Origin: Plantactinospora soyae
Lineage (GTDB): Bacteria > Actinomycetota > Actinomycetes > Mycobacteriales > Micromonosporaceae
Length of the DNA: 64,000 nucleotides
Direction of reading: 5' to 3'
Assembly (NCBI RefSeq): GCF_014874095.1
Contig: NZ_JADBEB010000001.1
Span: 248,001 to 312,000 of the forward strand
Shown one piece after another: positions 1-64,000 of the stretch. The position numbers and the translations under genes were made by a program. The notes beneath the pieces were generated by a model. It had not been told where the DNA came from and did not search any database. It saw only the letters and a program-made list of their open reading frames with translations. Numbering within the stretch: the first letter of the stretch is position 1; each line of letters opens with the position of its first letter.

Positions 1-8
1 GCGTCGGC

Positions 9-647
9 TCAGAGCTGGCCGGGGTAGAAGCCGTGCCGGGACAGTGGGCCGATGAGCTGCTGTTCCTCGTAGGCGAAGTGCGACAGCAGGGTGTCGGTGA
101 GCAGGTCGATCGCCTCGGTGATCGGGCCGTAGTCCGTGGGGTTGCGGGCGAGGTGCACGAGCGCGTCGTCGACCCCCTCCAGCACCTCGTGGATCGCCAG
201 GTGTTCCTCGTGCAGCCGGTCCAGCACGGCCGACAGGTCGCGCTGGCTGCGCCGCAGGTGCGGGAAGATCCCCTCGCTCTCCATCGTGTGGTGGTTCGTC
301 AGGGAGCGGCACTGCGCCTGGCAGACCCCGCCGAGGGTCCAGTCGTTGGCCCGGATCGTCATCATGTTGATCTGGCTGCGGGCGTCGCCGAGCTTCGCCG
401 TACCCTCCGTCACCTGCTGGAGGATGTCCCGCACCTGGGCCAGCTCCGCCCGGTAGTGGTCATGTACGTCGACCAGGTGCCGGCCGGCGTACAGGCCGTG
501 CCGGGTGAAGCTGACCTCCGGGGCCGGCTCGGCCGCCATCGGCCGGGTCGCCTCGTCCAGCACGCTCTTCGGGCTGTGCCGCTCGGTCGGGGCGGCGCTC
601 GGCACGATGCCGGTACGCCGGGTCAGCCAGTCGTTCTCGGTGGTCAT
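9..647 (-). CDS. Hemerythrin HHE cation-binding domain protein
   Basis: A 212-residue soluble protein with the spaced His/Glu ligands of a di-iron four-helix hemerythrin domain: HDHYRAEL near residue 62, NHHTMESEGIFPHL near 116, EEHLAIHEV near 146 and HFAYEEQQL near 190. The family binds O2, NO or iron, usually in stress responses. The first 55 residues are polar and variable. I start at the ATG at 647 (MTTENDW), which has a weak AAGG upstream, rather than a longer in-frame start at 683. The gene faces left and nothing upstream looks co-transcribed. The domain is certain; the ligand and role are not. Confidence 0.85.
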   Translation of the reverse strand: MTTENDWLTRRTGIVPSAAPTERHSPKSVLDEATRPMAAEPAPEVSFTRHGLYAGRHLVDVHDHYRAELAQVRDILQQVTEGTAKLGDARSQINMMTIRANDWTLGGVCQAQCRSLTNHHTMESEGIFPHLRRSQRDLSAVLDRLHEEHLAIHEVLEGVDDALVHLARNPTDYGPITEAIDLLTDTLLSHFAYEEQQLIGPLSRHGFYPGQL

Positions 648-697
648 GTCCTGCCTTTGCGATCTTCCTGGAGGGGTGATCATCCTCCTACCACGGT

Positions 698-1045
698 CTA
701 GGCGAGAATCCGCAGCACCAGGGCGGCGACGGCGAGCAGCAGCAGCGGGAGCGGCGCGTTCACGCCCTTGGCGTCGCCGGCCCGCAGGTGTGCGGCGACG
801 GCCCCGAGGAAGTAGAGGACGACTCCGATCGCGGCGGCGATGCCGAGCGGCGCGAGCCAGATGCCGGCGACGAGCCCGACGGCTCCGGCGATCTCCAGGG
901 CGGCCAGCGGCGGGAACCAGCTCAGCGGCACGTTGGCCCGTTGCAGGCTGGTGGTGATCCGCTCGTCCCGGGTCAGCTTGCCTCGGCCGGACATCAGGAG
1001 TACGGCCGCGAGCAGCGCCGCGACGATGATGTACCCGGTGAACAT
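698..1045 (-). CDS. DoxX-like small membrane protein
   Basis: A 115-residue protein with about four hydrophobic helices. The first (residues 3-18) is followed by SGRGKLTRDE, and a second conserved stretch LEIAGAVGLVAGIW is typical of DoxX/DoxX-like proteins. These are integral membrane proteins, sometimes linked to redox stress, with no defined reaction here. The ATG at 1045 is preceded by AAGGAGA at good spacing, which excludes the longer in-frame start. It is divergent from the MarR gene at 1155 across a 109-base region with inverted repeats, so it is the natural target of that repressor. That link is inference. Confidence 0.8.
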   Translation of the reverse strand: MFTGYIIVAALLAAVLLMSGRGKLTRDERITTSLQRANVPLSWFPPLAALEIAGAVGLVAGIWLAPLGIAAAIGVVLYFLGAVAAHLRAGDAKGVNAPLPLLLLAVAALVLRILA

Positions 1046-1093
1046 CGGGATCTCCTTCGGGGGTGGAGTGCGAGGGCCCGGCAACGGTACCAG

Positions 1094-1148
1094 ATAGTCG
1101 TGAAGCCTCAACTGTTTAATCGTACCGACTATTTGCTACTGGTAGCAT
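1094..1148. promoter_or_regulatory. Divergent promoter and MarR operator candidates
   Basis: The gap between the DoxX-like gene and marR holds two symmetric elements. ATAGTCG (1094-1100) and CGACTAT (1126-1132) are perfect inverted arms 25 bases apart. GCTAC-TG-GTAGC (1135-1146) overlaps a -10-like TAGCAT at 1143-1148, six bases before the marR ATG. MarR dimers bind short inverted repeats in their own divergent promoters, so this is the likely autoregulatory site. Confidence 0.5.
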
Positions 1149-1154
1149 CCTGGC

Positions 1155-1616
1155 ATGAGCCGAGGCAGGAGGCGGTCCGGGGAGACCGAGCGAACCGGCT
1201 TCCTGCTCGCCCGGCACGGCGGAATCGCCAACGCACGGTTGCGTCAGGCCCTCGGCCTGGCCGGGCTCAGCCCCCGGCACGGGATGACGCTGACCCGGCT
1301 CGCCGAGACCGGTTCGATGACCCAGCAGAGCCTGCTCGACATCCTCGGTGTCGACGCCAGCGTCCTGGTCACGCTGCTGAACGAGCTGGAGGACGAGGGC
1401 CTCGTCCAACGGCGCCGGGACCCGACGGACCGGCGCCGGCACATCGTCGAAATCACTCCCGCCGGTTCGGCCGCACTGGATAAGGTGGACGCCGCCGTCG
1501 ACCAGGTCGAGCGCGACCTGTTCACGGCACTCAGCACCGAGCAGGTCGACCAGCTGCACGAACTGCTCACCCGGGTACGCACCTCGGTCAACGACCCGGC
1601 GTGCACGGAGGACTGA
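1155..1616 (+). CDS. MarR family transcriptional regulator
   Basis: A 153-residue winged-helix regulator. The core runs from about residue 18 to 110; the wing contains RRRDPTDRRRHIVEITPAG, the MarR signature DxRD/DRR..-L-T-.G. The first 14 residues are basic. The ATG at 1155 lies six bases after TAGCAT, so the mRNA is probably leaderless; there is no Shine-Dalgarno. It is divergent from the DoxX-like membrane gene and 33 bases ahead of a PNPOx-fold gene, so it may control both. MarR proteins usually sense small phenolic or oxidising ligands, which fits these redox-type neighbours, but the ligand is unknown. Confidence 0.88.
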   Translation: MSRGRRRSGETERTGFLLARHGGIANARLRQALGLAGLSPRHGMTLTRLAETGSMTQQSLLDILGVDASVLVTLLNELEDEGLVQRRRDPTDRRRHIVEITPAGSAALDKVDAAVDQVERDLFTALSTEQVDQLHELLTRVRTSVNDPACTED

Positions 1617-1649
1617 CCACCCCGGGCACCGGATCAGCAGGAGGCGCGC

Positions 1650-2111
1650 ATGGCAAGCTGGCGGAACATCGAGCAGGACGCTCCGGACTTCGCCAAGCGG
1701 GTCCAGGAACGGTTCGGGGCCGGCACCAACAAGACCATCGCCACGCTCCGCCGGGACGGATCGCCCCGGATCAGCGCCTCGGAACTCGAGTTCAGCGACG
1801 GGGAGATCACCCTCGGCATGATGGGCGGTTCGATGAAGCTGCTCGACGTCCGGCGTGATCCCCGGATCGCCGTACACAGCCCGACTCTCGAGCCGCCCGC
1901 GGACGACCCGACAAGCTGGCCGGGGGACGCGAAGCTCGCCGGTACGGTCGTCGCGATCGACCCGCCGGCCGACAGCCCGCACGAGGGCGCCGGGTTCTTC
2001 CGGATCGACATCACCGAACTGGTGCTCACCTACGTCGGCACCCCCGCCGACCACCTGGTGATCGAGTCGTGGCATCCCGACTCCGGCTGGCGACGCCGGA
2101 CCCGCCTCTAG
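1650..2111 (+). CDS. Pyridoxamine 5'-phosphate oxidase-fold protein
   Basis: A 153-residue protein of the split-barrel flavin-binding fold. TKTIATLRRDGSP-like strand pairs near residues 28-40 (NKTIATLRRDGSPRISA), a GMMGGSMKLLDVRRDPRIAVHS segment and a C-terminal ELVLTYVG strand match the family. It probably binds FMN or F420 and acts on a small molecule; the substrate cannot be told. AGGAGG lies just before the ATG at 1650. It follows marR by 33 bases on the same strand. Its TAG stop overlaps the stop of the convergent gene that ends at 2108. Confidence 0.8.
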   Translation: MASWRNIEQDAPDFAKRVQERFGAGTNKTIATLRRDGSPRISASELEFSDGEITLGMMGGSMKLLDVRRDPRIAVHSPTLEPPADDPTSWPGDAKLAGTVVAIDPPADSPHEGAGFFRIDITELVLTYVGTPADHLVIESWHPDSGWRRRTRL

Positions 2112-2620
2112 TACTGCTCCCGGCCCCGCAGGTCGGCGGCGATGTCACTCGCCAGCCTGTGGAGATCCTCGCGGAAGGCCGGGTCGGCCACCCCGCCGAG
2201 GTCGTATTCGAGGCGGTCGAGCAGCCGCAGTAGGCGACCGACGGCCTCGGAGTCGGCGTCGGGGTCGGCGTCGGCCAACTGCGCCAGGGTGCCCAACAGG
2301 CGGTGACCGCCCTCCGCCACCGACAGCGTGCCGTCGATGATCCGGGCACAGACGCAGGCCGTGGCCACCTGGGCGGCGCGGCCCGGTTCCGGCTCCGGGA
2401 TGCCGACCTCGTCGAGCATGTCGCGGAGCATCCGCTCGGCGGCGTACGGCGCCAGGGAGCGTGTCGACGCGATGGCGAGCGCCACCGTCGCCTCCCCGTC
2501 CAGATCGGCCGCCAGCAGGTCACAGGCGAGCATCACCGCCTCGGCGGGGTCGACATCGTCGACGACCAGCTGGGCGTAGGCCAGTTCCGCACGCCGGTGC
2601 AGATCGGATCCCCGCTCCAC
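2108..2620 (-). CDS. Conserved hypothetical, helical acidic protein
   Basis: I do not recognise this 170-residue protein. It is acidic, almost all predicted helix, has no membrane segment and no obvious catalytic motif. Two Cys (VATACVCARII, near residue 90) sit in the middle helix. It lies 15 bases after the NTF2-like gene on the same strand, so the two probably share a transcript. Its stop overlaps by three bases the stop of the convergent PNPOx-fold gene. Coding is supported by strong GC3 bias and by the tight packing. Confidence 0.6.
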   Translation of the reverse strand: MERGSDLHRRAELAYAQLVVDDVDPAEAVMLACDLLAADLDGEATVALAIASTRSLAPYAAERMLRDMLDEVGIPEPEPGRAAQVATACVCARIIDGTLSVAEGGHRLLGTLAQLADADPDADSEAVGRLLRLLDRLEYDLGGVADPAFREDLHRLASDIAADLRGREQY

Positions 2621-2635
2621 GTTCCACGCTCCCCG

Positions 2636-3007
2636 TCAGGTGGCGAGATACGTCCCGTGTCCCCGTACGACGAGCGGGCCGTCGAAGACGAGGACCTCGT
2701 TGACCAGGCCACCCCTCTGGTTCCGGTAGTTGATGACCACCGTATCGACCCCGACGTAGGTGGCCAGCACCTCGAAGCGCAGATCCGGAAAGCGCCGGAG
2801 CCCTTCGGTCCAGTACGCCCGCAGCGCCGCCTTGCCCCGCACCACACCGTCGGAGCCCTCCACGAGCTGGGCCGCGACCGGGGAGGTGAAGACGACGTCG
2901 TCGGCATAGTGCGCCAACAGGCTCTCCAGGTCGTGGGCGTTCCAGTCCCTGACCCAGCCGTCGACGAAACCCTGGATGGCTGTGCTGTCCATGCTCCGAT
3001 CATTCAC
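2636..3007 (-). CDS. SnoaL-like / NTF2-family protein
   Basis: A 123-residue cone-shaped alpha+beta protein. The order is typical for SnoaL-like members: helix with FVDGWVRDWNAHDLESLLAHYADDVVFTSP, then GKAALRAYWTEGLRRFPDLRFEVL, then paired strands ending in VRGHGTYLAT. Members are small-molecule isomerases/cyclases or simple binding proteins; no substrate can be assigned. Two starts are possible, the ATG at 3007 (MNDRSMDS) and the ATG at 2992. Neither has a strong ribosome-binding site; I keep the longer. It leads the two-gene unit with the hypothetical that ends at 2108. Confidence 0.78.
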   Translation of the reverse strand: MNDRSMDSTAIQGFVDGWVRDWNAHDLESLLAHYADDVVFTSPVAAQLVEGSDGVVRGKAALRAYWTEGLRRFPDLRFEVLATYVGVDTVVINYRNQRGGLVNEVLVFDGPLVVRGHGTYLAT

Positions 3008-3159
3008 CTGTCGGTCGCGCTTCGTCGTCCCCCACGGTCGGTGGCCGGACCGGCCGTCGGTCGGGGCCGCCGTCAGTGGCCGGATCGGCGTACCCCAGCG
3101 AGCCGCCGGTCCCGGTCCACCTCAGAGTGGGGTACGGCGCACCCCGGTACGTTGGGCTG

Positions 3160-3999
3160 ATGCCGGATTTCCCTGTCATCGCAGTCGATCCCGGGGTCGG
3201 CGTCGACGAACGATCCTCCGATCCGGACCGGGGTCTGTCCTATGTGGTGACCGGCGGCGGCCGGGGCATCGGCCGGGCCGTGGTCGAACGTCTCCTCGGC
3301 GACACCGGTCACGTCGTGGTGATCGAGCGGGACCCCGCCGCGCTCGGCTGGCTGGCCGACCATCCCGCCGCCCACCGGCTGGTCGGGGTGACCGGCGACG
3401 CCGCCGACGAGGCCGTCACCGGGTACGCCGCCGATGCGGCGGGCACCGCTGGGCGGTTCAGCGGCTGGGTCAACAACGCCGCCGTCTTCCGGGACGCCTC
3501 GATCCACGACACACCGGCCCGGCAGGTGCTGGACCTGATCGCGGCCAACCTCGACGCGACGGTCGTCGGCTGCGGTACGGCGATCCGCCGTTTCCTCGCC
3601 GCCGGAACACCGGGCGCGATCGTCAACGTCTCCTCGCACCAGGCCCAGCGGCCGGTGCCGGGCTGCCTGCCGTACGCGACGGCGAAGGCGGCCATCGAGG
3701 GGCTGACCCGGGCACTCGCCGTGGAGTACGGCCGGTACGGCATCCGGGTCAACGCGGTCGCCCTGGGCTCGATCGAGACCGAGCGCTACGCCGACCTCCT
3801 GGCTCGGCAGGACCCGGCCGGTGCCGAACGGATCGAACACGACATGCGGCTGCTCCATCCGGTGGGCCGGGCGGGCCGACCCGCCGAGGTGGCCGCCACG
3901 ATCGCGCACCTGCTCTCCGCCGAGGCGAGCTTCGTCAGCGGAGTCGTCCTGCCGGTGGACGGCGGCCGATCCGCACTGGGCCAGGATCCCGAGGCGTAA
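3160..3999 (+). CDS. SDR family NAD(P)-dependent oxidoreductase
   Basis: A 279-residue classical short-chain dehydrogenase. Residues 31-38 are the cofactor motif TGGGRGIG; NNAA follows, then the catalytic Ser in NVSSH and YATAK with the catalytic Tyr and Lys, and the C-terminal SGVVLPVDGG. The reaction is NAD(P)-linked oxidation or reduction of an alcohol/carbonyl; the substrate is unknown. The first 25 residues before the Rossmann fold are longer than usual. The ATG at 3160 lies six bases after TACGTT, a plausible leaderless start; a longer in-frame ORF begins at 3076. The gene is alone on its strand. Confidence 0.88.
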   Translation: MPDFPVIAVDPGVGVDERSSDPDRGLSYVVTGGGRGIGRAVVERLLGDTGHVVVIERDPAALGWLADHPAAHRLVGVTGDAADEAVTGYAADAAGTAGRFSGWVNNAAVFRDASIHDTPARQVLDLIAANLDATVVGCGTAIRRFLAAGTPGAIVNVSSHQAQRPVPGCLPYATAKAAIEGLTRALAVEYGRYGIRVNAVALGSIETERYADLLARQDPAGAERIEHDMRLLHPVGRAGRPAEVAATIAHLLSAEASFVSGVVLPVDGGRSALGQDPEA

Positions 4000-4001
4000 T
4001 G

Positions 4002-4066
4002 TCCCGCCGGGACCCCGAGGCGGGGTGTCCCGCCGGGGATCGCGAGGCATAGCGTCCCGCCGGGGA
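4002..4066. repeat. Short direct repeats after the SDR gene
   Basis: Three copies of GTCCCGCCGGGGA or a close variant start at about 4002, 4028 and 4053, spaced 25-26 bases apart, in the space before the convergent gene that ends at 4092. No reading frame crosses them convincingly. They look like slippage-type GC repeats and are not recognisable as a named family. Confidence 0.6.
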
Positions 4067-4091
4067 TCCCTGGGCGTAGTGCACCGCCGGG

Positions 4092-4940
4092 TCAGCCGGC
4101 GCGGGCCGCCCGCCAGCGCCGTACGGGTCGCGACCGCCGGACCGCCTGACTCGGCGTACCGGTCGACGAACCACTCGACGATCCGCCCGGCTTCCGTGCC
4201 GACGGCAGCCAGCGTCGTACCTGCGCCGTCCGGCTGGCGGCGGCGAACGCCTCCTCCCGGAGACTGCGGGCCGCAGCGGCGGCGACCTCGGCATCCCGCC
4301 ACGTCGACCGCTCCCGCTCCGCCGCCACCGCGTGTGCGGCCAGCAGACTGTCCCGGGCCGCCCGGCGGAGCACGATCTCCTGCTCGGCCGGGTGCCGCCG
4401 GGGATCCCAGCCGTTGCGGTTCGCCAGCGCGTCGCTCAGTTGCAGCACCGACAGTTCCTGCCGGGTGGCTGCCGCCATCGCCGCGCGGTGCAGGTAGCGC
4501 TCCCGGTCGGCGTACTCGGCCGGGGTGCGCGGCGTACGCGGCTCGGGAAGTACCCCGGCGGCGGAGACCCGGCGCGCGGCGGCATCCGCGACCTCGTACG
4601 CCTGCCAGGCCGTCTCGGCCTGCTCCTGGGCCGCCACCCACTCGTCACGGCGTCGACGCGCGGTGACGGCCGACCGCTCGGCGGCCACCGTCACCTCCTC
4701 GGCATAGCGGTTGAGTTCGGCCGCCCGGACCGCCAGCCGCTCCCGGCGTCCCTCGGCGTCCCGGACCGCCACGTCGTAGCCGGTCCCGGCCTGGCGACCG
4801 GTCATCTCCCGGCCCGTGTCGTCCCGCCGTGGGCGCACGACGAGCGCGATACCTCCGGCCAGGGCGAGCCCGACCAGTACGAGCCAGATCGTGGTGGATT
4901 GGGGAATGTTGATCAGGGAGCTGTACAGCACCTTCTCCAT
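4092..4940 (-). CDS. Membrane-anchored coiled-coil protein, hypothetical
   Basis: A 282-residue protein with one N-terminal membrane helix (about residues 18-35, IWLVLVGLALAGGIALVV) followed by RPRRDD, so the rest should be cytoplasmic. Residues 55-240 are Ala/Arg/Glu-rich with heptad-like spacing, predicted coiled coil. The tail is Ser/Arg-rich and basic. I recognise no enzyme motif. It lies 76 bases after the 179-residue exported protein on the same strand and may be co-transcribed. The coding call rests on the clear membrane helix and long amphipathic helices. Confidence 0.65.
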   Translation of the reverse strand: MEKVLYSSLINIPQSTTIWLVLVGLALAGGIALVVRPRRDDTGREMTGRQAGTGYDVAVRDAEGRRERLAVRAAELNRYAEEVTVAAERSAVTARRRRDEWVAAQEQAETAWQAYEVADAAARRVSAAGVLPEPRTPRTPAEYADRERYLHRAAMAAATRQELSVLQLSDALANRNGWDPRRHPAEQEIVLRRAARDSLLAAHAVAAERERSTWRDAEVAAAAARSLREEAFAAASRTAQVRRWLPSARKPGGSSSGSSTGTPSQAVRRSRPVRRWRAARAG

Positions 4941-5016
4941 CAGGAAACCTCACAGGGTGGCCGATGCGAACAGGGTCGACGGATCCGGACCGGACACGGT
5001 CAGGCGCGACCGGTCC

Positions 5017-5556
5017 TCACCCCAGTGGCGGTGCGCGCGGTCCGGTCGCTCGGGCGTACGCGTCGCGGGCCGGCCGCGGTTCCGCCCCGGTGCCGGGCCG
5101 GACCTCTGACGCCACCGGCTGCTGGAGCAGGGCGACAGCCACGGCCACGACCGCCGTGGTATCCGCGCTCTCCGTGGCCGGCGACTCGCCAGTGGCGGTA
5201 GCCGCCCGGCCGTCGAGCACGGTCGGATCTCCGGAACCCGCCGTCAGGTCCCCGGCGGCGTCGGTCGGCGCTCCGTCCGCCACCGCCGCCCGGTCTGTGG
5301 CGGACGCCTGGTCATCCACATCGGACGATGTCGCGGCGACCGCGGCCGCGTCGGACCGGAACTCGGTCGCTCCGGTCGCGCCCGGCAGGCCCGCGCGGGC
5401 CGCGCCGCCGCCCAGCAGCAACGCCATCAGCACCAACGCGGTCACGAACCGCACCGACCGGCACGCCACCCACCAGACGGGGCGGACCAGTGCGACGGGA
5501 ACCACGACACCCAACCTACTCCTGGTCGGCCGGAACCGCTCGGCAAGCCCGACCAC
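5017..5556 (-). CDS. Hypothetical secreted or membrane protein, low complexity
   Basis: A 179-residue product with an arginine-rich start, a hydrophobic helix (about residues 37-55, FVTALVLMALLLGGGAARAG) resembling a long signal peptide or signal anchor, and an Ala/Asp/Thr-rich low-complexity remainder. A second hydrophobic stretch (TTAVVAVAVALL) lies near residue 135. No family is recognised. The opposite strand is also open here, so the call depends on the signal-like segment and on position just upstream of the other envelope gene. It could be spurious. Confidence 0.4.
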   Translation of the reverse strand: MVGLAERFRPTRSRLGVVVPVALVRPVWWVACRSVRFVTALVLMALLLGGGAARAGLPGATGATEFRSDAAAVAATSSDVDDQASATDRAAVADGAPTDAAGDLTAGSGDPTVLDGRAATATGESPATESADTTAVVAVAVALLQQPVASEVRPGTGAEPRPARDAYARATGPRAPPLG

Positions 5557-5802
5557 CTCCCCCGGCCGCCAGCCCCTGCGCGGCCCGTGCCGTCACCAAG
5601 CTCCGCGTCGCCTTTTGACGCCACCAGCCCCCGCGTGGCAGTGCCGTCGGCGGGGACCGGGCGGGCGTGACGCCGCCGGGGACGCGCGGGCATCCCCGGC
5701 CACCCGGACGGGCGTCCCCGGCCACCGGGCGGGCGTTACGCCCTCAGCGGAGTCGGCCCCGGGGGCTGGGCAGGCCCGTCGCGGGGCGCCCATGCTGAAG
5801 CC

Positions 5803-6462
5803 ATGACGGAGCGGGGAATCGTACTGTGGCTGCCGGGTGGCGGCTGGCGCGGATGGTCGGCCGAGGACGGCTCGGCACTGGCCGGGCACGGACTGACCGT
5901 GGTGCAGGGCCGCTACCGACTGACCGACGAGGCCCGGTGGCCGGCACAACTGGCCGACATCCGGGCAGCCGCGCGGGAACCACTGGCACGGGCGCGGGCG
6001 GCGGGCCTGCCCTTCCTGGTGGCCGGCGACTCGGCCGGTGGTCACCTGGCGCTCCACCTCGGGCTGCGTGGCGTGGCCGAGCCCGGTGACGTGGACGCCG
6101 TACTGGCGTACTGGCCGCCGGTCGATCCACTGGCCGAGGACTGGCTCCTCGCTCTCCCGGCCCGGGCCGGGGACAATCCGTGGGTACCGCTGCTCGGCCA
6201 CCCGCCGACGGCGGGCGACCCGACGACGGTGGACGCCATCCCGACCACCCACGTCGGCAACCGCGTACCGGTGCTGCTGGTGCACGGCGCCCAGGACGCG
6301 GCGGTGCCGGCGAGCCAGAGCGTGGCACTGGCCTCGGCCCTGCTCCGGGCGGGACATCCGGTGCAGGCGCTGGTCACCCACGGCGGTCACGCGCTGCCGT
6401 TGGACCGGCCGGACATCCGGGCCGTCACCGCCGCCTTCCTCGACGCCCACCTGCCCGGCTGA
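5803..6462 (+). CDS. Alpha/beta hydrolase (esterase-like)
   Basis: A 219-residue alpha/beta hydrolase. It opens with LWLPGGGW, an oxyanion-hole segment of the HSL/BD-FAE type, has the nucleophile elbow GDSAGG near residue 72, the acid in VHGAQDAAVP near 165 and the catalytic His in THGGHALP near 198. It probably cleaves a small ester or amide; no signal peptide is seen, so it is cytoplasmic. The ATG at 5803 follows CATGCT by six bases, suggesting a leaderless mRNA. It stands alone, convergent with the glycosyltransferase gene. Confidence 0.85.
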   Translation: MTERGIVLWLPGGGWRGWSAEDGSALAGHGLTVVQGRYRLTDEARWPAQLADIRAAAREPLARARAAGLPFLVAGDSAGGHLALHLGLRGVAEPGDVDAVLAYWPPVDPLAEDWLLALPARAGDNPWVPLLGHPPTAGDPTTVDAIPTTHVGNRVPVLLVHGAQDAAVPASQSVALASALLRAGHPVQALVTHGGHALPLDRPDIRAVTAAFLDAHLPG

Positions 6463-6503
6463 GACATCCCCACGGCCGAGCATCGCCCGGCCGAGCATCC
6501 GCC

Positions 6504-6554
6504 CCGGGTGAGACATCCGCCCGGGTGAGACATCCGCCCGGGTGAGACATCCGC
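6504..6554. repeat. Three tandem 17-base repeats
   Basis: CCGGGTGAGACATCCGC occurs three times head to tail at 6504, 6521 and 6538, with a degenerate fourth copy after. The array lies between the stops of the convergent hydrolase and glycosyltransferase genes, outside both reading frames. The copies are identical, which points to recent slippage. Confidence 0.8.
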
Positions 6555-6598
6555 CGGGGTGGGCATCCACCGACACCGGCCGCAGGGACGGCCGACGG

Positions 6599-7717
6599 TC
6601 AGCGGACCAGCGCTTCGAGCCGGGGCACCAGGTCCGCCGGGTCGGGCATCGCCGCCATCTCCCGACGTACCTCGTCGGCCGCGACCGCCAGCGCGCGGTC
6701 GGTGACCAGCCGGTCCAGCACTGCCGGGGTGATGTCCCGCTCGGCCACGGCGAGCCCGGCACCCCGGGCCGCCACCAGGGCGGCGTTGTGCCGGCGGTCG
6801 CCCGGTCCGGGCAGCGCGAGCTGCGGTACGCCGGCGGCCAGCGCGCCGAGCACCGTACCGGCCCCGCCGTGGTGTACCACCCCCGCGCAGTTCGGCAGCG
6901 CCGCGTTGATCGGAATCCAGCCGACCGTACGGACGTTGTCCGGCAGCGCCCCTCGACGGAGTACCCGACGGTCGGGGCGGACCAGTACGAACTCGGCGTC
7001 CACCCCGGCGGCGGCCCGGACGACGGCCGTCATCACGTCGCCGCCACCCGGCCCGGTGACCGTGCTGCGGCTGACCAGGATCCGGGGCCGGTCGCCGGGC
7101 TCGCGCAGCCAGTCCGGCAGCTCCCCGACCCCGCGCAACGGCACCGCGCGCATCGGATCGCCGATCCGCTCACCCACCACGCTGGGCGGGGCGATCGTCA
7201 GGGTGGCGGCGTTCGGTCGCAGGTCCCCGATTCCGCTGCGGTGCTGGGCCCGGACCAGCCGCGCGGCCGTGACCCGAACCAGCTCGGCACCGTCGAAGAG
7301 CGAGTTCTCGTGCAGCACCGCCGGTACGGCGCGACGGGCGGCGGCGAGCGCTCCGGCCACCGCCAGCGGCTCGTACACGACGAGGTCCGGCTGCCACCGG
7401 TCGGCCAGGGTGACCACGCCGTGGGTCAACTGGTCGTTGGCCGCGCCGAAGAGCAGCGCCACGCCCCGCGTACCGGCCCGGCCGGCCAACTCGGCCCGGG
7501 CGATCAACGGATGTCGCAGCATGACCCGGCGGGCGATGCGGTCGAACCGGAGCGCCGGGGCGACGTCGGCGACCGGCAGCCCGGTCCGGCGCACGTCGAG
7601 CCCGTCGCCGCCGGTGGCGAGCAGCACCTCGTGGCCTGCCGCGCGCAGTGCCTCGGCGAGCGGCACCATCGGGAACACGTGTCCGAGCAACGGCGCTGAC
7701 GCGAAGAGCACCCGCAT
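6599..7717 (-). CDS. Glycosyltransferase, GT1/MGT type
   Basis: A 372-residue GT-B enzyme. The N-terminus MRVLFASAPLLGHVFPMVPLA is the acceptor-side Rossmann start, and HHGGAGT with GVPQLALPG near residues 285-305 is the UDP/dTDP-sugar binding signature of macrolide and antibiotic glycosyltransferases (EryCIII-like). It should move a sugar to a small hydrophobic acceptor; the acceptor is unknown. It starts four bases after the stop of the permease gene at 7722, so it is the third gene of an ABC operon. That coupling hints that the glycosylated product is exported or that the ABC genes give resistance to it. Confidence 0.85.
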   Translation of the reverse strand: MRVLFASAPLLGHVFPMVPLAEALRAAGHEVLLATGGDGLDVRRTGLPVADVAPALRFDRIARRVMLRHPLIARAELAGRAGTRGVALLFGAANDQLTHGVVTLADRWQPDLVVYEPLAVAGALAAARRAVPAVLHENSLFDGAELVRVTAARLVRAQHRSGIGDLRPNAATLTIAPPSVVGERIGDPMRAVPLRGVGELPDWLREPGDRPRILVSRSTVTGPGGGDVMTAVVRAAAGVDAEFVLVRPDRRVLRRGALPDNVRTVGWIPINAALPNCAGVVHHGGAGTVLGALAAGVPQLALPGPGDRRHNAALVAARGAGLAVAERDITPAVLDRLVTDRALAVAADEVRREMAAMPDPADLVPRLEALVR

Positions 7718-7721
7718 ACGC

Positions 7722-9263
7722 TCAGCCTAGTGACCTTCGCGACCTCCGGCGCGCTCCCGCCACCGCGATGAACCCGGCGAGGCCGAGCAGCGACCCGGCC
7801 ACCTGCGCCGGAACCGCTCCGGCCGGATTTCCGGCCGCGATGGCGAGCAGCGTCGGCAGTGTGCACAGCAGGCCGAGGTCCCATCCGGTGACCACCCGGT
7901 GCAGCGGTCCGGTCGGCATCATTCCCATCGGGGTGACCACCGGCGGCAGGTCGTGCCGGACCGCGCCGCGTCGGGCCGCCCGCAGCGCGCCGACGGCCAG
8001 CGCCGGCCCGGCCACGGCGCCGAGCAGCAACCAGTGCCCGGCGCCACCGGGCACCCGGCCGGCGACCAGCGCGAGCGAGCCGGCACCCCACGCCGTACCG
8101 ATGACGACCGGCAGGATCGCCCGCGCGACCAGCAGCCCGCGCCCAGGCAGGCCGAGCAGCCGGGTCAGCGCGGGCAGGTCGCGGTCCCGCCGGGCGTTGT
8201 CGGTCACCGCGCCCACCGCGAGGAGTCCGGACAGCAGCCAGGCTCCGGCCAGCAGCGGCCCCGGGCCGATGACCCCGGCCAGCAGCGCGGGCGGCAGCGT
8301 CGCGACCGCGACCAGGGCCAGCCGGTCCGGCGACCGGCGCAGGGTCAGGACATCGTGCGCGAGTACGGCGAGCCGGGCCGGCAACCGGGGCAGTCCGGTA
8401 CGTCCCGGCGAGCGGCGGGCCCATCGGCGCTCCTCGGCGACCCGGGCAGCGGTGCCGAGATCGAGCGTGACGACGCCGGACGAGAGCGTGCCGGCGAAGG
8501 CACCACCGTCAGCGAGGCCGGCCAGGCGTACCCGGTCGAGCCGGACGAGCGCGAGGGCGGCGATTCCGGCGGCCAGTGCCCCGGCGGCGATCAGCCAGTC
8601 GGTCGAGGCCCCGCCGGCCACCGCCTGCGGCCAGGCCCACGGCCCGGACCAGATTCCGACCACGATCCGGGCCGACGGGTCGAGTACGGCCAGTGCCGCC
8701 GCGGCGGCGCCGAGCAGCAGCGCGGACCGGTCGAGCAGCGCGGCCGACCCCTCGGTGAAGGTCTGCGCCAACGTGGCGAGCCCACCGACGAGGAGGCCGC
8801 CGATCCCGCCGGTCAGCACGACGAGCAGTCCCATCGGCGCGACCAGGGCCCAGGCCACGAACGCGCCGTGCAGCAGCCCGACGACCGTGGCCAGGCCGAG
8901 CACCGCGACCGCGGTGGGCCAGAGCAGGCCGCGCCGGCCGGTCGGACTGGGCAGCAGCCAGGACAGCCGGGCCGGTCCGGCGGCCAGCGGCCCGAACCGG
9001 GCTGCCCCGGCGAGGGCGGCGGCGTACCAGAGCAGCCCGAGGGCGAGCAGGGTGCCCGGCGCCGGACGGCCGAGTGGACCCACGGCGAACACGGCGGACA
9101 TCCTGGGCAGGCTGCCGGCCAGAATCCCCCCACCGACCAGCAGGGCGAGCAGCAGCAGGTACGCCTGCTGGGCGTGGTCACCGGCGCGCGCCCGGCCCCG
9201 GGTACGCAGGTAGCCGCGAGCCGGCCCGGCAGAACTGGCGCCGCCCTGCCCGGCCCTAACCAT
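7722..9263 (-). CDS. ABC transporter membrane protein
   Basis: A 513-residue, very hydrophobic protein with about 12 membrane helices and almost no long soluble loops. It has no ATP-binding motif; position after the ATPase gene, whose last codons it overlaps by eight bases, makes it the permease. The ATG at 9263 is chosen for that overlap; an open frame continues upstream inside the ATPase gene but is a shadow. One soluble loop (residues 215-260) is charged. Substrate and direction are unknown; ATPase plus one long permease without a solute-binding protein favours export. Confidence 0.75.
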   Translation of the reverse strand: MVRAGQGGASSAGPARGYLRTRGRARAGDHAQQAYLLLLALLVGGGILAGSLPRMSAVFAVGPLGRPAPGTLLALGLLWYAAALAGAARFGPLAAGPARLSWLLPSPTGRRGLLWPTAVAVLGLATVVGLLHGAFVAWALVAPMGLLVVLTGGIGGLLVGGLATLAQTFTEGSAALLDRSALLLGAAAAALAVLDPSARIVVGIWSGPWAWPQAVAGGASTDWLIAAGALAAGIAALALVRLDRVRLAGLADGGAFAGTLSSGVVTLDLGTAARVAEERRWARRSPGRTGLPRLPARLAVLAHDVLTLRRSPDRLALVAVATLPPALLAGVIGPGPLLAGAWLLSGLLAVGAVTDNARRDRDLPALTRLLGLPGRGLLVARAILPVVIGTAWGAGSLALVAGRVPGGAGHWLLLGAVAGPALAVGALRAARRGAVRHDLPPVVTPMGMMPTGPLHRVVTGWDLGLLCTLPTLLAIAAGNPAGAVPAQVAGSLLGLAGFIAVAGARRRSRRSLG

Positions 9264-9888
9264 GCCAGTCCGGTACGTCCAGCGGCTGCGCGCCGGCCGC
9301 GGCGATGAGCGTGGGGTCGTGGCTGGCCAGTACGACGGCTCCGGCCCGGCGGGCGTACTCGCGCAGCAGGGCGCCAACGGCCGTACGACCGGCCTCGTCG
9401 AGGTGGCGTTCGGGCTCGTCGAGCAGCAGCAGTCGACTGGGGCGGGCCAGTACCAGCGCCAGGGCGAGCCGCTGCCGCTGACCGGTGGAGAGCCGGCCCG
9501 GGAGCACGGAGGCGAACCGGGCGACGCCGAGCCGGGCGGCCAGCGCACCCGCCTCGAACCAGCCGGGCGGCACCGGACGGTTGACGAGTTGGACGAACTC
9601 CAGGTGTTCTCCGGCGGTCAGGTTCGGGTACCAGGCGGCGGTCTCCAGCAGGCTCGCCACCGTACGCCGGAACGCCGGGGACCGCTCGTCGGCCGGTGCG
9701 CCCTGGACGAGGATCCGGCCGCCCAGTGGCCGGCTCAGTCCGGCGAGGCAGCGCAGCAGAGTGGACTTGCCGACGCCGTTCGGCCCGGTGACCGCGAGGA
9801 CGTCCCCGGCGTCCACGGCCAGCCGCAGCCCCCGGATCAGTACCCGGTCGCGGTAGCCGACGTCCAGTTCCTCGGTCCGCAGGATCAT
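9256..9888 (-). CDS. ABC transporter ATP-binding protein
   Basis: A 210-residue ATPase with Walker A GPNGVGKST near residue 35, signature LSTGQRQRLALA near 123, and Walker B LLLLDEP followed by a switch His (VLASHDP). It is short for the family but has every catalytic motif. The ATG at 9888 has GGGGAG nine bases upstream; the longer frame to 9957 is rejected. It leads an operon with the permease (eight-base overlap) and the glycosyltransferase (four-base gap). It is divergent from the PadR operon across a palindromic operator, so both units are probably under PadR control. Confidence 0.9.
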   Translation of the reverse strand: MILRTEELDVGYRDRVLIRGLRLAVDAGDVLAVTGPNGVGKSTLLRCLAGLSRPLGGRILVQGAPADERSPAFRRTVASLLETAAWYPNLTAGEHLEFVQLVNRPVPPGWFEAGALAARLGVARFASVLPGRLSTGQRQRLALALVLARPSRLLLLDEPERHLDEAGRTAVGALLREYARRAGAVVLASHDPTLIAAAGAQPLDVPDWHG

Positions 9889-9936
9889 TCCGTGCTCCCC
9901 GTTTCCCCGCTCGCAACTCGTCGCAGGGTACGCCGG

Positions 9937-9965
9937 CCATCTAGATTGCTGCACCATCTAGATGG
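9937..9965. promoter_or_regulatory. PadR-type operator between two ABC operons
   Basis: CCATCTAGATGG at 9954-9965 is a perfect 12-base palindrome. Its left ten bases recur as CCATCTAGAT at 9937-9946, 17 bases away. The pair fills the divergent promoter between the ABC ATPase (minus, 9888) and padR (plus, 9985). PadR dimers bind short palindromes in their own promoters. A -10-like TAGCTT lies at 9972-9977, so binding would block it. Confidence 0.6.
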
Positions 9966-9984
9966 TTGTGCTAGCTTCTTCGCC

Positions 9985-10320
9985 GTGGATCAGGAACGTC
10001 GTGGCCAATGGCTACGCGGAGTGCTGGACCTGTGCGTACTGGCCCTGCTGCAACGCCGGGAGTCGTACGGGTACGAACTGGCCCAGTCGCTGGACGCGGC
10101 GGGCATCGGCCCGATCCAGGGCGGGACCCTCTATCCGGTGCTGCTGCGCCTGCAACGCACCGGTCAGGTCACCGCGCAGTGGCGGGAGGGGGCCGCCGGG
10201 CCGGCCCGCAAGTACTACCAGATCACCCCGGCCGGCAGCGAGACGCTACGCCGGACCACCGTCGACTGGGACGCCTTCGCCAGCGGTGTGGGGACGGTCC
10301 TGCGGGAGGTGCGGACATGA
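9985..10320 (+). CDS. PadR family transcriptional regulator
   Basis: A 111-residue winged-helix regulator: LDLCVLALLQRRESYGYELAQ, then GTLYPVLLRLQRTGQVTAQW, then YYQITPAG, which is the PadR core. The short C-terminal helix ending in LREVRT marks the minimal PadR-s2 type. The start is a GTG at 9985 (VDQERRG), seven bases after TAGCTT, probably leaderless. Its TGA overlaps the ATG of the ABC ATPase at 10317, so the two are translationally coupled. Such PadR proteins usually repress a drug exporter and respond to the drug, which matches the two ABC units here. Confidence 0.9.
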   Translation: MDQERRGQWLRGVLDLCVLALLQRRESYGYELAQSLDAAGIGPIQGGTLYPVLLRLQRTGQVTAQWREGAAGPARKYYQITPAGSETLRRTTVDWDAFASGVGTVLREVRT

Positions 10321-11225
10321 TGAATCACGATGGATGGCTTCACGCGCTCACCGGTGAACTGCACCGGCGCGGCCTCGATCCGGAGCTGTCCCGGCACGTG
10401 GTCGCCGAGGCGGCCACCCACCTGCGGGACAGTGGCGAGGCGCCGCTGCGGGTCTTCGGCCCGCCCGAGACGTACGCGGCGGCGGTCGCCGAGAGCGTCG
10501 GAGTGCCCCGGCCACAGCCCGCGACGGCCTGGTCGCACCCGTCCGCCGGGGCCGCCGGAACCGCCGCGCCGGGTCGGGCCCACGGAACCGCCCGGCCACG
10601 CCAGCACCCGCCCGGACCGGTCCGGCTGGACGTACGCGGGATCAGCAAGCGGTACCGTCGGCGTCCGGTGCTGACCGGCGTGGACCTGACCGTACGGGCC
10701 GGCGAGATCGCCGCCGTGGTGGGCGCCAACGGCGCGGGGAAGAGCACCTTCCTCCGGATCTGCGCCGGCCTGATCAGCCCCGACCAGGGGCAGGTACGGG
10801 TGCACGGCACCCTCGGCTACTGCCCGCAGTCCGGTGGCACCAACGACTACCTCTATCCGGACGAGCACTTCGTGCTGGTCGGGGCGGGACGCGGGCTGCC
10901 CCGCGCCACGGCTCGGGCGGCCGGTCGGGAGCACGCGGCGGCGCTGGACTGGGATCCGGCCGGCCGTACCCAGGCCCGGCAGCTGTCCGGCGGCACCCGG
11001 CAGAAGCTCAACCTGGTGATGGCCTCCCTCGGCGAGCCGGACGTGCTGCTGCTCGACGAGCCGTACCAGGGCTTCGACCGGGGCACCTATCTGGACTTCT
11101 GGCAACAACTCTGGCAGTGGCGCTCGGCCGGCAAGGCGATAGTCGTGGTGACCCACCTGCTCAACCAACTCGACCGGGTCGACAACGTACTCGACCTGAC
11201 CCCGACCCGGGAGATGTCGGCATGA
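10317..11225 (+). CDS. ABC transporter ATP-binding protein with N-terminal helical domain
   Basis: A 302-residue fusion. Residues 1-65 form a small helical domain (HDGWLHALTGELHRRGLDPEL...) resembling the HAAS/DUF1700-type modules that follow PadR genes. A Pro/Ala linker then leads to an ABC ATPase with Walker A GANGAGKST near residue 142, signature LSGGTRQKLNL near 224 and Walker B VLLLDEP. The start ATGATG overlaps the padR stop. The permease gene follows after 73 bases. The HAAS-like part is normally encoded separately, so its fusion to the ATPase is noteworthy. Confidence 0.85.
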   Translation: MMNHDGWLHALTGELHRRGLDPELSRHVVAEAATHLRDSGEAPLRVFGPPETYAAAVAESVGVPRPQPATAWSHPSAGAAGTAAPGRAHGTARPRQHPPGPVRLDVRGISKRYRRRPVLTGVDLTVRAGEIAAVVGANGAGKSTFLRICAGLISPDQGQVRVHGTLGYCPQSGGTNDYLYPDEHFVLVGAGRGLPRATARAAGREHAAALDWDPAGRTQARQLSGGTRQKLNLVMASLGEPDVLLLDEPYQGFDRGTYLDFWQQLWQWRSAGKAIVVVTHLLNQLDRVDNVLDLTPTREMSA

Positions 11226-11227
11226 CC

Positions 11228-11298
11228 GAGCGCAGCGAGGGCATCAGTCAGCTCAGCCAACCAGGTCATGGGGGCGACGAGCGCAGCGAGGAGCAGCC
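11228..11298. repeat. GAGCGCAGCGAGG intergenic repeat
   Basis: Two copies of GAGCGCAGCGAGG (from about 11228 and 11279) fill the gap between ATPase and permease, and the second supplies the AGGAG-type ribosome-binding site of the permease. This is a commonplace interspersed unit in Micromonospora-type genomes; a relative lies at 56122-56282. Confidence 0.6.
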
Positions 11299-11982
11299 AT
11301 GACCAAGATCCTCACGGTGGCGGAACTGGCCCTGCGGGAGATCCTGCGCCGCCGCTCGGTACTGGTGATCCTGACCCTGTTGCCGCTGGCCTTCTACTTC
11401 AGTCGGCGCGGCGACCATCTCGGCCAGTCGATCCGGTTCGTCTGTCTGGGGATCGGCTGGGCGCTGAGCACCGCCGCCCTGTTCGCCGGCAGTGCCGCCC
11501 GGGGCATCGAACCGCGCCTGCGGTTGTCCGGCTACCGGCCGCACCATCTGCATCTCGGCCGGTTGCTCGCGCTCTGGACGATCGGCATCGGGCTCTCCGT
11601 GCCGTACTTCGCGCTGATCCGGTTCGACCAGCACGAGGTCCGGTACGGCGCCATCGCGCTGATCATGGTGCTGACCGTCGCCGTCGCCGCGCCGTTCGGG
11701 CTGGCCCTGAGCGCCGTCCTGCCCCGCGAACTCGAGGGCACCCTGGTGCTGCTGACCGTGGTCGGGCTACAGATGATCATGGATCCGGCGGGTACCGCGT
11801 CCCGGCTGCTCCCGTTCTGGTTCAGCCGGGAGATCGGCACGTACGCGATCGACCACACCGACGACGGGTACCTGACCCGGGGGCTGCTGCACGGCATCGT
11901 GCTGACCCTCGCGCTCACCGCGCTGGTGGCGGTGGCCTCCGGCATCCGGTTGCGTCAGCGCTCCCACCTGAGGTTCATGTAA
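11299..11982 (+). CDS. ABC transporter permease, small
   Basis: A 227-residue membrane protein with six hydrophobic segments. The start ALREILRRRSVLVILTLLPLAFYFSR is typical of ABC-2 type permeases. The ATG at 11299 has GAGGAG just upstream. It closes the PadR/ATPase/permease operon and is followed by a strong hairpin at 11982. A one-permease exporter presumably works as a dimer with two copies of the ATPase. The substrate is not visible. Confidence 0.82.
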   Translation: MTKILTVAELALREILRRRSVLVILTLLPLAFYFSRRGDHLGQSIRFVCLGIGWALSTAALFAGSAARGIEPRLRLSGYRPHHLHLGRLLALWTIGIGLSVPYFALIRFDQHEVRYGAIALIMVLTVAVAAPFGLALSAVLPRELEGTLVLLTVVGLQMIMDPAGTASRLLPFWFSREIGTYAIDHTDDGYLTRGLLHGIVLTLALTALVAVASGIRLRQRSHLRFM

Positions 11983-12030
11983 GGAAGGGGCCCTTCCTAT
12001 CGCTTTTTGTAGATGAAGGGCCCCTTCCTA
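11982..12030. terminator. Long hairpin built from AGGAAGGGGCCCTTCCT
   Basis: AGGAAGGGGCCCTTC (11982-11996) pairs perfectly with GAAGGGCCCCTTCCT (12015-12029) around an 18-base loop that contains TTTTT. Each arm is itself nearly palindromic, so cruciform alternatives exist. It begins at the stop codon of the permease gene and likely terminates that operon. The sequence resembles an interspersed element I associate with Micromonospora intergenic regions. Confidence 0.7.
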
Positions 12031-12062
12031 ACACCACGGCCGAGCGTCGTAGAGTCGTTCGG

Positions 12063-12164
12063 GTGATCTCACTGGAGGCGACCGCGACGGCGTACGCCCA
12101 ATGGATCACGCCCTCCCTGCCGATCTACGGCAACGACCACGAGCGCGCCGACTTCGCTCCCTGA
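12063..12164 (+). CDS. Leader peptide ORF upstream of the MFS exporter
   Basis: A 33-codon ORF from GTG 12063 to TGA 12162-12164, beginning MISLEATATAYAQWI and ending DHERADFAP. It is too short to be a conventional gene. A -10-like TAGAGT (12050-12055) lies seven bases before the GTG, so it can be read from a leaderless mRNA. Its last codons contain TCGCTCCC, the exact complement of GGGAGCGA, which is the ribosome-binding site of the exporter gene 60 bases downstream. The role as a regulatory leader is inference; nothing similar is known to me by sequence. Confidence 0.5.
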   Translation: MISLEATATAYAQWITPSLPIYGNDHERADFAP

Positions 12165-12217
12165 CCGGCCCGGCACTCCTCCGCCACCGGCCCGTCCATC
12201 CCATCCCTCGGGAGCGA
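12154..12217 (+). promoter_or_regulatory. Stem sequestering the MFS ribosome-binding site
   Basis: TCGCTCCC at 12154-12161 (last codons of the leader ORF) is perfectly complementary to GGGAGCGA at 12210-12217, which contains the GGGAG Shine-Dalgarno nine bases before the MFS ATG at 12224. A ribosome sitting at the end of the leader ORF would open the stem. This is the geometry of translational attenuation. Confidence 0.5.
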
Positions 12218-12223
12218 TCCGTC

Positions 12224-13393
12224 ATGTCGTCGACCGTCGACACCTCCGCACTCGTCGTACTGAAAACTCCACAAACCGCCCGGGTCCTGGCTGCCAGCCT
12301 GCTCGGGCGGATCCCGCTCGGCGCGGCACCGCTGGCCCTGCTGGTCTTCGCCCGGGAGACCATGACGCTGACCATGGCCGGGCTGCTGGTCGGCGCGTAC
12401 ACCGCCGGGATGGCGTTCGGTCAGCCCATGCTGGCCCGCCTCGCCGACCGCTGGCGCCAGCCGCCGGTGCTGTGGATCGCCGTCGCCGTCTCCACGGCCG
12501 GGTTCGCGCTGGTCGCCTCGCCACTGCCCGGTCCGCTGACCGTCTTCGCCGCCGTGCTGGCCGGGATCGGCGCGCCGCCGTTCGAGGCGTGTCTGCGGGT
12601 GCTGTGGCGGGACCTGCTGCCCGAGCGGCAGGTGCACACGGCGTACACATTGGACACCGCGACTCAGGAGATCATCTTCGTCGCCGGGCCGGTGCTCACC
12701 CTGGGCGCCGTCGCCCTGCTCGGCCCGGCCGGCGGGTTGGCCGCCGCCGCGCTCTGCCAGGCGGTCGGCACGGCCTGGTTCGGCACCGCACCGGCGGTCC
12801 GTCGATGGCGCGGTGTTCCGGCGGTACGTCACTGGGCCGGCCCGCTCCAGGCCGGCCCCCTGCGGGTGATCCTCGGCGCGCTGGTGTTGATCGGTGCCGG
12901 TGTCGGCAGCGTGGCGGTGGCCGCGACCGGCTACGCCGAGGCGTCCGGCGGGCGGTCCTGGGCCGGCTGGCTGCTGGCCGCGCAGGCGGTCGGGGCGCTC
13001 ACCGGCGGCCTGCTCTACGTCCGGTCACCCACACTGCGCCGGTACGGCACCCTGCCCCGCGCGGCCGCGATACTGGCCGTCGGCTACCTGCCGCTGCTGT
13101 CGACCCCGGAACCGCCGGTCATGCTGGCGCTGATGGCGATCAGCGGACTGGCCCTGCCGCCGCTGCTGACCATCACCTTCGTCGGTATCGACGGTGTCGC
13201 GCCGAGCGGTACCGCCGCCGAGGCCTTCGCCTGGGCCGCGACCGCCTTCTCGGTGGGCAGCGCGCTCGGCGCGGCGCTCACCGGTCCGCTGCTCGACGGG
13301 ACCGGCAACGTGACCGCCGGATTCGTGCTCGCGCCCGGCGCGATCGGGCTGGCCTACGGCATCCTGGCGCTGGCCGCGCGGCGCTCGGCATAG
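12224..13393 (+). CDS. MFS transporter
   Basis: A 389-residue polytopic protein with 11-12 predicted helices. LADRWRQPPVLW (near residue 77) is the cytoplasmic loop 2-3 motif of the major facilitator superfamily (DR..R), and the second half starts near residue 210. The size and the lack of a large loop suit a DHA1-type small-molecule exporter. The ATG at 12224 follows GGGAG by nine bases. That site can be paired to the end of the upstream 33-codon ORF, so expression may depend on leader translation, as in some drug-resistance genes. The substrate is unknown. Confidence 0.85.
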   Translation: MSSTVDTSALVVLKTPQTARVLAASLLGRIPLGAAPLALLVFARETMTLTMAGLLVGAYTAGMAFGQPMLARLADRWRQPPVLWIAVAVSTAGFALVASPLPGPLTVFAAVLAGIGAPPFEACLRVLWRDLLPERQVHTAYTLDTATQEIIFVAGPVLTLGAVALLGPAGGLAAAALCQAVGTAWFGTAPAVRRWRGVPAVRHWAGPLQAGPLRVILGALVLIGAGVGSVAVAATGYAEASGGRSWAGWLLAAQAVGALTGGLLYVRSPTLRRYGTLPRAAAILAVGYLPLLSTPEPPVMLALMAISGLALPPLLTITFVGIDGVAPSGTAAEAFAWAATAFSVGSALGAALTGPLLDGTGNVTAGFVLAPGAIGLAYGILALAARRSA

Positions 13394-13410
13394 CCCCGTC
13401 TCCGGGCCGG

Positions 13411-13560
13411 CCGGCACACAGACCGGCCGTCCGGGCCGGCACACAGACCGGCCGTCCGGGCCGGCACGCGGACCGGCCGTCCGGGCCGGCACGCGGACCG
13501 GCCGTCCGGGCCGGCACGCGGACCGGCCGTCCGGGCCACCGCCCAGACCCGGCGTCCGGT
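13411..13560. repeat. 25-base tandem repeat array
   Basis: Five full copies of a 25-base unit of the form CCGGCACRCRGACCGGCCGT+CCGGG start at 13411, 13436, 13461, 13486 and 13511, with a degenerate sixth to 13560. The first two carry CACACA and the last three CACGCG, so copies 3-5 are the younger set. Each unit contains CCGG-rich inverted symmetry and could fold. The array fills the gap between the MFS gene and the stop of the convergent HisRS-like gene, and may act as a two-way terminator. Confidence 0.85.
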
Positions 13561-14510
13561 CATTCGAGCGCCATGGCCAGCCGGTCCACGCTCAGCGCGC
13601 TGATCAGCAGCCGCTCCTTGCGGTTGCCGATCAGTCGCCGGGTCCAGTCGACGAAACCACCGTCACCGAACTCGATCCGCTCCCCGTGCAGCACCACGGC
13701 GATCTTGAAGCACCATCCGGTGTAGTAGCTCCGGCTGCCGGACCGGTCCGGATCGTCGCGTACCACCACCTTCGGCCGGTCGGCCAGGGCGGCGCGGGCC
13801 GCCTCGGCGACCGGTGCCGCCGCCGGGTCCAGCACCGTCATCGCGACCTCGATCGTGCTGAACCCGGCGGCCTCCAACGCCGTACAGAGGATGTTCAACT
13901 GCTCGCCGCAGTACCGCCGCTCGAAGCCCAGGCTGCCGGTGTCCCGGCCGGCGGTGACCAGGGCCAGGAGGCTGAAGTGGGCAAACCGGCCGGCACCGGC
14001 GAACCGCTGCGCCCGGATCACCCGTTGCAGCGTCGCCAGCCGCACCGGCGGCGCGGACCGACCGTCCCGGGCCAGCGACTCCCGGCGCCGGACCGCCGCC
14101 TCCAGCGCCAGCCCGTTGGTCGGATCGGCCGCCACCTCGCTGCCCCGGACCGTGGCCAGCACGTTGTTCTGGTTCACCCCGGCGACGGCCGAGTGGGTGC
14201 CCAGCGGCGCGACCGGGGCCAGGGCGAGCAACTCGTACGCCTCCGGGATCGCCGACAGCAGCAGGTCCTCGGCCCGGCGCAGTCGGCGGAACCCGGCCTC
14301 GGCCGGTGCGACGAACCTGTCCTCGGTGTAGCGGCGCAGCACGTCGGCCGGGGTCAGGAAGCCGGCCCGGGTCCGGAACGCGGCCAGCAGCAGCGTGACC
14401 AGATCCGAGCCGGACAGCCGTACGCCCAGGGTGTTGAGGATTTCGGCGCCGCCGGCCTGGCGCAGTACCCGGGCCAGAGCCGCGCCCTCGACCATCTCAG
14501 GATCCGCCAT
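13560..14510 (-). CDS. Class II aminoacyl-tRNA synthetase-like protein (HisRS/HisZ-like)
   Basis: A 316-residue protein of uncertain role. The C-terminal part YYTGWCFKIAVVL, FGDGGFVDW and SALSVDRLAM lines up by eye with the HisRS/HisZ pattern YYTG..F, GGRYD.L and the motif 3 ..G.DRL. PLGTHSAVAGVNQ and TVRGSEVAADPTN near residues 105-130 resemble the substrate-binding core. There is no anticodon-binding domain. HisZ (regulator of ATP phosphoribosyltransferase) is similar in build, but no his genes are nearby. It may instead be a free-standing synthetase paralogue. No signal peptide. It is the last gene of a leftward run that includes the glycosidase genes. Confidence 0.5.
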   Translation of the reverse strand: MADPEMVEGAALARVLRQAGGAEILNTLGVRLSGSDLVTLLLAAFRTRAGFLTPADVLRRYTEDRFVAPAEAGFRRLRRAEDLLLSAIPEAYELLALAPVAPLGTHSAVAGVNQNNVLATVRGSEVAADPTNGLALEAAVRRRESLARDGRSAPPVRLATLQRVIRAQRFAGAGRFAHFSLLALVTAGRDTGSLGFERRYCGEQLNILCTALEAAGFSTIEVAMTVLDPAAAPVAEAARAALADRPKVVVRDDPDRSGSRSYYTGWCFKIAVVLHGERIEFGDGGFVDWTRRLIGNRKERLLISALSVDRLAMALE

Positions 14511-14615
14511 CGCATATCGCTATCACGGCGGATCGCCGACCACCAGCGGCATTTCCGTTCCGGAGAACTGCCGGCGCGGGCCTTCGACATCTCCGGCGAG
14601 CGTCCGAGGGCGGGC

Positions 14616-16655
14616 TCAGCCGTGCCGAAGATGCTCCCGGCCCCGGCCGAACGCGTCGGTACGACCCCACCGCCCCGGGATGTCGATCAGCTCGATCCGG
14701 CCCAGTTCCTCCGGTATCGCCGGATCGATTGTCAGGTGGTCCTCGTGCGGTCGCAGGCCGAGCAGGGTACGCAGCAGCACCAGCGGCGTACCGGCGGACG
14801 AGCAGTACGGGCTGCACGCCCGGGGGTACTGCACCGGGTACCTGGTCCGGGCCCGGTCGTAGCCGGCGAACGCCTCCGGCAGCCGGCCACCGAAGTAGCC
14901 CGACGCCTCGATCATCGTCATCGCCAGCCGGGCCGCCTCCTCCTCGAAGCCGTACCGGCGCAGTCCGAGCGCGATGATGGAGTTGTCGAACGGCCAGATC
15001 GCCCCGGTGTGGTAGCCGAGCGGGTTGTACCGGGCGTGGTCCCGGCTCAGCGTGCGTACTCCCCAGCCGGAGAAGAGCCGGTTCCCGAGCAGGTGCCCGG
15101 CCACCTGCCCAGCGCGGGAGTCGTCGACGATTCCGCTCCACAGTAGATGCCCCATGTTCGAGGCGAGGGTGTCGACCTGGCCGCCCTCGGCGTCGAGCGC
15201 GAGCGCGTAGAACTGGCCGTCGTCGACCCAGAAGTCCCGGTTGAACCGGACCCGGAGGTCGGCCGCCTCCTGCCGCAACCGGTCCGCGTACGCCGGGTCG
15301 TTCCAGAACGTCCGGGCCAGCCGGGCACCGCGCATCCGCGCGTCGTACGCGTAACCCTGTAGCTCGCAGGTGGCCCGGGGATTGCCGGGCAGCCGACCGT
15401 CGGCGTACGAGATCGCGTCCGAGGAGTCCTTCCAGCCCTGGTTGTCCAGCCCGCGCGGGCTGCGCCGCTCGTACCAGAGGTAGCCGTCCCCGGTCAGGTC
15501 GCCGTACGTGTCCAGCCAGGCGAGCGCCGACCGGGCCTCGAACTCCAGCATCCGTACCGTATCGACGTCACCGGTCCACCGCTCGTACTCGTCGAGCAGG
15601 ATCACGAACAGCGCGGTGGTGTCCGCCGCGCCGTAGTACGTCGTGTGCGGCCGTTCCTCGAACCCGCCCAGCTCGCCGTAGCGGATCTCGTGCAGGATCT
15701 TGCCGGGCTCCTCGTCGCGGAAGTCGTCGATCCGGCCGCCCTGGAGCAGCGAGAGCACCCACAGCGTGCTGCGGGCGATCTCCGGGAGGAACGGCAGGGT
15801 CTGCAACCCGGTGATCATGCTGTGCCGGCCGAACAGCGTCATGTACCAGGGCAGTCCGGTCGCGGTCAGCTTCACCTGGCTGGTCAGCCCGACGTACTGC
15901 AATGCGGCCAGGTCGATCAGGCTCCGCTGGTACGAGTCCTCCAGTGCCTCCGAGTCGCAGGTGAGCCTGGGTGCCCTGGCCAGCCAGTCGCCGAGTTCCC
16001 GCCGCTTCACGGGCCGGTTCTGGGTGTAGCCGCGCAGGTTCTCCCGGACGTCCCGACCGCCGGCTCCCCGGATGACGCCGATCGCCTGGAGCGTGGTGGA
16101 CCACTGGCCGTGCGCCCCGAGTTCGATCCGGAAGGTGAGCCCGCCCTCATCGACCTCGGCGGGCTCGCTGGACGAGACGATCGTCTCGGCCACGTGCCGG
16201 TTCCGCTGGTAGCAGAGCCGCAGCCGGCCGTCCTCGACCGTCGTCACCGCGCGCCCCCGCCTCGGCCGGGCCTCCCTGGCGTCGAACAGGTCGGCGAAGT
16301 CGCAGTCGATCTCCATCCGGATCGTCAGCACCACCGACTCGTCCCGGTGGTTGAGTACGGTCAGCCGCTCCTCGAACGAGCCGCTGAGCGACCGGTGCCG
16401 GATCACGGACGTCTTCGCGTCCACATAGTGGGTCGGCTCGCCGGGGACCAGGAAGAACCGCGACTCGAAGTACTGGAGGTCGTCGATGGAGAGCGCATGC
16501 AGCCGCTCGCCGTCGAGGGTGAGCACCCACTTGGAGAGCAGGCGGGTGTCCCAGGCGAAGAGTCCGGCCGGATAGTCCGGCGACGGGTCGACGTCGCCAC
16601 GCGTGTCGCTGAGCATGAACGTGTTGCCGTCCAGGATGCTCACCATCTGCTTCAC
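14616..16655 (-). CDS. Glycogen debranching enzyme-like glycosidase (copy 1)
   Basis: A 679-residue protein. The N-terminal 200 residues (VSILDGNTFMLSDTRGDV, RLLSKWVLTLDGERL, FFLVPGEPTHYVD) form the beta-rich GDE_N-type domain, and the rest is an (alpha/alpha)6 barrel of the amylo-alpha-1,6-glucosidase/MGH kind, with TLFGRHSMITGLQ, WKDSSDAI and NPLGYHTGAIWPFDNS. Enzymes of this build trim alpha-glucans or related sugars; there is no signal peptide, so it acts in the cytoplasm. Its start overlaps by four bases the stop of an SCP2-like gene. A paralogue (17103-19166) lies directly upstream in the same arrangement. Exact substrate unknown. Confidence 0.82.
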   Translation of the reverse strand: MKQMVSILDGNTFMLSDTRGDVDPSPDYPAGLFAWDTRLLSKWVLTLDGERLHALSIDDLQYFESRFFLVPGEPTHYVDAKTSVIRHRSLSGSFEERLTVLNHRDESVVLTIRMEIDCDFADLFDAREARPRRGRAVTTVEDGRLRLCYQRNRHVAETIVSSSEPAEVDEGGLTFRIELGAHGQWSTTLQAIGVIRGAGGRDVRENLRGYTQNRPVKRRELGDWLARAPRLTCDSEALEDSYQRSLIDLAALQYVGLTSQVKLTATGLPWYMTLFGRHSMITGLQTLPFLPEIARSTLWVLSLLQGGRIDDFRDEEPGKILHEIRYGELGGFEERPHTTYYGAADTTALFVILLDEYERWTGDVDTVRMLEFEARSALAWLDTYGDLTGDGYLWYERRSPRGLDNQGWKDSSDAISYADGRLPGNPRATCELQGYAYDARMRGARLARTFWNDPAYADRLRQEAADLRVRFNRDFWVDDGQFYALALDAEGGQVDTLASNMGHLLWSGIVDDSRAGQVAGHLLGNRLFSGWGVRTLSRDHARYNPLGYHTGAIWPFDNSIIALGLRRYGFEEEAARLAMTMIEASGYFGGRLPEAFAGYDRARTRYPVQYPRACSPYCSSAGTPLVLLRTLLGLRPHEDHLTIDPAIPEELGRIELIDIPGRWGRTDAFGRGREHLRHG

Positions 16656-17098
16656 GGTCGGAACTCCCGCCCTCCGGGCCGTACCCGGTTGTCGGGCCGT
16701 ACCCGGCCCTGGAGTTCGTTCCGGCGGCGCAGTCGTTCCCGGATCCGGTCCCGTGGGTCCTGGGTGCCCGGCGGCGCCGGAAAGGCCCGCCGGAACATCA
16801 GCAGCAGCGGCAGATTCCCCTGCACGGTCACGTCGTTGCGGTTGTACGCCGCGACCACCTGCGCCTCGCCGACCGCCAACCGGTCGAACAGCTCCTGGCC
16901 GGTGGCCACCACGCAGTCCGCCTCGCGGTTCTCGTGCGACACCAGGACGTTGCCCCGGTTGATCGAGACGAACCAGTGGTTCACCCCGCCGTCCGCCCCC
17001 TCCAGGTCGAACCGGATGGTGCCTCTGGCCTTCACCGGCAGGAGGTCCGGTCCGCGCTCTTCGAGGGCGGAGAAGAACTTGGCCGTCGGATCCGCCAT
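16652..17098 (-). CDS. SCP2-like sterol-carrier fold protein (copy 1)
   Basis: A 148-residue protein beginning MADPTAKFFSALEERGPDLL. ARGTIRFDLEG, HWFVSINRGNVLVSHE, ADCVVATGQELFDRLAVGE and VTVQGNLPLLLMFRRAF follow the strand-helix order of the SCP2 lipid-binding fold. The 40-residue tail is Arg-rich and looks disordered. ATGA overlap with the following debranching-like gene means tight coupling, and only four bases separate it from the copy 2 glycosidase. In other genes SCP2 domains bind lipids; why one should be tied to a glucan enzyme is not known to me. Confidence 0.75.
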   Translation of the reverse strand: MADPTAKFFSALEERGPDLLPVKARGTIRFDLEGADGGVNHWFVSINRGNVLVSHENREADCVVATGQELFDRLAVGEAQVVAAYNRNDVTVQGNLPLLLMFRRAFPAPPGTQDPRDRIRERLRRRNELQGRVRPDNRVRPGGREFRP

Positions 17099-17102
17099 CG
17101 GA

Positions 17103-19166
17103 TCAGTCCGTCCAGCGCCGGGCCGTGCCGGTGTGCTCGGCGCGGCCCCGGCCGAAGGCGTCGATCAGGCCCCACCGGCCCGGGATGTCCAGCAGTTCCA
17201 TCCGGCCCATTCCCTCCGGCATCGCCGGGTCGACGACCAGGTGCTCACCGTGCGGCTCCAGGCCGAGCAGCGTCCGGATCAGCAGCATCGGGGTCCCGGT
17301 CGACCAGGCCTGCGGGCTACAGGCCGTCGGGTACTGCACCGGATACTTCGTCAACGCCCGGTCGTAGCCGGCGAACGCCTCCGGCAGCCGCCCGTCGAAG
17401 TACCGTCCCGCGTCGACCATCGCCTCGGCGATCCGGCCGGACTCCTGCCGGAAGCCGTACCGACGCAGCCCCCAGGCGATCAACGAGTTGTCGAACGGCC
17501 AGACCGTGCCGACGTGGTAGCCGATCGGGTTGTAGCGCCCCTCCCCCTGGGCCAGGGTGCGTACCCCCCAGCCGGAGAAGAGCCGCGGTCCGAGCAGGTG
17601 CTCGGCCACACTCGCGGCCTTGTCGTCGTCGACGATCCCGCTCCAGAGCAGATGCCCCATGTTCGACGAGAGGGCGTCCACCTGGCCGCCCTCGGTGTCC
17701 AGGGCCAGCGCGTAGTACCCGCCGTCGGCTACCCAGAAATCCCGGTTGAACCGCTCCTTGAGCCCCGCCGCCTCCCGCTCCAGCCGGTCGGCGTAGTTCG
17801 GGTCGTTCCACACCAGCCGGGCCAGCCGGGCCCCGCGCATCTTCGCGTCGTACGCGTAGCCCTGTAGCTCACAGGTCGCCCGGGGGTACGACGGCAGCCG
17901 TCCGTCGGAGTACGAGATCGCGTCCCAGGAGTCCTTCCAGCACTGGTTCTCCAGGCCGTTGCGCAGGTTCCGCCGCTCGAACCAGACGTAACCGTTGCCC
18001 AGCAGGTCCCCGTACCGGTCGATCCAGGCCAGCGCGGCCCGTGCCTCGTGTTCCAGGTCGGAGACCAGCCCGACGTCCCCGGTCCAGCGCTCGTACTCGT
18101 CGAGCAGGATCACGAAGAGCGCGGTGGAGTCGGCGGAGCCGTAGTACGGCGAGTGGGGCTGCTCCTCGAACGCCGTGGACTCGCCGTACCGGACCTCGTG
18201 CATGATCTTCCCCGGCTCACGGTCCCGGAAGTCGTCGAGGGTTATCCCCTGGCTCATCGCGAGATACCGCAGCGTCGGCGCGGCGAGTTCCGGGGTGAAC
18301 GGCAGGGACTGGAGGCAGGTGATCAGGCTGTCCCGGCCGAACAGGGTCATGAACCAGGGCAGACCGGCGGCCGGCAGCCGGTCCGAGGTGGCCAGCGGCG
18401 AGTACCGCAACGCGGCCAGGTCGATCAGACTGCGCTCGTACGTCTCCGTCAGCGGTTCGTTGTCGCTGGTGAGCTTCGGTGCGCGGGCGATCCAGTCATT
18501 CAGGTCCTGGCGCATCTCGTCGCTCGTCCGGCTCCGGTGGCGCTGGATGCTGAGCCGGATGTCCCGGCCACCGGCGCCCTCCACCAGGGTTTCCACCCGC
18601 AGCTTCGTCTCCCACTGCTGGTGCGCCTCGATCCGCAGCGCGAAGGTCAGCCCGTTCTCGTCGTACTCGGCGGGCGCGGTGGAGGTGATGATCGATTCGC
18701 GGCGGAAGGTCTCCCGCTGGTAGCAGAGCCGCAGCCGTCCCTCCTCCACCATCGCGGTGGTGGAGCCGACCTTCTCCTTCACGTCCTTGATCTCGAACAG
18801 GTCGGCGAAGTCGCTCTCCACGTTCAGCCGGACCATCACCTCGACCTGCTTGTCCTCGTGGTTGAGGATGGTCAACTCCTCCAGGAAGCTGCCGCCGACC
18901 GTACGGTGCCGGATGATCGAGAGCTTCGCGTCGACGTAGTGCGTCGGTTCGCCCGGTACGAGGAAGAACTGCGACTCGTAGTACTGGAGGTCGTCGACGG
19001 AGAGGGCGTTCAGCCGTTCCCCGTTGACGGTCAGCTCCCACTTCGACAGGAACCGGGTGTCGAACGAGAACAGCCCGGTCGGGAAGGTCGGCGACGGGTC
19101 GATGTCTCCCCGGCTGTCGCTGACCACGAAGGTGTTTCCGTCGAGGATGCTGACCAGGGACTTCAT
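17103..19166 (-). CDS. Glycogen debranching enzyme-like glycosidase (copy 2)
   Basis: A 687-residue paralogue of the 14616-16655 product. Shared landmarks: VSILDGNTFVVSDSRGD, FFLVPGEPTHYVDAK, TLFGRDSLITCLQ, WKDSWDAISYSDGRLPSYPR, GHLLWSGIVDD, NPIGYHVGTVWPFDNS. The barrel has GRDS where copy 1 has GRHS, a difference in a likely active-site loop. It starts within the last codons of another SCP2-like gene (four-base overlap). The four genes form a tandem duplication of a two-gene module. Which reaction each copy catalyses is not clear. Confidence 0.85.
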   Translation of the reverse strand: MKSLVSILDGNTFVVSDSRGDIDPSPTFPTGLFSFDTRFLSKWELTVNGERLNALSVDDLQYYESQFFLVPGEPTHYVDAKLSIIRHRTVGGSFLEELTILNHEDKQVEVMVRLNVESDFADLFEIKDVKEKVGSTTAMVEEGRLRLCYQRETFRRESIITSTAPAEYDENGLTFALRIEAHQQWETKLRVETLVEGAGGRDIRLSIQRHRSRTSDEMRQDLNDWIARAPKLTSDNEPLTETYERSLIDLAALRYSPLATSDRLPAAGLPWFMTLFGRDSLITCLQSLPFTPELAAPTLRYLAMSQGITLDDFRDREPGKIMHEVRYGESTAFEEQPHSPYYGSADSTALFVILLDEYERWTGDVGLVSDLEHEARAALAWIDRYGDLLGNGYVWFERRNLRNGLENQCWKDSWDAISYSDGRLPSYPRATCELQGYAYDAKMRGARLARLVWNDPNYADRLEREAAGLKERFNRDFWVADGGYYALALDTEGGQVDALSSNMGHLLWSGIVDDDKAASVAEHLLGPRLFSGWGVRTLAQGEGRYNPIGYHVGTVWPFDNSLIAWGLRRYGFRQESGRIAEAMVDAGRYFDGRLPEAFAGYDRALTKYPVQYPTACSPQAWSTGTPMLLIRTLLGLEPHGEHLVVDPAMPEGMGRMELLDIPGRWGLIDAFGRGRAEHTGTARRWTD

Positions 19167-19534
19167 CGACGCCCCCGATCCCGTGCCCAGTGCCGGGGCT
19201 CGTGCGCGCCGGGCGGCCCGGGTACGAGGTGGTTCAGATAGCTGTACAAGGTCAGCTTCCCCTCCACGGTGAGCCGGTTGCGCAGCAGCGAGGCGAACGG
19301 GTTCGCCCGCCCGCTGGCGATCTCGTTGAAGACGTCCCGGGCGGCCCGGACCGTGCAGTCCGCCGACCGGTCGGTCTGGGTCGCGCTCACGCTTCCCGCG
19401 CTCAGCACCAGGAGCCAGGTCTCGACCTCACGCCCCTGCTCCAACTCGAACCGCACCGTCCCACGGATCTTGCCGAGCAGCGGGTCGGGCGGCCGGTGGT
19501 TGAGCCCCTCGAAGAACTCGGTGGTCGGATCCAT
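19163..19534 (-). CDS. SCP2-like sterol-carrier fold protein (copy 2)
   Basis: A 123-residue relative of the 16652-17098 product: MDPTTEFFEGLNHRPPDPLL, IRGTVRFELEQG, WLLVLSAGSVSATQ, ADCTVRAARDVFNEIASG and LTVEGKLTLYSYLNHLV match it segment by segment. It lacks most of the Arg-rich tail of copy 1. I place the start at the ATG at 19534, preceded by GGAGGAGGG; a much longer in-frame ORF to 19795 is low-complexity and covers a terminator, so it is rejected. It leads the four-gene run and overlaps the next gene by four bases. Confidence 0.75.
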   Translation of the reverse strand: MDPTTEFFEGLNHRPPDPLLGKIRGTVRFELEQGREVETWLLVLSAGSVSATQTDRSADCTVRAARDVFNEIASGRANPFASLLRNRLTVEGKLTLYSYLNHLVPGPPGAHEPRHWARDRGRR

Positions 19535-19680
19535 TGCCCCGCCCTCCTCCCGCCGGCCCGGTCGGGCCCGGTCCTGCTGTCCGGAGCGTCCCTCACCAAC
19601 AGGTGTTCCGGCCTCACCCTGGGCGGGTGAAATCGACCGGCTCGCGCCCGACGCGGTGGCGCCGTGGCCGAGGAACGCGA

Positions 19681-19716
19681 CGGGCCCGGGAACGCCGACG
19701 GCGTCACCCGGGCCCG
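19681..19716 (-). terminator. Intrinsic terminator-like hairpin after the CBS gene
   Basis: CGGGCCCGGG (19681-19690) pairs with CCCGGGCCCG (19707-19716), and the enclosed ACGCC-GAC-GGCGT pairs again, giving a near-continuous 15-base stem. It starts nine bases beyond the stop of the CBS gene. There is no U-run, as is common for actinobacterial terminators. Confidence 0.65.
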
Positions 19717-19724
19717 GGACCGAG

Positions 19725-20141
19725 TCAGTTGTTGGGTTCGTCCGCGCTGATGTCGGCGAGTACGGACTGCGGCTCCCGCTCGACCGCGAGGTCACCCAAC
19801 GACACCAGGCCGATCAATTTGCCGTCTTCGACCACCGGTAGGCGCCGTACGCCGTACGTCCGCATCAGGTCGGCCGCCGCCACCGCGTCGTCGTACTGCG
19901 TCACGGTGACCACGTCCTGGGTCAGGATCTGGTTGAGGGTGGCGTTGGACGCGTCCATCTCCTCGGCCACCCCACGGACCGTGATGTCTCGGTCGGTGAC
20001 GATACCGATCACGCTGTCCCCATTGGTGACGATCACGTCGCCGATGGCGCTGTCCCGCATCACCCGAGCGGCGGCGGTGAGCGTATCGCCGCCGTCCATG
20101 GTCACCAGACGGGTCGTCATGAACTCTCCGACGGTCGTCAT
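19725..20141 (-). CDS. CBS domain pair protein
   Basis: A 138-residue protein made of two CBS motifs: TVGEFMTTRLVTMDGGDTL with IGIVTDRDI in the first, and LNQILTQDVVTVTQYDDAV with GVRRLPVVEDGKLIGLVSLGDL in the second. Such Bateman modules bind adenine nucleotides and are often stress- or dormancy-linked in actinobacteria (hypoxic-response-protein type). GGGAGG lies before the ATG at 20141. It is a single-gene unit with a hairpin immediately after its stop. Confidence 0.9.
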   Translation of the reverse strand: MTTVGEFMTTRLVTMDGGDTLTAAARVMRDSAIGDVIVTNGDSVIGIVTDRDITVRGVAEEMDASNATLNQILTQDVVTVTQYDDAVAAADLMRTYGVRRLPVVEDGKLIGLVSLGDLAVEREPQSVLADISADEPNN

Positions 20142-20292
20142 CCTGCCTCCCTCTCCTGTCGGCCGCCGCGGTCTACCCGGCTGACATCGGGATAACCCGA
20201 ACGAGAGGTAAAGACCGCCCGGAGGCGGAGAGCGTCCAGAGGCGGAGAGCGTCGTCCACCATCTCCACCCTCCTGCGCACGGTCGCCCCAAC

Positions 20293-20817
20293 CTACTCCG
20301 GACCGGTCGGAGCGGGTGCCGGCCTCCGGTCGGCGAGATCGGCGAGTACCCGTTCGGCCAGGTCGCAGAGGGTGGCGATCTCGGCGGGACGCAGTGCGCC
20401 GAACCAGTCCGCGACCGCCGCATGGTCACCGTCGTCCCGGTTCCGCCAGTACTCCCCGTTCGCCTCGGTGGCGACGAGTCGACGGCGGCGCCGGTCGGCC
20501 GGATCGGACTCCACCCGGAGCAGGCCCTTGCGGGTGAGCGCGGCGACCAGTTGGGCGACGTTCTGATGGGTGCTGCCCAGTGCGGCGGCCGCCTCGGTCA
20601 GGGTCGGTCGGCCGAGCGCGAGGACGGCGGTGAGCAGCGCGGCCTGTTGGGTGGTGAGCCCGTCGGGGCGGAGCCGCTCGTCCATCAGGTAGCGCAGTCG
20701 CTGGCCGAGCAGCAGCACCAGCCGGAACGCCCGGACCGGCGGCTCCAGATCCGTGCTGCCGGCTCCGACGTCGAACAGGGGCTTCCCCGACGATGACATG
20801 GGCAATATATTACTCAT
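20293..20817 (-). CDS. MarR family transcriptional regulator
   Basis: A 174-residue MarR protein. DGLTTQQAALLTAVLAL, TLTEAAAALGSTHQNVAQLVAAL and the wing ESDPADRRRRRLVATEANG are the family core, with helices for dimerisation on both sides. The start is uncertain: ATG 20817 (MSNILPM) or ATG 20799 (MSSSGKP). Neither has a ribosome-binding site, and an AATATATT operator half lies between them. It is divergent from the glycosyltransferase gene and probably controls both. The ligand is unknown; a glycosylated or glycosylatable drug would fit. Confidence 0.85.
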   Translation of the reverse strand: MSNILPMSSSGKPLFDVGAGSTDLEPPVRAFRLVLLLGQRLRYLMDERLRPDGLTTQQAALLTAVLALGRPTLTEAAAALGSTHQNVAQLVAALTRKGLLRVESDPADRRRRRLVATEANGEYWRNRDDGDHAAVADWFGALRPAEIATLCDLAERVLADLADRRPAPAPTGPE

Positions 20818-20839
20818 CCAGAGAAGCCCAATATATTGC
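20802..20839. promoter_or_regulatory. AT-rich MarR operator in a divergent promoter
   Basis: GCAATATATT (20802-20811) and AATATATTGC (20830-20839) are perfect inverted copies 18 bases apart, and each centre (AATATATT) is itself a palindrome. In a GC-rich genome this AT-rich island is striking. The right copy could serve as a -10 for either gene. Binding would silence both the MarR gene and the glycosyltransferase. Confidence 0.65.
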
Positions 20840-20859
20840 AGAACTCGGAGGGCATCGGC

Positions 20860-22134
20860 GTGATCTGCCTGCTTCCGCACTGTGCCTACCTGTCCCAGAC
20901 CTCCCGGATGCTGGAGATCCATCGCGCGCTCACCGCCCGGGGCGTACCGGTCCGGGTCGCCACCCACGGCGGTACCCACGAACGCGTGCTCGCCCGGGCC
21001 GGAGTCGCGTACGACGTGATCGGTCCACCGATGAGCGCCGAGCGCTGTGCCCGCTTCGTACGCGAACAGCCCAGCTCCGGACCGGTGTGGCAGAGCGCCT
21101 ACAGCGACGACGAACTCCGGGCGTACGTCCGCGCCGAGGTCGACTACTTCCGGGAACACCGGATCTCGGTCGCGGTCACCGGCTTCACCCTCAGCACCGT
21201 GCTCTCCACCGGGGCGGCCGGAATCCGACTGGTCACCGAGCACTCCGCCAGTTGGGTACCGCCGGTCCTCGAACGCGGCCTGCTCCCGGTCCCGACCCGG
21301 CCGGTCGTACCGGCACTCCGGTTCCTGCCCGGCCCGGTCGTTCGGCGGCTGCTGGGCGCCGCCCCGCCCCGGGTCAACTTCTACTGCGCCGGATTCAACC
21401 GGGTCGCCGCCGAACTGGGCCTACCGCCGGTGCCGAGCCTGGCCGCGCTGCTGCTCGGCGATCTCACCCTGGTCACCGAGGCGCCCGAGGTGCTCGGCGT
21501 ACCGGCGGCGGAGATCGCCGACTGGTCTCCGGCGGGCCGCCGGGGCTACCGGCCGGAGACCCGGCTGCGCTGCACCGGCCCGCTCTTCGCCCACCTCGAC
21601 ATCCCGGTGCCGTCCCGGGTGGACCAGTTCCTGAACCGCCCCGGGCCGGTGGTCTACCTGGCCATCACCTCCAGCCCGGCCGAACTGGTCCGCGCGGTGG
21701 TCCGCGCCCTCGGCGTGCTGGATGCCCGGGTGCTGGTCGCCGCGACCGTGCACGACCTCGGCGATCTCGAAGGCCCCCGGGTCATGGTCGGCGGCGTGCT
21801 GCCCAGCCACCTGATCATGCCCCGGGTGGATCTCGCGATCACCGCAGGTGGGCAGGGCAGCGTGCAGACCGCGATGGCCGGCGGCACCCCGCTGCTCGGC
21901 CTGCCGCTCCAACTCGAACAGGAACTCAACATCAGCCTGGTCGAGCGCCTCGGCGCGGCACGCCGGGTGGCGCTGCGGCACGCCGGCACCGCCGAACTCG
22001 CCGACACCGCCCGCGCGATGCTGGCCGATCAGCGATACCGCAAGGCGGCGGAACGCATCCGGGACCGCTACGCCGGCATCGACGGCCCGGCCAACGCCGC
22101 CGAGGCCATCATCGAGTACGCCGGAGCCCGCTGA
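20860..22134 (+). CDS. Glycosyltransferase, GT1-like
   Basis: A 424-residue GT-B fold enzyme. VICLLPHCAYLSQTSRMLEIHRAL is a typical acceptor-domain start; GGQGSVQTAMAGGTPLLGLPL near residue 340 is the donor-nucleotide motif, with LEQELNISLVERLGAARRV after it. I choose GTG 20860, which has GGAGGG eight bases upstream, over the TTG at 20836 that lies inside the operator. It should glycosylate a small molecule or a cell-surface precursor. It is alone on its strand and divergent from MarR, so it looks like an inducible modification or detoxification enzyme. Confidence 0.82.
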   Translation: MICLLPHCAYLSQTSRMLEIHRALTARGVPVRVATHGGTHERVLARAGVAYDVIGPPMSAERCARFVREQPSSGPVWQSAYSDDELRAYVRAEVDYFREHRISVAVTGFTLSTVLSTGAAGIRLVTEHSASWVPPVLERGLLPVPTRPVVPALRFLPGPVVRRLLGAAPPRVNFYCAGFNRVAAELGLPPVPSLAALLLGDLTLVTEAPEVLGVPAAEIADWSPAGRRGYRPETRLRCTGPLFAHLDIPVPSRVDQFLNRPGPVVYLAITSSPAELVRAVVRALGVLDARVLVAATVHDLGDLEGPRVMVGGVLPSHLIMPRVDLAITAGGQGSVQTAMAGGTPLLGLPLQLEQELNISLVERLGAARRVALRHAGTAELADTARAMLADQRYRKAAERIRDRYAGIDGPANAAEAIIEYAGAR

Positions 22135-22171
22135 GTCGCACCGTTCCCCGATCCCGCCCACCGCCCACGGC

Positions 22172-24653
<2,482 letters not shown>

Positions 24654-24657
<4 letters not shown>

Positions 24658-25949
24658 GCCGTTCCCTCTTTCTCCGGCAGGTAGGTCAGGGTCGCCCGGT
24701 CCTCGGGACCGAGCAGCTCGGCGGCCAACTGGGTCACCTGGTCGGCGGTGACCGCGAGCCAGCCCGACAGCCGGTCCCCGGCCCGGCCCGGGTCACCGAG
24801 CTGGGTGGCGTGCCGGCCGAGAATGTCGGCCCGGCCGTCGACCGAGGCGAGCTGCCGCCACCAGGCGGTGGTGAGCAGCGCCCGGGCCCGGTCCAGCTCG
24901 GCGTCGGCCACCCCGTCGGCGACCTCGTCCAGCACCTCGGTCAGTCCCGCCTCCACCTGCTCGGCGGTGACACCGTCCCGGGCGGTGGCGGTGACGATCA
25001 ACGGCGCGGGCGCGTGCGCCAGGTCGATCCCGAACGCGCTGATGCTGTCCGGCTGGACGAGCCGCGCGCCGTCGGCGAGCCGTTGGTAGAGCCGGCTGCC
25101 CCGGCCGCTGCCCAGGATCGTGGCCAGTACGGTCACCGCGTCGTAGCCCGGGCCGCCGAACGGATGGGTCCGGTGCGCCAGGTAGACCCTCGGCGCCGGT
25201 ACGTCGGTGGTCACGGTCTCGCGGACCGGTACGCCGGTCGCCGGCACCACCCGCCCGTCCGGTGCCGCCGGGATGTCCGGCCGGGGCGGCAGACCGCCGA
25301 AGTACCGCTCGGCCAGCCCGAACACCTCCTGGGGCGAGGCGTCCCCGACCACGGTCAGCACCGCGTTGTTCGGCGCGTAGTAGGTGGTGTGGAACGCCTG
25401 GAAGGTGGCCAGGTCGGCGGCGTCCAGATCGGCCATCGAACCGATGGTCGCGTGGTGGTACGGATGCCCCGGTGGATAGAGCAGCGGAAGCAGCCGGAGC
25501 CACGCGTCGCCGTACGGCACGTTCTCGTACCGCTGGCGCCGCTCGTTCTTCACCACCTCGCGCTGGTTGTCCAGCGTCTCCTGGGTCAGCGCCGGCACCA
25601 GGCCACCCATCCGGTCCGCCTCCAGCCAGATGGCGAGGGCCAGGTGCTCGGACGGCAGCGTCTCGAAGTAGTTGGTCCGGTCCGGGTTGGTGGTGGCGTT
25701 CAGCGACCCGCCGGACCCCTGGACCAACCGCATGTGCTCGGTCTTGGCCACGTTGACCGAGCCCTCGAACATCAGGTGCTCGAACAGGTGGGCGAATCCC
25801 GTCTGGCCCTCGGGTTCGTGCCGTGAGCCGACGTCGTACCAGAGGTTGACCGCGACGACGGAGGCGCTGCGGTCCTCGCTGACCACCACGCGCAGGCCGT
25901 TGTCCAGCCGGGCGGTCTCGATCGGCCAGGGGTAACCGGTCTCGGGCAT
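24654..25949 (-). CDS. M16 family zinc metallopeptidase, catalytic subunit
   Basis: A 431-residue M16 peptidase with the inverted zinc motif HLFEH at residues 54-58 and the downstream Glu in the NQREVVKNERRQRYEN segment (about 75 residues on). The family cleaves peptides inside a closed two-subunit chamber; substrates here could be signal peptides or small peptides. I start at ATG 25949 (MPETGYPW); the open frame continues to 26195 but that part is not family-like. The catalytic/non-catalytic gene pair with ATGA overlap is a standard arrangement. Confidence 0.9.
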
Positions 25950-26267
25950 GGGCACGACGCTATCCGATCGACCGTCCGCGCCGGGGGTAACCCCGCCGGT
26001 CGGAGCGCCGGTTGTCATCCCCATGGCCGCCCGGCTCGACCGTCGTCCATCTCGGCAGGTGGCCCGGGAGGTCGCCGCGCCGACCCGGGGAGTCGGCACA
26101 GTGGCCGGTGTCAGATCCGCGATCAGCGGGGCGAAGAGGCTATCCACAGCCCCGTCCGGGCGCATATCGTTCGCCAGACCCCCGCAATTGATCAATGGTT
26201 TGCCTGGGTGACAGAGACGCGCCCGCGAGATCGGCCGGCGCGCAGGAGCAGTCCCAAGGAGACAGAG

Positions 26268-29200
26268 TTGACCATTCCCTCGTTACCCGCCGCCGAGGGC
26301 GGCCGGGTGGCGCCGCGCCGCCGCCTGGCCGCCATCGCGGTCGCCGCGCTGGCAGCCGGCGTACTGCCGGTGCTGACCACCCCCACACCCGCCGCCGCCG
26401 CACCCCCGTCCGGCAACTACTGGGCCAAGCTGGGCGAGAACTCGGCCGCCAGGGCCGCCGGTCCCACCGACATCCGGGCCAGCCGGTACACCGGTTACAC
26501 CCTCGACCGGGCCGGCCTGGCCTCGGCGCTGGACCGGGCGCCACAGGAACGGATCGCGGCCGCCGACGCCGACGCGCTCGTCGTGTCGCTGCCCACTCCG
26601 GACGGCGAATTCCAGCGCTTCGAGCTGGTGGACTCGCCGGTGATGGCGCCCGGCCTCGCCGCCCGGCACCCGGAGATCCGGACGTACGCCGGCAAGGGGC
26701 TGGACGATCCGACCGCGAGGGTCCGGGCCGACCTCACCCCGCTGGGCTTCCACGCCTCGGTCCGCTCCGAGCACGGCGTCTGGTACGTCGACCCGTACAG
26801 CCGGCAGGACCAGAGCCGGTACGCCAGCTACTACGTCAAGGACAGCGTCAACCCGGACGCCCCGTTCGCGGAGCGTGAGGACGTCGCCAGTACCGCCGAG
26901 GCGCTCGCCGACGACGTCGGGTCCGCCCCGTCGACCACGGCCGGCGGAGACGTCCAACTGCGGACGTACCGGCTCGCCCTGGTGACCGACCCGTCCTACG
27001 CCACCTACTTCGGCCCGGAGAACGTCACCGCGGCCAAGGTGACGTTGGTGAACCGGGTCACCCAGATCTACGAGGACGAGACCGCGATCCGGCTGGTACT
27101 GGTCGACGAGACCGACAAGACCAACCTGAACACCTCGGCCGAGGCGATCGGCGCGAACGGCCCGTGCGGTATCGCCCCCTGTTACACGGCGGCACAGCTC
27201 ACCTCCTGCGGCAGCGGCACGCTGAGCCGCAACCAGATCGTGCTCGGCCAGCTCGTCGGCGCCGGAAACTACGACGTCGGGCACATCGGCCTCGGCGTCA
27301 ACGGCGGCGGGATCGCCGGGCTGGGCGTGGTCGGCGGGGCCAACAAGGCACGCGGCTGCACCGGCCTGCCGACCCCGGTCGGTGACTTCTTCGCCGTCGA
27401 CTACGTGGCGCACGAGATCGGGCACCAGTTCGCCGGCAACCACACCTTCAACGGCACCCAGTGGAACTGCTCCGGCGGAAACCGCAGCGCCGCCAACTCG
27501 TACGAGCCGGGCAGCGGTTCGTCGATCATGGCGTACGCCGGGATCTGTCAGCAGGACAACCTGCAACCGCACAGCGACCCGTACTGGTCGCAGCGCAGCT
27601 ACACCGAGATCACCAGTTACATCACGTCGAACCGTCCCGCGATCAACGAGGTGCAGAACGTCTCGCTGCGCGACTTCGACACCGCCGGTGACTCGTTCAC
27701 GATCAGCTACGCGGGCGGGGAGTCCGCGCCGATCGTCCGGGGCGGCAACTACACCACCGGTGGGATCAAGGCCGCCATCGAGGCGATCCCGGGCTGGCCG
27801 GCCGGCGCCATGGTCGGCGTCGCGGCGTTCGGCGGCACCGGAGTACTCGACGACACCGGTTTCCAGGTCACCTTCGCCAGTGGACCGGTCGCGGCCACCA
27901 ACGTCGGCGCGCTCGCCGTCACCGCCGGCACCGGCGCGTCCGGCTTCGTCGGCGAGACGGCCAAGGGCGGCGCGGTGGACAACGGTGGCTGGAAGGTCGA
28001 GGAGACCGCCAACCACGCCCCGGTGGTCACCGTTCCGGCCGCGTACACCATCCCGGTCCGTACGCCGTTCGCGCTGACCGGTGGCGCCACCGACGCGGAC
28101 GGCGACACGCTGACGTACCTGTGGGAGCAGAACGACCGAGGGGCCGCCGCCGGAACCGCGCTGGTCAGCAACAGCAAGGTCAACGGTCCGCTGTTCCGCC
28201 AGTTCGGCACGGCGGCGATCGTCAGCCCGACCGACACCCTGGAGTACCACTCCCCCGGGTTGAACGCGGTGACCACCAACCCCACCCGGGTCTTCCCCGA
28301 CCTGGTGCAGATCGCGAGGAACAACACCAACGCCAGGACCGGGACCTGCCCGGCCGCGCCGCCGGTTCCGCCGACCGGCGGAGCCAGCAACGTCCCGCCG
28401 GAGGTCGTCGACTGCTACTCGGAGTTCCTGCCCACCGCCGCCTGGACCGGCTTCACCGGTGACCGGACCCTGCACTTCCGGCTCACCGCCCGGGACGCCC
28501 GCCCCGGCGGCGGCGGCATCGGCAGCGCCGACACGGCACTGACCCTCGCCCCGGCCGCCGGCCCGTTCCTGGTCACCTCGCAGTCCTCCGGCGAGGCCGT
28601 CACCGGCGGCACCGCGCTACCGGTGAGCTGGGACGTGGCCGGCACCGACGCCGCACCGATCGGCGTCAGCGAGGTGAAGATCTCGCTCTCCGTCGACGGC
28701 GGAAACACCTTCCCGCACGTGCTGGCCGAACGGACCGCCAACGACGGCACCGAGACGGTGAGCCTGCCGAACGTCGGCGCGAAGGCGGCCCGGATCAAGG
28801 TGGAGGCGGTCGGCAACGTCTTCTTCGACCTGAACGACGCCGACTTCGCGCTCCGGGCCGGGCCGGAGGTCACCCTCGACCCACCGGCCCAGGTCGTGAC
28901 GGTCCAGTACAGCGACCCCGTGGTACCGGAGGTCCAGGTCCGGGCGACCGACCCGGACGGCACCGCGGCCGGGCTCACCGCGACCGCCACCGGGCTTCCC
29001 ACCGGCCTGGTCCTGGGCGGCGGCAAGGCACCGGACGAACCGGACACGGCCCCCGGTACCGCCGTCTGGGGCATCGTCGGGAACAACCGGGCGACCCCTG
29101 GCGACTACCCGGTGACGGTGACCGTCTCCGACGCCGACGGACTGACCGGGACCGTCTCGTTCCTGATCCGGGTCGTGCCGGAGCAGGCCGAGGTGACGTA

Positions 29201-29972
29201 CACCGGCGACAGCCTGACGTCCGGCAAGACCGCCGCCGGCACGCCCGTCCTGCTCCAGGCCACCCTCCGGGAGGTCTCGCCGTACACCGGGCCCGAACCG
29301 TGGCCGGGTGACGTCGGCACCGCGACGGTGACCTTCGCGGCCGGCAGTCGCACGCTCTGCACGGACGTGCCGGCCCCGCTCGGTACGCCCGACTTCGCCG
29401 CCGTGGCCAGCTGTACGGCGACCCTGCCGACCGGCGGCCACGACGTCACCGTCACGCTCGGCGGCAACTACGCGGGCAGCACCTCGGCCCGGGTCGAGGT
29501 GGCCCGGCCGGACACCCGGGTGGTGCTCGGCGGCGGTTCGGTGACCCCGACCCGGTCCGCCGGGGCGTACCCGGTGGATCCGAAGTCCCGGGCCGACTTC
29601 ACGGTGCTCGTCGCGCAGACCCCACTCGGCGGCACCGGTACGGCGACCCTGTCGTTCCGCTCCGAGGGCCGGAAGTACGAGATCCGCGGCGTCGGCCTCG
29701 ACTCGTTCGGCGTACGGTCCAGCGGCGGCACCGACCGGCTGGACCTGCGTACCCGGGCCGGCCTGTACGACGTCACCGATCCCCGCCGCACGGTAACGGT
29801 GGCCACCGGACTCACCCTCCGGGTCACCGGCACCGACCGTGGCCTGCTCAGTGGGAAGGACGGCATCGGGGTCACCCTGACCGAGGGTGACCGGCTACTC
29901 CTCTCCACCGACTGGACCGGGCTGACCACGCAGGAGATCAACCTGACCGGCGGGACCCTCCTGGTCCTGTGA
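26268..29972 (+). CDS. Large secreted zinc metalloprotease (reprolysin-like, multidomain)
   Basis: A 1,234-residue exported protein. An Arg-rich start and LAAIAVAALAAGVLPVL form a signal peptide cut near residue 45 (PAAAA). After a prodomain, HEIGHQFAGNH at residues 382-392 is a metzincin-type zinc site. Beyond it are immunoglobulin-like modules (TLTYLWEQND near 620, DRTLHFRLTARD near 745) and a C-terminal adhesion-like tail of beta repeats. It probably degrades extracellular protein. The start is TTG 26268, seven bases after AAGGAG; a GTG at 26208 has no such site. It is a single gene. Confidence 0.85.
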   Translation: MTIPSLPAAEGGRVAPRRRLAAIAVAALAAGVLPVLTTPTPAAAAPPSGNYWAKLGENSAARAAGPTDIRASRYTGYTLDRAGLASALDRAPQERIAAADADALVVSLPTPDGEFQRFELVDSPVMAPGLAARHPEIRTYAGKGLDDPTARVRADLTPLGFHASVRSEHGVWYVDPYSRQDQSRYASYYVKDSVNPDAPFAEREDVASTAEALADDVGSAPSTTAGGDVQLRTYRLALVTDPSYATYFGPENVTAAKVTLVNRVTQIYEDETAIRLVLVDETDKTNLNTSAEAIGANGPCGIAPCYTAAQLTSCGSGTLSRNQIVLGQLVGAGNYDVGHIGLGVNGGGIAGLGVVGGANKARGCTGLPTPVGDFFAVDYVAHEIGHQFAGNHTFNGTQWNCSGGNRSAANSYEPGSGSSIMAYAGICQQDNLQPHSDPYWSQRSYTEITSYITSNRPAINEVQNVSLRDFDTAGDSFTISYAGGESAPIVRGGNYTTGGIKAAIEAIPGWPAGAMVGVAAFGGTGVLDDTGFQVTFASGPVAATNVGALAVTAGTGASGFVGETAKGGAVDNGGWKVEETANHAPVVTVPAAYTIPVRTPFALTGGATDADGDTLTYLWEQNDRGAAAGTALVSNSKVNGPLFRQFGTAAIVSPTDTLEYHSPGLNAVTTNPTRVFPDLVQIARNNTNARTGTCPAAPPVPPTGGASNVPPEVVDCYSEFLPTAAWTGFTGDRTLHFRLTARDARPGGGGIGSADTALTLAPAAGPFLVTSQSSGEAVTGGTALPVSWDVAGTDAAPIGVSEVKISLSVDGGNTFPHVLAERTANDGTETVSLPNVGAKAARIKVEAVGNVFFDLNDADFALRAGPEVTLDPPAQVVTVQYSDPVVPEVQVRATDPDGTAAGLTATATGLPTGLVLGGGKAPDEPDTAPGTAVWGIVGNNRATPGDYPVTVTVSDADGLTGTVSFLIRVVPEQAEVTYTGDSLTSGKTAAGTPVLLQATLREVSPYTGPEPWPGDVGTATVTFAAGSRTLCTDVPAPLGTPDFAAVASCTATLPTGGHDVTVTLGGNYAGSTSARVEVARPDTRVVLGGGSVTPTRSAGAYPVDPKSRADFTVLVAQTPLGGTGTATLSFRSEGRKYEIRGVGLDSFGVRSSGGTDRLDLRTRAGLYDVTDPRRTVTVATGLTLRVTGTDRGLLSGKDGIGVTLTEGDRLLLSTDWTGLTTQEINLTGGTLLVL

Positions 29973-30012
29973 GTTATGGGAAGGGCCTCTCCCCGTCGGG
30001 TACGTGGTGGTT

Positions 30013-30036
30013 CTAGGGGTCGTTGCAACACGGTGG
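30013..30036 (-). mobile_element. Remnant IS30-type element end
   Basis: Reading leftward, directly after the stop of the transposase remnant, comes TGTTGCAACGACCCC. This resembles the terminal sequence I associate with IS30-family elements of actinobacteria. No matching opposite end is visible within the window, so the element has been cut away on the other side. Confidence 0.4.
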
Positions 30037-30102
30037 TTAGCCGGTGACGGCTAGGACTTTAGCGAGGCGCTCGGCTGGGCTGTCCCAGCCGAGCGTTTCT
30101 CT
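30037..30102 (-). pseudogene. C-terminal remnant of an IS30-family transposase
   Basis: Reading leftward in one frame gives RETLGWDSPAERLAKVLAVTG and a TAA stop at 30039-30037. The pattern R.TLGW.(S/T)PAE.L is the C-terminal signature of IS30 transposases. Upstream in the same frame the sequence quickly stops resembling a transposase (TEDATGSRPG), so only about 20 codons survive. The remnant contains a perfect 12-base inverted repeat (30068-30095) that looks like a terminator but falls inside these codons. Confidence 0.7.
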
Positions 30103-30223
30103 TGTTCCGGGTCGAGATCCGGTTGCGTCCTCGGTCGGGTATCCGTCACGGCCATGGCAGTCGCTCGCCAGGCAGCGTCAGTTGCCGGGGAGGCCGGACG
30201 GACGGTCCGGCCTCCCGGGTGCG

Positions 30224-31096
30224 TCAGTTGCCTTCGCCGGCGCCACCGCATTGGCCGAGGACCCAGCCAGCGCCACGGTGGCAGTTGGCGGGCGGGGAGG
30301 GTGCGGTGCCGTCCGGGGACGCCCAGATGACGATGCTGTTGTTCGTGCCGTAGGCGGCGTCGTAGATCTTCCACGTCCCGGGGACCTGGTCGGCCGGGGC
30401 GTCCAGAGACTTCCAGCCGACGCGGTACAGGAGAGTTTTGCCCTGCGCTGCGACGATCTTGCGGACCTCGGCGACGGTCTTGCCGCGCAGCGCGTCGGTC
30501 TCGGCGTCGCCGCCGGACGGGGTGCCGACCTCGTCTTGCTCGCCCGGCAGTGGAGTGCGGCCGAACGTGATCCGGGCGTACGTCTTGAAGTCGAGCGGAA
30601 CCTTGACGCCGACGGTGCAGGAGCCGTTGGATGTGCAGTGGCCGGGGTCTTCGATGTAGGACAGCTTTCCGGACTCGCCGACCTCCTCGAAGACGACTTT
30701 GCCGACGTCCTCCGGCTGGACCGGGGCAAGGGTGATCTTGATGTCCAAGCCGCGACGCTTGAGCTCAGCCTCGTACCGGGCTGGGTCCGCGGCCGGATCC
30801 TTGATCGTGATGACCAGGTACCCGGCGTTCTCGGTGATCGACAATGCGTAGGCTGGCGGCGGTCCGCCGACGGGTGACGAGGACGGCAACGCAGCGAAGA
30901 CGGCGAAGGCGGCCGCGGCAAGCCCGGCGACGACCGCGACGGCGACGAGCCCACGCTGTCGGGTGCGGACCCGCGCGGGCCGGCCCGCGGTGGCCATGAT
31001 GCCGTGCATAAGGGTCTCGTCCGGGCTGGTCCGCAGGTGAACGGTAGGGGCAAGCAGACGGATCAGGTCGTCCTGCTTTTCGTCGACGTCATGCAT
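30224..31096 (-). CDS. Membrane protein partnered with an ECF sigma factor, PASTA-like C-terminus
   Basis: A 290-residue protein: about 55 cytoplasmic residues, one membrane helix (residues 49-69, GLVAVAVVAGLAAAAFAVFAAL) and a 220-residue exterior. The exterior has GHCTSNGSCTVG, probably a disulfide, and LRGKTVAEVRKIVAAQGKTLLY, the build of a PASTA domain. It starts inside the last codons of the sigma factor gene (eight-base overlap), so it is the likely anti-sigma or signal receptor. It lacks the HxxxCxxC zinc motif of ZAS anti-sigma factors, so the mechanism is unclear. Confidence 0.7.
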   Translation of the reverse strand: MHDVDEKQDDLIRLLAPTVHLRTSPDETLMHGIMATAGRPARVRTRQRGLVAVAVVAGLAAAAFAVFAALPSSSPVGGPPPAYALSITENAGYLVITIKDPAADPARYEAELKRRGLDIKITLAPVQPEDVGKVVFEEVGESGKLSYIEDPGHCTSNGSCTVGVKVPLDFKTYARITFGRTPLPGEQDEVGTPSGGDAETDALRGKTVAEVRKIVAAQGKTLLYRVGWKSLDAPADQVPGTWKIYDAAYGTNNSIVIWASPDGTAPSPPANCHRGAGWVLGQCGGAGEGN

Positions 31097-31667
31097 CGGA
31101 ACTCCTCAGCGGCGTGGTGACAGCGGTCAGGGTGAGCGCGTCGGCAAGACGCTTACGGGCCCGGTGCAACCGGATACGGGCCGCGTTGACGGAGCAGTCG
31201 AGCGTGACGGCGAGGTCCTCGGCGCTCAGGCCTTCCCAGGCAACGAGCCGCAACACCTCCCGATCACCCTCCGTCAGGGCGGCGAACGCCGCCCCGAGCG
31301 ACGCCGGAACGTCCGGCTGCACCACTGTCGCCTGCGACAGCTCCTGCCGCAGCCGCTCCGCCAGGTCGGCCCGCCGACGATCCGCCCGATGCTGGTTGGC
31401 CATCACGTTGCGGGCCACCCCGAACAGCCACGGGCGAGCCCGATCAGGGGGAATCTCATCGATCCGCCGCCACGCCACGAGAAACGTGTCGGCGACAACA
31501 TCGGCGGCGTCCTGCGGCCGGTCCACCCGGCGCAACGCGTATCCAAGCAGGTCCTGATAGCAACTGCGATAGAGGTCTTCGAACCGAGTGGCGCTGGAAG
31601 GTGCTCGTGCCAAGGCGTGGCTCCCGGGTCTCGGAGGGCGGTTGTCACCAGATACGTGTCCGCCCAC
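31089..31667 (-). CDS. ECF RNA polymerase sigma factor
   Basis: A 192-residue sigma-70 family protein of ECF type. Region 2 is FEDLYRSCYQDLLGYALRRV with DAADVVADTFLVAWRRID and RPWLFGVARNVMAN; region 4 is LTEGDREVLRLVAWEGLSAEDLA followed by the recognition helix CSVNAARIRLHRARKRL. The linker is short and region 3 absent, as expected. It overlaps by eight bases the membrane protein gene at 31096, the usual sigma/anti-sigma layout. The first 25 residues are poorly conserved and the true start could be a little downstream of 31667. Confidence 0.9.
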   Translation of the reverse strand: MGGHVSGDNRPPRPGSHALARAPSSATRFEDLYRSCYQDLLGYALRRVDRPQDAADVVADTFLVAWRRIDEIPPDRARPWLFGVARNVMANQHRADRRRADLAERLRQELSQATVVQPDVPASLGAAFAALTEGDREVLRLVAWEGLSAEDLAVTLDCSVNAARIRLHRARKRLADALTLTAVTTPLRSSDA

Positions 31668-31856
31668 GGCCGATCATTTCAACGCCCACTTCTCTGGCGC
31701 CGTGTCTTCGCACGCCGCCGTCCGTCCCGCCTCGCCGGAGTCCGTCGACCCGTCGAAATGACGGCGGTAGCGGACCTCGGTCAGCGGAAAAAGCCTCGAG
31801 CGCTGCCCGTCATGGTCGATGCGCCGGCACGCCAGATCTCGGCGATACCGCAGGAA

Positions 31857-31905
31857 CCTGCCCCGAGCTGCCATGACCACGGGGAGGTCGGCAGCTCGGG
31901 GCAGG
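31857..31905 (-). terminator. Hairpin terminator of the small Cys-protein operon
   Basis: CCTGCCCCGAGCTGCC (31857-31872) and GGCAGCTCGGGGCAGG (31890-31905) form a perfect 16-base stem with a 17-base loop. It sits 23 bases beyond the stop of the leftward gene at 31929. Reading leftward the stem is followed by TTCCT, so weak termination in that direction is likely. The rest of 31668-31928 holds nothing else I recognise. Confidence 0.7.
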
Positions 31906-31928
31906 CATCGGGTGATGAGGGAGGTCAG

Positions 31929-32177
31929 TCAGCGGCGGCGGGGTACCCAGTGGAGGAACCGGCCGACGAGCAGCGTGGGGGGTACCTCGGGCAGCTCTTG
32001 CAGGGCGCGGGCAAGGTGGCTACCGAGGTACACCATCAGGCCCACCCGACTACCTCGGAAGCCGATCAGCAGCGCCAGCCGCCCGTCCGGGCACGGCCAG
32101 TCGAGGCCGCAGGCCCGGCACCGGTAGGAGGGACGCACCGGCACGTGCCGCCGCCAACGCTCCTCGCGGCCGATCAT
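31929..32177 (-). CDS. Small protein with CxxC..WxCPD motif
   Basis: An 82-residue basic protein. YRCRACGLDWPCPDGR (about residues 17-32) gives three Cys in a C-x2-C-x4-C pattern; the rest is GFRGSRVGLMVYLGSHLARALQEL, one amphipathic or weakly hydrophobic helix, and a basic end. The motif C.CG..W.CPD also occurs in the preceding gene. The start ATG 32177 overlaps that gene's stop (ATGA). I do not know the family. Metal binding by the cysteines is possible. The pair is divergent from an XRE/DUF397 module. Confidence 0.65.
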   Translation of the reverse strand: MIGREERWRRHVPVRPSYRCRACGLDWPCPDGRLALLIGFRGSRVGLMVYLGSHLARALQELPEVPPTLLVGRFLHWVPRRR

Positions 32178-32557
32178 CTCGGCGCCGGTCGGGCTTCCTC
32201 GGCTCGGCCTGCCCGCGCGGCCTGCCCGGCTGTCAACGCACCGGCCCGGCCGATCTGGTGTCGCCCCGACGCCGAGTTCCACAGTGGATCGCGAACGTTA
32301 CGCGCTCGGACCCGAGCCGGCGGCGGACTGTCCGCCGTTACGACCATGGGTGCCGAGGCGCGGACGGCCGCCTGGTACGTGGCCGGGGTGAGCGGCGGCA
32401 CCTTCGGCGCGTACGGCATCGGGAGCAGTTCGATCGAGTCCGGGCACCGCCAGCGGAAGCCGCACCGGCAGTAGCGCCAGAGGCGGCGCCAGTCCCGCCG
32501 ATGCCGCAACCGTGTGCCGACCAGGAAGTCGATCAACAACCGGTAGAGCCTCCTCAT
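32174..32557 (-). CDS. Small protein with CxCG..WxCPD motif
   Basis: A 127-residue protein starting MRRLYRLLIDFLVGTRL. YCRCGFRWRCPDS (residues 29-41) matches in spacing the CGLDWPCPDG motif of the next gene. After it come a Pro-rich stretch (MPYAPKVPPLTPATY) and an Ala/Arg-rich tail. GAGGAGG lies eight bases before the ATG at 32557. A second possible start, GTG 32560, is directly upstream. Four-base overlap with the 82-residue gene shows an operon. Its leader contains a strong hairpin. The function is unknown. Confidence 0.65.
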   Translation of the reverse strand: MRRLYRLLIDFLVGTRLRHRRDWRRLWRYCRCGFRWRCPDSIELLPMPYAPKVPPLTPATYQAAVRASAPMVVTADSPPPARVRARNVRDPLWNSASGRHQIGRAGALTAGQAARAGRAEEARPAPR

Positions 32558-32580
32558 CACATGCCTCCTCGGGTAGTTGG

Positions 32581-32617
32581 CGGGAGCCGATCCCAGCGGA
32601 GTTGGGACCGGCTCCCG
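32581..32617 (-). promoter_or_regulatory. Hairpin in the leader of the small Cys-protein operon
   Basis: CGGGAGCCG-A-TCCCA (32581-32595) pairs with TGGGA-C-CGGCTCCCG (32603-32617): 14 base pairs with one mismatch and a seven-base loop. It lies 23-60 bases before the ATG at 32557, inside the probable 5' leader. It may be an attenuator, a transcript stabiliser or a protein-binding site; the remainder of 32618-32808 is the divergent promoter region. Confidence 0.45.
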
Positions 32618-32808
32618 ATGCGAGTTCCACCCGGGCGCTTGGCGGTCACCGAGCAGTCCTGCTGCTGCCACTCTCGGTGCCCCCACAACAGACATGCAAC
32701 GGTCTAAGCTGATGCATCCCTCGCTAGTCGTTCCTTTTTCACTATTCATCGGAAACAGTCCCAGATTCGGTCGACTGATTGCTTCAATTTGAGACAGGAG
32801 GTCCGGCG

Positions 32809-33678
32809 ATGACGGATGCGGGGTCGTCCATACCGCGCAGGCAACTCGGCCGAATCCTGCGGCAGGCTCGCGAACAGGCCGGGCTCTCCCTGGAGGCCGC
32901 CGGCTCCGACCTCGAATGGTCGCGCTCCACGATGTACCGGATCGAGGGTGGCCAGGCCGCCGTGAAGGCCCGGGACGTCGAGGCGATGTGCCGGCTCTAC
33001 GGCACCTCCGCCGAAATGACCGAGGCGCTGAAGAAGCTCGCCGCCGAAACCAAGGCGAAGGGGTGGTGGCACGCCTACGGCGACACCCTGCCGGCCTGGT
33101 TCGAGCTGTACGTCGGCCTGGAAGCGGCTGCCTCACGCCTACGTCACTGGCAGCCCGCCGCACTGCCCGGGTTGCTCCAGACCAGGGAGTACGCCGAACA
33201 CCTTCTGCGGTCGCACCCGGACATCCCGCCCCGCGAGGTCGGGCGGCTGGTCGAGGTCCGGATGGAACGCCAGAAGATTCTGACCCGGCACAAGCCCGAG
33301 CCACCGCGCCTGGAGGTCATCGTGGACGAGGGCGTGCTGCGCCGGCAGGCCCCCGGGATGGGTCGTCAACTCGCCCACCTCCAGGACCAGGCGACAGCCG
33401 GGGTGGCGAGCTTCCGGGTCGTCCCGCGATCCGTGGCGCCGAGCTTCGCCCTGACCGGCGGGCAGTTCATCATCCTGGAGTTCCCCCCGCTCGGGATCAG
33501 GACTCCCGAACCCACCACTGTCTACAGCGAGCTACTCACGGGCGCTCTCTACCTCGACAAGCCGGCGGAAGTTGCGACGTACGCTAAGGCATGGCGGGCG
33601 CTCGAAGAGGTGGCACTCGATCTGTCTCGGTCGGCCGACCTGATAGCGATGATCGGCAAGGAGATGAGCGATGACTGA
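32809..33678 (+). CDS. XRE family regulator, DUF5753 (WhiJ-like)
   Basis: A 289-residue regulator. Residues 12-66 form the HTH (LGRILRQAREQAGLSLEAAGSDLEWSRSTMYRIEGG). The rest is the DUF5753 domain: YVGLEAAAS, ALPGLLQTREYAEHLLRS, RLEVIVDEGVLRRQ and GALYLDKPAEV. AGGAGG precedes ATG 32809 at good spacing. The DUF397 gene begins in its last codons, the WhiJ-type layout. In Streptomyces such pairs act in development and secondary metabolism. It is divergent from the two small Cys-motif genes, which are the closest candidates for regulation. Confidence 0.9.
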   Translation: MTDAGSSIPRRQLGRILRQAREQAGLSLEAAGSDLEWSRSTMYRIEGGQAAVKARDVEAMCRLYGTSAEMTEALKKLAAETKAKGWWHAYGDTLPAWFELYVGLEAAASRLRHWQPAALPGLLQTREYAEHLLRSHPDIPPREVGRLVEVRMERQKILTRHKPEPPRLEVIVDEGVLRRQAPGMGRQLAHLQDQATAGVASFRVVPRSVAPSFALTGGQFIILEFPPLGIRTPEPTTVYSELLTGALYLDKPAEVATYAKAWRALEEVALDLSRSADLIAMIGKEMSDD

Positions 33679-33871
33679 CCAGTCCGGCGCCGAATGGCGC
33701 AAGTCCCGCCGGAGCAACGGCTCGGGCGGCGAGTGCGTGGAAGTCGCCGGCAACCTGTCCGGCGTCGTTCTGGTACGCGACACCAAGGACCGCGACGGTG
33801 GCACATTGACGTTCGCCCCCACCCCCTGGCGAGCCTTCGTCGACTTCGCGAAGCAGATCCCGACCGGCTGA
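33671..33871 (+). CDS. DUF397 small protein
   Basis: A 66-residue protein with the DUF397 hallmarks: EWRKSRRSNGSGGECVEVAG at the N-terminus, VLVRDTKDRDGGTL in the middle, and FAPTPWRAFVDFAKQ at the end. Members are the small partner of XRE/DUF5753 regulators and are thought to bind or counteract them. The start overlaps the regulator gene by eight bases, so the two are made together. Confidence 0.92.
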   Translation: MTDQSGAEWRKSRRSNGSGGECVEVAGNLSGVVLVRDTKDRDGGTLTFAPTPWRAFVDFAKQIPTG

Positions 33872-33960
33872 CCCCGCCGACCCACTCGCCCCGCCCGCTC
33901 CGGGCACACCGTCGAGGGATGACCGGCGCCCGATCGGGTACGAGATTGGGATGAACAGCG

Positions 33961-34214
33961 CAGCCGGTTCCGGCGCACGTACGGGCTCAATCTCGCCCTG
34001 AACGCAGGCTGGAACGCACTCGATCTTCCGGGCCCGCCGACCACGGCTCGCCCTGGCCGAGCTGATCATGCTGAACGCGGCCAACGTGCTCCTGCTGCGC
34101 CGGGCCTGGCGGGCCGACCGGATGGCCGGGGTGGCCCTGCTGCCGTACCTCGGCTGGACCGGCTTCGCCACCGGGCTGAACGCCGCGATCGCCGCCCGGA
34201 ACCCGGGTCGCTGA
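33961..34214 (+). pseudogene. TspO/MBR family relic, truncated and frameshifted
   Basis: Two frames together rebuild the C-terminal half of a TspO protein. The first gives RTYGLNLALNAGWNAL (to about 34018), the second, shifted by one base near 34020-34025, gives FRARRPRLALAELIMLNAAN and PYLGWTGFATGLNAAI up to the TGA at 34212-34214. PYL.W..FATALNAAI is the helix 5 signature of the family. The N-terminal half is missing. The gene is dead. It lies between the DUF397 gene and the DAHP synthase leader, so it may mark an old recombination point. Confidence 0.75.
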
Positions 34215-34284
34215 CCCCGCCTGGTCCGGGTTTGCGGGCGTACCAGGAAATGGGCAGCGGCATCCGGTCCGGCCCGGCGTCGGG

Positions 34285-34297
34285 TATGGTTCTCTGC
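34285..34297 (+). promoter_or_regulatory. -10 element for a leaderless DAHP leader transcript
   Basis: TATGGT at 34285-34290 is followed by seven bases and then GTG 34298. That places the expected transcription start at or next to the first base of the leader ORF. No clear -35 is seen. Confidence 0.45.
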
Positions 34298-34357
34298 GTG
34301 ACGCGCTCGTATCGATGGTTTAGTCAGCCGGCTTCGGAGCCGGTGACTCGGCCATGA
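34298..34357 (+). CDS. Aromatic-codon leader peptide of DAHP synthase
   Basis: A 19-codon ORF from GTG 34298 to TGA 34355-34357: MTRSYRWFSQPASEPVTRP. It carries Tyr (TAT, 34310), Trp (TGG, 34316) and Phe (TTT, 34319) almost in a row, the three end products of the pathway opened by the next gene. TAT and TTT are rare codons in DNA this rich in GC. A strong terminator lies 36 bases after its stop. This is the design of a ribosome-mediated attenuator: shortage of a charged aromatic tRNA would stall the ribosome on these codons. Confidence 0.65.
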   Translation: MTRSYRWFSQPASEPVTRP

Positions 34358-34435
34358 CCTGACGTCACCAAGATCCAGCAGAGCCGGCTGAAGCAGGGAC
34401 ATCGTCCCTGCTTTTTTCGTGGAAACAGCCGGCTC
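34325..34435 (+). promoter_or_regulatory. Alternative RNA pairings of the DAHP attenuator
   Basis: The self-complementary octamer AGCCGGCT occurs at 34326-34333 (inside the leader ORF), 34382-34389 (before the terminator) and 34427-34434 (after it), so the copies can pair in different combinations. In addition CCGGCT-TCGG-AGCCGG (34328-34343) forms a local hairpin within the leader ORF. Ribosome position would decide which pairing forms. The exact switch is inference. Confidence 0.5.
34393..34417 (+). terminator. Intrinsic terminator before DAHP synthase
   Basis: GCAGGGAC (34393-34400), loop ATC, GTCCCTGC (34404-34411), then TTTTTT (34412-34417). It is the best textbook intrinsic terminator of the window and lies between the leader ORF and the DAHP synthase start, 72 bases ahead of the ATG, which only makes sense as an attenuator. 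Confidence 0.85.
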
Positions 34436-34488
34436 GGCTCCCGGGCGCCGGCCCCGGGGTGGCGGTCGGCAGAGAGGGAGCCTCGACG

Positions 34489-35583
34489 ATGACCACCACC
34501 GGAATGGGTCGGGTAAGCGACCAGCGCATCGACCGGGTCGTGCCGCTGACCACACCGGCCCTGCTCAACCACGAACTGCCGCTCGAGGAAGCGCTGACCA
34601 CGGCCGTGCTCGACGGTCGACGATCCGTCGCCCGGGTACTGGACCGGGAGGATGATCGGCTTCTCGTCGTGGTCGGCCCCTGCTCCGTCCATGATCCGGC
34701 GGCGGCACTCGAGTACGCCGAGCGGCTGCGGGTGGCGGCGGACCGGCACGCCGACGATCTGCTGGTCGTGATGCGGGTCTACTTCGAGAAACCCCGTTCG
34801 ACCGTCGGCTGGAAGGGCCTGATCAACGATCCCGGGCTGGACGGTTCGGGCGACGTGAACGCCGGGCTGAAGGCCGCCCGCGCGCTGCTGCTGGACGTGC
34901 TCCGGCTCGGCCTGCCGGTCGGCTGTGAGTTCCTGGACCCGATCACCCCGCAGTACATCGCCGACACGGTCGCCTGGGGTGCGATCGGCGCCCGTACGGT
35001 GGAGAGCCAGGTGCACCGCCAGCTCTCGTCCGGCCTCTCCATGCCGATCGGGATGAAGAACCGCCCGGACGGCAGCGTGGGTACGGCGGTCGACGCGATC
35101 CGGGCCTCCGGGGTGCCGCACGTGTTTCCCGGTATCGACTTCTCCGGGGCGCCGGCCATCATGCACACCCGGGGCAACGCGGACTGCCACCTGGTCCTGC
35201 GTGGCGGCCGGGGCGAGCCGAACTACGACGCCGACTCGGTGGCGGAGTCGCTGGCCCTGCTCCGGGCGGCCGGGCTGCCCGAGCGGCTGGTGATCGACGC
35301 GAGCCACGACAACAGCGGCAAGGACCACCGCCGCCAGCCGGTGGTCGCCACCGAGGTCGGCCGGCAGTTGGCGGACGGCCAGCGGGGCATCGTCGGGGTG
35401 ATGCTGGAGTCGTTCCTGGTGCCCGGTCGGCAGGACCTCGACCCGACCCGACCCCTGGTGTACGGGCAGTCGGTCACCGACGCCTGCCTCGGCTGGCCGG
35501 AAACCGAGCAGGTACTGGCGGACCTGGCCAGCTCGGTCCAGGCCCGACGGGTGTCGACGGCGGCCGGTACGGCGCTGGGCTGA
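34489..35583 (+). CDS. aroF: 3-deoxy-7-phosphoheptulonate synthase (DAHP synthase), class I
   Basis: A 364-residue enzyme joining phosphoenolpyruvate and erythrose 4-phosphate in the first step of the shikimate pathway. VVVGPCSVHDP, MRVYFEKPRSTVGWKGLINDP, GARTVESQVHR, GMKNRPDGS and VIDASHDNSGK are class I (AroFGH-type) signatures with the metal- and PEP-binding residues. Most actinobacteria rely on a class II enzyme, so a class I gene may be an extra, possibly tied to secondary metabolism. The allosteric type (Tyr, Phe or Trp) cannot be told; the choice of symbol is nominal. GGAG lies before ATG 34489. The leader peptide and terminator upstream indicate attenuation. Confidence 0.93.
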   Translation: MTTTGMGRVSDQRIDRVVPLTTPALLNHELPLEEALTTAVLDGRRSVARVLDREDDRLLVVVGPCSVHDPAAALEYAERLRVAADRHADDLLVVMRVYFEKPRSTVGWKGLINDPGLDGSGDVNAGLKAARALLLDVLRLGLPVGCEFLDPITPQYIADTVAWGAIGARTVESQVHRQLSSGLSMPIGMKNRPDGSVGTAVDAIRASGVPHVFPGIDFSGAPAIMHTRGNADCHLVLRGGRGEPNYDADSVAESLALLRAAGLPERLVIDASHDNSGKDHRRQPVVATEVGRQLADGQRGIVGVMLESFLVPGRQDLDPTRPLVYGQSVTDACLGWPETEQVLADLASSVQARRVSTAAGTALG

Positions 35584-35883
35584 CCTCCCGCGAACCCTCC
35601 GTCGTCCGGCCGGGACGGCGACAACCCGCTGCCGCCATCCCGCGCACCGTCCGTCGTCCGGCCGGCGGCTGGCCGCTGCCGCCGCCCGCCGGCCGGACAA
35701 CGGGGTCGGCGGGCTGGTGGGGCGCCGGGTGTGACGCAACAGTCATGTCGATGTCGGGCGACGACGCAACCGTGCGGTCGGGCGCCGCGTCTGGATCAAT
35801 AGGGTAAAAGACGCGCGTACGGTTGTGCTCGCGCCCGCCCTCGCCCGCGACCTGTCCGCCCCACCCCGAGGTAATAACTGATC
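35584..35883. other. Intergenic region before the PBP gene
   Basis: This 300-base gap holds two copies of TCCGTCGTCCGGCCGG (about 35598 and 35649) and a lower-GC stretch near 35795-35820 (TCAATAGGGTAAAAGACGCG) that is the likely promoter of the PBP gene. The repeats with their inverted partner CCGGCCGGACAACGG near 35691 can fold and may end the DAHP synthase transcript. No gene is seen. Confidence 0.5.
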
Positions 35884-38316
35884 ATGCCGAAGTCCCGTCC
35901 AGTGCGTCTGATCAAGGCCGCCACCCTGCTCACCTGTGCCCTGCTCGCCGGAGTGGTCGTCGCCGGGGCGGCCTTCCCGGCGCTGGCCATGTCCGGGTTG
36001 GCGGCCAAGGCCGGGGCCGACTCGTTCCAGGACCTGCCCTCCGAACTCACGGTGCCGCGGGTACCGGAGGCGAGCCAGGTGTACGCCGCCGACGGCAGGA
36101 CGCTGATGGCGACGTTCTTCGACGAGAACCGGCAGGACGTACCGCTCGCGGACATCTCGCCTGCGATGCGCAAGGCGATGGTGGCGGCCGAGGACCACGC
36201 GTTCTACCAGCACAACGGGGTCGATCTCAAGGGCTTCATGCGGGCGCTGGTCTCCAACTTCACCGGCAACTCCCGGCAGGGCGCCTCGACCCTCACCATG
36301 CAGCTGGTCCGGATGTCGATCACGTACGGGGCGACGGATCCGAACGAGGTGGTGGCGGCGAGCGAGGACACCAACGGGCGGAAGCTGCGCGAGATGCGTC
36401 TCGCGGCGGCCCTGGAGAGCAAGCTCAGCAAGGACCAGATCCTGGAGCGCTACCTGAACATGGCGCCGTTCGGTCACGGCACCTACGGGGTGGCCGCGGC
36501 GAGCCGCTTCTACTTCGGCAAGGAGCCGCGCGCCCTGACCGTGCCGGAGGCCGCGATGATCGCCGGCCTGGTCAAGTCGCCGAGCTACTACGACGCGCTG
36601 GACAGCGAGGGCAAGGGCTTCGACCTGACGGTGGAGCGTCGCGACTGGGTGATCGGCCAGATGCAGGAGACCGGCGCCATCACCGCGCAGGAGAAGGCGG
36701 CGGCGCTGGCCGTACCGCTCAAGGTCGTGGGGAAGCGGCCGACCAACGGCTGCACCAGTGCGGTGCACAACGACTGGGGCTTCTTCTGCGACTTCTTCTA
36801 CCGCTGGTGGATGGATCAGCCGGCGTTCGGCGCCACCTCGTACGACCGGGAGCGGCGGCTCAAGGGCGGTGGCTACCGGATCATCACCACCCTCACCCCG
36901 ACCGTCCAGCAGGCGGCGCACAAGAACGTCGAGCAGTACCTGCCGACCGGGAAGAAGAACGCCCTGATGGTGGCCGCCGTCGAGCCGGGAACCGGACGGG
37001 TGCGCGCACTGGCAGCGAACCGGACGTTCGGGCTGGACGCCGCGGCGAATCCGAAGAACCCGATCTCCAGTAACCCGAAGCAGGCGGACGCCGGAATGCG
37101 GGCGACCTATCCGCGTACCACCAACCCGCTGCTCACCGGCGGTGGCGACATCGACGGCTACCAGGCCGGCTCGACGTTCAAGATGTTCACCATGGTGGCC
37201 GCGCTGGAGCAGGGCTACCCGCTCAGCTACGAGATCAACGCCCCGCAGCGGTACCAGTCGAAGTACACCGCCGCGGCCGGCACCGAATCGGCCTGCGCCG
37301 GTACCGAGCGGTGGTGCCCGAGCAACGACAACACCTCGATGGCCGGCAAGCACGACATGTGGACGGCCTTCGGCCGCTCGGTGAACACCTACTTCGTGCC
37401 GCTGGAGGAGCGGGTCGGCGCGGCCAAGGTCGTCGACGCCGCCGAGCGGCTCGGCATCCGGTTCCGGGCCGACAACGACGCGGCCACCGCGAAGGATCCG
37501 GCGGCGGCCGACGGATGGGGCTCGTTCACCCTCGGTGTCTCGGCGACGACCCCGCTCGACCTGGCCAACGCGTACGCCACGCTGGCGGCGGACGGCCGGC
37601 ACTGCGAGCCGATCCCGGTGCAGGAGGTCCGTGACCACGACGGCAAGGTGCTCGCCGACGTGGTCAAGCCGAAGTGCGACCGGGCGGTGGATCCCGAGGT
37701 CGCCAGGGCCGCGCTCGACGCCGCACGGTGCCCGGTCGGCGACCAGTCCGCGTACGGCAAGTGCCACGGGGCCACGGAGGCGGACGCGTACCGGGTGATC
37801 GACCACCCGGTAGCCGGCAAGACCGGCACCACGGACGGCGACCGGACGGCGTCGCTGGTGACGACCACCACCACCCTCTCGGTCGCCGGCATCATGGCCA
37901 ACCCGGACTGGCCGGAGACCACCGCGAACATGGACCACGACGTCGTCAACCCCGCCGTGTACGAGACGTTGGCGGACGCGATGAAGTCGAAGCCGAAGAA
38001 GGACTTCCCGAAGCCGAAGGACGGGCTGGTGTACGGCCAGCAGCGCTCGGTACCGTCGGTCGCCTGCAAGTCCGTCGACGATGCCCGCGCGGTGCTCCGG
38101 AACGCCGGCTTCGAGGTCGACGTCGACGAGAACCGGGTCGCCTCGAACTGCCCCGCCGGTACGGTCGCCCGGACCGATCCGGACGGCAGGACCGTCTCCG
38201 GCGGTGTGGTGGTGCTCCGGCTCAGCAGCGGTCAGTCCTCGACGGGGACCACGAACAACGGACCGGCGTCGACCGAGGGCGGCGCCGCCTCGGGGCAGTC
38301 CGGCCGACGCCGCTGA
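35884..38316 (+). CDS. Class A penicillin-binding protein with C-terminal PASTA domain
   Basis: An 810-residue bifunctional peptidoglycan synthase. One membrane helix (about residues 10-35) anchors it. The transglycosylase domain has AAEDHAFYQHNG with catalytic Glu103 and the downstream QLVRMS, LERYLNMAPFGHGTYGV motifs. The transpeptidase has GSTFKM (Ser430, Lys433), SVN at 499-501 and KTGT at 646-649. One PASTA unit follows near residue 730, and the tail is Ser/Thr/Gly-rich. It polymerises glycan and cross-links stem peptides outside the membrane; PASTA may sense free muropeptides. The start ATG 35884 has GAGGT upstream. Single gene. Confidence 0.93.
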   Translation: MPKSRPVRLIKAATLLTCALLAGVVVAGAAFPALAMSGLAAKAGADSFQDLPSELTVPRVPEASQVYAADGRTLMATFFDENRQDVPLADISPAMRKAMVAAEDHAFYQHNGVDLKGFMRALVSNFTGNSRQGASTLTMQLVRMSITYGATDPNEVVAASEDTNGRKLREMRLAAALESKLSKDQILERYLNMAPFGHGTYGVAAASRFYFGKEPRALTVPEAAMIAGLVKSPSYYDALDSEGKGFDLTVERRDWVIGQMQETGAITAQEKAAALAVPLKVVGKRPTNGCTSAVHNDWGFFCDFFYRWWMDQPAFGATSYDRERRLKGGGYRIITTLTPTVQQAAHKNVEQYLPTGKKNALMVAAVEPGTGRVRALAANRTFGLDAAANPKNPISSNPKQADAGMRATYPRTTNPLLTGGGDIDGYQAGSTFKMFTMVAALEQGYPLSYEINAPQRYQSKYTAAAGTESACAGTERWCPSNDNTSMAGKHDMWTAFGRSVNTYFVPLEERVGAAKVVDAAERLGIRFRADNDAATAKDPAAADGWGSFTLGVSATTPLDLANAYATLAADGRHCEPIPVQEVRDHDGKVLADVVKPKCDRAVDPEVARAALDAARCPVGDQSAYGKCHGATEADAYRVIDHPVAGKTGTTDGDRTASLVTTTTTLSVAGIMANPDWPETTANMDHDVVNPAVYETLADAMKSKPKKDFPKPKDGLVYGQQRSVPSVACKSVDDARAVLRNAGFEVDVDENRVASNCPAGTVARTDPDGRTVSGGVVVLRLSSGQSSTGTTNNGPASTEGGAASGQSGRRR

Positions 38317-38385
38317 CCACCCGCCCTGCTGGACAGCCGCTGACGACCCTCCCCGGAAAGCCGCTGACGACTCCCGGAAAGTTGT

Positions 38386-38416
38386 GCGCCGCCCATGGCT
38401 GGGCCATGGGCGGCGC
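38386..38416 (+). terminator. Terminator hairpin after the PBP gene
   Basis: GCGCCGCCCATGGC (38386-38399) and GCCATGGGCGGCGC (38403-38416) form a perfect 14-base stem with a three-base loop, 70 bases after the PBP stop, without a U-run. Two direct copies of a GCCGCTGACGAC-CCCGGAAAG unit precede it. The rest of 38317-38724 holds no recognisable gene. Confidence 0.7.
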
Positions 38417-38724
38417 GGGTGTCGGTGTGCAGGTCGCCTCTCGGCGAGTGGCACGACGCGGCTCCAGCCGAACGGTATTCCGCGAAGGCAATTAGGTGAG
38501 GCCCGGGGACACTGGACACACCGACAGTCGTTTCAACCTCGGACCCCGGTCCGGTGTTCCGGCCACCGTCGTGACGCACGTCACCCGGCCAACCCGGCCC
38601 TGACCCCGTCGAACAGGTGGGATCAGGGCCGGGCCGCGACCGAGCGGGTGGCCGAGGTGGCGAACCGGACGGCACGCCGGAGCACGCCGTGTTTGGCCCA
38701 TTCGGGACCGGGTAGCCGATCTCC

Positions 38725-38940
38725 GTGACCGACGCCCGTGACGACCAGGCCAGCCCGGAACTCGACGGGCTGCTCGACGACCTCTACTTCGGCCAGGAGC
38801 GGGTCACCCAGGCGGAGATTCAGCGCCGGGCGGTCGCCGCCGAGGTACCCGCCGAACTGCTGACCCGGATCACCGCACTTCCCGAGGGCGAGTACGCGGT
38901 GGACGAGGTCGCCGAGCTGCTCGGCGGCACGCCCGGCTGA
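38725..38940 (+). CDS. Small acidic hypothetical protein
   Basis: A 71-residue acidic, mostly helical protein: ELDGLLDDLYFGQERVTQAEIQRRAVAAEVPAELL, then ITALPEGEYAVDEVAELLGG. I do not recognise a named family, though similar short proteins are common in Micromonospora. It starts with GTG 38725, six bases after TAGCCG, so probably leaderless. A second small gene follows after a repeat array. Confidence 0.65.
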   Translation: MTDARDDQASPELDGLLDDLYFGQERVTQAEIQRRAVAAEVPAELLTRITALPEGEYAVDEVAELLGGTPG

Positions 38941-38941
38941 G

Positions 38942-39001
38942 CGCCGAGACGGTGGGGGGATCGCCGAGACGGTGGGGGGATCGCCGAGACGGTGGGGGGA
39001 G
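38942..39001. repeat. Three tandem 20-base repeats carrying the RBS
   Basis: CGCCGAGACGGTGGGGGGAT repeats at 38942, 38962 and 38982 without mismatch except the last base. Each copy ends in a run of Gs; in the third the run with GGAGAG becomes the ribosome-binding site of the gene starting at 39007. Copy number could therefore change the leader without harming translation. Confidence 0.85.
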
Positions 39002-39006
39002 AGACG

Positions 39007-39201
39007 ATGACCGAGCACGACGAGCGGGACCGCGCCAGGCTGGCGCCCCTCGGCCAGGCGCCCGGGGACACCGAGCCGGAGGACGAGCCGAACTTCGCGG
39101 CCGAGCACGACAAAACGGCGGTAGCCGAGGACATCATCACCGGTACGGACACCGACCGGGAGCCGGAGTCCCCGCGAGGCTGGTCCGGCATGCAGCGCTG
39201 A
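39007..39201 (+). CDS. Small acidic hypothetical protein
   Basis: A 64-residue very acidic, probably disordered protein (MTEHDERDRARLAPLGQ, GDTEPEDEPNFAAEHDKTAVAED, RGWSGMQR). The end GWSGMQR looks conserved among actinobacterial small proteins of this kind. ATG 39007 has GGGGGGAGAG nine bases upstream, supplied by the tandem repeat. Function unknown. Confidence 0.6.
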   Translation: MTEHDERDRARLAPLGQAPGDTEPEDEPNFAAEHDKTAVAEDIITGTDTDREPESPRGWSGMQR

Positions 39202-39332
39202 GCCGACCGGCGACGATTGCCGTGGCCCGAGCCCCGGTCCGCCGTCCCCGGGTACCGGTGTAGCCGGTCACCACCGGCCGGCTACAGCCCGCCGGGCTAC
39301 AGCCAGCCCGTCTGCTGCCACAGCCCGCCGGG

Positions 39333-39851
39333 CTACGGCTTGGCGGCGGCCCGTTGGGCGACGGCGTATCCCATCTGGAGGAAGTCCGACGCGGCGACGG
39401 CGGTGAACGCGGTCGCCACCAGCCGGGTCAACCGGGGAGCCAGCACGAGCCCGCCGGTCAGCCCGGTGGCGACCCAGACGGCCAGACAGAACGGACAACT
39501 GAGCAGTTCACCGACGGCGTGCCGGGTGGAACTGCCCTGGTCGCGTACCTGTTCCATCACCTCGCCGCTGCCGATCGGCCGGTCGTACTGGGTGAACGGC
39601 GCCCGGAGCGGGCTGGTCACCGCGTCCTTGGACAGCAGCCGGCTCAGCTTGTGGGTGGCGATCGACAGCAGTACGACGTCGGCGGTGCTGGGTTTCTCCG
39701 GTGCCCGGCGCCCGGTCGTCTTCGCCGCCACCGCCAGGGCTGCCGCCACCCCCGCATAGGTGCCCATCGCCGCCAGGTAGCCGCCGAGGGGCCGATGCTC
39801 GTCCGGTGCGTACGCCTGTCGAAGTCGCGCGACCCTGTCCCGTACCTTCAT
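39333..39851 (-). CDS. DUF1360 membrane protein
   Basis: A 172-residue protein with three hydrophobic segments. ADVVLLSIATHKLSRLLSKDAVTSPLRAPFTQY and ELLSCPFCLAVWVATGLTGGLVL, with its CPFC motif just before a helix, are the DUF1360 signature. The family is found in spore- or envelope-related contexts in several Gram-positive groups, but its role is unknown. GAGGCGGA lies before ATG 39851. A long in-frame extension upstream is rejected because it would overlap the SRPBCC gene's end. Confidence 0.85.
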   Translation of the reverse strand: MKVRDRVARLRQAYAPDEHRPLGGYLAAMGTYAGVAAALAVAAKTTGRRAPEKPSTADVVLLSIATHKLSRLLSKDAVTSPLRAPFTQYDRPIGSGEVMEQVRDQGSSTRHAVGELLSCPFCLAVWVATGLTGGLVLAPRLTRLVATAFTAVAASDFLQMGYAVAQRAAAKP

Positions 39852-39982
39852 TCCGCCTCGCTCCGCCCGCCGTCCAGTCGTCCCTGTGCCGTCGTTCCCG
39901 TCGATCCGCGGGGTCCTCTCCGTCCGCAGGACGTCGCCTCCCGTTCGTACCGCTGCGGTTGCTTCTTCCGCCCGTACCCGAT

Positions 39983-40321
39983 TCAGCTGGCGCTGAGGTT
40001 GTCCGCGACCTCGCGGGCCAGGCTCGCCAACGACTCGTCGGCGATCTCGGCCAGTCGCCGGTCCGGCGGGTCCGCCTCCAGCTCCAGTCGTACGGTCGCA
40101 CCGCCGGCATCGATCGCCGACACCTGCAACCGGGCCGACCAGTTGGGGCTGCCGGCGGTACGCCACCGGGCCCGCCACTGCGCGGCCGTCAACTCCGCCC
40201 CCGGTACGCCGTCCTGGCGCAGTGGCGAGGGCAGCCAGGCCGAGACCCGGTTCGGGTCGGTGGCAGTGTTGAACACCACCTCGGGTGGGGCGGAGATGCC
40301 CCGCTCGGCTCGGGCCATCAC
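39983..40321 (-). CDS. SRPBCC-fold protein
   Basis: A 112-residue protein of the START/polyketide-cyclase-like fold. ARAERGISAPPEVVFNTATDPNRVSAWLP is the usual first strand and helix pair (VF...TDP...WLP), and ADNLSAS closes the long C-terminal helix. Such proteins bind small hydrophobic ligands. It is short for the fold (usually 140-150 residues). The start ATG 40321 overlaps the stop of the previous gene by four bases, so the two form an operon. Confidence 0.75.
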   Translation of the reverse strand: MMARAERGISAPPEVVFNTATDPNRVSAWLPSPLRQDGVPGAELTAAQWRARWRTAGSPNWSARLQVSAIDAGGATVRLELEADPPDRRLAEIADESLASLAREVADNLSAS

Positions 40322-40680
40322 CAGGCGCCGTCCCGCAGCCGGCTCGGATCGACCTCCCGACCCGGATGCCGGGTGAGGTACTCGGTCTCGAGTTCGGCGG
40401 TGCGCCGCAGGTGGTTGCCGAGCGCGGTGTCGGCGGCGTGCCGGAGCGTGTCCAGCCTGGTCCGGTGCAGGCTGTGCATCTCCCGGATCAGGTCCTCGTC
40501 GCTCAGCTCGACCGGGTCGACCCCGAGGATCTCGTCCTCGGCGACCGCGAAGTCGGCAGCGGTGCCGCCGTGCCGTACCGGGTCACCGTCCCACTGTCCG
40601 ACCCGCTGTTCGGGGCTGGCGTCGATCGGCACTCCGGCACCCGTCGGGGAGAACTCGTCGTGGCGTACTGATTCGTTCAT
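40318..40680 (-). CDS. DUF6158-like protein
   Basis: A 120-residue soluble acidic protein. The segment GVDPVELSDEDLIREMHSLHRTRLDTLRHAADTAL, then RRTAELETEYLTRHPGREVDPSRLR matches a small actinobacterial family I recall as DUF6158. The first 45 residues are variable. GGGGG lies before ATG 40680 (MNESVRHD); an upstream in-frame start at 40743 is less likely. It is coupled by ATGA to the SRPBCC gene. Role unknown. Confidence 0.7.
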   Translation of the reverse strand: MNESVRHDEFSPTGAGVPIDASPEQRVGQWDGDPVRHGGTAADFAVAEDEILGVDPVELSDEDLIREMHSLHRTRLDTLRHAADTALGNHLRRTAELETEYLTRHPGREVDPSRLRDGAW

Positions 40681-40815
40681 CGTCGCCCCCGGAATCTCGT
40701 TTGGGTTGGCGACTAGACGGTTGCCCAAACCCCGTACCGCCAAACGTCGGCGGGGAGCGCGACACTACGACGCCGCGTCGGAGATCCGCCCGGGGCTGCC
40801 GGTACTCTCGTGGGC

Positions 40816-41238
40816 ATGAAACGGCTGTGCACACCGACGTGGATCGTGCGTCACGTGCTCACCGTCGTACTCGTCGTCGGCTTTCTCGCCCTCGGCTGGT
40901 GGCAGGCCAGTCGGGCGCTCGCGGGCAACACCCTGAGCTGGGCGTACGCCTTCGAGTGGCCGATCTTCGCCGGGTTCACCATCTTCCTCTGGGTACGCGA
41001 GGCCCGGTACACGCTGCGCGGTGGGCCGAGCCCAGCCGCGCAGCCGGATCCGTCGGCGGACCGGCCGACCACCCCCGGGGTACGCCGACCGGTGCGCTCG
41101 GCCCGCCAACGGCTGGCGGCGGAGGTCGGGGAGGACCCGGCACTGACCGAGTACAACAACTACCTGGCGTGGCTGAACGCCAATCCGGGCGCTCGACCCG
41201 CCGACTATCCCGGCTCGGCCGGCAGCAGGAAGGACTGA
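40816..41238 (+). CDS. Small membrane protein, conserved hypothetical
   Basis: A 140-residue protein with two membrane helices (about residues 12-30, VLTVVLVVGFLALGWWQASRA, and 42-58, FEWPIFAGFTIFLWVREARY) and a soluble C-terminal half that includes EYNNYLAWLNANPGARPADYPG. Proteins of this build commonly precede a DUF3817 gene in actinobacteria, as here (three bases between). ATG 40816 follows TACTCT by seven bases, suggesting leaderless transcription; a GTG at 40810 is possible but would sit too close to it. Function unknown. Confidence 0.75.
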   Translation: MKRLCTPTWIVRHVLTVVLVVGFLALGWWQASRALAGNTLSWAYAFEWPIFAGFTIFLWVREARYTLRGGPSPAAQPDPSADRPTTPGVRRPVRSARQRLAAEVGEDPALTEYNNYLAWLNANPGARPADYPGSAGSRKD

Positions 41239-41240
41239 AC

Positions 41241-41558
41241 GTGGGCGCAGCCCTGACCCGATACCGTGTGGTCGCCAACATCGTCGGTGCCGTGTTGATC
41301 GTGCTCGTCGTGGTGGGCATGCCGCTCAAGTACATCTGGGACAACCCGGTCATCGTCGAGACGATCGGCCCGGCGCACGGCTTCCTCTACATGGTCTTCC
41401 TGTTGGCCGCGTTCGACCTGGGTCGTCGGGCGCACTGGCCGCTGAGCCGGATGGTGCTGGTCATGCTGGCCGGGACGGTCCCGTTCGTCTCGTTCTACGC
41501 AGAGCGGACGGTCACCCGGCAGGCTCGGCAGCCGGATCCCCAGCCGGTGGCCGGCTGA
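41241..41558 (+). CDS. DUF3817 membrane protein
   Basis: A 105-residue protein with three membrane helices: ANIVGAVLIVLVVVGMPLKYI, then GPAHGFLYMVFLLAAFDLGRR, then MVLVMLAGTVPFVSFYAER. The GPAHG...Y and PF.SF..ER patterns are typical of DUF3817. It starts at GTG 41241 with AGGA upstream and lies three bases after the preceding gene, so the two are co-transcribed. Role unknown. Confidence 0.85.
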   Translation: MGAALTRYRVVANIVGAVLIVLVVVGMPLKYIWDNPVIVETIGPAHGFLYMVFLLAAFDLGRRAHWPLSRMVLVMLAGTVPFVSFYAERTVTRQARQPDPQPVAG

Positions 41559-41747
41559 ACCCGGGTGCCGAGCGGCCGGGCCGGCTTAGCCCGGGTGCCG
41601 AGCGGCGGGCTGGCCGGAACCGTACGGCCAGGCCCGCCCGTCAGCAATTCAAATTTCTCGTGATTTCCGCCGCCGAAAGAACCGTGGCGGGGACGCTCGC
41701 TGCCCGGTCGTCCCGAATGGCAGCAGGTTGCCGCAGGTCGTGGCGGG

Positions 41748-41936
41748 TTATCGGCCGGCGTGGAGCGTGTCCACAAATGCCCGCCAGGCTGCGGCGTTGA
41801 AGGTCACGAACTGCTCCGGGTTGACCGAGTCACGAACGGCCACGCCAACTCGGACCTGAGCCACCTCGACACAATGCTGCGATTCGCATCGAGTGCTCTT
41901 CCGCCAGATGAGCTCGGCGGAACCAGTCTGCGACAT
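41748..41936 (-). CDS. DUF397 small protein, unpaired orientation
   Basis: A 62-residue DUF397 protein: LIWRKSTRCESQHCVEVAQ, VGVAVRDSVNPEQFVTFN, AAWRAFVDTL. The N-terminal Ser-rich stretch typical of the family is replaced by CESQHC. It is divergent from the XRE regulator at 42272, 335 bases away, rather than directly behind one. It may still work with that regulator; a pair of 22-base direct repeats lies between them. Confidence 0.85.
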   Translation of the reverse strand: MSQTGSAELIWRKSTRCESQHCVEVAQVRVGVAVRDSVNPEQFVTFNAAAWRAFVDTLHAGR

Positions 41937-41955
41937 GCGCCCTCCTCGGCACTTA

Positions 41956-42003
41956 TTCTCTGCGGCAGGCGCCGCGAAAACTTCTCTGCGGCAGGCGCCG
42001 CGA
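41956..42003. repeat. Two 22-base direct repeats between DUF397 and XRE genes
   Basis: TTCTCTGCGGCAGGCGCCGC followed by GA occurs at 41956-41977 and 41982-42003, exactly 26 bases apart. Each copy holds GCGGC-AGGC-GCCGC, an inverted repeat. They lie just upstream of the DUF397 start, where an operator for the divergent XRE protein would be expected. The rest of 41937-42271 shows no gene. Confidence 0.7.
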
Positions 42004-42271
42004 CAACGCCAAGAGGCTACCCGCCGACTTCCTTTCCGAACAGCCCGGGGAATCGTAATTTGTGAGTTCCGTTGTTAATGGACACAAGCGGTGATCATGC
42101 CGTCGCGGGAAGCGTCGACGCTGGTGGATCATCGCCGCTCCGTGTAACCTGCTCGAAGGTCTGGCGATCTGGCAGGTAGCCGGTAGCCAGGTGGCAGGTT
42201 GACGGGGCCGGAATCAGCCGAATTGACCCCTCACTCCGCCGCCGGGGCGCCATTTGAAGGGAGCGTTCCGG

Positions 42272-43135
42272 ATGACCGCCGCGTACGGCCCGACGGTGGG
42301 CCGCCGCAAGCTCCGCTCGGCGATTCGGCGGGCCCGTGAGGCTTCCGGGCTCACCCAGGAGCAGGTTGCCGTCGCGATGGACTGGTCGCTCTCCAAGCTG
42401 ATCCGCATCGAGGCGGGATATGTCGCCATTTCCACCAACGACGTCAAGGCATTGCTCAATCACTATCAGGTGAACGATCCGAAGCGGGTCGAGGAGCTGG
42501 TGCAACTGGCGCGGGTGTCCCGGCAACGCAGCTGGTGGTCGCAATATCGGGAGACGATTCGACCCGCCTACTACTCGTACATCGGACTCGAGGCGGAGTC
42601 GTCGGAACTGTACTTCTACCAGTCGGTCGGCATGCCCGGTCTATTCCAGACGGAGGCGTACGCGCAGGCGGTCCTGCGCGCGGTCATTCCGAAACTGGAG
42701 GATTCGGCCGAGGCGCAGACTTCGGTCGCGCTTCGGCTCCGACGCCAACGGGAGGTACTCGACCGTCCCGATCCACCGGGCATCGTCGTGGTACTCGACG
42801 AGGCGGCACTTCACCGGCAGACCGGCGGGCCGGCGGTCATCCGGGAACAGCTCCTGCACCTGGTCGCCCTCGCCGACTCGGGCCAGATCACCGTCCAGGT
42901 GCTGCCGTTCACCTCCACCGTCTACACCCCGCTCGGCCAGTTCGTGATCGTGCGCTTTCCCCGGGGGGAGGACGCCGACGTCGTCTACCTGGAGAGCACC
43001 GGGCTGGAGGACGTCATCGACGATCCGGAGGCGGTGACCGCGCATCTGCGGACCTTCATCGGACTGCGGGAGGCCGCCCTGACCGCGGCCGAGTCGCTCC
43101 GGCGGATCTCGGAGATCGCCGCCGCTCTCGCCTGA
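42272..43135 (+). CDS. XRE family regulator, DUF5753
   Basis: A 287-residue regulator: HTH at residues 12-60 (LRSAIRRAREASGLTQEQVAVAMDWSLSKLIRIEAG) and a DUF5753 domain with YIGLEAESSELYFYQ, GMPGLFQTEAYAQAVL, IVVVLDEAALHRQTGGP and LPFTSTVYTPLGQFVIVRF. GGGAG precedes ATG 42272. No DUF397 gene follows it; the nearest is divergent at 41936. The next gene downstream is the convergent DUF6232 gene. Confidence 0.9.
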   Translation: MTAAYGPTVGRRKLRSAIRRAREASGLTQEQVAVAMDWSLSKLIRIEAGYVAISTNDVKALLNHYQVNDPKRVEELVQLARVSRQRSWWSQYRETIRPAYYSYIGLEAESSELYFYQSVGMPGLFQTEAYAQAVLRAVIPKLEDSAEAQTSVALRLRRQREVLDRPDPPGIVVVLDEAALHRQTGGPAVIREQLLHLVALADSGQITVQVLPFTSTVYTPLGQFVIVRFPRGEDADVVYLESTGLEDVIDDPEAVTAHLRTFIGLREAALTAAESLRRISEIAAALA

Positions 43136-43230
43136 CCGTGCCGATGGCGGGATCGGGTGGCCCCGGGGTCGGCTCGACCCGCGACGGGCCGGTCCGGCAG
43201 CGCCAGCGGGGCCACCGGACCGGACCGGCG

Positions 43231-43773
43231 CTAGGACATCGGCTCGTAGGGGGTGTCCGAGGCCGGCGGATAGGCCATTCCACCGAGCCGGGCCGCCTCC
43301 CGGGCCCGGATCAACGCCCGGGTCACCTGTCCGAACTGCCGCTCGTGGTCGGAGCTGAACAGCATGACCATGGTTCCCTTGTACCGCCCCCACAGCTCGT
43401 ACGCCGGAGGCCGCCAGCGGTGCCCGACCACCGCGAGGCCCACCGGCACGAACGCCGCGAGGCCGAGTCCCGCGTACGTCGCGGCGGGCAGCCGGTAGAG
43501 GTCACCGGTGTAGCCCAGGGCGACCCCGATGCCGATCAGCACCGCCGCGGTGACCGCCACCGCGCGCAGCGTCAGTCGGTCGTGCGGTCCTCGGGCCGTC
43601 TTGAGTTGCGTGAGTCCGGCGATCGTGAAGCGCCGGCCGGCGACGATGAATGCCTCACTGGTGACCCGTACGCCGGGTTGCCGATACAGATCGACCGGAG
43701 GACGCGTCCGGGTCGCCTCGGATACCTCGAATGACACATCTGGCAGGTGGACAGTGGGGCGAGTAGGCTCCAT
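43231..43773 (-). CDS. DUF6232-like membrane protein
   Basis: A 180-residue protein. The N-terminal part VRVTSEAFIVAGRRFTIAGLTQLKTARGP is the beta-rich DUF6232 type, followed by a hairpin of two membrane helices (LTLRAVAVTAAVLIGIGVAL and YAGLGLAAFVPVGLAVVG) and a soluble end with YELWGRYKGTMVMLFSSDHERQFGQVTRAL. Proteins of this shape often neighbour XRE or toxin-like loci in actinobacteria. GGAGG lies before ATG 43773. Role unknown. Confidence 0.75.
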   Translation of the reverse strand: MEPTRPTVHLPDVSFEVSEATRTRPPVDLYRQPGVRVTSEAFIVAGRRFTIAGLTQLKTARGPHDRLTLRAVAVTAAVLIGIGVALGYTGDLYRLPAATYAGLGLAAFVPVGLAVVGHRWRPPAYELWGRYKGTMVMLFSSDHERQFGQVTRALIRAREAARLGGMAYPPASDTPYEPMS

Positions 43774-44414
43774 TCTTGCCTCCAACGGCTCCTGAGGCGG
43801 GCTGGCGTGGAAGGTTCGTAGAGACCGGCATCTGGTGGCAGCCGGATGCCGGTCGTCGTGCACACGGTGTCGATCTGCGAATCGCTCGCGATTACGGCTC
43901 GTTCATTGCACGCGGCCTCGCCCCCCTGTTGGCAACTACGCCCCGTTTCCTGCGTCGCTCCCCCCGGGAAGCCTTCCGGCTCCGCACCCATTGTGCGAAG
44001 CGCATGCCAGCAAGTGGAAGGGGCGCAGACAGCCACCTGGCAGATTTCCAGGCGGCAACCAGACCATTGGCAGTCTTCTGCCCGATCTCGTGGCGGTTTG
44101 CCCGCTGTCGACCCCGGCCGGTATCCGCCAAGACCGACCAAAGGGGCGAAGCGTGAGGCACGATCTCGACCACACCCATCCGATCGGCGAAGATCACGCT
44201 TCGATCCATCCTCGACACGAGCAGTGATCTCGACATTAGGGCTATCACTCGCTACTGCCGCACATCGCCCCGTGGCCACTGTCGGTAATCCCCGCCCCGG
44301 GCTACCTTGAGTCCGCCGGCCTGGTCGTCAGTCATCCCTCCGGGTGGCGCCGGTTGGTGTCGTCGCGGGCTACGCGGTGCGCGACGGCGTTGCGAAAGAA
44401 GGGCTCTGCACACG
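43774..44414. other. Gene-free region of lower GC before the NlpC/P60 gene
   Basis: This stretch of about 640 bases has visibly lower GC than its surroundings and only short, unconvincing ORFs on both strands. I see no tRNA, no known riboswitch core and no long hairpin. The right end (about 44240-44414) must hold the promoter and leader of the NlpC/P60 gene. It may be a decayed gene or an unusually long control region. Confidence 0.5.
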
Positions 44415-45380
44415 TTGTCTTCGGTGCGGATCCTGCTGCGGACCCTCGTCGTGGCCGGCCTATCGGCGGTGCTCGTCGCCCCGATGTCGGCGGCCCGGGC
44501 CGAACCCTCGGCCAGCGAGCTCACGCAGCAGATCAACAAGGCCTCGACCGAATTGGAAAAGGTCGTCGAGTCGTACAACAAACTCAACGAGGAGATCAAG
44601 GCCAGCAAGACGGCCGTCGCCGCCCTCAGTGCCCGGCTCGGCCCCCTGGAACAGCAGGCAGGGCAGGCCCGCACGGAGGCGGCCGAGCTCGCCAGCCGGG
44701 CGTACAAGTCCGGTGGTGGGTTGACCGCCGCCAACGTACTGCTCAGCCGGGGCGACGGTAGCAGTCTGGTGAACCGGCTCAGCGCCCTCGAACAGTTGGC
44801 CCGCGACCGTGATCGGCAGATCGCCGGGTTCGACGCGACACAGCGCCAGTACGTCGACGAGAAGTCCCGACTCGACGCCACACTGGCCCGGCAGACCGCC
44901 CAGGCGAAGCAGGTGGCCGCCGGAAAGAAGCGGATCGAGGGCGAGCTGTCCAAGCTCTACCAGATGCGCCGCGCGGCGTACGGCTCGGAGACCTCGTCCG
45001 GCAGCAAGTACAGCGGCAAGATCCCGGCGGTCTCCGGCAAGGCCGGTGTGGCCGTCCGGTACGCGTACAACGCGATCGGCAAGCCGTACGTGTACTCGGC
45101 CGAGGGGCCGAACGGTTACGACTGCTCCGGCCTCACCCTGGCCGCGTGGCGAGCGGCCGGGAAGTCACTGCCGCACAACGCCGCGATGCAGTGGGACAAG
45201 GTCGCGCACATCAGCCGAGGTTCGCTGCAACCGGGAGACCTGGTCTTCTACCGGAGCCTCGGCCACGTCGGCCTCTTCGTGGGCGGTGGCAAGATAATCC
45301 ACTCCTCACGGGCGGGCGAACCCGTGAAGCTCGTCAGTGTGGACGTGATGCCCCCGTACGGGTACGGCCGGGTCCGCTAG
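44415..45380 (+). CDS. NlpC/P60 family peptidoglycan endopeptidase (C40)
   Basis: A 321-residue exported hydrolase of RipA/RipB type. A signal peptide (ILLRTLVVAGLSAVLVAPMSAARA) is followed by a long coiled coil (about residues 35-185) and a C-terminal NlpC/P60 domain with catalytic Cys237 (GYDCSGL), His284 (LGHVGLFVGGG) and His296. It cleaves the stem peptide between D-Glu and diaminopimelate, usually at septa; the coiled coil may keep it inactive until needed. The start is uncertain: TTG 44415 with AAGGG 12 bases upstream, or GTG 44424. It faces the ddl gene tail to tail. Confidence 0.9.
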   Translation: MSSVRILLRTLVVAGLSAVLVAPMSAARAEPSASELTQQINKASTELEKVVESYNKLNEEIKASKTAVAALSARLGPLEQQAGQARTEAAELASRAYKSGGGLTAANVLLSRGDGSSLVNRLSALEQLARDRDRQIAGFDATQRQYVDEKSRLDATLARQTAQAKQVAAGKKRIEGELSKLYQMRRAAYGSETSSGSKYSGKIPAVSGKAGVAVRYAYNAIGKPYVYSAEGPNGYDCSGLTLAAWRAAGKSLPHNAAMQWDKVAHISRGSLQPGDLVFYRSLGHVGLFVGGGKIIHSSRAGEPVKLVSVDVMPPYGYGRVR

Positions 45381-45394
45381 GCGCTCAGCCTGAC

Positions 45395-46432
45395 CTACCG
45401 GGTCGTCGCGCCGACACCCACCTCTCGCCCGCCGGACCGCTCGGTCCGGCGGGCGAGTGCGTTGGCCACCAGCACGTCCAGCAACGCCGGATAGTTCAGC
45501 CCGGCCGCCTGCCAGATCCGCGGGTACTGCGAGACCTGGGTGAAGCCCGGAAACGTGTTGATCTCGTTCAGCACCGGCGTCACGCCGTCCCGGAGGAAGA
45601 AGTCGATCCGGGCCAGCCCGGCGCAGCCGAGTGCCCGGAACGCCCGTACCGCGAGGTCGGCCAGCTCGGCCGTGACGGTGTCGTCCAGCCGGGCCGGGAT
45701 CTCGAAAATCGTGTCGGGATCGTCGTACTTCGCGTCGAAGTCGAAGAACGAGCGTTCGCCGGCGACCTTGATCTCCAGCGGCGGACCGACCTCGAGCCGG
45801 CCGTCCGGGTGTTCGAGCACCGCAAGGTCGATCTCGCGACCGGGCACCGCCGCCTCGACCAGCACCTTCGGGTCGCTCGCCCGGGCCCATTCCAGCGCGG
45901 CCGGCAGGTCCTCCCAGCGCGTCACCCGGGTGACGCCGATGCTGGAGCCGGCCCGCGCGGGCTTCACGAAGACCGGCAGGCCGAGCCGGTGCAGATCCGC
46001 CTCGGCCGGTACGCCGTCCAGGTCCGTCGATCGCGACACCACGGCGTCGGCCACCGGTACGCCCTCGGCGGCGAGCAGCTTCTTGGTGAACTCCTTGTCC
46101 ATCCCGGCGGCACTGGCCAGTACGCCGTTGCCGACGTACGGCACGCCGGTCAGTTCCAGTACGGACTGGAGCGTGCCGTCCTCGCCGTACGGGCCGTGCA
46201 GGGTCGGAAAGATCACGTCCACCGTACGGAGCCGGTCCACCGCCTCGAAGACGCTGACCGGTGCCTCGGTGCCGAAGACCCACTGTCCCGTCCTGGTGAT
46301 CAGCACCGGCTCCGGCCGGTAGCGGGCCGGGTCCAGGTTCGCCAGCACGCTCGACGCGGACCGACGGGACACCTGGTGCTCGCCGCTGCGACCGCCGGAG
46401 ATCACCGCCACCCTGATCGGTGAATCAGACAT
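45395..46432 (-). CDS. ddl: D-alanine--D-alanine ligase
   Basis: A 345-residue ATP-grasp enzyme joining two D-alanines for the peptidoglycan stem. VAVISGGRSGEHQVS at the N-terminus, FPTLHGPYGEDGTLQ, GNGVLASAAGMDKEFTK, FVKPARAGSSIGV (ATP-binding) and RIDFFLRDG with LNEINTFPGFT (metal ligands) are all in place. Nothing marks it as a D-lactate (vancomycin-resistance) variant. Its start overlaps the alanine racemase stop by eight bases, so Alr makes D-alanine and Ddl uses it from one transcript. Confidence 0.95.
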   Translation of the reverse strand: MSDSPIRVAVISGGRSGEHQVSRRSASSVLANLDPARYRPEPVLITRTGQWVFGTEAPVSVFEAVDRLRTVDVIFPTLHGPYGEDGTLQSVLELTGVPYVGNGVLASAAGMDKEFTKKLLAAEGVPVADAVVSRSTDLDGVPAEADLHRLGLPVFVKPARAGSSIGVTRVTRWEDLPAALEWARASDPKVLVEAAVPGREIDLAVLEHPDGRLEVGPPLEIKVAGERSFFDFDAKYDDPDTIFEIPARLDDTVTAELADLAVRAFRALGCAGLARIDFFLRDGVTPVLNEINTFPGFTQVSQYPRIWQAAGLNYPALLDVLVANALARRTERSGGREVGVGATTR

Positions 46433-47603
46433 TTACCCGCTCCCGTCCGCTGTGCCGCTCCGATCGCACCGGCAGGTACCGCCGGGCCACCCGGGCGCCG
46501 ATGCCCGTGAAGATCTCGTGGGGGTTCGTTCCGGCCCACCGCGCCCAGTCGGCGACGGTGGGCTCGCCCCGGTCGCCGCAGCCGAACAGCAGGACCTCGT
46601 CGCCGGTCCGGACCGGCAGGTCACCGACGTCGACGACGATCTGGTCCATGGTCACCCGGCCGGCGATCGGACACCGTCGACCGCCGATCCAGACCTCCGC
46701 CTGGCCCGCGGTGGCCCGGGGGATCCCGTCGGCGTACCCGATCGGCACCAGCGCCAGCGTGGTCCCGGTGGCGGTGGTGTAGTCGTGGCCATAGGAGACT
46801 CCGGCGCCGGCCGGTACCTGCTTGGTCAGGATGACCCGGGACCGCAGGGTCATCGCGGGCCGGATTCCGGCGACGCGGTCCGGCAGCGGCTCCGACCCGT
46901 ACAGGGCGATGCCGACCCGGACCAGGTCGAAGTGCGCCTGGGGCAGGCCGACCAGTCCGGCCGAGTTCGCCAGGTGCACCACGTCGGGGCTCAGCCCGGC
47001 GGCCCGGGCCCACGCCAGCGCCCGGCCGAACCGGCGCAGCGCGGCCGTGTCCCGGGGATCGCCGGCCAGTTCCCCGCCGGCCAGGTGGGACCAGACGCCC
47101 CGGACCCGGATCCGCCCGGCGACCTCGAAGCGCCGCGCCAGGCGTACCAACTCGGGCCAGTCACCGTCGGTCGCGCCGTTGCGGGACAGCCCGGTGTCCA
47201 CCTTCAGGTGTACGTCGGCCCGCGCCCCGGCCCGAGCGGCCCCGTCGGCGACTCCGCGCAGATGTCCGGTGGAGGCCACCGAGAGGTCGATCCGGGCCGC
47301 GACCACCGGGGCGAAGTCCTCGTCCTCGCCGTGCAGCCAACTCAACACCGGCGCGTCGATCCCGGCGGCGCGCAACGCCAGCGCCTCGGTCCGGGAGGTC
47401 ACCCCCAGCCACCGGGCCCCGGCGGCCAGCGCGGTACGCGCCACCGGCAGGAACCCGTGCCCGAACGCGTCCGCCTTGACCACCGCCAGCAGCTCGGCAC
47501 CGGTCAGACCGGCCAGGACCCGGGTGTTGTGCGCGATGGCGTCAAGATCGACAATCGCCTCGGCCAGCGGCGGCGAGTCGGCTTCTCCCCCGAGATCGAT
47601 CAC
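46425..47603 (-). CDS. alr: Alanine racemase
   Basis: A 392-residue PLP enzyme converting L- and D-alanine. AVVKADAFGHG holds the PLP Lys43; VHLKVDTGLSRNG, HLANSAGL, VRVGIALYG and VSYGHDYTT follow, with the second catalytic Tyr in SYGH, and GRVTMDQIVVDVG near the end. The start is GTG 47603; TAGGCT lies eight bases before it, so it may be leaderless. A long in-frame extension into 48281 is a shadow of the gene on the other strand. It overlaps ddl by eight bases. Confidence 0.95.
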   Translation of the reverse strand: MIDLGGEADSPPLAEAIVDLDAIAHNTRVLAGLTGAELLAVVKADAFGHGFLPVARTALAAGARWLGVTSRTEALALRAAGIDAPVLSWLHGEDEDFAPVVAARIDLSVASTGHLRGVADGAARAGARADVHLKVDTGLSRNGATDGDWPELVRLARRFEVAGRIRVRGVWSHLAGGELAGDPRDTAALRRFGRALAWARAAGLSPDVVHLANSAGLVGLPQAHFDLVRVGIALYGSEPLPDRVAGIRPAMTLRSRVILTKQVPAGAGVSYGHDYTTATGTTLALVPIGYADGIPRATAGQAEVWIGGRRCPIAGRVTMDQIVVDVGDLPVRTGDEVLLFGCGDRGEPTVADWARWAGTNPHEIFTGIGARVARRYLPVRSERHSGRERVNV

Positions 47604-47692
47604 GTTGCGTGAGCCTAGGAGGTACCTGTGTGAATCTCGTGAAGCCGGGGTGCGGGAACGATGGAACCACCGGCAGCGGCTAACCTGCCTGG

Positions 47693-48433
47693 ATGACCCC
47701 GTCGGAGTCCAGGGAACTGGCCGCTGTGGTGCTCGACCGCCTCGCCCCACGGCTGCCCGAGGCCGCCGCGCCGGACGCCGGCACACCGGGTACGCCGATC
47801 CGGCGGCTCTACGAACTGGTGGCGGACCGGCTGCGTACGCTCGGTGAACAGGACGCCCTGGCCGAACTGGTCCGGGACCCCCGAAACGACTCACTGGTGA
47901 AACGCCTGCTCGCCAGCGCGGCGACCGAGGACCCGACGTACGCCGGGGAACTCGCCGCCGCCGTCCAGGCGCTGCCCGCCACTGCCGTCCCCGAAGCAGC
48001 CCCACCGGCCGCCGGACCGCAGGGGCCCGACGGGCTGCCGACGCGGGGCGGGAAGGCGTCGCGGGCTGAAAAGGCGTCGCGGGCTGAAAAGGCGTCGCAG
48101 GCCGCCGCCGACCGGGCGGACGGCCGGCGGCCCCGCCGGTACGGCCCCTGGATCGGGGTGGTGGCGGTGGTCGTGCTCCTGCTGCTCGGCGCCATCGTCG
48201 CCCGGTCGGTCGTGGGCGGCCTGGACGGAGCCGGCGGGCTGACCGCCGACTCCGACTGTGCGGAGTACCGGCAGGCGCCACCGGAGGAGCGGGTGGCGGC
48301 GATCCGGCAGATCGGGCTGGCCAAGGGAATCTCCGGAGTGGACAGTCCGCTGGTGATGACGGCGGTGGACCAGCTCTGCGAGGCCCAGCCGTCGGCGAAG
48401 CTGGGCGACCTGGTCGCCCGGTTCGACGGCTGA
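47693..48433 (+). CDS. Single-pass membrane protein, hypothetical
   Basis: A 246-residue protein: a helical cytoplasmic part (SRELAAVVLDRLAPRL, IRRLYELVADRLRTLGEQDALAELVRDP), a low-complexity linker with the repeated unit RAEKAS, one membrane helix (residues 152-173, IGVVAVVVLLLLGAIVARSVV) and a small exterior domain with two Cys (DSDCAEY and VDQLCEA) that could form a disulfide. No family is recognised. ATG 47693 lies six bases after TAACCT, a leaderless arrangement. It is divergent from alr with 89 bases between. Confidence 0.7.
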   Translation: MTPSESRELAAVVLDRLAPRLPEAAAPDAGTPGTPIRRLYELVADRLRTLGEQDALAELVRDPRNDSLVKRLLASAATEDPTYAGELAAAVQALPATAVPEAAPPAAGPQGPDGLPTRGGKASRAEKASRAEKASQAAADRADGRRPRRYGPWIGVVAVVVLLLLGAIVARSVVGGLDGAGGLTADSDCAEYRQAPPEERVAAIRQIGLAKGISGVDSPLVMTAVDQLCEAQPSAKLGDLVARFDG

Positions 48434-48490
48434 GCCCCGACTCGCGCAGAGCCCGGTTCCGGCGCCCCGCCGGCTACCGGAGGGACCGGT

Positions 48491-49288
48491 TCAGGTGATG
48501 TCGCGGCGCATCGGGACGGCGATCGCGAGCACCGCGGCGACGACGGCGTACCCGAGGAGCAGCAGCCCTCCGCCCAGCGGTGACATCAGCTGGACCGGCG
48601 TGGTGCCGAGCCCCTCGGCCGCCGCATCGACGATGTAACTGAATCCGGTGAGCGAGGCGGTCGCTCCGGCGGGCAGGAACGGGTAGAGCCGGCTCACCCC
48701 GGGGATGATCGCGAGCAGTGGTTCGAGCAGGTAGAAGAACCCGCCGACCACGGCCAGCGCCGCCGTCTGGTTACGGATCAACGCACCGATCCCGACGCCG
48801 ATCAGGGTGTACGCCGCCATGTTGAGGGCCAGTCGGGCGAACAGTTCGAGGATCAGTCCGGTGGACAGGCCGGGAACCACGCCCTGGGTCGCCGCACCGA
48901 GGAAGAACGCCGCCGCGCCGGAGCCGGTGAGCACCAGGCCGTACACCAGACCGGCGAGACCGTAGGTGACCAGTTTCGACAGCAGTACCTGCCAGCGTCG
49001 GGGCGCGAACAGGAAGGTGAAGTCGATCGTCCCGTGCCGGTGCTCGGCGGGGACGGCCAGCGCGCCCAGCAGCGCCGGAATGAACATCGTGTATCCGACC
49101 ATGCCGAGGATGGCCCGTACCCCGGTCTCGGTGTCGATTCCCGGCATGGGTGGGTCGAAGTTCTCCGGGCCGACCAGGGTCAGCAGGCCGATCAGGCCGC
49201 CCCCGCACGCCACGGCGATCACCAGTGCCACCGGCCAGAGCCGGGCGGCCAGCAGCCGACGGAACTCGGCCCTGATCAAGCGGATCAT
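48491..49288 (-). CDS. ABC-2 type transporter permease
   Basis: A 265-residue permease with six membrane helices. MIRLIRAEFRRLLAARLWPVAL is the typical N-terminal amphipathic helix, and AEHRHGTIDFTFLFAPRRWQVLLSKLVTYGLAG is the conserved E..GT...L..P..R..LL.AK loop of ABC-2 exporters. It overlaps the ATPase gene by four bases. With that ATPase it should export a peptide, lipid or drug. It is the last gene of a three-gene leftward operon. Confidence 0.9.
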   Translation of the reverse strand: MIRLIRAEFRRLLAARLWPVALVIAVACGGGLIGLLTLVGPENFDPPMPGIDTETGVRAILGMVGYTMFIPALLGALAVPAEHRHGTIDFTFLFAPRRWQVLLSKLVTYGLAGLVYGLVLTGSGAAAFFLGAATQGVVPGLSTGLILELFARLALNMAAYTLIGVGIGALIRNQTAALAVVGGFFYLLEPLLAIIPGVSRLYPFLPAGATASLTGFSYIVDAAAEGLGTTPVQLMSPLGGGLLLLGYAVVAAVLAIAVPMRRDIT

Positions 49289-50076
49289 CGCGCACCCTCC
49301 ATACGGTCGGCGGCCGCCCTGCCGGTGGTCAGTCGATCGGTCGGCGGCCGGTCTGCCGCCGCCCTGCTGGAGGTCAGACGGAGAAAGAGCTGTTCCAGGC
49401 TGGCGGTCTCGCCGACCAGTTCGGTGAGCCGGCCGGCGACCACCTTCCGACCGTCCCGGATCACCACCACGTCGTCCACGATCTGCTGGACCTCGCTGAG
49501 CACGTGACTGGAGATGAGGACGGTGCGTCCCTCCCGGGCCAGCTCCCGCAGGAAGTCGCGCAGCCAGGCGATGCCCTCGGGATCGAGGCCGTTGCCCGGC
49601 TCGTCGAGCAGCAGTACCCGGGGATCACCGAGCAGCGCGGTGGCGAGATTGAGTCGCTGCCGCATCCCGGTCGAGAACGTCCTCGTCCTGCGGTGCGCCA
49701 CCCGACCCAGGTCGAGCAGGTGGAGCACCTCCTCGACCCGGCTGTCCGGGTAGCCGCCCATCGCGGCGTACGTCCGCAGGTGGTTCCGGGCGGTGTGGCC
49801 CGGGTGGAAGGCGGACGCGTCGAAGACGGCGCCGACCGTACCGGACGGCCGGGGCAGGTCCCGGTAGCGCCGGCCGCCGATCCTCGCGCTGCCGGAGGTC
49901 GGGTTGACCAGTCCGAGGATCATCCGCATCGTGGTCGTCTTGCCCGCCCCGTTGGGTCCGAGGAACCCGGTGACGGCGCCGGGCCGGATGGTGAAGCTCA
50001 GGTCCTGCACGGCGGTGACCGTGTCGAACCGCTTGGTCAGGTTGGACACCTCGATCGAGAGCAGCTCGCCGGTCAT
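49285..50076 (-). CDS. ABC transporter ATP-binding protein (ABC-2 exporter)
   Basis: A 263-residue ATPase. Walker A GPNGAGKTTT near residue 39, Q-loop around VGAVFDASAFHPG, signature FSTGMRQRLNLA near 135, Walker B VLLLDEP and LISSHVLSEVQ are present. The FSTGMRQR signature belongs to the drug/bacitracin/lantibiotic-resistance group. The C-terminus carries a 30-residue Arg/Asp-rich repeat (TDRLTTGRAAADR). ATG 50076 overlaps the preceding gene's stop (ATGA). The GntR gene is divergent across two repeated operators, so this operon is probably induced by envelope stress or a drug. Confidence 0.92.
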   Translation of the reverse strand: MTGELLSIEVSNLTKRFDTVTAVQDLSFTIRPGAVTGFLGPNGAGKTTTMRMILGLVNPTSGSARIGGRRYRDLPRPSGTVGAVFDASAFHPGHTARNHLRTYAAMGGYPDSRVEEVLHLLDLGRVAHRRTRTFSTGMRQRLNLATALLGDPRVLLLDEPGNGLDPEGIAWLRDFLRELAREGRTVLISSHVLSEVQQIVDDVVVIRDGRKVVAGRLTELVGETASLEQLFLRLTSSRAAADRPPTDRLTTGRAAADRMEGAR

Positions 50077-50549
50077 GCCCGCTCTCCCGTCCTCGGGCCC
50101 GGCGCGGTGCCGGCCCGCCCGGTCGCCCTGCCGGCCCACTCTGTCGCCGGACCGTTCTGCCCTGGCGGCGCGCCATCCTGCTCCGTCGCCGCGATGCTCT
50201 GCGCGATGGTCCGGACCAGTCGCGCCGCGTCCCGGGTCGAGAAGACGACCTCGTCGAACCCGCCGTCCACGGTGGCGCTGTCGAGCCACAGGTGCAGTCC
50301 GGGAATGCCTCGGCGGGCGTACACCAGTTGCCGGGGGCCGGTGAGCAGTCCCCAGACGCCGATCTTGACAACCCCGCTGACCAGGTACCCCCGGCGCATG
50401 CCACGGGCCAGTCGCAACGGTCGGTCCGCGTACGCGACCTGGCGTACGGACCGCAGCGGCACGGTCAGCGTCCGACGACCGAGCCAGAACCGTTCCATGC
50501 CCTGGAACTCGAAGGTCAGTACCTCGTTGGAGATCCTCATCGTCGCCAT
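50073..50549 (-). CDS. PH-like / membrane-associated hypothetical protein
   Basis: A 158-residue product. MRISNEVLTFEFQGMERFWLGRRTLTVPLRSVRQVAYAD is a run of beta strands like a bacterial PH domain; GMRRGYLVSGVVKIGVWGLLTGPRQLVYARRG and GFDEVVFSTRDAARLVRTI complete it. The last 35 residues are Pro/Gly-rich. It is the first gene of the ABC-2 operon and overlaps the ATPase gene by four bases. I start at ATG 50549, with AGGTGAG upstream; the ORF extends to 50708, but that part crosses operator 1. Its role in the exporter is unknown. Confidence 0.72.
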   Translation of the reverse strand: MATMRISNEVLTFEFQGMERFWLGRRTLTVPLRSVRQVAYADRPLRLARGMRRGYLVSGVVKIGVWGLLTGPRQLVYARRGIPGLHLWLDSATVDGGFDEVVFSTRDAARLVRTIAQSIAATEQDGAPPGQNGPATEWAGRATGRAGTAPGPRTGERA

Positions 50550-50629
50550 CAGCTCACCTACGTTCGCCTCGGTGGTGCGCGATCGCGCCCCACGACGTTC
50601 CGCTTCCGGATCATCCGATCCGAGCGCGG

Positions 50630-50724
50630 CCATCTGTTCTATAAGTTGTATAGCAGACGACCAAGCCGATGGCGAGCCATCTACGGCAAGCTTGCCGAAC
50701 CGGCCCATCTGTTCTATAACTTGT
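50630..50724. promoter_or_regulatory. Two GntR (YtrA-type) operators
   Basis: CCATCTGTTCTATAASTTGT occurs at 50630-50649 (with G) and 50705-50724 (with C), a 20-base direct repeat with a single change, 75 bases apart. Site 1 runs on into CTATA-AGTTG-TATAG symmetry and site 2 into TGTTC-N11-GAACA symmetry. Site 1 is placed for the leftward ABC operon, site 2 overlaps the promoter of the gntR gene. Confidence 0.7.
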
Positions 50725-50748
50725 GGAACAGGTGGAGGGGTGGCCGAC

Positions 50749-51147
50749 GTGATAATCGAGGTGGACCCGAACAGCGAGGTCCCGATCTACCAGCAGCTTC
50801 GTGATCGCGTGGTCGAGGCCATCGCCACCGGAGCACTCCGCGAGGGCAGTCCGTTGCCCTCCACCCGGGCCCTGGCCACCGACTTCGGCATCAACTTCCA
50901 CACCGTCAACAAGGGGTACGACCTGCTACGCCAGCAGCGACTGCTCCGGATCAACCGCAAGTCCGGCGCGGTCGTGCTCCGGGACGGCAGCTCGGGTCCG
51001 CCCGCTCCGGAGTTCGCCGAGGAGTGGACCAGTCGGGCCAGGACACTGCTCGCCGAGGCCACCGCCCACGGCCTGGCCCGGGAAGAAGTGCTCGACATCT
51101 GCCGCAAGGTCCTCGAGACGTTCGGCGAGGGACAGGAGGAGTCGTGA
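50749..51147 (+). CDS. GntR family regulator, YtrA subfamily
   Basis: A 132-residue regulator. The winged helix is VPIYQQLRDRVVEAIATGALREGSPLPSTRALATDFGINFHTVNKGYDLLRQQ, and the short helical C-terminus (about 50 residues) marks the YtrA subfamily, which controls ABC exporters. GTG 50749 has GGAGGGG eight bases upstream. It is divergent from the ABC-2 operon and coupled by overlap to a DUF1648 membrane protein, exactly the ytr-like arrangement. It probably represses both units until an envelope-active compound is present. Confidence 0.92.
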   Translation: MIIEVDPNSEVPIYQQLRDRVVEAIATGALREGSPLPSTRALATDFGINFHTVNKGYDLLRQQRLLRINRKSGAVVLRDGSSGPPAPEFAEEWTSRARTLLAEATAHGLAREEVLDICRKVLETFGEGQEES

Positions 51148-52265
51148 TGCTGACAGCCGTCGGATCGACCGCAGGTCTGCTGATGGTCGCCATCTCCGCC
51201 TGGGTGATGCCCTCGATCCAGCGACCGACGCTGCCGTTCGGCGTCCGGGTGCCCGCCCAGCGGGCCACAGACGCCGCGATCGTCGAACAGATCCGCGCCT
51301 TCCGGGCCCAGGTCACGGTGAGCGCCCTGCTCGGTCTGCTCGTCAGCGTCGTCCTCATCGCCACCGTCGGCACCGACGTCGACGAGACCGCCACGGCACT
51401 CGTCGCCGCCGTACCGATGGCGGCGCTACTGCTCCTGGTCGGGGCGTTCTACCTGCGGGCTCGCGGGACGATCCTGCGGGTCAAGGCCGACGACGGCTGG
51501 TACAGCGGGGTCGCCCAGCGGGTCGCCGTGGACACCTCGCTGCGTACCGGACCGGAACGGCTGCCCTGGGAGTGGGCGGTGGTGGCCATGCTGACCCCAC
51601 TGGTCACGCTCGCCGCCGGAATCGCCCTCTACCCGGACATGCCGGCCCAGGTACCGATGCGGACCAACGGATCCACAGTGGAGGCGTGGCAGGCGAAGTC
51701 GCCGTGGGTGATCGTACTGCCGGTCGGCATCCAACTGCTCACCACGGCCCTCCTGATCGCCCTGCTCGCCTGGTCGTTCCGGTCCCGGGCCGATCTGGAG
51801 CCCTCGGCACCGAAGCGCTCGGCGGCGCAGCACCGGCTCTTCCTCCGCCGCATCTCCCGCGCCGTGCTGGTGCTGGCCACCTGCATGAACGCCGCGATCC
51901 TGTTCGCCGTGGTGCCGGTGTGGCAGGGTCGGGTGCCGGGCCCCTGGGCGACCACCGGCCTGATCCTGTTCTCCCTGCTCGGCGCCGGCTACCTGGTCGT
52001 CGTCACGGTGCGTACCGGCCAGGGCGGCAGCCGGATCGCCACCGACCGGGACGCGGCGGCGGAACGACCGGACAGCGCGCACACCGACGACGACCGGCAC
52101 TGGCGGTTCGCGGGCTTCTGCTACGTCAACCGCGACGACCCGGCCATTCTGGTCCAGAAGCGCGTCGGCGTCGGCTGGACGCTGAACCTCGGCAACCCCC
52201 GGAGCATCGCCATCGTGGCGAGCGTGCTGGCCCTGGTGGCGGTCGGCGCGTTCCTGGCCCCCTGA
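51147..52265 (+). CDS. DUF1648/DUF5808 membrane protein
   Basis: A 372-residue protein with about seven membrane helices. EWAVVAMLTPLVTLAAGIALYPDMPAQVPMRTNGSTVEAW is the DUF1648 signature, where a short P..-P.H...G loop follows a helix. The C-terminal end HWRFAGFCYVNRDDPAILVQKRVGVGWTLNLG is the DUF5808 motif. ATG 51147 overlaps the gntR stop (TGATG) and AGGAGG lies nine bases before it. In related loci this protein accompanies YtrA-type regulators; its task is unknown but it should be part of the same response. Confidence 0.9.
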   Translation: MLTAVGSTAGLLMVAISAWVMPSIQRPTLPFGVRVPAQRATDAAIVEQIRAFRAQVTVSALLGLLVSVVLIATVGTDVDETATALVAAVPMAALLLLVGAFYLRARGTILRVKADDGWYSGVAQRVAVDTSLRTGPERLPWEWAVVAMLTPLVTLAAGIALYPDMPAQVPMRTNGSTVEAWQAKSPWVIVLPVGIQLLTTALLIALLAWSFRSRADLEPSAPKRSAAQHRLFLRRISRAVLVLATCMNAAILFAVVPVWQGRVPGPWATTGLILFSLLGAGYLVVVTVRTGQGGSRIATDRDAAAERPDSAHTDDDRHWRFAGFCYVNRDDPAILVQKRVGVGWTLNLGNPRSIAIVASVLALVAVGAFLAP

Positions 52266-52285
52266 CGGCCGCGGCAGCCGGCCGG

Positions 52286-52492
52286 TCAGGTCCGACGCCG
52301 GGTGTCCGTCCCGAGGCCCGCGAGGAAGGTCACCCAGGCGGTCGGGGCGAACCGGAGTACGGCACCGGCCGTGTCCTTCGAGTCCCGTACCCCTACCCCG
52401 GGAGCAAGCCGGGCCACCTCGACACAGTTGCCTCCCTCGCCACCGGAGTGGCTGCTCTTCCACCAGATCGACGCACTTTCTTCCGGCAACAT
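52286..52492 (-). CDS. DUF397 small protein
   Basis: A 68-residue DUF397 protein: IWWKSSHSGGEGGNCVEVARL at the start, VGVRDSKDTAGAVLRFAPTAWVTFL after. ATG 52492 lies 13 bases beyond the stop of the XRE gene that precedes it, the usual order. It is the small partner of the regulator encoded at 52506-53360. Confidence 0.92.
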   Translation of the reverse strand: MLPEESASIWWKSSHSGGEGGNCVEVARLAPGVGVRDSKDTAGAVLRFAPTAWVTFLAGLGTDTRRRT

Positions 52493-52505
52493 CCCGCCCG
52501 GTCCC

Positions 52506-53360
52506 TCATTTCCAGGAGGCCGCCGTCTCTCTGAGCAGCCGCGCCGATTCTTTCCGCGACAACGCTGCCGCAACCAGGTGGTCGAAAGCAAGCGCGAACG
52601 AGGCGATCTGGGCCGGCTCGTCGATGTAGAGCGCGCCGGTGCGGTGTTCGGTGTAGACCAACCCCGGTTCGGTGGGCTCGGTGAAGCCGAGCAGCACGAA
52701 CGGCCGCCCGAAAGCGGTGTACGCCGGACTGCTGAACCGCACCACCCGCAGCTCGACGTTCGACCGCTCGGCCAGCGTGGCGAGGTAGCCGAGCTGCTCG
52801 CGCATCGTGCTGCCGTCGCCGACCCGGCAGCGCAGCACCGCCTCGCCGAGGACCACCCGCAGCCGTACCGGGCCGGGTTCGGTGAGCCGGCGTTGCCGGG
52901 CCAGCCGGAGTTCGACCTGCCGGGTCAGTTCCTCGGCCGGGGCGAGCGGCTGGGTGGCCCGGATCAGCGCGGCGGCGTACGCCTCGGTCTGCAACAGGCC
53001 GGGCACCAGATGCGTCTCGGCGGTACGGATCTCGGTCGCCTCGGACTCCAGTCCGACGTAGACCTCGAACCAGTCCGGGATCGCACCGCCGTACGTCACC
53101 CACCAGCCGCGCTGGGTCGACTGCTTGGCCAGCGTCGCCAGCACGTCGCGGGTGCGCTCGTCGGCCACGCCGTAGATGTCGAGCAGCCCGAGCACGTCCC
53201 GGGGGTGGGTGGAGTGCTTGCCCGCCTCGATCCGGGAGATCTTGGCATCCGAGCACTTCATCCGCTGCGCCACCTGCAGGAGGGTGAGCTGCTCCCGCTC
53301 GCGCAGCCGGCGAAGCTCGATGCCGAGCCGGCGGCGCCGCGCGGTCGGACTGATCGGCAC
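52506..53360 (-). CDS. XRE family regulator, DUF5753
   Basis: A 284-residue regulator. HTH: LGIELRRLREREQLTLLQVAQRMKCSDAKISRIEAGKH (residues 11-50). DUF5753 part: GWWVTYGGAIPDWFEVYVGLES, HLVPGLLQTEAYAAALIRAT, RLRVVLGEAVLRCRVG, YTEHRTGALYIDEPAQI. It is followed by its DUF397 partner after 13 bases. Among the three DUF5753 proteins of the window this and the one at 32809 have the standard order, while the one at 42272 does not. Confidence 0.92.
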   Translation of the reverse strand: MPISPTARRRRLGIELRRLREREQLTLLQVAQRMKCSDAKISRIEAGKHSTHPRDVLGLLDIYGVADERTRDVLATLAKQSTQRGWWVTYGGAIPDWFEVYVGLESEATEIRTAETHLVPGLLQTEAYAAALIRATQPLAPAEELTRQVELRLARQRRLTEPGPVRLRVVLGEAVLRCRVGDGSTMREQLGYLATLAERSNVELRVVRFSSPAYTAFGRPFVLLGFTEPTEPGLVYTEHRTGALYIDEPAQIASFALAFDHLVAAALSRKESARLLRETAASWK

Positions 53361-53474
53361 AGAAGCCTCCCCAGGGGCACTCTCGGATGCGATACCCGCA
53401 CCGCCGGGTCGGCGGTCCCGGCGACTGGCCCACCTTAGTTAGTTCTCGCCGCCACGGAAGCCGGAGGAGACGGT

Positions 53475-53508
53475 AGTGGCCGGCGCCCCGCTGGGGACGC
53501 CGGCCACT
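53475..53508 (-). terminator. Terminator hairpin after the sigma factor gene
   Basis: AGTGGCCGGCG (53475-53485) pairs with CGCCGGCCACT (53498-53508), and the enclosed CCCC/GGGG pairs again, a stem of about 15 bases. It lies 60 bases beyond the stop of the leftward sigma factor gene. It also stands between that gene and the XRE gene's promoter, isolating the two. Confidence 0.7.
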
Positions 53509-53567
53509 GTCCGGTCGATCAGAAAGCTCGCGCTCCTACATATTCAGGAGGCCACGAGGTGGGGCGG

Positions 53568-54578
<1,011 letters not shown>

Positions 54579-54627
54579 CAGCCCTCCCCGTAACTTCCGC
54601 TGTGCGCCGCGGTGCTGACACCTACAC

Positions 54628-54653
54628 AACAGTTGAGACGCGTTGGGGATTCC
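54628..54653 (-). promoter_or_regulatory. SigR/SigH-type promoter for the sigma factor gene
   Basis: Reading leftward: GGAAT (54653-54649), 18 bases, GTT (54630-54628). GGAAT-N18-GTT is the consensus of promoters used by the thiol-stress ECF sigma factor (SigR of Streptomyces, SigH of mycobacteria). The expected start point lies about 40 bases before the ATG at 54578. The remaining gap, 54654-55062, holds no recognisable gene or RNA. Confidence 0.65.
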
Positions 54654-55062
54654 ATCTCGTGGGTCGAAAGTGTCACGAATGCCTGAGTAGTTGCTGAAAG
54701 CACGATCGACGTTTGCTGTCAGTCGTCCCTATCGGGGCATGTCGGAGCCGGCGACGCTGCAGCTACGGGGGCCTGCATCGGCTATCGCACCATCACCACA
54801 CAACGACACACAGCGATCCAGGTCACTGGGTTGCTGCGATTCTCGTCACGCTGCGATATACGCAGGCCACGCCGAGTCGGTTCATCCCGCCGCCACGGAA
54901 GGGTTACCCCCTCCGGCTGGGTAACAATCCGCAGCCCGGCTAAAGTCCCCGCCGCTCGGGCAGGGCGAAACGATCTCCGTCGGGCCGCTCCGGGCGGTCC
55001 TGCACGGCTCCGGGGCTCGACGGCCAACTCGTCCCGGCGAATGGCCGAACCTGAGCCGGCTC

Positions 55063-56121
55063 TCAGCTGGCGAGCAGCGCGATGGCACCCCGGACCTGGT
55101 TGGCCGAGCGTTCCAGCGCGGCCCTGGCGTCCGCGACGGCCGCACCGGACAGCAACGACACCAGGGCGGCTTTCAGGTCACCGTCGGCCTCGGTCAATGC
55201 CCGCTGGGCGACCTCTTCGGCGCAACCGGTCGCTTCCACCAGAATCGAGATCATTCGGCCCCGCAACTTCGCGTTGGTGGCCACCATGTCAATCATCAGG
55301 TTTGAGTAGACCCGACCGAGCCGCACCATCACGGCCGTGGAAAAGCCGTTCAGGACCAGTTTCTGGGCCGTCGCGGCCTTCATCCGCGTGGAGCCGGTAA
55401 CCACCTCGGGTCCGGTGTCCACCCCGATGAACACCGTCACCGATCGCGCCGCCGCGGCACTCGGATCGGCGCAGAACAGCACGGTATCGGCGCCCAGGTC
55501 GGTTGCGGCCCGGAGCGCGCCCAGCACGTACGGCGTACGTCCGCTGGCGGCCAGTCCGACCACCAGGTCGCCGGCCCGTACGCACTCGCGTGCCTCCGCG
55601 GCACCGCCGGCCTCGTCGTCCTCGGCATCCTCGACGGCCCGCCACATCGCCTCCGGCCCACCGGCGAGGTGGGCGCAGAACCAGCGGTCCGGCGCGTTGA
55701 AGGTGGGCGCCAGTTCGGCTGCGTCGAGCACGCCCAGCCGCCCCGAGGTACCGGCGCCGAAGTAGTGCACCCGACCTCCGCCGCGCAACGCCGTCACGGC
55801 CAGTTCGACCGCGACGGCGATCTCGTCGAGCACCGTGGCGACGGCGGCGGGAACCCGTCGGTCGTCGTCGTTGATCACCTTCAGCACGTCCCGGGTGGAC
55901 ATCAGGTCCAGTTCCGAACTGCGCGGATTCCGGCGCTCGGTCGGCGAACTGACCCGTACCACGGCGCGCGGATCCTGGTCACGGCCGCCCCGGTGGCCGG
56001 CGACCGGTCCCGGGTCGTCCGGCCGGTAGGCCGGCTCGGCCAGCGGGTAAGGCGACCCCGCGTCGGATTCCAAACGCGGGGTGGCGGCGAGCGAACCGGG
56101 CTCGACCCGTTCGGCCGTCAT
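55063..56121 (-). CDS. murQ: N-acetylmuramic acid 6-phosphate etherase
   Basis: A 352-residue SIS-fold enzyme that splits MurNAc-6-phosphate into GlcNAc-6-phosphate and D-lactate, for recycling or using cell wall sugar. TERRNPRSSELDLMST, then GAGTSGRLGVLDAAELAPTF (sugar phosphate loop), GVDTGPEVVTGSTRMKAATAQKLVLN and the C-terminal helices fit MurQ. The first 50 residues are extra compared with the usual length near 300; GTG 55962 would give the standard size. The rpiR-type gene upstream on the same strand is its probable regulator. Confidence 0.92.
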   Translation of the reverse strand: MTAERVEPGSLAATPRLESDAGSPYPLAEPAYRPDDPGPVAGHRGGRDQDPRAVVRVSSPTERRNPRSSELDLMSTRDVLKVINDDDRRVPAAVATVLDEIAVAVELAVTALRGGGRVHYFGAGTSGRLGVLDAAELAPTFNAPDRWFCAHLAGGPEAMWRAVEDAEDDEAGGAAEARECVRAGDLVVGLAASGRTPYVLGALRAATDLGADTVLFCADPSAAAARSVTVFIGVDTGPEVVTGSTRMKAATAQKLVLNGFSTAVMVRLGRVYSNLMIDMVATNAKLRGRMISILVEATGCAEEVAQRALTEADGDLKAALVSLLSGAAVADARAALERSANQVRGAIALLAS

Positions 56122-56282
56122 GTCCGCCCCCCACCGCGTCGACAACCGCCGAACCACTCGCTCATGCCCCCGCCCCACTCCGCCTGTTCATGCCCCCACG
56201 GCTCCGCTCGGTGATCGCCTGCGGCAGCGCCGCGCCGAGCCAGCCTGTCCGCCCGCTCATGCCCCTGCCCCGCTCCATCCGG
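56122..56282. repeat. Degenerate intergenic repeats between rpiR and murQ
   Basis: Three imperfect copies of a unit like GCTCATGCCCCNGCCCCRCTCC (about 56160, 56187 and 56258) lie in this gap. Read leftward the copies give GGGGGCATGA next to GAGCG motifs, like the interspersed unit at 11228-11298. No gene is seen. Confidence 0.5.
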
Positions 56283-57191
56283 TCATGACCGCCGCCCCTT
56301 GACCCGGTGCGGCTGCACCGCCTCGGCGGTGACTTCGAGCGCCTTCTTCGCCCTGGCCCGGTTGCGGGCCGCGACCCCGACGAAGAGGCAGTCGACCACC
56401 GTCAGCTGGGCCAGGCGGCTGGCCATCGCGCCGGACCGGTACGTCGTCTCCCGAGCCGCCGTGGTGAGCACGAAGTCGGCGACCTCGGTGATCGGCGAAC
56501 GCGGGAAGTTCGTCAGCGCGACCGTGGTCGCCCCGCGCGCCCGCGCCTGTTCCAGCACCTCGACGGCGTCCAGCGTCGTACCGGTGTGCGAGATGCCCAC
56601 CGCGACGTCGCCCTTGCCGAGCAGGGCCGCCGAGGTCAGTGCGACGTGCACGTCCGGGAAGTAGAACGCGGTCCGGCCGATCCGGTGCAGTTTCTGCTGG
56701 AAGTCGGAGGCTACGAAGCCACTCGCCGCGGCGCCGTAGATGTCGATCCGGCTGGCGCCATTGATCGCCTCGACCACCTGTTCGCAGACGGCCGGGTCGA
56801 GCTGCTCGGCCGTCTCCTCGACCGCGCGCGCGTCGCTGAACGCGATCGTCGCGATGATCTGCGCCATGTCGGCGCCGGGTGGGATGTCACCGCCGACGAC
56901 CCGGGCGTCCGGCGGCTCGACCCGGCGGGCGGCCTCGGCCGCGAGCCGGATGCGCAGCTGCGGGTAGCCGTCCATGCCGACCGAACGGCAGAACCGGATG
57001 ACGGTGGCCTCGGACGTCTCGGCCGCGGTCGCCAGATCGGTGATCGTACGGCGAGCCGCATCGGCGGGATCCGCCACGACGAGTCTCGCCACCCGTTGTT
57101 CGGCGGGCGACAACGACGGCAGCAGGCCGCTGATATGGACAATCAGCCCAGCCGTCTCATGACTCGCAGAAACCTTCGCAGACTTCACCAC
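56283..57191 (-). CDS. RpiR/MurR family transcriptional regulator
   Basis: A 302-residue regulator with an N-terminal RpiR HTH (LSPAEQRVARLVVADPADAARRTITDLATAAETSEATVIRFCRSVGMDGYPQLRIRLA) and a C-terminal SIS sugar-phosphate domain (SRIDIYGAAASGFVASDFQQKL, GDVAVGISHTGTTLDAVEVLEQARARGATTVALTNF). The partner murQ points to MurNAc-6-phosphate as the ligand, as for MurR of E. coli. It starts at one of two consecutive GTGs, 57191 or 57188. A symmetric TGAAA-N5-TTTCA box lies directly before the start. Confidence 0.9.
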   Translation of the reverse strand: MVKSAKVSASHETAGLIVHISGLLPSLSPAEQRVARLVVADPADAARRTITDLATAAETSEATVIRFCRSVGMDGYPQLRIRLAAEAARRVEPPDARVVGGDIPPGADMAQIIATIAFSDARAVEETAEQLDPAVCEQVVEAINGASRIDIYGAAASGFVASDFQQKLHRIGRTAFYFPDVHVALTSAALLGKGDVAVGISHTGTTLDAVEVLEQARARGATTVALTNFPRSPITEVADFVLTTAARETTYRSGAMASRLAQLTVVDCLFVGVAARNRARAKKALEVTAEAVQPHRVKGRRS

Positions 57192-57194
57192 GGA

Positions 57195-57209
57195 TGAAAC
57201 TTACTTTCA
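57195..57209. promoter_or_regulatory. RpiR-type operator TGAAA-N5-TTTCA
   Basis: TGAAACTTACTTTCA at 57195-57209 is a perfect 5-5-5 inverted repeat, four bases upstream of the rpiR start at 57191. GAAA-N5-6-TTTC boxes are typical for RpiR/MurR proteins. It would give autoregulation and control of murQ. Confidence 0.6.
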
Positions 57210-57505
57210 CGGAGGCGGGAGCGTCAACCGTGACGCGCTACACCTGCGAAAGTACGCCCAACGGGTGGGATATTGCGGCCGGTTAATCCGGCCGAGCGTG
57301 CCATTCCCACGACACGTTCGTCGCGGCGGAGGCGCCGAGACGCCGGACCGGACGGCGAGCGGGTGAATCGTCATCCATCGATAGGTCTGCCCAGGTCGAC
57401 TTTACCACCGGCCGGTACACCGCCCGGCCGCCGGCAACTCGCGGTACGTCCTCGCCGTCGCGGCGACGGGACGGCGGGACCGGTGGTACCGATAGCGTGG
57501 CAGCC

Positions 57506-58216
57506 ATGGCGGATCGAAGTGTGCTCATCACCGGTGGCCTGGGCGGCCTCGGCGGCGCGGTCACCGACGCGTTCGTCGCCGCCGGTTGGCGGGTGGTCCT
57601 GCCCGTACGGTCGGGTGCCACCGACCTCGGGTCGACGTCCGGCGGCACGGCGCAGGGCCCCGGGGTGCTCCGGTTGGCCGCCGATCTCACCGATCCTGAG
57701 CAGGTCGCCAGGACGGTCGACGCCGCCGCGAACGACGCCGACGCCCCGCTGCGGGCGGTGGTCAACCTGGCCGGCGGGTACGCCTCCGGCGGCCGGATAC
57801 ACGAAACCCCGGTCGCCGACTTCGAGCAGATGCTCGTCCGCAACCTGCGCCCGACGTACCTGGTCACCCGGGAGGCGTTGCCGTACCTGGTGGACGCGGG
57901 CGGCGGGGCGGTGGTCTGCGTCTCGTCCCGGGCGGCACTCGCGCCGTTCCCGGGTGCCGCCGGTTACGTCACGGCGAAGGCGGCCGTGCTCGCCTTCGCC
58001 TCGGCGGTCGCCGTCGAGTACCGGCAGTCCGGGGTCCGGTGCAACACGGTCGTCCCGAGCGTCATCGACACGCCGGCCAACCGGGCGGCTGCGCCCAACG
58101 CGGATCACTCACGTTGGGTGGCACCGGCGGAGATCGCCGGGGTGATTCGCTTTCTGGCCAGCGACGAGTCGGCGCCGACGAGCGGCGCGACCATACCGGT
58201 GTACGGCCGGGCCTGA
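57506..58216 (+). CDS. SDR family oxidoreductase
   Basis: A 236-residue short-chain dehydrogenase: TGGLGGLGGAV at residues 8-18 (cofactor), NLAGGYASGG, the catalytic Ser in CVSSRAAL and YVTAKAAVL with Tyr and Lys. The cofactor loop GGLGGLG departs slightly from GxxxGxG. The ATG at 57506 lies seven bases after TAGCGT, so probably leaderless; GTG 57497 is an alternative. Its last 155 bases are overlapped on the other strand by the Pro-rich tail of the dTMP-kinase-like gene. Substrate unknown. Confidence 0.85.
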   Translation: MADRSVLITGGLGGLGGAVTDAFVAAGWRVVLPVRSGATDLGSTSGGTAQGPGVLRLAADLTDPEQVARTVDAAANDADAPLRAVVNLAGGYASGGRIHETPVADFEQMLVRNLRPTYLVTREALPYLVDAGGGAVVCVSSRAALAPFPGAAGYVTAKAAVLAFASAVAVEYRQSGVRCNTVVPSVIDTPANRAAAPNADHSRWVAPAEIAGVIRFLASDESAPTSGATIPVYGRA

Positions 58217-59126
58217 CCGCCCCCGCGTCCGCCGTCCTCGCCTCGGCCTGCGCGGACGGGCCGATGACCGGGTCCGGGGTACCGAGCGGGTCGGCGGCGA
58301 CCGGCTCGTCCTGCCGGGGCGGTGCGGTCGGGTCGGTCGGGGTCGCCTCCGGCCGGTGGGGAACGGGCCGGCGGGTCGGTGTGGGATCCGGCGGGGTCAC
58401 CTCGGCCGGCAGCCACTGCCGCAGCCCGGCCTGGATCGCCCGGGTCACCTCGTCCGGGCCGCGGTTGGCGTCGACGACCACGAACCCGGCGAACTCCGGC
58501 AGCGACCGGTACGCCGCCACCCCGGCGGCCAGGAAGTCGATGTTCTCGTGGTCGGTGCCCCGGGCCTCGATCCGCCGGTACGCCTCACCCGGCTCCACCG
58601 CGAGCAGAAACGTGACATCGGGCGGCGGAAAGAGCCGGTAGAGCACCCGGGCCAGCCCTTCCCAGCGCCGCCCGCCGCCGTGTGCCCGGATGCTGGCGTA
58701 CTGGCAGACGGCGTACCGGTCCATCACGGCGACCCGCGAATGCAACCGGGACCGGAGCAGGGCCCGCGCGATGGCCATCCAGCGCAGCGCCGACTCGGCG
58801 AAGAGCATCCCGTCGCGGCCCAACAGGCGCTGCGCGTCCCGTCGGCCCAACTTGCGCGCCAGCCGGCTGAACCAGCGTCGTCCGCCGGCATTCTGCCAGT
58901 AGGTGGCCGGCACACCGGCCGAGGTCAGCGCGTCCGCCAACCGGTGCGCCTGGGTGGTCTTGCCCGAACCGTCGATCCCGACCAGGGCCACGGAACGCAG
59001 CCGTCCCCCGCCATGCCGCTCCTGCAGAGTTGGGGCCACGCTCAGCAACGGTACCTGGCGGGCGCCGCCCTCCGGCGGCGATAGCGCCGCCGGTACGCCC
59101 TTTCCGCCGTTGTGCCGGGCCTTCAC
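58062..59126 (-). CDS. dTMP kinase-like P-loop protein with Pro-rich tail
   Basis: A 354-residue protein. Residues 46-235 form a thymidylate-kinase-like domain: VALVGIDGSGKTTQAHRLADAL (P-loop), VAVMDRYAVCQYA (DR motif), DVTFLLAVEPGEAYRRIEARG. The LID is not classical, so it could act on another nucleotide or small molecule. From residue 245 a 110-residue Pro/Arg/Thr-rich tail follows that overlaps the SDR gene by 155 bases in antisense. Either the tail is real and disordered or the true end is damaged. The start is probably GTG 59126; a later start near residue 40 is possible. Confidence 0.72.
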   Translation of the reverse strand: MKARHNGGKGVPAALSPPEGGARQVPLLSVAPTLQERHGGGRLRSVALVGIDGSGKTTQAHRLADALTSAGVPATYWQNAGGRRWFSRLARKLGRRDAQRLLGRDGMLFAESALRWMAIARALLRSRLHSRVAVMDRYAVCQYASIRAHGGGRRWEGLARVLYRLFPPPDVTFLLAVEPGEAYRRIEARGTDHENIDFLAAGVAAYRSLPEFAGFVVVDANRGPDEVTRAIQAGLRQWLPAEVTPPDPTPTRRPVPHRPEATPTDPTAPPRQDEPVAADPLGTPDPVIGPSAQAEARTADAGAVRPGRTPVWSRRSSAPTRRWPESESPRRSPPVPPNVSDPRWAQPPGWPACR

Positions 59127-59281
59127 GCAGGCCAGCCCGGGCCACCCGGAGGGAAGTAGCCGGATGTCCGGTTCCGTCCCCTGCCCCCGCTCCCCACCAG
59201 GTGTGAACGAACGAGGTGCCGGGTACCGGTAAATCCGGACCCACCGCCCAGATGCCCGACACCACCGACATGGGAGACCCG

Positions 59282-59869
59282 ATGGATCACCGAGGCGACG
59301 AGACCCTCCTAGCCACCCTTAAACGGGTCGCCGCCGTCCTCAAGCAGTCCGAGATTCCGTTCGCCCTGGGCGGCAGTTTCGCCGTCTACGCCCACGGCGG
59401 CCATTCCAGCGACCACGACGTGGACTTCCTCATCCGGGAGCAGGACACCGAGCGCGCCCTGGAGGCGTTGGTCGAGGCCGGCTTCACCGCCGACCGCCCG
59501 CCGGAGGACTGGCTCGTCAAGGTCTGGGACAACGACCGGCTGGTGGACCTCATCCACCGGCCGATCGAGACCCCGGTGACCGACGAGACCTTCCGGGACA
59601 CGGTCGTCCGGCCGGTCGACGCCATCCACATGCCGGTGCTCTCGGCGACCCACCTGATGGTGCACAAACTGCTGAGCTTCTCGCAGCACTACTGCGACTT
59701 CGCCCGAGGACTGCCCCTCGCCCGGTCGCTGCGCGAGCAGATCGACTGGGACCGGGTACGCAAGGAGACTGCGCATTCCCCCTATGCCGAGGCCTTCCTG
59801 GTACTGCTGGACCGGCTGGACGTGGTGTCCTACCGCCCGGTCGGCGAGGAGAAGGAGGTAACGGCGTGA
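59282..59869 (+). CDS. Nucleotidyltransferase-fold protein
   Basis: A 195-residue protein of the AbiEii/MNT-like nucleotidyltransferase group: FALGGSFAVYAHGGHSSDHDVDFLI (GG.A...HG......D.D), VKVWDNDRLVDLIHRP with the third carboxylate, and VLSATHLMVHKLLSFSQHYCDF. No antitoxin-like partner is adjacent, so a toxin role is not indicated. GGGAG is just before ATG 59282; ATG 59270 is an alternative. It is the first gene of a four-gene run with gaps of 27, 10 and 3 bases. Confidence 0.82.
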   Translation: MDHRGDETLLATLKRVAAVLKQSEIPFALGGSFAVYAHGGHSSDHDVDFLIREQDTERALEALVEAGFTADRPPEDWLVKVWDNDRLVDLIHRPIETPVTDETFRDTVVRPVDAIHMPVLSATHLMVHKLLSFSQHYCDFARGLPLARSLREQIDWDRVRKETAHSPYAEAFLVLLDRLDVVSYRPVGEEKEVTA

Positions 59870-59896
59870 CGACGACGAACGCGGCGAGGAGGCGGC

Positions 59897-60175
59897 ATGG
59901 GCCAGCGTGACGCGGAAGCGGGCACCGATCCGCCGGACGACTATCTGGAGGCGGCGATCCAGCGCCTGCTCACCGAGAACACCGAGATCGCCGAGCAGGG
60001 CATCACGGTGACCCGCCGGGACCACTCGGTGGTGCTCTGCGGCGAGGTGGAGAGCGCACAACGACGCGAGGAGATCCTCCGGCTGGTCCTGGAGCGCTTC
60101 CCGCAGGTGCCGGTGACGGTCGACATCGGACTGATCCGGACCCAGGCACCGACCGAGGTGGAGGAGTTGCGGTGA
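59897..60175 (+). CDS. BON domain protein
   Basis: A 92-residue protein made of one BON domain: YLEAAIQRLLTENTEIAEQGITVTRRDHSVVLCGEVESAQRREEILRLV, ending in VTVDIGL. BON domains bind phospholipid surfaces or ligands. There is no signal peptide, unlike OsmY-type proteins, so it is cytoplasmic. GAGGAGG lies before ATG 59897. It stands between the nucleotidyltransferase and phosphoesterase genes of the same operon. Confidence 0.85.
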   Translation: MGQRDAEAGTDPPDDYLEAAIQRLLTENTEIAEQGITVTRRDHSVVLCGEVESAQRREEILRLVLERFPQVPVTVDIGLIRTQAPTEVEELR

Positions 60176-60185
60176 GGGAGACGAC

Positions 60186-60959
60186 ATGGTGATCCGGATC
60201 GCGGCCGTCGGCGACGTGCACCTGGACCAGGACGTGGTCGGACGGTTCCGGCCGGCGCTGGAGCAGTTGCCGGACAGCGCCGACGTACTGCTGCTGGCCG
60301 GTGACCTGACCCGGCACGGCACCGAGTCCGAGGCCCGGTGCGTGGCGACCGAGTTCGGTGGCCTGGGAGTGCCGGTGGTGGCGGTGCTGGGCAACCACGA
60401 CTACCACTGCGACCAGGTACCGGCGGTGATCCGGATCCTGGAGGACGCCGGGATCCTGGTACTGGAGGGCACGAACGTGGTGCTGGACTGCACCGGGGTA
60501 CGGCTCGGCATCGCCGGCGCCAAGGGGTTCGGCGGAGGCTTCGCCGGACGCTGTGCCAGCGAGTTCGGCGAGCCGGAGATGAAGGACTTCGTCCGGACCA
60601 CCAGCGCCATCTCCGAGCAGCTCGGCGTGGCGCTACGGGAGATGGACTGCGACGTACGGGTGGCGCTGACGCACTACGCGCCGGTACCCGACACCCTGGT
60701 CGGCGAGCCGCCGGAGATCTATCCGTTCCTCGGGTCGTACCTGCTCGGTCAGGCCATCGACTCGGCGCCGACCGAGCTGGCCGTGCACGGGCACGCGCAC
60801 GCGGGCAGCGAGCGGGGCACCACTCCGGGCGGGGTCCGGGTTCGCAACGTCGCCCACCCAGTGATCAAGCAGGCGTACAGCGTGTTTCACCTGCATGAGC
60901 CGTACGCCACAGCCACCGGCGGCAAGGTTTCCGCGATCAGCGGCTCGGGTAGTTCCTGA
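60186..60959 (+). CDS. Calcineurin-type metallophosphoesterase
   Basis: A 257-residue enzyme with all five metal motifs in order: GDVHLDQD (residues 9-16), GDLTRHG near 40, GNHDYH near 70, THYAP near 162 and HGHAHAG near 199. These bind a two-metal centre that cleaves phosphomonoesters or diesters. It resembles cytosolic phosphodiesterases of unknown substrate. GGGAG precedes ATG 60186. It shares the operon with BON and nucleotidyltransferase genes. Confidence 0.9.
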   Translation: MVIRIAAVGDVHLDQDVVGRFRPALEQLPDSADVLLLAGDLTRHGTESEARCVATEFGGLGVPVVAVLGNHDYHCDQVPAVIRILEDAGILVLEGTNVVLDCTGVRLGIAGAKGFGGGFAGRCASEFGEPEMKDFVRTTSAISEQLGVALREMDCDVRVALTHYAPVPDTLVGEPPEIYPFLGSYLLGQAIDSAPTELAVHGHAHAGSERGTTPGGVRVRNVAHPVIKQAYSVFHLHEPYATATGGKVSAISGSGSS

Positions 60960-60962
60960 GAC

Positions 60963-61103
60963 ATGGAATTTTTGCTCTGGATTCTCGCGGTAGTACTCGT
61001 GGTCGCCGGCGTGTTCGCACTGTTCCGGCGGCAGATCCTCTGGGGCGTCGTGCTCATCGTCGTAGGGCTGATCGTCGGCCCCTTCGGCGTCAGCATCTTC
61101 TAG
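60963..61103 (+). CDS. Tiny two-helix membrane protein
   Basis: A 46-residue protein, MEFLLWILAVVLVVAGVFAL then FRRQILWGVVLIVVGLIVGP and FGVSIF. Two hydrophobic helices flank a short basic turn. Very small proteins ending in GP-G-SIF are widespread in actinobacteria and have no known role. It starts three bases after the phosphoesterase stop, and is followed by a long hairpin, so it closes the operon. Confidence 0.75.
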   Translation: MEFLLWILAVVLVVAGVFALFRRQILWGVVLIVVGLIVGPFGVSIF

Positions 61104-61170
61104 CTGGCCCGTCCAGCGGGCCGGTTCGATCAGCGCTCAGAGACAGCACCAACCTCTCCTCATCAGCCCA

Positions 61171-61231
61171 CCGGGGTCGTCGGACCCGGGTCTTCGTCCT
61201 CCCCCTGAAGACCCGGACCCGACGACCCCGG
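61171..61231. terminator. Very long bidirectional terminator hairpin
   Basis: The 25 bases at 61171-61195 pair with 61207-61231 at all but two positions, with an 11-base loop; the right arm is followed by TTT. It separates the rightward four-gene operon from the convergent M23 peptidase gene and should stop transcription from both sides. Confidence 0.85.
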
Positions 61232-61267
61232 TTTCACGTGTGTGCGGGGCCTACCGGCCGTACCCGC

Positions 61268-62053
61268 TCAGCAGCGGGGTACGCCCGGGATGTAGCCGTC
61301 GTAGCCGGTCAGGACGTACGTGTCGGAGATGAACCGCCCGGTGCCGATCCGGTCCCAGATGTTGCTGGTGCCGTAGGTGCCGGTCACGGTCGTACCGGCG
61401 GTCTGGCAGTGGATCGTGACGCCGGCTCCGTCGGCCACCGTGCCGACCGAGGCGTAGGTGGTGCCGGGGCCGGAGCGGACCGTGAGCGCGGTACCCGCGG
61501 TGTTCACCGTGCCCGAGCCGGTGCCGGTGCCCCCGCCGGAGCAGGCGTTGTCGCTGGTGTAGGTCCGGGTGCCCCAGTAGAGCGCCAGCGTCCCGTTGAA
61601 CCGGACCTGGACCGCGCTGCCACCCGACCGCTGCTCGTAGTGCAGGTGCGGGCCGGTGGACCCGCCGGTCGTGCCGACGTACCCGATGACGGTGCCGTAG
61701 TCGACGGTCCGGCCGACGGCGGTGTTGAAGCCGTTCAGGTGGGCGTAGTACGTCGTGAAGCCGCCACCGTGGTTGATCCGGACGTACTTGCCGTAGCTGG
61801 TGCCGCCGAGGTCGGCGACCACGTCGACGGTGCCCGGCGCGCTGGCCACCACCGGGTCGCCCTGGTCGTCGGTCCGGTTGAAGTCGACGGCGTTGGTCGG
61901 GCTGTGGTTGGTCCGGGTCTGGCCGGACCAGGACTGGCCGCAGGGGAACGGAACCTTGAACGTTGGCGCGGCGGCGGCCGGCGAGGCCGGCACGAGCACC
62001 ACGGCGGCCAGGAGCAGGCCGCTTCCGACGAGGGCAAACAGGCGCGAACGCAT
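61268..62053 (-). CDS. Secreted M23 peptidase with SH3-like domain
   Basis: A 261-residue exported protein. Signal peptide MRSRLFALVGSGLLLAAVVLVPASPAAAA, then an M23 (LytM) domain with NHSPTNAVDF (His50 and Asp57 as zinc ligands) and the HLHYE motif near residue 130, then a Gly/Thr linker and a bacterial SH3-like domain (TALTVRSGPGTTYASVGTVADG). It cleaves peptide bonds in peptidoglycan bridges or stems. GGAGG precedes ATG 62053. It is divergent from the HD gene across a symmetric promoter. Confidence 0.9.
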   Translation of the reverse strand: MRSRLFALVGSGLLLAAVVLVPASPAAAAPTFKVPFPCGQSWSGQTRTNHSPTNAVDFNRTDDQGDPVVASAPGTVDVVADLGGTSYGKYVRINHGGGFTTYYAHLNGFNTAVGRTVDYGTVIGYVGTTGGSTGPHLHYEQRSGGSAVQVRFNGTLALYWGTRTYTSDNACSGGGTGTGSGTVNTAGTALTVRSGPGTTYASVGTVADGAGVTIHCQTAGTTVTGTYGTSNIWDRIGTGRFISDTYVLTGYDGYIPGVPRC

Positions 62054-62064
62054 ACAGGGACCTC

Positions 62065-62119
62065 CATGGCGAAAGTTTTCCATGTGTCGATTAATCCTGG
62101 CAGAAAACTTCAAACATGG
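62065..62119. promoter_or_regulatory. Inverted repeats between M23 and HD genes
   Basis: AAGTTTTCCATGT (62073-62085) is mirrored by GAAAACTT (62103-62110) and ACATGG (62114-62119) with a small offset, and CATGG/CCATG at 62065-62084 adds a second symmetry. The region is AT-richer than its surroundings. It probably binds a regulator of both divergent genes. Confidence 0.45.
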
Positions 62120-62181
62120 AAAGGGCGCGTCCGGGCGCCACGGAGCCCTCCGGTTGGGGCGATCCGGTATACCTGGACGTC

Positions 62182-62937
62182 ATGGCCTCGCCGACGTACC
62201 TGATGACCATGCCGTTGCACGCCGTGACCGAGGTGTACGGCGAAGCCGGCCTCCGGGACCGGTTCGGGCTGGAGACGGCGCGCTTCGATCCGGTGGAGCG
62301 GGACCGCCTGGCGGCGGCGCTGGACCTGGCCGGCACGCTGCACCGCGACGACCGCCGGGTACGCGAGCCGTACGTCAACCACCTGCTCCGGGTCGCGATC
62401 CGGATCATCTGCTACTACCACGTCACCGACGTGGACGTGATCGTCGCAGCCCTGCTGCACGACGCCGTGGAGGACCATCCGGCGGAACTGGCCGGGCTGC
62501 CCGCCGACACCTCCGGCCCGGTCGCCACCCCGGCCGCGCTGGCCGCCGTCGCGCAGCGGTTCAACCCCCGGGTCGCCCGACTCGTCGCGGCGGTGACCAA
62601 TCCGGAGTACGACCCCGACCGCGACCGGAACGAGCAGTACCGGGCGCACCTGGCGGAGAGCCTCGACCGGGAGCCGTGGGCCCGGGTGATCAAGGTTTCC
62701 GACTTCACCGACAACGGCGTGGGGGTCATCCACACCACCGGCGACAAGGTGCACCGCTCGGCCCGGAAGTACCGGCCCCTGGTGCCGCTCTTCCGCGACC
62801 TGGTCAGCCGGCCGGACACGCCGTTGTCGGCCGAGGTGCGGACGCACATCTTCGGTCAACTCGACCTCGCCGAAGAGCGCTTCGCGGCCATTCTCGACGA
62901 CCCGCAGGACGTGCCGGCGAGCCGGCCGGTGGGATAG
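62182..62937 (+). CDS. HD domain phosphohydrolase
   Basis: A 251-residue protein with an HD domain of the RelA/SpoT hydrolase kind: REPYVNHLLRVAIRI (metal His), ALLHDAVEDHP (HD) and the late KVSDFTDNGVGV with the last Asp. The synthetase half and TGS/ACT domains of Rel are absent, so it may be a small alarmone hydrolase or act on another nucleotide. ATG 62182 lies eight bases after TATACC, a leaderless start; the ORF is open from ATG 62116. Confidence 0.85.
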   Translation: MASPTYLMTMPLHAVTEVYGEAGLRDRFGLETARFDPVERDRLAAALDLAGTLHRDDRRVREPYVNHLLRVAIRIICYYHVTDVDVIVAALLHDAVEDHPAELAGLPADTSGPVATPAALAAVAQRFNPRVARLVAAVTNPEYDPDRDRNEQYRAHLAESLDREPWARVIKVSDFTDNGVGVIHTTGDKVHRSARKYRPLVPLFRDLVSRPDTPLSAEVRTHIFGQLDLAEERFAAILDDPQDVPASRPVG

Positions 62938-63092
62938 CCGACCGCCTCCGCGACCAGGTTCCGGCGGGCCGCACGCCCGGCCGTCCGGGAGTTCCACAGG
63001 TGGATGCTGGCCGGCCGCGCCCAACGCCCGACCACCGCCGGGTTTCCGAATCGTTACGGCCTCGTGGCTCTGCGGGTCTGGACGCCTCTCCT

Positions 63093-63106
63093 TGCAAGCG
63101 CTTACA
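63093..63106. promoter_or_regulatory. LacI-type operator before the solute-binding gene
   Basis: TGCAAGCGCTTACA is a 14-base palindrome with a single mismatch pair and the central AAGCGCTT of LacI-family sugar regulators. It lies 73 bases before the start of the solute-binding lipoprotein gene, near where its promoter should be. The rest of 62938-63178 shows no gene. Confidence 0.7.
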
Positions 63107-63178
63107 TGTGGGAACGCCCACAGTCCGGCACGGGAGCCCCTCAGGGCGACCGGCACGCCGGCTCGAAAGGAGGACGGC

Positions 63179-64000
63179 ATGGCGGTCAAGTCCAGACCAC
63201 GCCAGGCCCTCGTTATCGCCAGCGTGTTGACCCTGGCACTCGGCGCCACCGCCTGTTCCGGCGAGAGCGACAGCGGGCTCGACCCGGACTCTCCGGAGTG
63301 CGCCCCGTACACGAACTACCAGGGTCACGATGGTGAGTCGGTCTCCATCTACGCGTCGATCCGGGACAAGGAGGCGGACCTGCTCCGCGAGTCCTGGAAG
63401 CAGTTCGAGGACTGCACCGGCATCGAGATCGATTACGACGGCAGCGGCGAGTTCGAGGCGCAGCTCCAGGTCCAGGTGGACGGCGGCAACCCGCCCGACC
63501 TGGCCTTCATCCCCCAGCCCGGTCTGCTGGCCCGGTTCGCCCAGGCGAACAAGCTCAAGCCGATGACGCCGGAGCTGAAGACCATCGCCGACGGCAACTA
63601 CCCGGCGGACTGGCTCAAGTACGCCACCGTCGGCGGGCAGCTCTACGGCACCCCGCTCGGCGCCAACGTGAAGTCCTTCGTCTGGTACTCGCCGAAGATG
63701 TTCACCGAGAAGGGCTACCAGGTGCCCACCACCTGGCAGGACCTGATGACGCTCAGCGACAAGATCGCCGCCACCAACCAGAAGCCCTGGTGCGTCGGAA
63801 TCGAGTCGGGTGAGGCCACCGGTTGGCCCGCGACCGACTGGGTCGAGGACCTGATGCTGCGTACGCAGACGCCGGAGGTCTACGACCAGTGGACCACCCA
63901 CGGCATCCCGTTCAACGACCCCCGGGTGGCCCAGGCCTTCGAGCAGGTCGGCTCGGTGCTGAAGAACCCGAAGTACGTCAACGGCGGCTACGGTGACGTG
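63179..64000 (+). CDS. ABC transporter solute-binding lipoprotein (partial, sugar type)
   Basis: The first 274 codons of an extracellular substrate-binding protein; the window ends inside it. An Arg/Lys start and hydrophobic helix lead to the lipobox LGATACSG, with the lipidated Cys near residue 24. Then come VSIYASIRDKEADLLRESWKQFEDCTG, YDGSGEFEAQLQVQVDGGNPPDLAFIPQPG, GANVKSFVWYSPKMFTEKGYQVPTTWQDL and WCVGIESGEATGWPATDWVEDLML, the pattern of alpha-glucoside/oligosaccharide binding proteins (cluster B). AAAGGAGG lies before ATG 63179. Permease genes are expected beyond the window. A LacI-type operator lies upstream. Confidence 0.9.
   Translation, partial: MAVKSRPRQALVIASVLTLALGATACSGESDSGLDPDSPECAPYTNYQGHDGESVSIYASIRDKEADLLRESWKQFEDCTGIEIDYDGSGEFEAQLQVQVDGGNPPDLAFIPQPGLLARFAQANKLKPMTPELKTIADGNYPADWLKYATVGGQLYGTPLGANVKSFVWYSPKMFTEKGYQVPTTWQDLMTLSDKIAATNQKPWCVGIESGEATGWPATDWVEDLMLRTQTPEVYDQWTTHGIPFNDPRVAQAFEQVGSVLKNPKYVNGGYGDV

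Follow-up and report, generated by a model that had tools for sequence, protein, structure and literature searches.

Why would a 19-codon open reading frame that packs codons for Tyr, Trp and Phe into 12 nucleotides lie in front of aroF, the gene of a class I DAHP synthase, with a terminator between the two? Is translation of this frame setting the fate of the transcript? Which segments of the RNA would have to compete for that, and do other genes of the aromatic pathway carry the same device? The explanation that we favour, with good confidence, is a ribosome-mediated transcription attenuator of the class I DAHP synthase gene. The window (the whole stretch of DNA analysed, 64,000 nt) belongs to a genome of 9.7 Mb, in which aroF occupies positions 34489..35583 of the window (plus strand, as do all elements of the proposed switch) and is identified by Pfam PF00793 (274.5 bits) and NCBIfam TIGR00034 (463.9 bits). 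Its ATG at 34489 is preceded by a Shine-Dalgarno-like AGAGAGGGA (34471..34479, by direct reading). In a similarity search with aroF the closest named records are Micromonospora species, and the family is therefore taken to be Micromonosporaceae. The same genome has one class II DAHP synthase gene at another locus.

The neighbourhood has features of its own. Directly upstream of the leader frame lies a TspO remnant (34068-34211), a 48-residue ORF of which 38 residues match the end of TspO. Further upstream, 32779-33871 encodes an HTH_31/DUF5753 regulator and then a DUF397 protein, a pair that is frequent in actinobacteria. A GC-rich hairpin of the form CCCGGG..CCGG..CCCGGG sits at 34440-34459, behind the terminator and ahead of the aroF ribosome site, and many relatives have it too.

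The leader peptide and its start signals

The leader ORF is placed between the TspO remnant and aroF, at 34298..34357 (plus strand). It reads VTRSYRWFSQPASEPVTRP, with a GTG start (34298-34300), 19 codons and a TGA stop (34355-34357). The control codons fill 34310..34321, as TAT for Tyr (34310-34312), CGA, TGG for Trp (34316-34318) and TTT for Phe (34319-34321); direct reading thus confirms the frame, with its three aromatic codons inside 12 nt, as the first-pass annotation had described it. How does transcription reach this frame? A -10-like hexamer, TATGGT (34285..34290), lies 7 nt before the GTG, and across the family TANNNT stands 6-7 nt upstream of an in-frame start in 80 of 81 leaders, versus none of 243 control positions placed 40, 60 and 80 nt upstream. 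This spacing, in the window and in the family, supports the earlier proposal that the ORF is leaderless, the transcript probably beginning at the GTG itself. TANNNT has been reported as the -10 box of Streptomyces lividans (PMC8079986). No -35 match was found upstream of the leader GTG, and an automated scan returned no sigma-70 promoter at the leader region.

Are the aromatic codons there by design? Class I DAHP synthase matches occur in 92 of the 121 family genomes; 99 places were listed and the upstream DNA of 90 was examined. A leader was found by pattern at 81 of these 90 loci, always with a matched stretch that ends in Phe (81/81), and Tyr, Trp and Phe are all present in 72 of the 81, Trp being absent in nine. 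The types include YRWF, FYWF, WYSWF, YWRF and WYQRF, among others. An absence of aromatic codons from the orthologous leaders had been named in advance as the outcome that would count against the idea; such codons are present, and the upstream alignment that the first-pass annotation had called for in Micromonosporaceae yielded both the leader and, as described below, covariation. Nine loci stand outside the 81 (L118, L126 and L164-L170). Among them L126 has a Trp-Phe-Trp leader without Tyr, and no leader was seen at L164-L170, which are copies at 49-58% identity.

Codon choice in the family leaders is also distinctive. Tyr is written TAT in 81/81 cases and Phe is written TTT in 86/88, and the aroF genes of 30 family loci use TAT in 0/141 and TTT in 7/126 cases, a bias to be read with the fact that the pattern search for leaders spelled mainly TAT and TTT. 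All family leaders seen in a translated scan sit among the 81, bar L126, the one that has no Tyr. We limit the claim of a bias to the family, as two leaders outside it (L040 and L073) appeared in the translated scan and were missed by the patterns.

Could the codons be coincidental, with the terminator merely ending a transcript from upstream? The terminator is a plain U-tailed hairpin and the upstream gene remnant shares its direction, as such a reading would have it. Short ORFs with Tyr, Trp and Phe inside four codons, on both strands of the window, amount to the leader (with nested starts) and one other, which is antisense and inside another gene. When 34220-34489 was shuffled with its dinucleotides preserved, such an ORF arose in 2 of 2000 sequences, and in none of them together with a TANNNT box. 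This shuffle test, the family-wide conservation and the chorismate mutase counterpart discussed below leave coincidence with hardly any credibility.

An aromatic leader also precedes 22 of 25 actinobacterial loci among the best 80 named records, 20 of them found by pattern and the other two being L040 and L073. These loci come from Micromonospora, Paractinoplanes, Kribbella, Catellatospora, Streptomyces, Rhodococcus, Nocardia, Amycolatopsis, Antrihabitans, Williamsia, Tsukamurella, mycobacteria and a Streptosporangiaceae bin (L039), in which the leader frame has no nearby stop. L037, L046 and L057, of the same 25, have no aromatic leader.

Two further arrangements came to light. The first combines an aromatic leader (WYRF, YWF, YFWF) with no T-tailed hairpin and mostly has a GAGCCGG/CCGGCTC stem instead; loci of this type occur in one genus of the family (L142, L148, L149, L151, L157, L160) and in Rhodococcus, Nocardia, Amycolatopsis and Antrihabitans (L041, L042, L045, L049-L051, L053, L055). 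Perhaps these do not act on transcription. The second concerns proteobacterial class I DAHP synthase genes, which are preceded by short ORFs dense in Phe and Tyr codons (e.g. KFYFYFFW), most of them with a T-tailed hairpin nearby (L063, L064, L069-L072, L078, L079, L081, L082, L084, L085, L089, L091-L094, L102, L107). They are likely an independent or parallel attenuator.

RNA helices and a proposed mechanism

What would the RNA behind the leader do? The intrinsic terminator, T (34390..34417), emerges from reading, folding and covariation. Its stem pairs 34390-34400 with 34404-34414 as the hairpin GAAGCAGGGAC-ATC-GTCCCTGCTTT, its T run covers 34412-34417, and it ends 71 nt before the aroF ATG (72 in the first-pass annotation). 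An automated terminator scan made no call at the site, because its rule needs the T run behind the stem and here the stem includes part of the run. The RNA from 34299 to 34425 folds better than all of 200 shuffles (z -3.73). T is present in 75 of the 81 family leaders, and the six without it all belong to one genus (g19).

Upstream of T, three elements matter. Segment A (34322..34335), directly after the Phe codon and recognised by alignment and covariation, can pair with A' or with B. Segment B (34380..34391) pairs with 34324-34334 of A, and its last 2 nt here belong to T as well. H1, a leader-wide hairpin seen in the free fold (34298..34369), pairs the start codon and the aromatic codons with 34350-34369 and is capped by A:A' (34322-34333 with 34338-34348). 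When each RNA is scored with its own partner against the partners of other species, z reaches -18.1 for T, -10.6 for A:B and -6.0 for A:A'; for H1, scored against shuffled partners, it is -7.7 overall (-7.1 and -3.2 within two clades). These values, like the covariation counts, are inflated by relatedness. A:A' itself is kept across the alignment and varies little, with little covariation. For A:B plus T, 90.0% of cells are paired in 59 aligned sequences and 18 of 24 pairs change on both sides, where shuffles average 9.5 and slid partners reach at most 11; 125 cells changed on both sides, versus 39.8 +/- 6.2 after shuffling. Rfam, at the gathering score, gave no match to a T-box or any other catalogued family in the window or in 18 related loci.

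How could these helices form a switch? In the attenuator that we propose, transcription would start at the GTG and a ribosome would load straight onto the first codon. As long as Tyr, Trp and Phe are in good supply, it would complete the leader and depart, H1 would form (the codons with 34350-34369, and A with A'), B would stay single-stranded, and T would halt transcription before aroF. Should the charged tRNA for any of the three become scarce, the ribosome would stall at TAT, TGG or TTT and disrupt H1; A, exposed just ahead of the ribosome, would then pair with B, and A:B would intrude into the base of T and let the polymerase read through to aroF. Comparison between relatives establishes the leader, its codons, the promoter spacing, T, A:B, H1 and the association with the gene. 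Attenuation by all three aromatic amino acids, as first suggested from the codons, gains support from the 72 of 81 family leaders that contain all three and from the covariation of T. Stalling, the order of folding and a weakening of T by A:B are modelled on the three-hairpin attenuator of ilvBNC, and it is by analogy with ilvBNC that we assign A:B, with moderate confidence, the role of antiterminator.

Spacing bears on this assignment. Of the 52 aligned leaders with Trp, 45 have A beginning 11 nt downstream of the first base of their last Trp codon, and a ribosome covers about 12 nt to its front edge; this distance, which may reflect few independent events, fits a ribosome front edge with Trp in the A site. 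Counted from Phe, A begins at 5 nt in 21 of 59 leaders, at 8 nt in 37 and at 11 nt in one. A ribosome stalled at Phe would cover part of A. Is A:B then weakening T, or could it do the opposite? The main rival to the antiterminator reading holds that A:B stacks on a weak T and strengthens it, and that a stall covers A and leaves T too weak to terminate. The geometry allows this: in 55 of 59 rows A:B and T adjoin, at a distance of 0-2 nt, the two coexist in minimum-energy folds, and T runs are modest, the 10 nt around the end of the stem containing four or more T at 56 of 75 family loci. Stalls at Trp or Tyr, however, leave A free (at least 11 nt from the codon start) and only a stall at Phe would cover it. 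We regard the strengthening role as a minority possibility.

Against antitermination by A:B it counts that this helix and T mostly lie end to end and do not exclude one another. Folding computations neither prove nor exclude it. At equilibrium the mean probability of T is 0.93 in all four ribosome states (five loci give 0, the hairpin being misplaced), so that masking by the ribosome produced no difference in T between states and no support for a switch. Among transcripts truncated before the 3' arm of T exists, the terminator arm was more paired upstream in the stalled state at 7 of 81 loci and less paired at 21.

The first-pass annotation had also proposed that three copies of a palindrome allow alternative folds. 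The three copies are there: AGCCGGCT occurs near the leader at 34326, 34382 and 34427, and nine times across the whole window. They do not yield an antiterminator that is conserved and ties up the arm of the terminator. One form of it would be the classical arrangement, in which A', once A is covered, forms a helix with B plus the start of T. All 11 of 11 pairs are possible in the window (34331-34335 and 34338-34343 with 34384-34394), but of 46 rows only 20, 21 and 8 keep the telling pairs, and partners from other species score as well as own ones, which makes this arrangement doubtful. In general, a conserved helix sequestering the terminator arm fits the window and fails in relatives, and none of the upstream partners tested for the terminator arms gave a favourable own-partner signal.

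The third copy, segment C (34427..34434), is downstream of T and complementary to B, with a B:C score of 0.70 for own against foreign partners (0.63 and 0.59 within clades). Would B:C in the readthrough RNA alter access to the aroF ribosome site and make this a translational switch? With the ribosome stalled, the expected number of B:C pairs is five or more at 59 of 71 loci, versus 22 with the ribosome at the stop. Yet access to the ribosome site goes up at 17 and down at 21 of the 71 loci (out of 86, the 15 without a clear start site being left out), and C shows no co-evolution with the ribosome-site region (0.55). Such a switch is, on these numbers, very improbable.

Gene specificity and the chorismate mutase leader

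Does the element belong to class I DAHP synthase? A covariance model of A:B plus T (R1), applied with strict filters in the family search, matches 80 of 121 family genomes: 80 of the 92 with a class I gene (the other 12 have no match) and none of the 29 without one. The genome of the window has one strong match (106.4 bits; the next scores 16.8). A weak second match (G107:C2, E 0.006) was rejected as false, lying inside a frame that by eye resembles a signal peptidase. Class II DAHP synthase genes showed no leader of this kind at 29 of 30 loci taken, the other (L172) being left out because of a misread offset. Pattern matches at seven of the 29 are, by eye, the end of the upstream gene in six cases (FFWE..SGD), and the seventh (L178, FMAWSF, 310 nt upstream) is unlike the leader. 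No leaders were found at trpE and prephenate dehydratase in the window's own genome.

Among 246 genomes of the class, the model gave 46 matches in 44 genomes, 33 of them before class I DAHP synthase genes and 13 before genes of chorismate mutase-domain proteins, with the domain above the Pfam cut-off in 13/13. Leaders of the 33 have Trp in 19 cases and lack it in 14; those of the 13 contain Phe in all, Tyr in nine and Trp in none. In seven of the 13 proteins, all in a single different family (f17), a partial DAHP_synth_1 domain above its cut-off is joined to the chorismate mutase (L225, L226, L230, L236, L237, L239, L240; L241 falls below cut-off), and some of the 13 may not be plain mutases.

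The window's own genome has a chorismate mutase gene outside the window (L251, G000:C1 near 757,900; NCBIfam chorismate mutase). Its leader, VIHRVLPYFFYGSGSPAAVGRA, is leaderless and has many Tyr and Phe codons, and a strong, long GC hairpin follows, so that one genome carries both leaders. Relatives of this gene occur in 119 of the 121 family genomes, and 50 places were examined with a rule that asks for a CATACT-type box, a start 4-9 nt on and at least three aromatic residues. The rule found a leader at 46 of the 50, with Tyr and Phe in 46/46 and Trp in 0/46. By eye, two of the loci that it missed have leaders without Trp (L282, L300), one has a leader with one Trp (L299), and the fourth, L270, is a short locus whose offset was misread. 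Tyr is mostly TAC in these leaders (76 vs 10 TAT).

Trp thus appears in 72 of 81 DAHP synthase leaders versus none of the 46 at chorismate mutase (Fisher p 7e-26, a value that ignores kinship and measures the contrast only). The control codons follow the pathway, as DAHP synthase feeds Tyr, Trp and Phe and chorismate mutase feeds only Phe and Tyr. Is this a tiered code? On balance we lean towards the view that Actinobacteria govern flux into the aromatic pathway and along it by reusing one leaderless attenuator type at branch points, and that its codons list the downstream end products, with Tyr, Trp and Phe at DAHP synthase and Tyr and Phe at chorismate mutase, each leader perhaps acting as an OR gate for several amino acids.

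Known attenuators and what the switch would mean

How new is such a switch? Most textbook attenuators respond to one amino acid; those of E. coli trp and pheA each respond to a single one, and their leaders are preceded by a ribosome-binding site. With the E. coli attenuators the present element would share the logic of codon-specific stalling and termination (PMC11802643). A close known system is aroR, a leader with Phe-Tyr-Phe codons at Corynebacterium glutamicum aroF, for which attenuation is reported and which, according to a review, responds to Phe and not to Tyr (PMC11802643, PMC4046766). There, as here, an aromatic-codon leader peptide lies directly before a class I DAHP synthase gene in a genome that also has a class II gene; the codons are Phe-Tyr-Phe there and Tyr-Arg-Trp-Phe here. 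A claim that the sensor is without precedent falls with aroR: the kind of switch is already known from C. glutamicum, and what sets the present one apart is its Tyr-Trp-Phe codon set.

For the RNA a model is ilvBNC of C. glutamicum, whose three hairpins act as antiantiterminator (H1), antiterminator (H2) and terminator (H3) (PMC11857589). In both systems the transcript start (here a probable one) adjoins the leader start codon, H1 spans the leader and the terminator comes straight after the preceding helix, and in ilvBNC the distance from the first base of the last Val codon to the antiterminator is 10-11 nt, as counted from the printed peptide (PMC11857589). They differ in amino acids and gene (PMC11857589), and antiterminator and terminator overlap by 3 nt there, whereas the overlap is 2 nt here and most relatives have gaps of 0-2 nt. 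In Streptomyces lividans TK24, too, there are leader peptides that are leaderless, contain control codons and follow TANNNT -10 boxes, but none of the eight leaders tabled in that source precedes DAHP synthase or chorismate mutase (PMC8079986). For Acholeplasma a motif has been predicted (uORFC-13-1) that places a terminator and a short Phe-containing ORF in front of aroF; unlike ours it has a ribosome-binding site and Phe only (PMC8632094). Seliverstov et al. (2005) reported no conserved RNA structures before actinobacterial Phe/Tyr operons (PMC1262725), and our search of open-licence papers turned up no earlier description of either a leader with Tyr, Trp and Phe or the one at chorismate mutase.

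What does this mean for the organisms that have it? The covariance model offers a means to annotate an element that has no Rfam match. A leader that would read three end products within four codons at the entry step of the pathway, with a two-product version at the Phe/Tyr branch in the same family, makes the logic of codon choice testable by comparison. Micromonosporaceae include producers of natural products from aromatic precursors, and in such producers this switch would limit the supply of those precursors.
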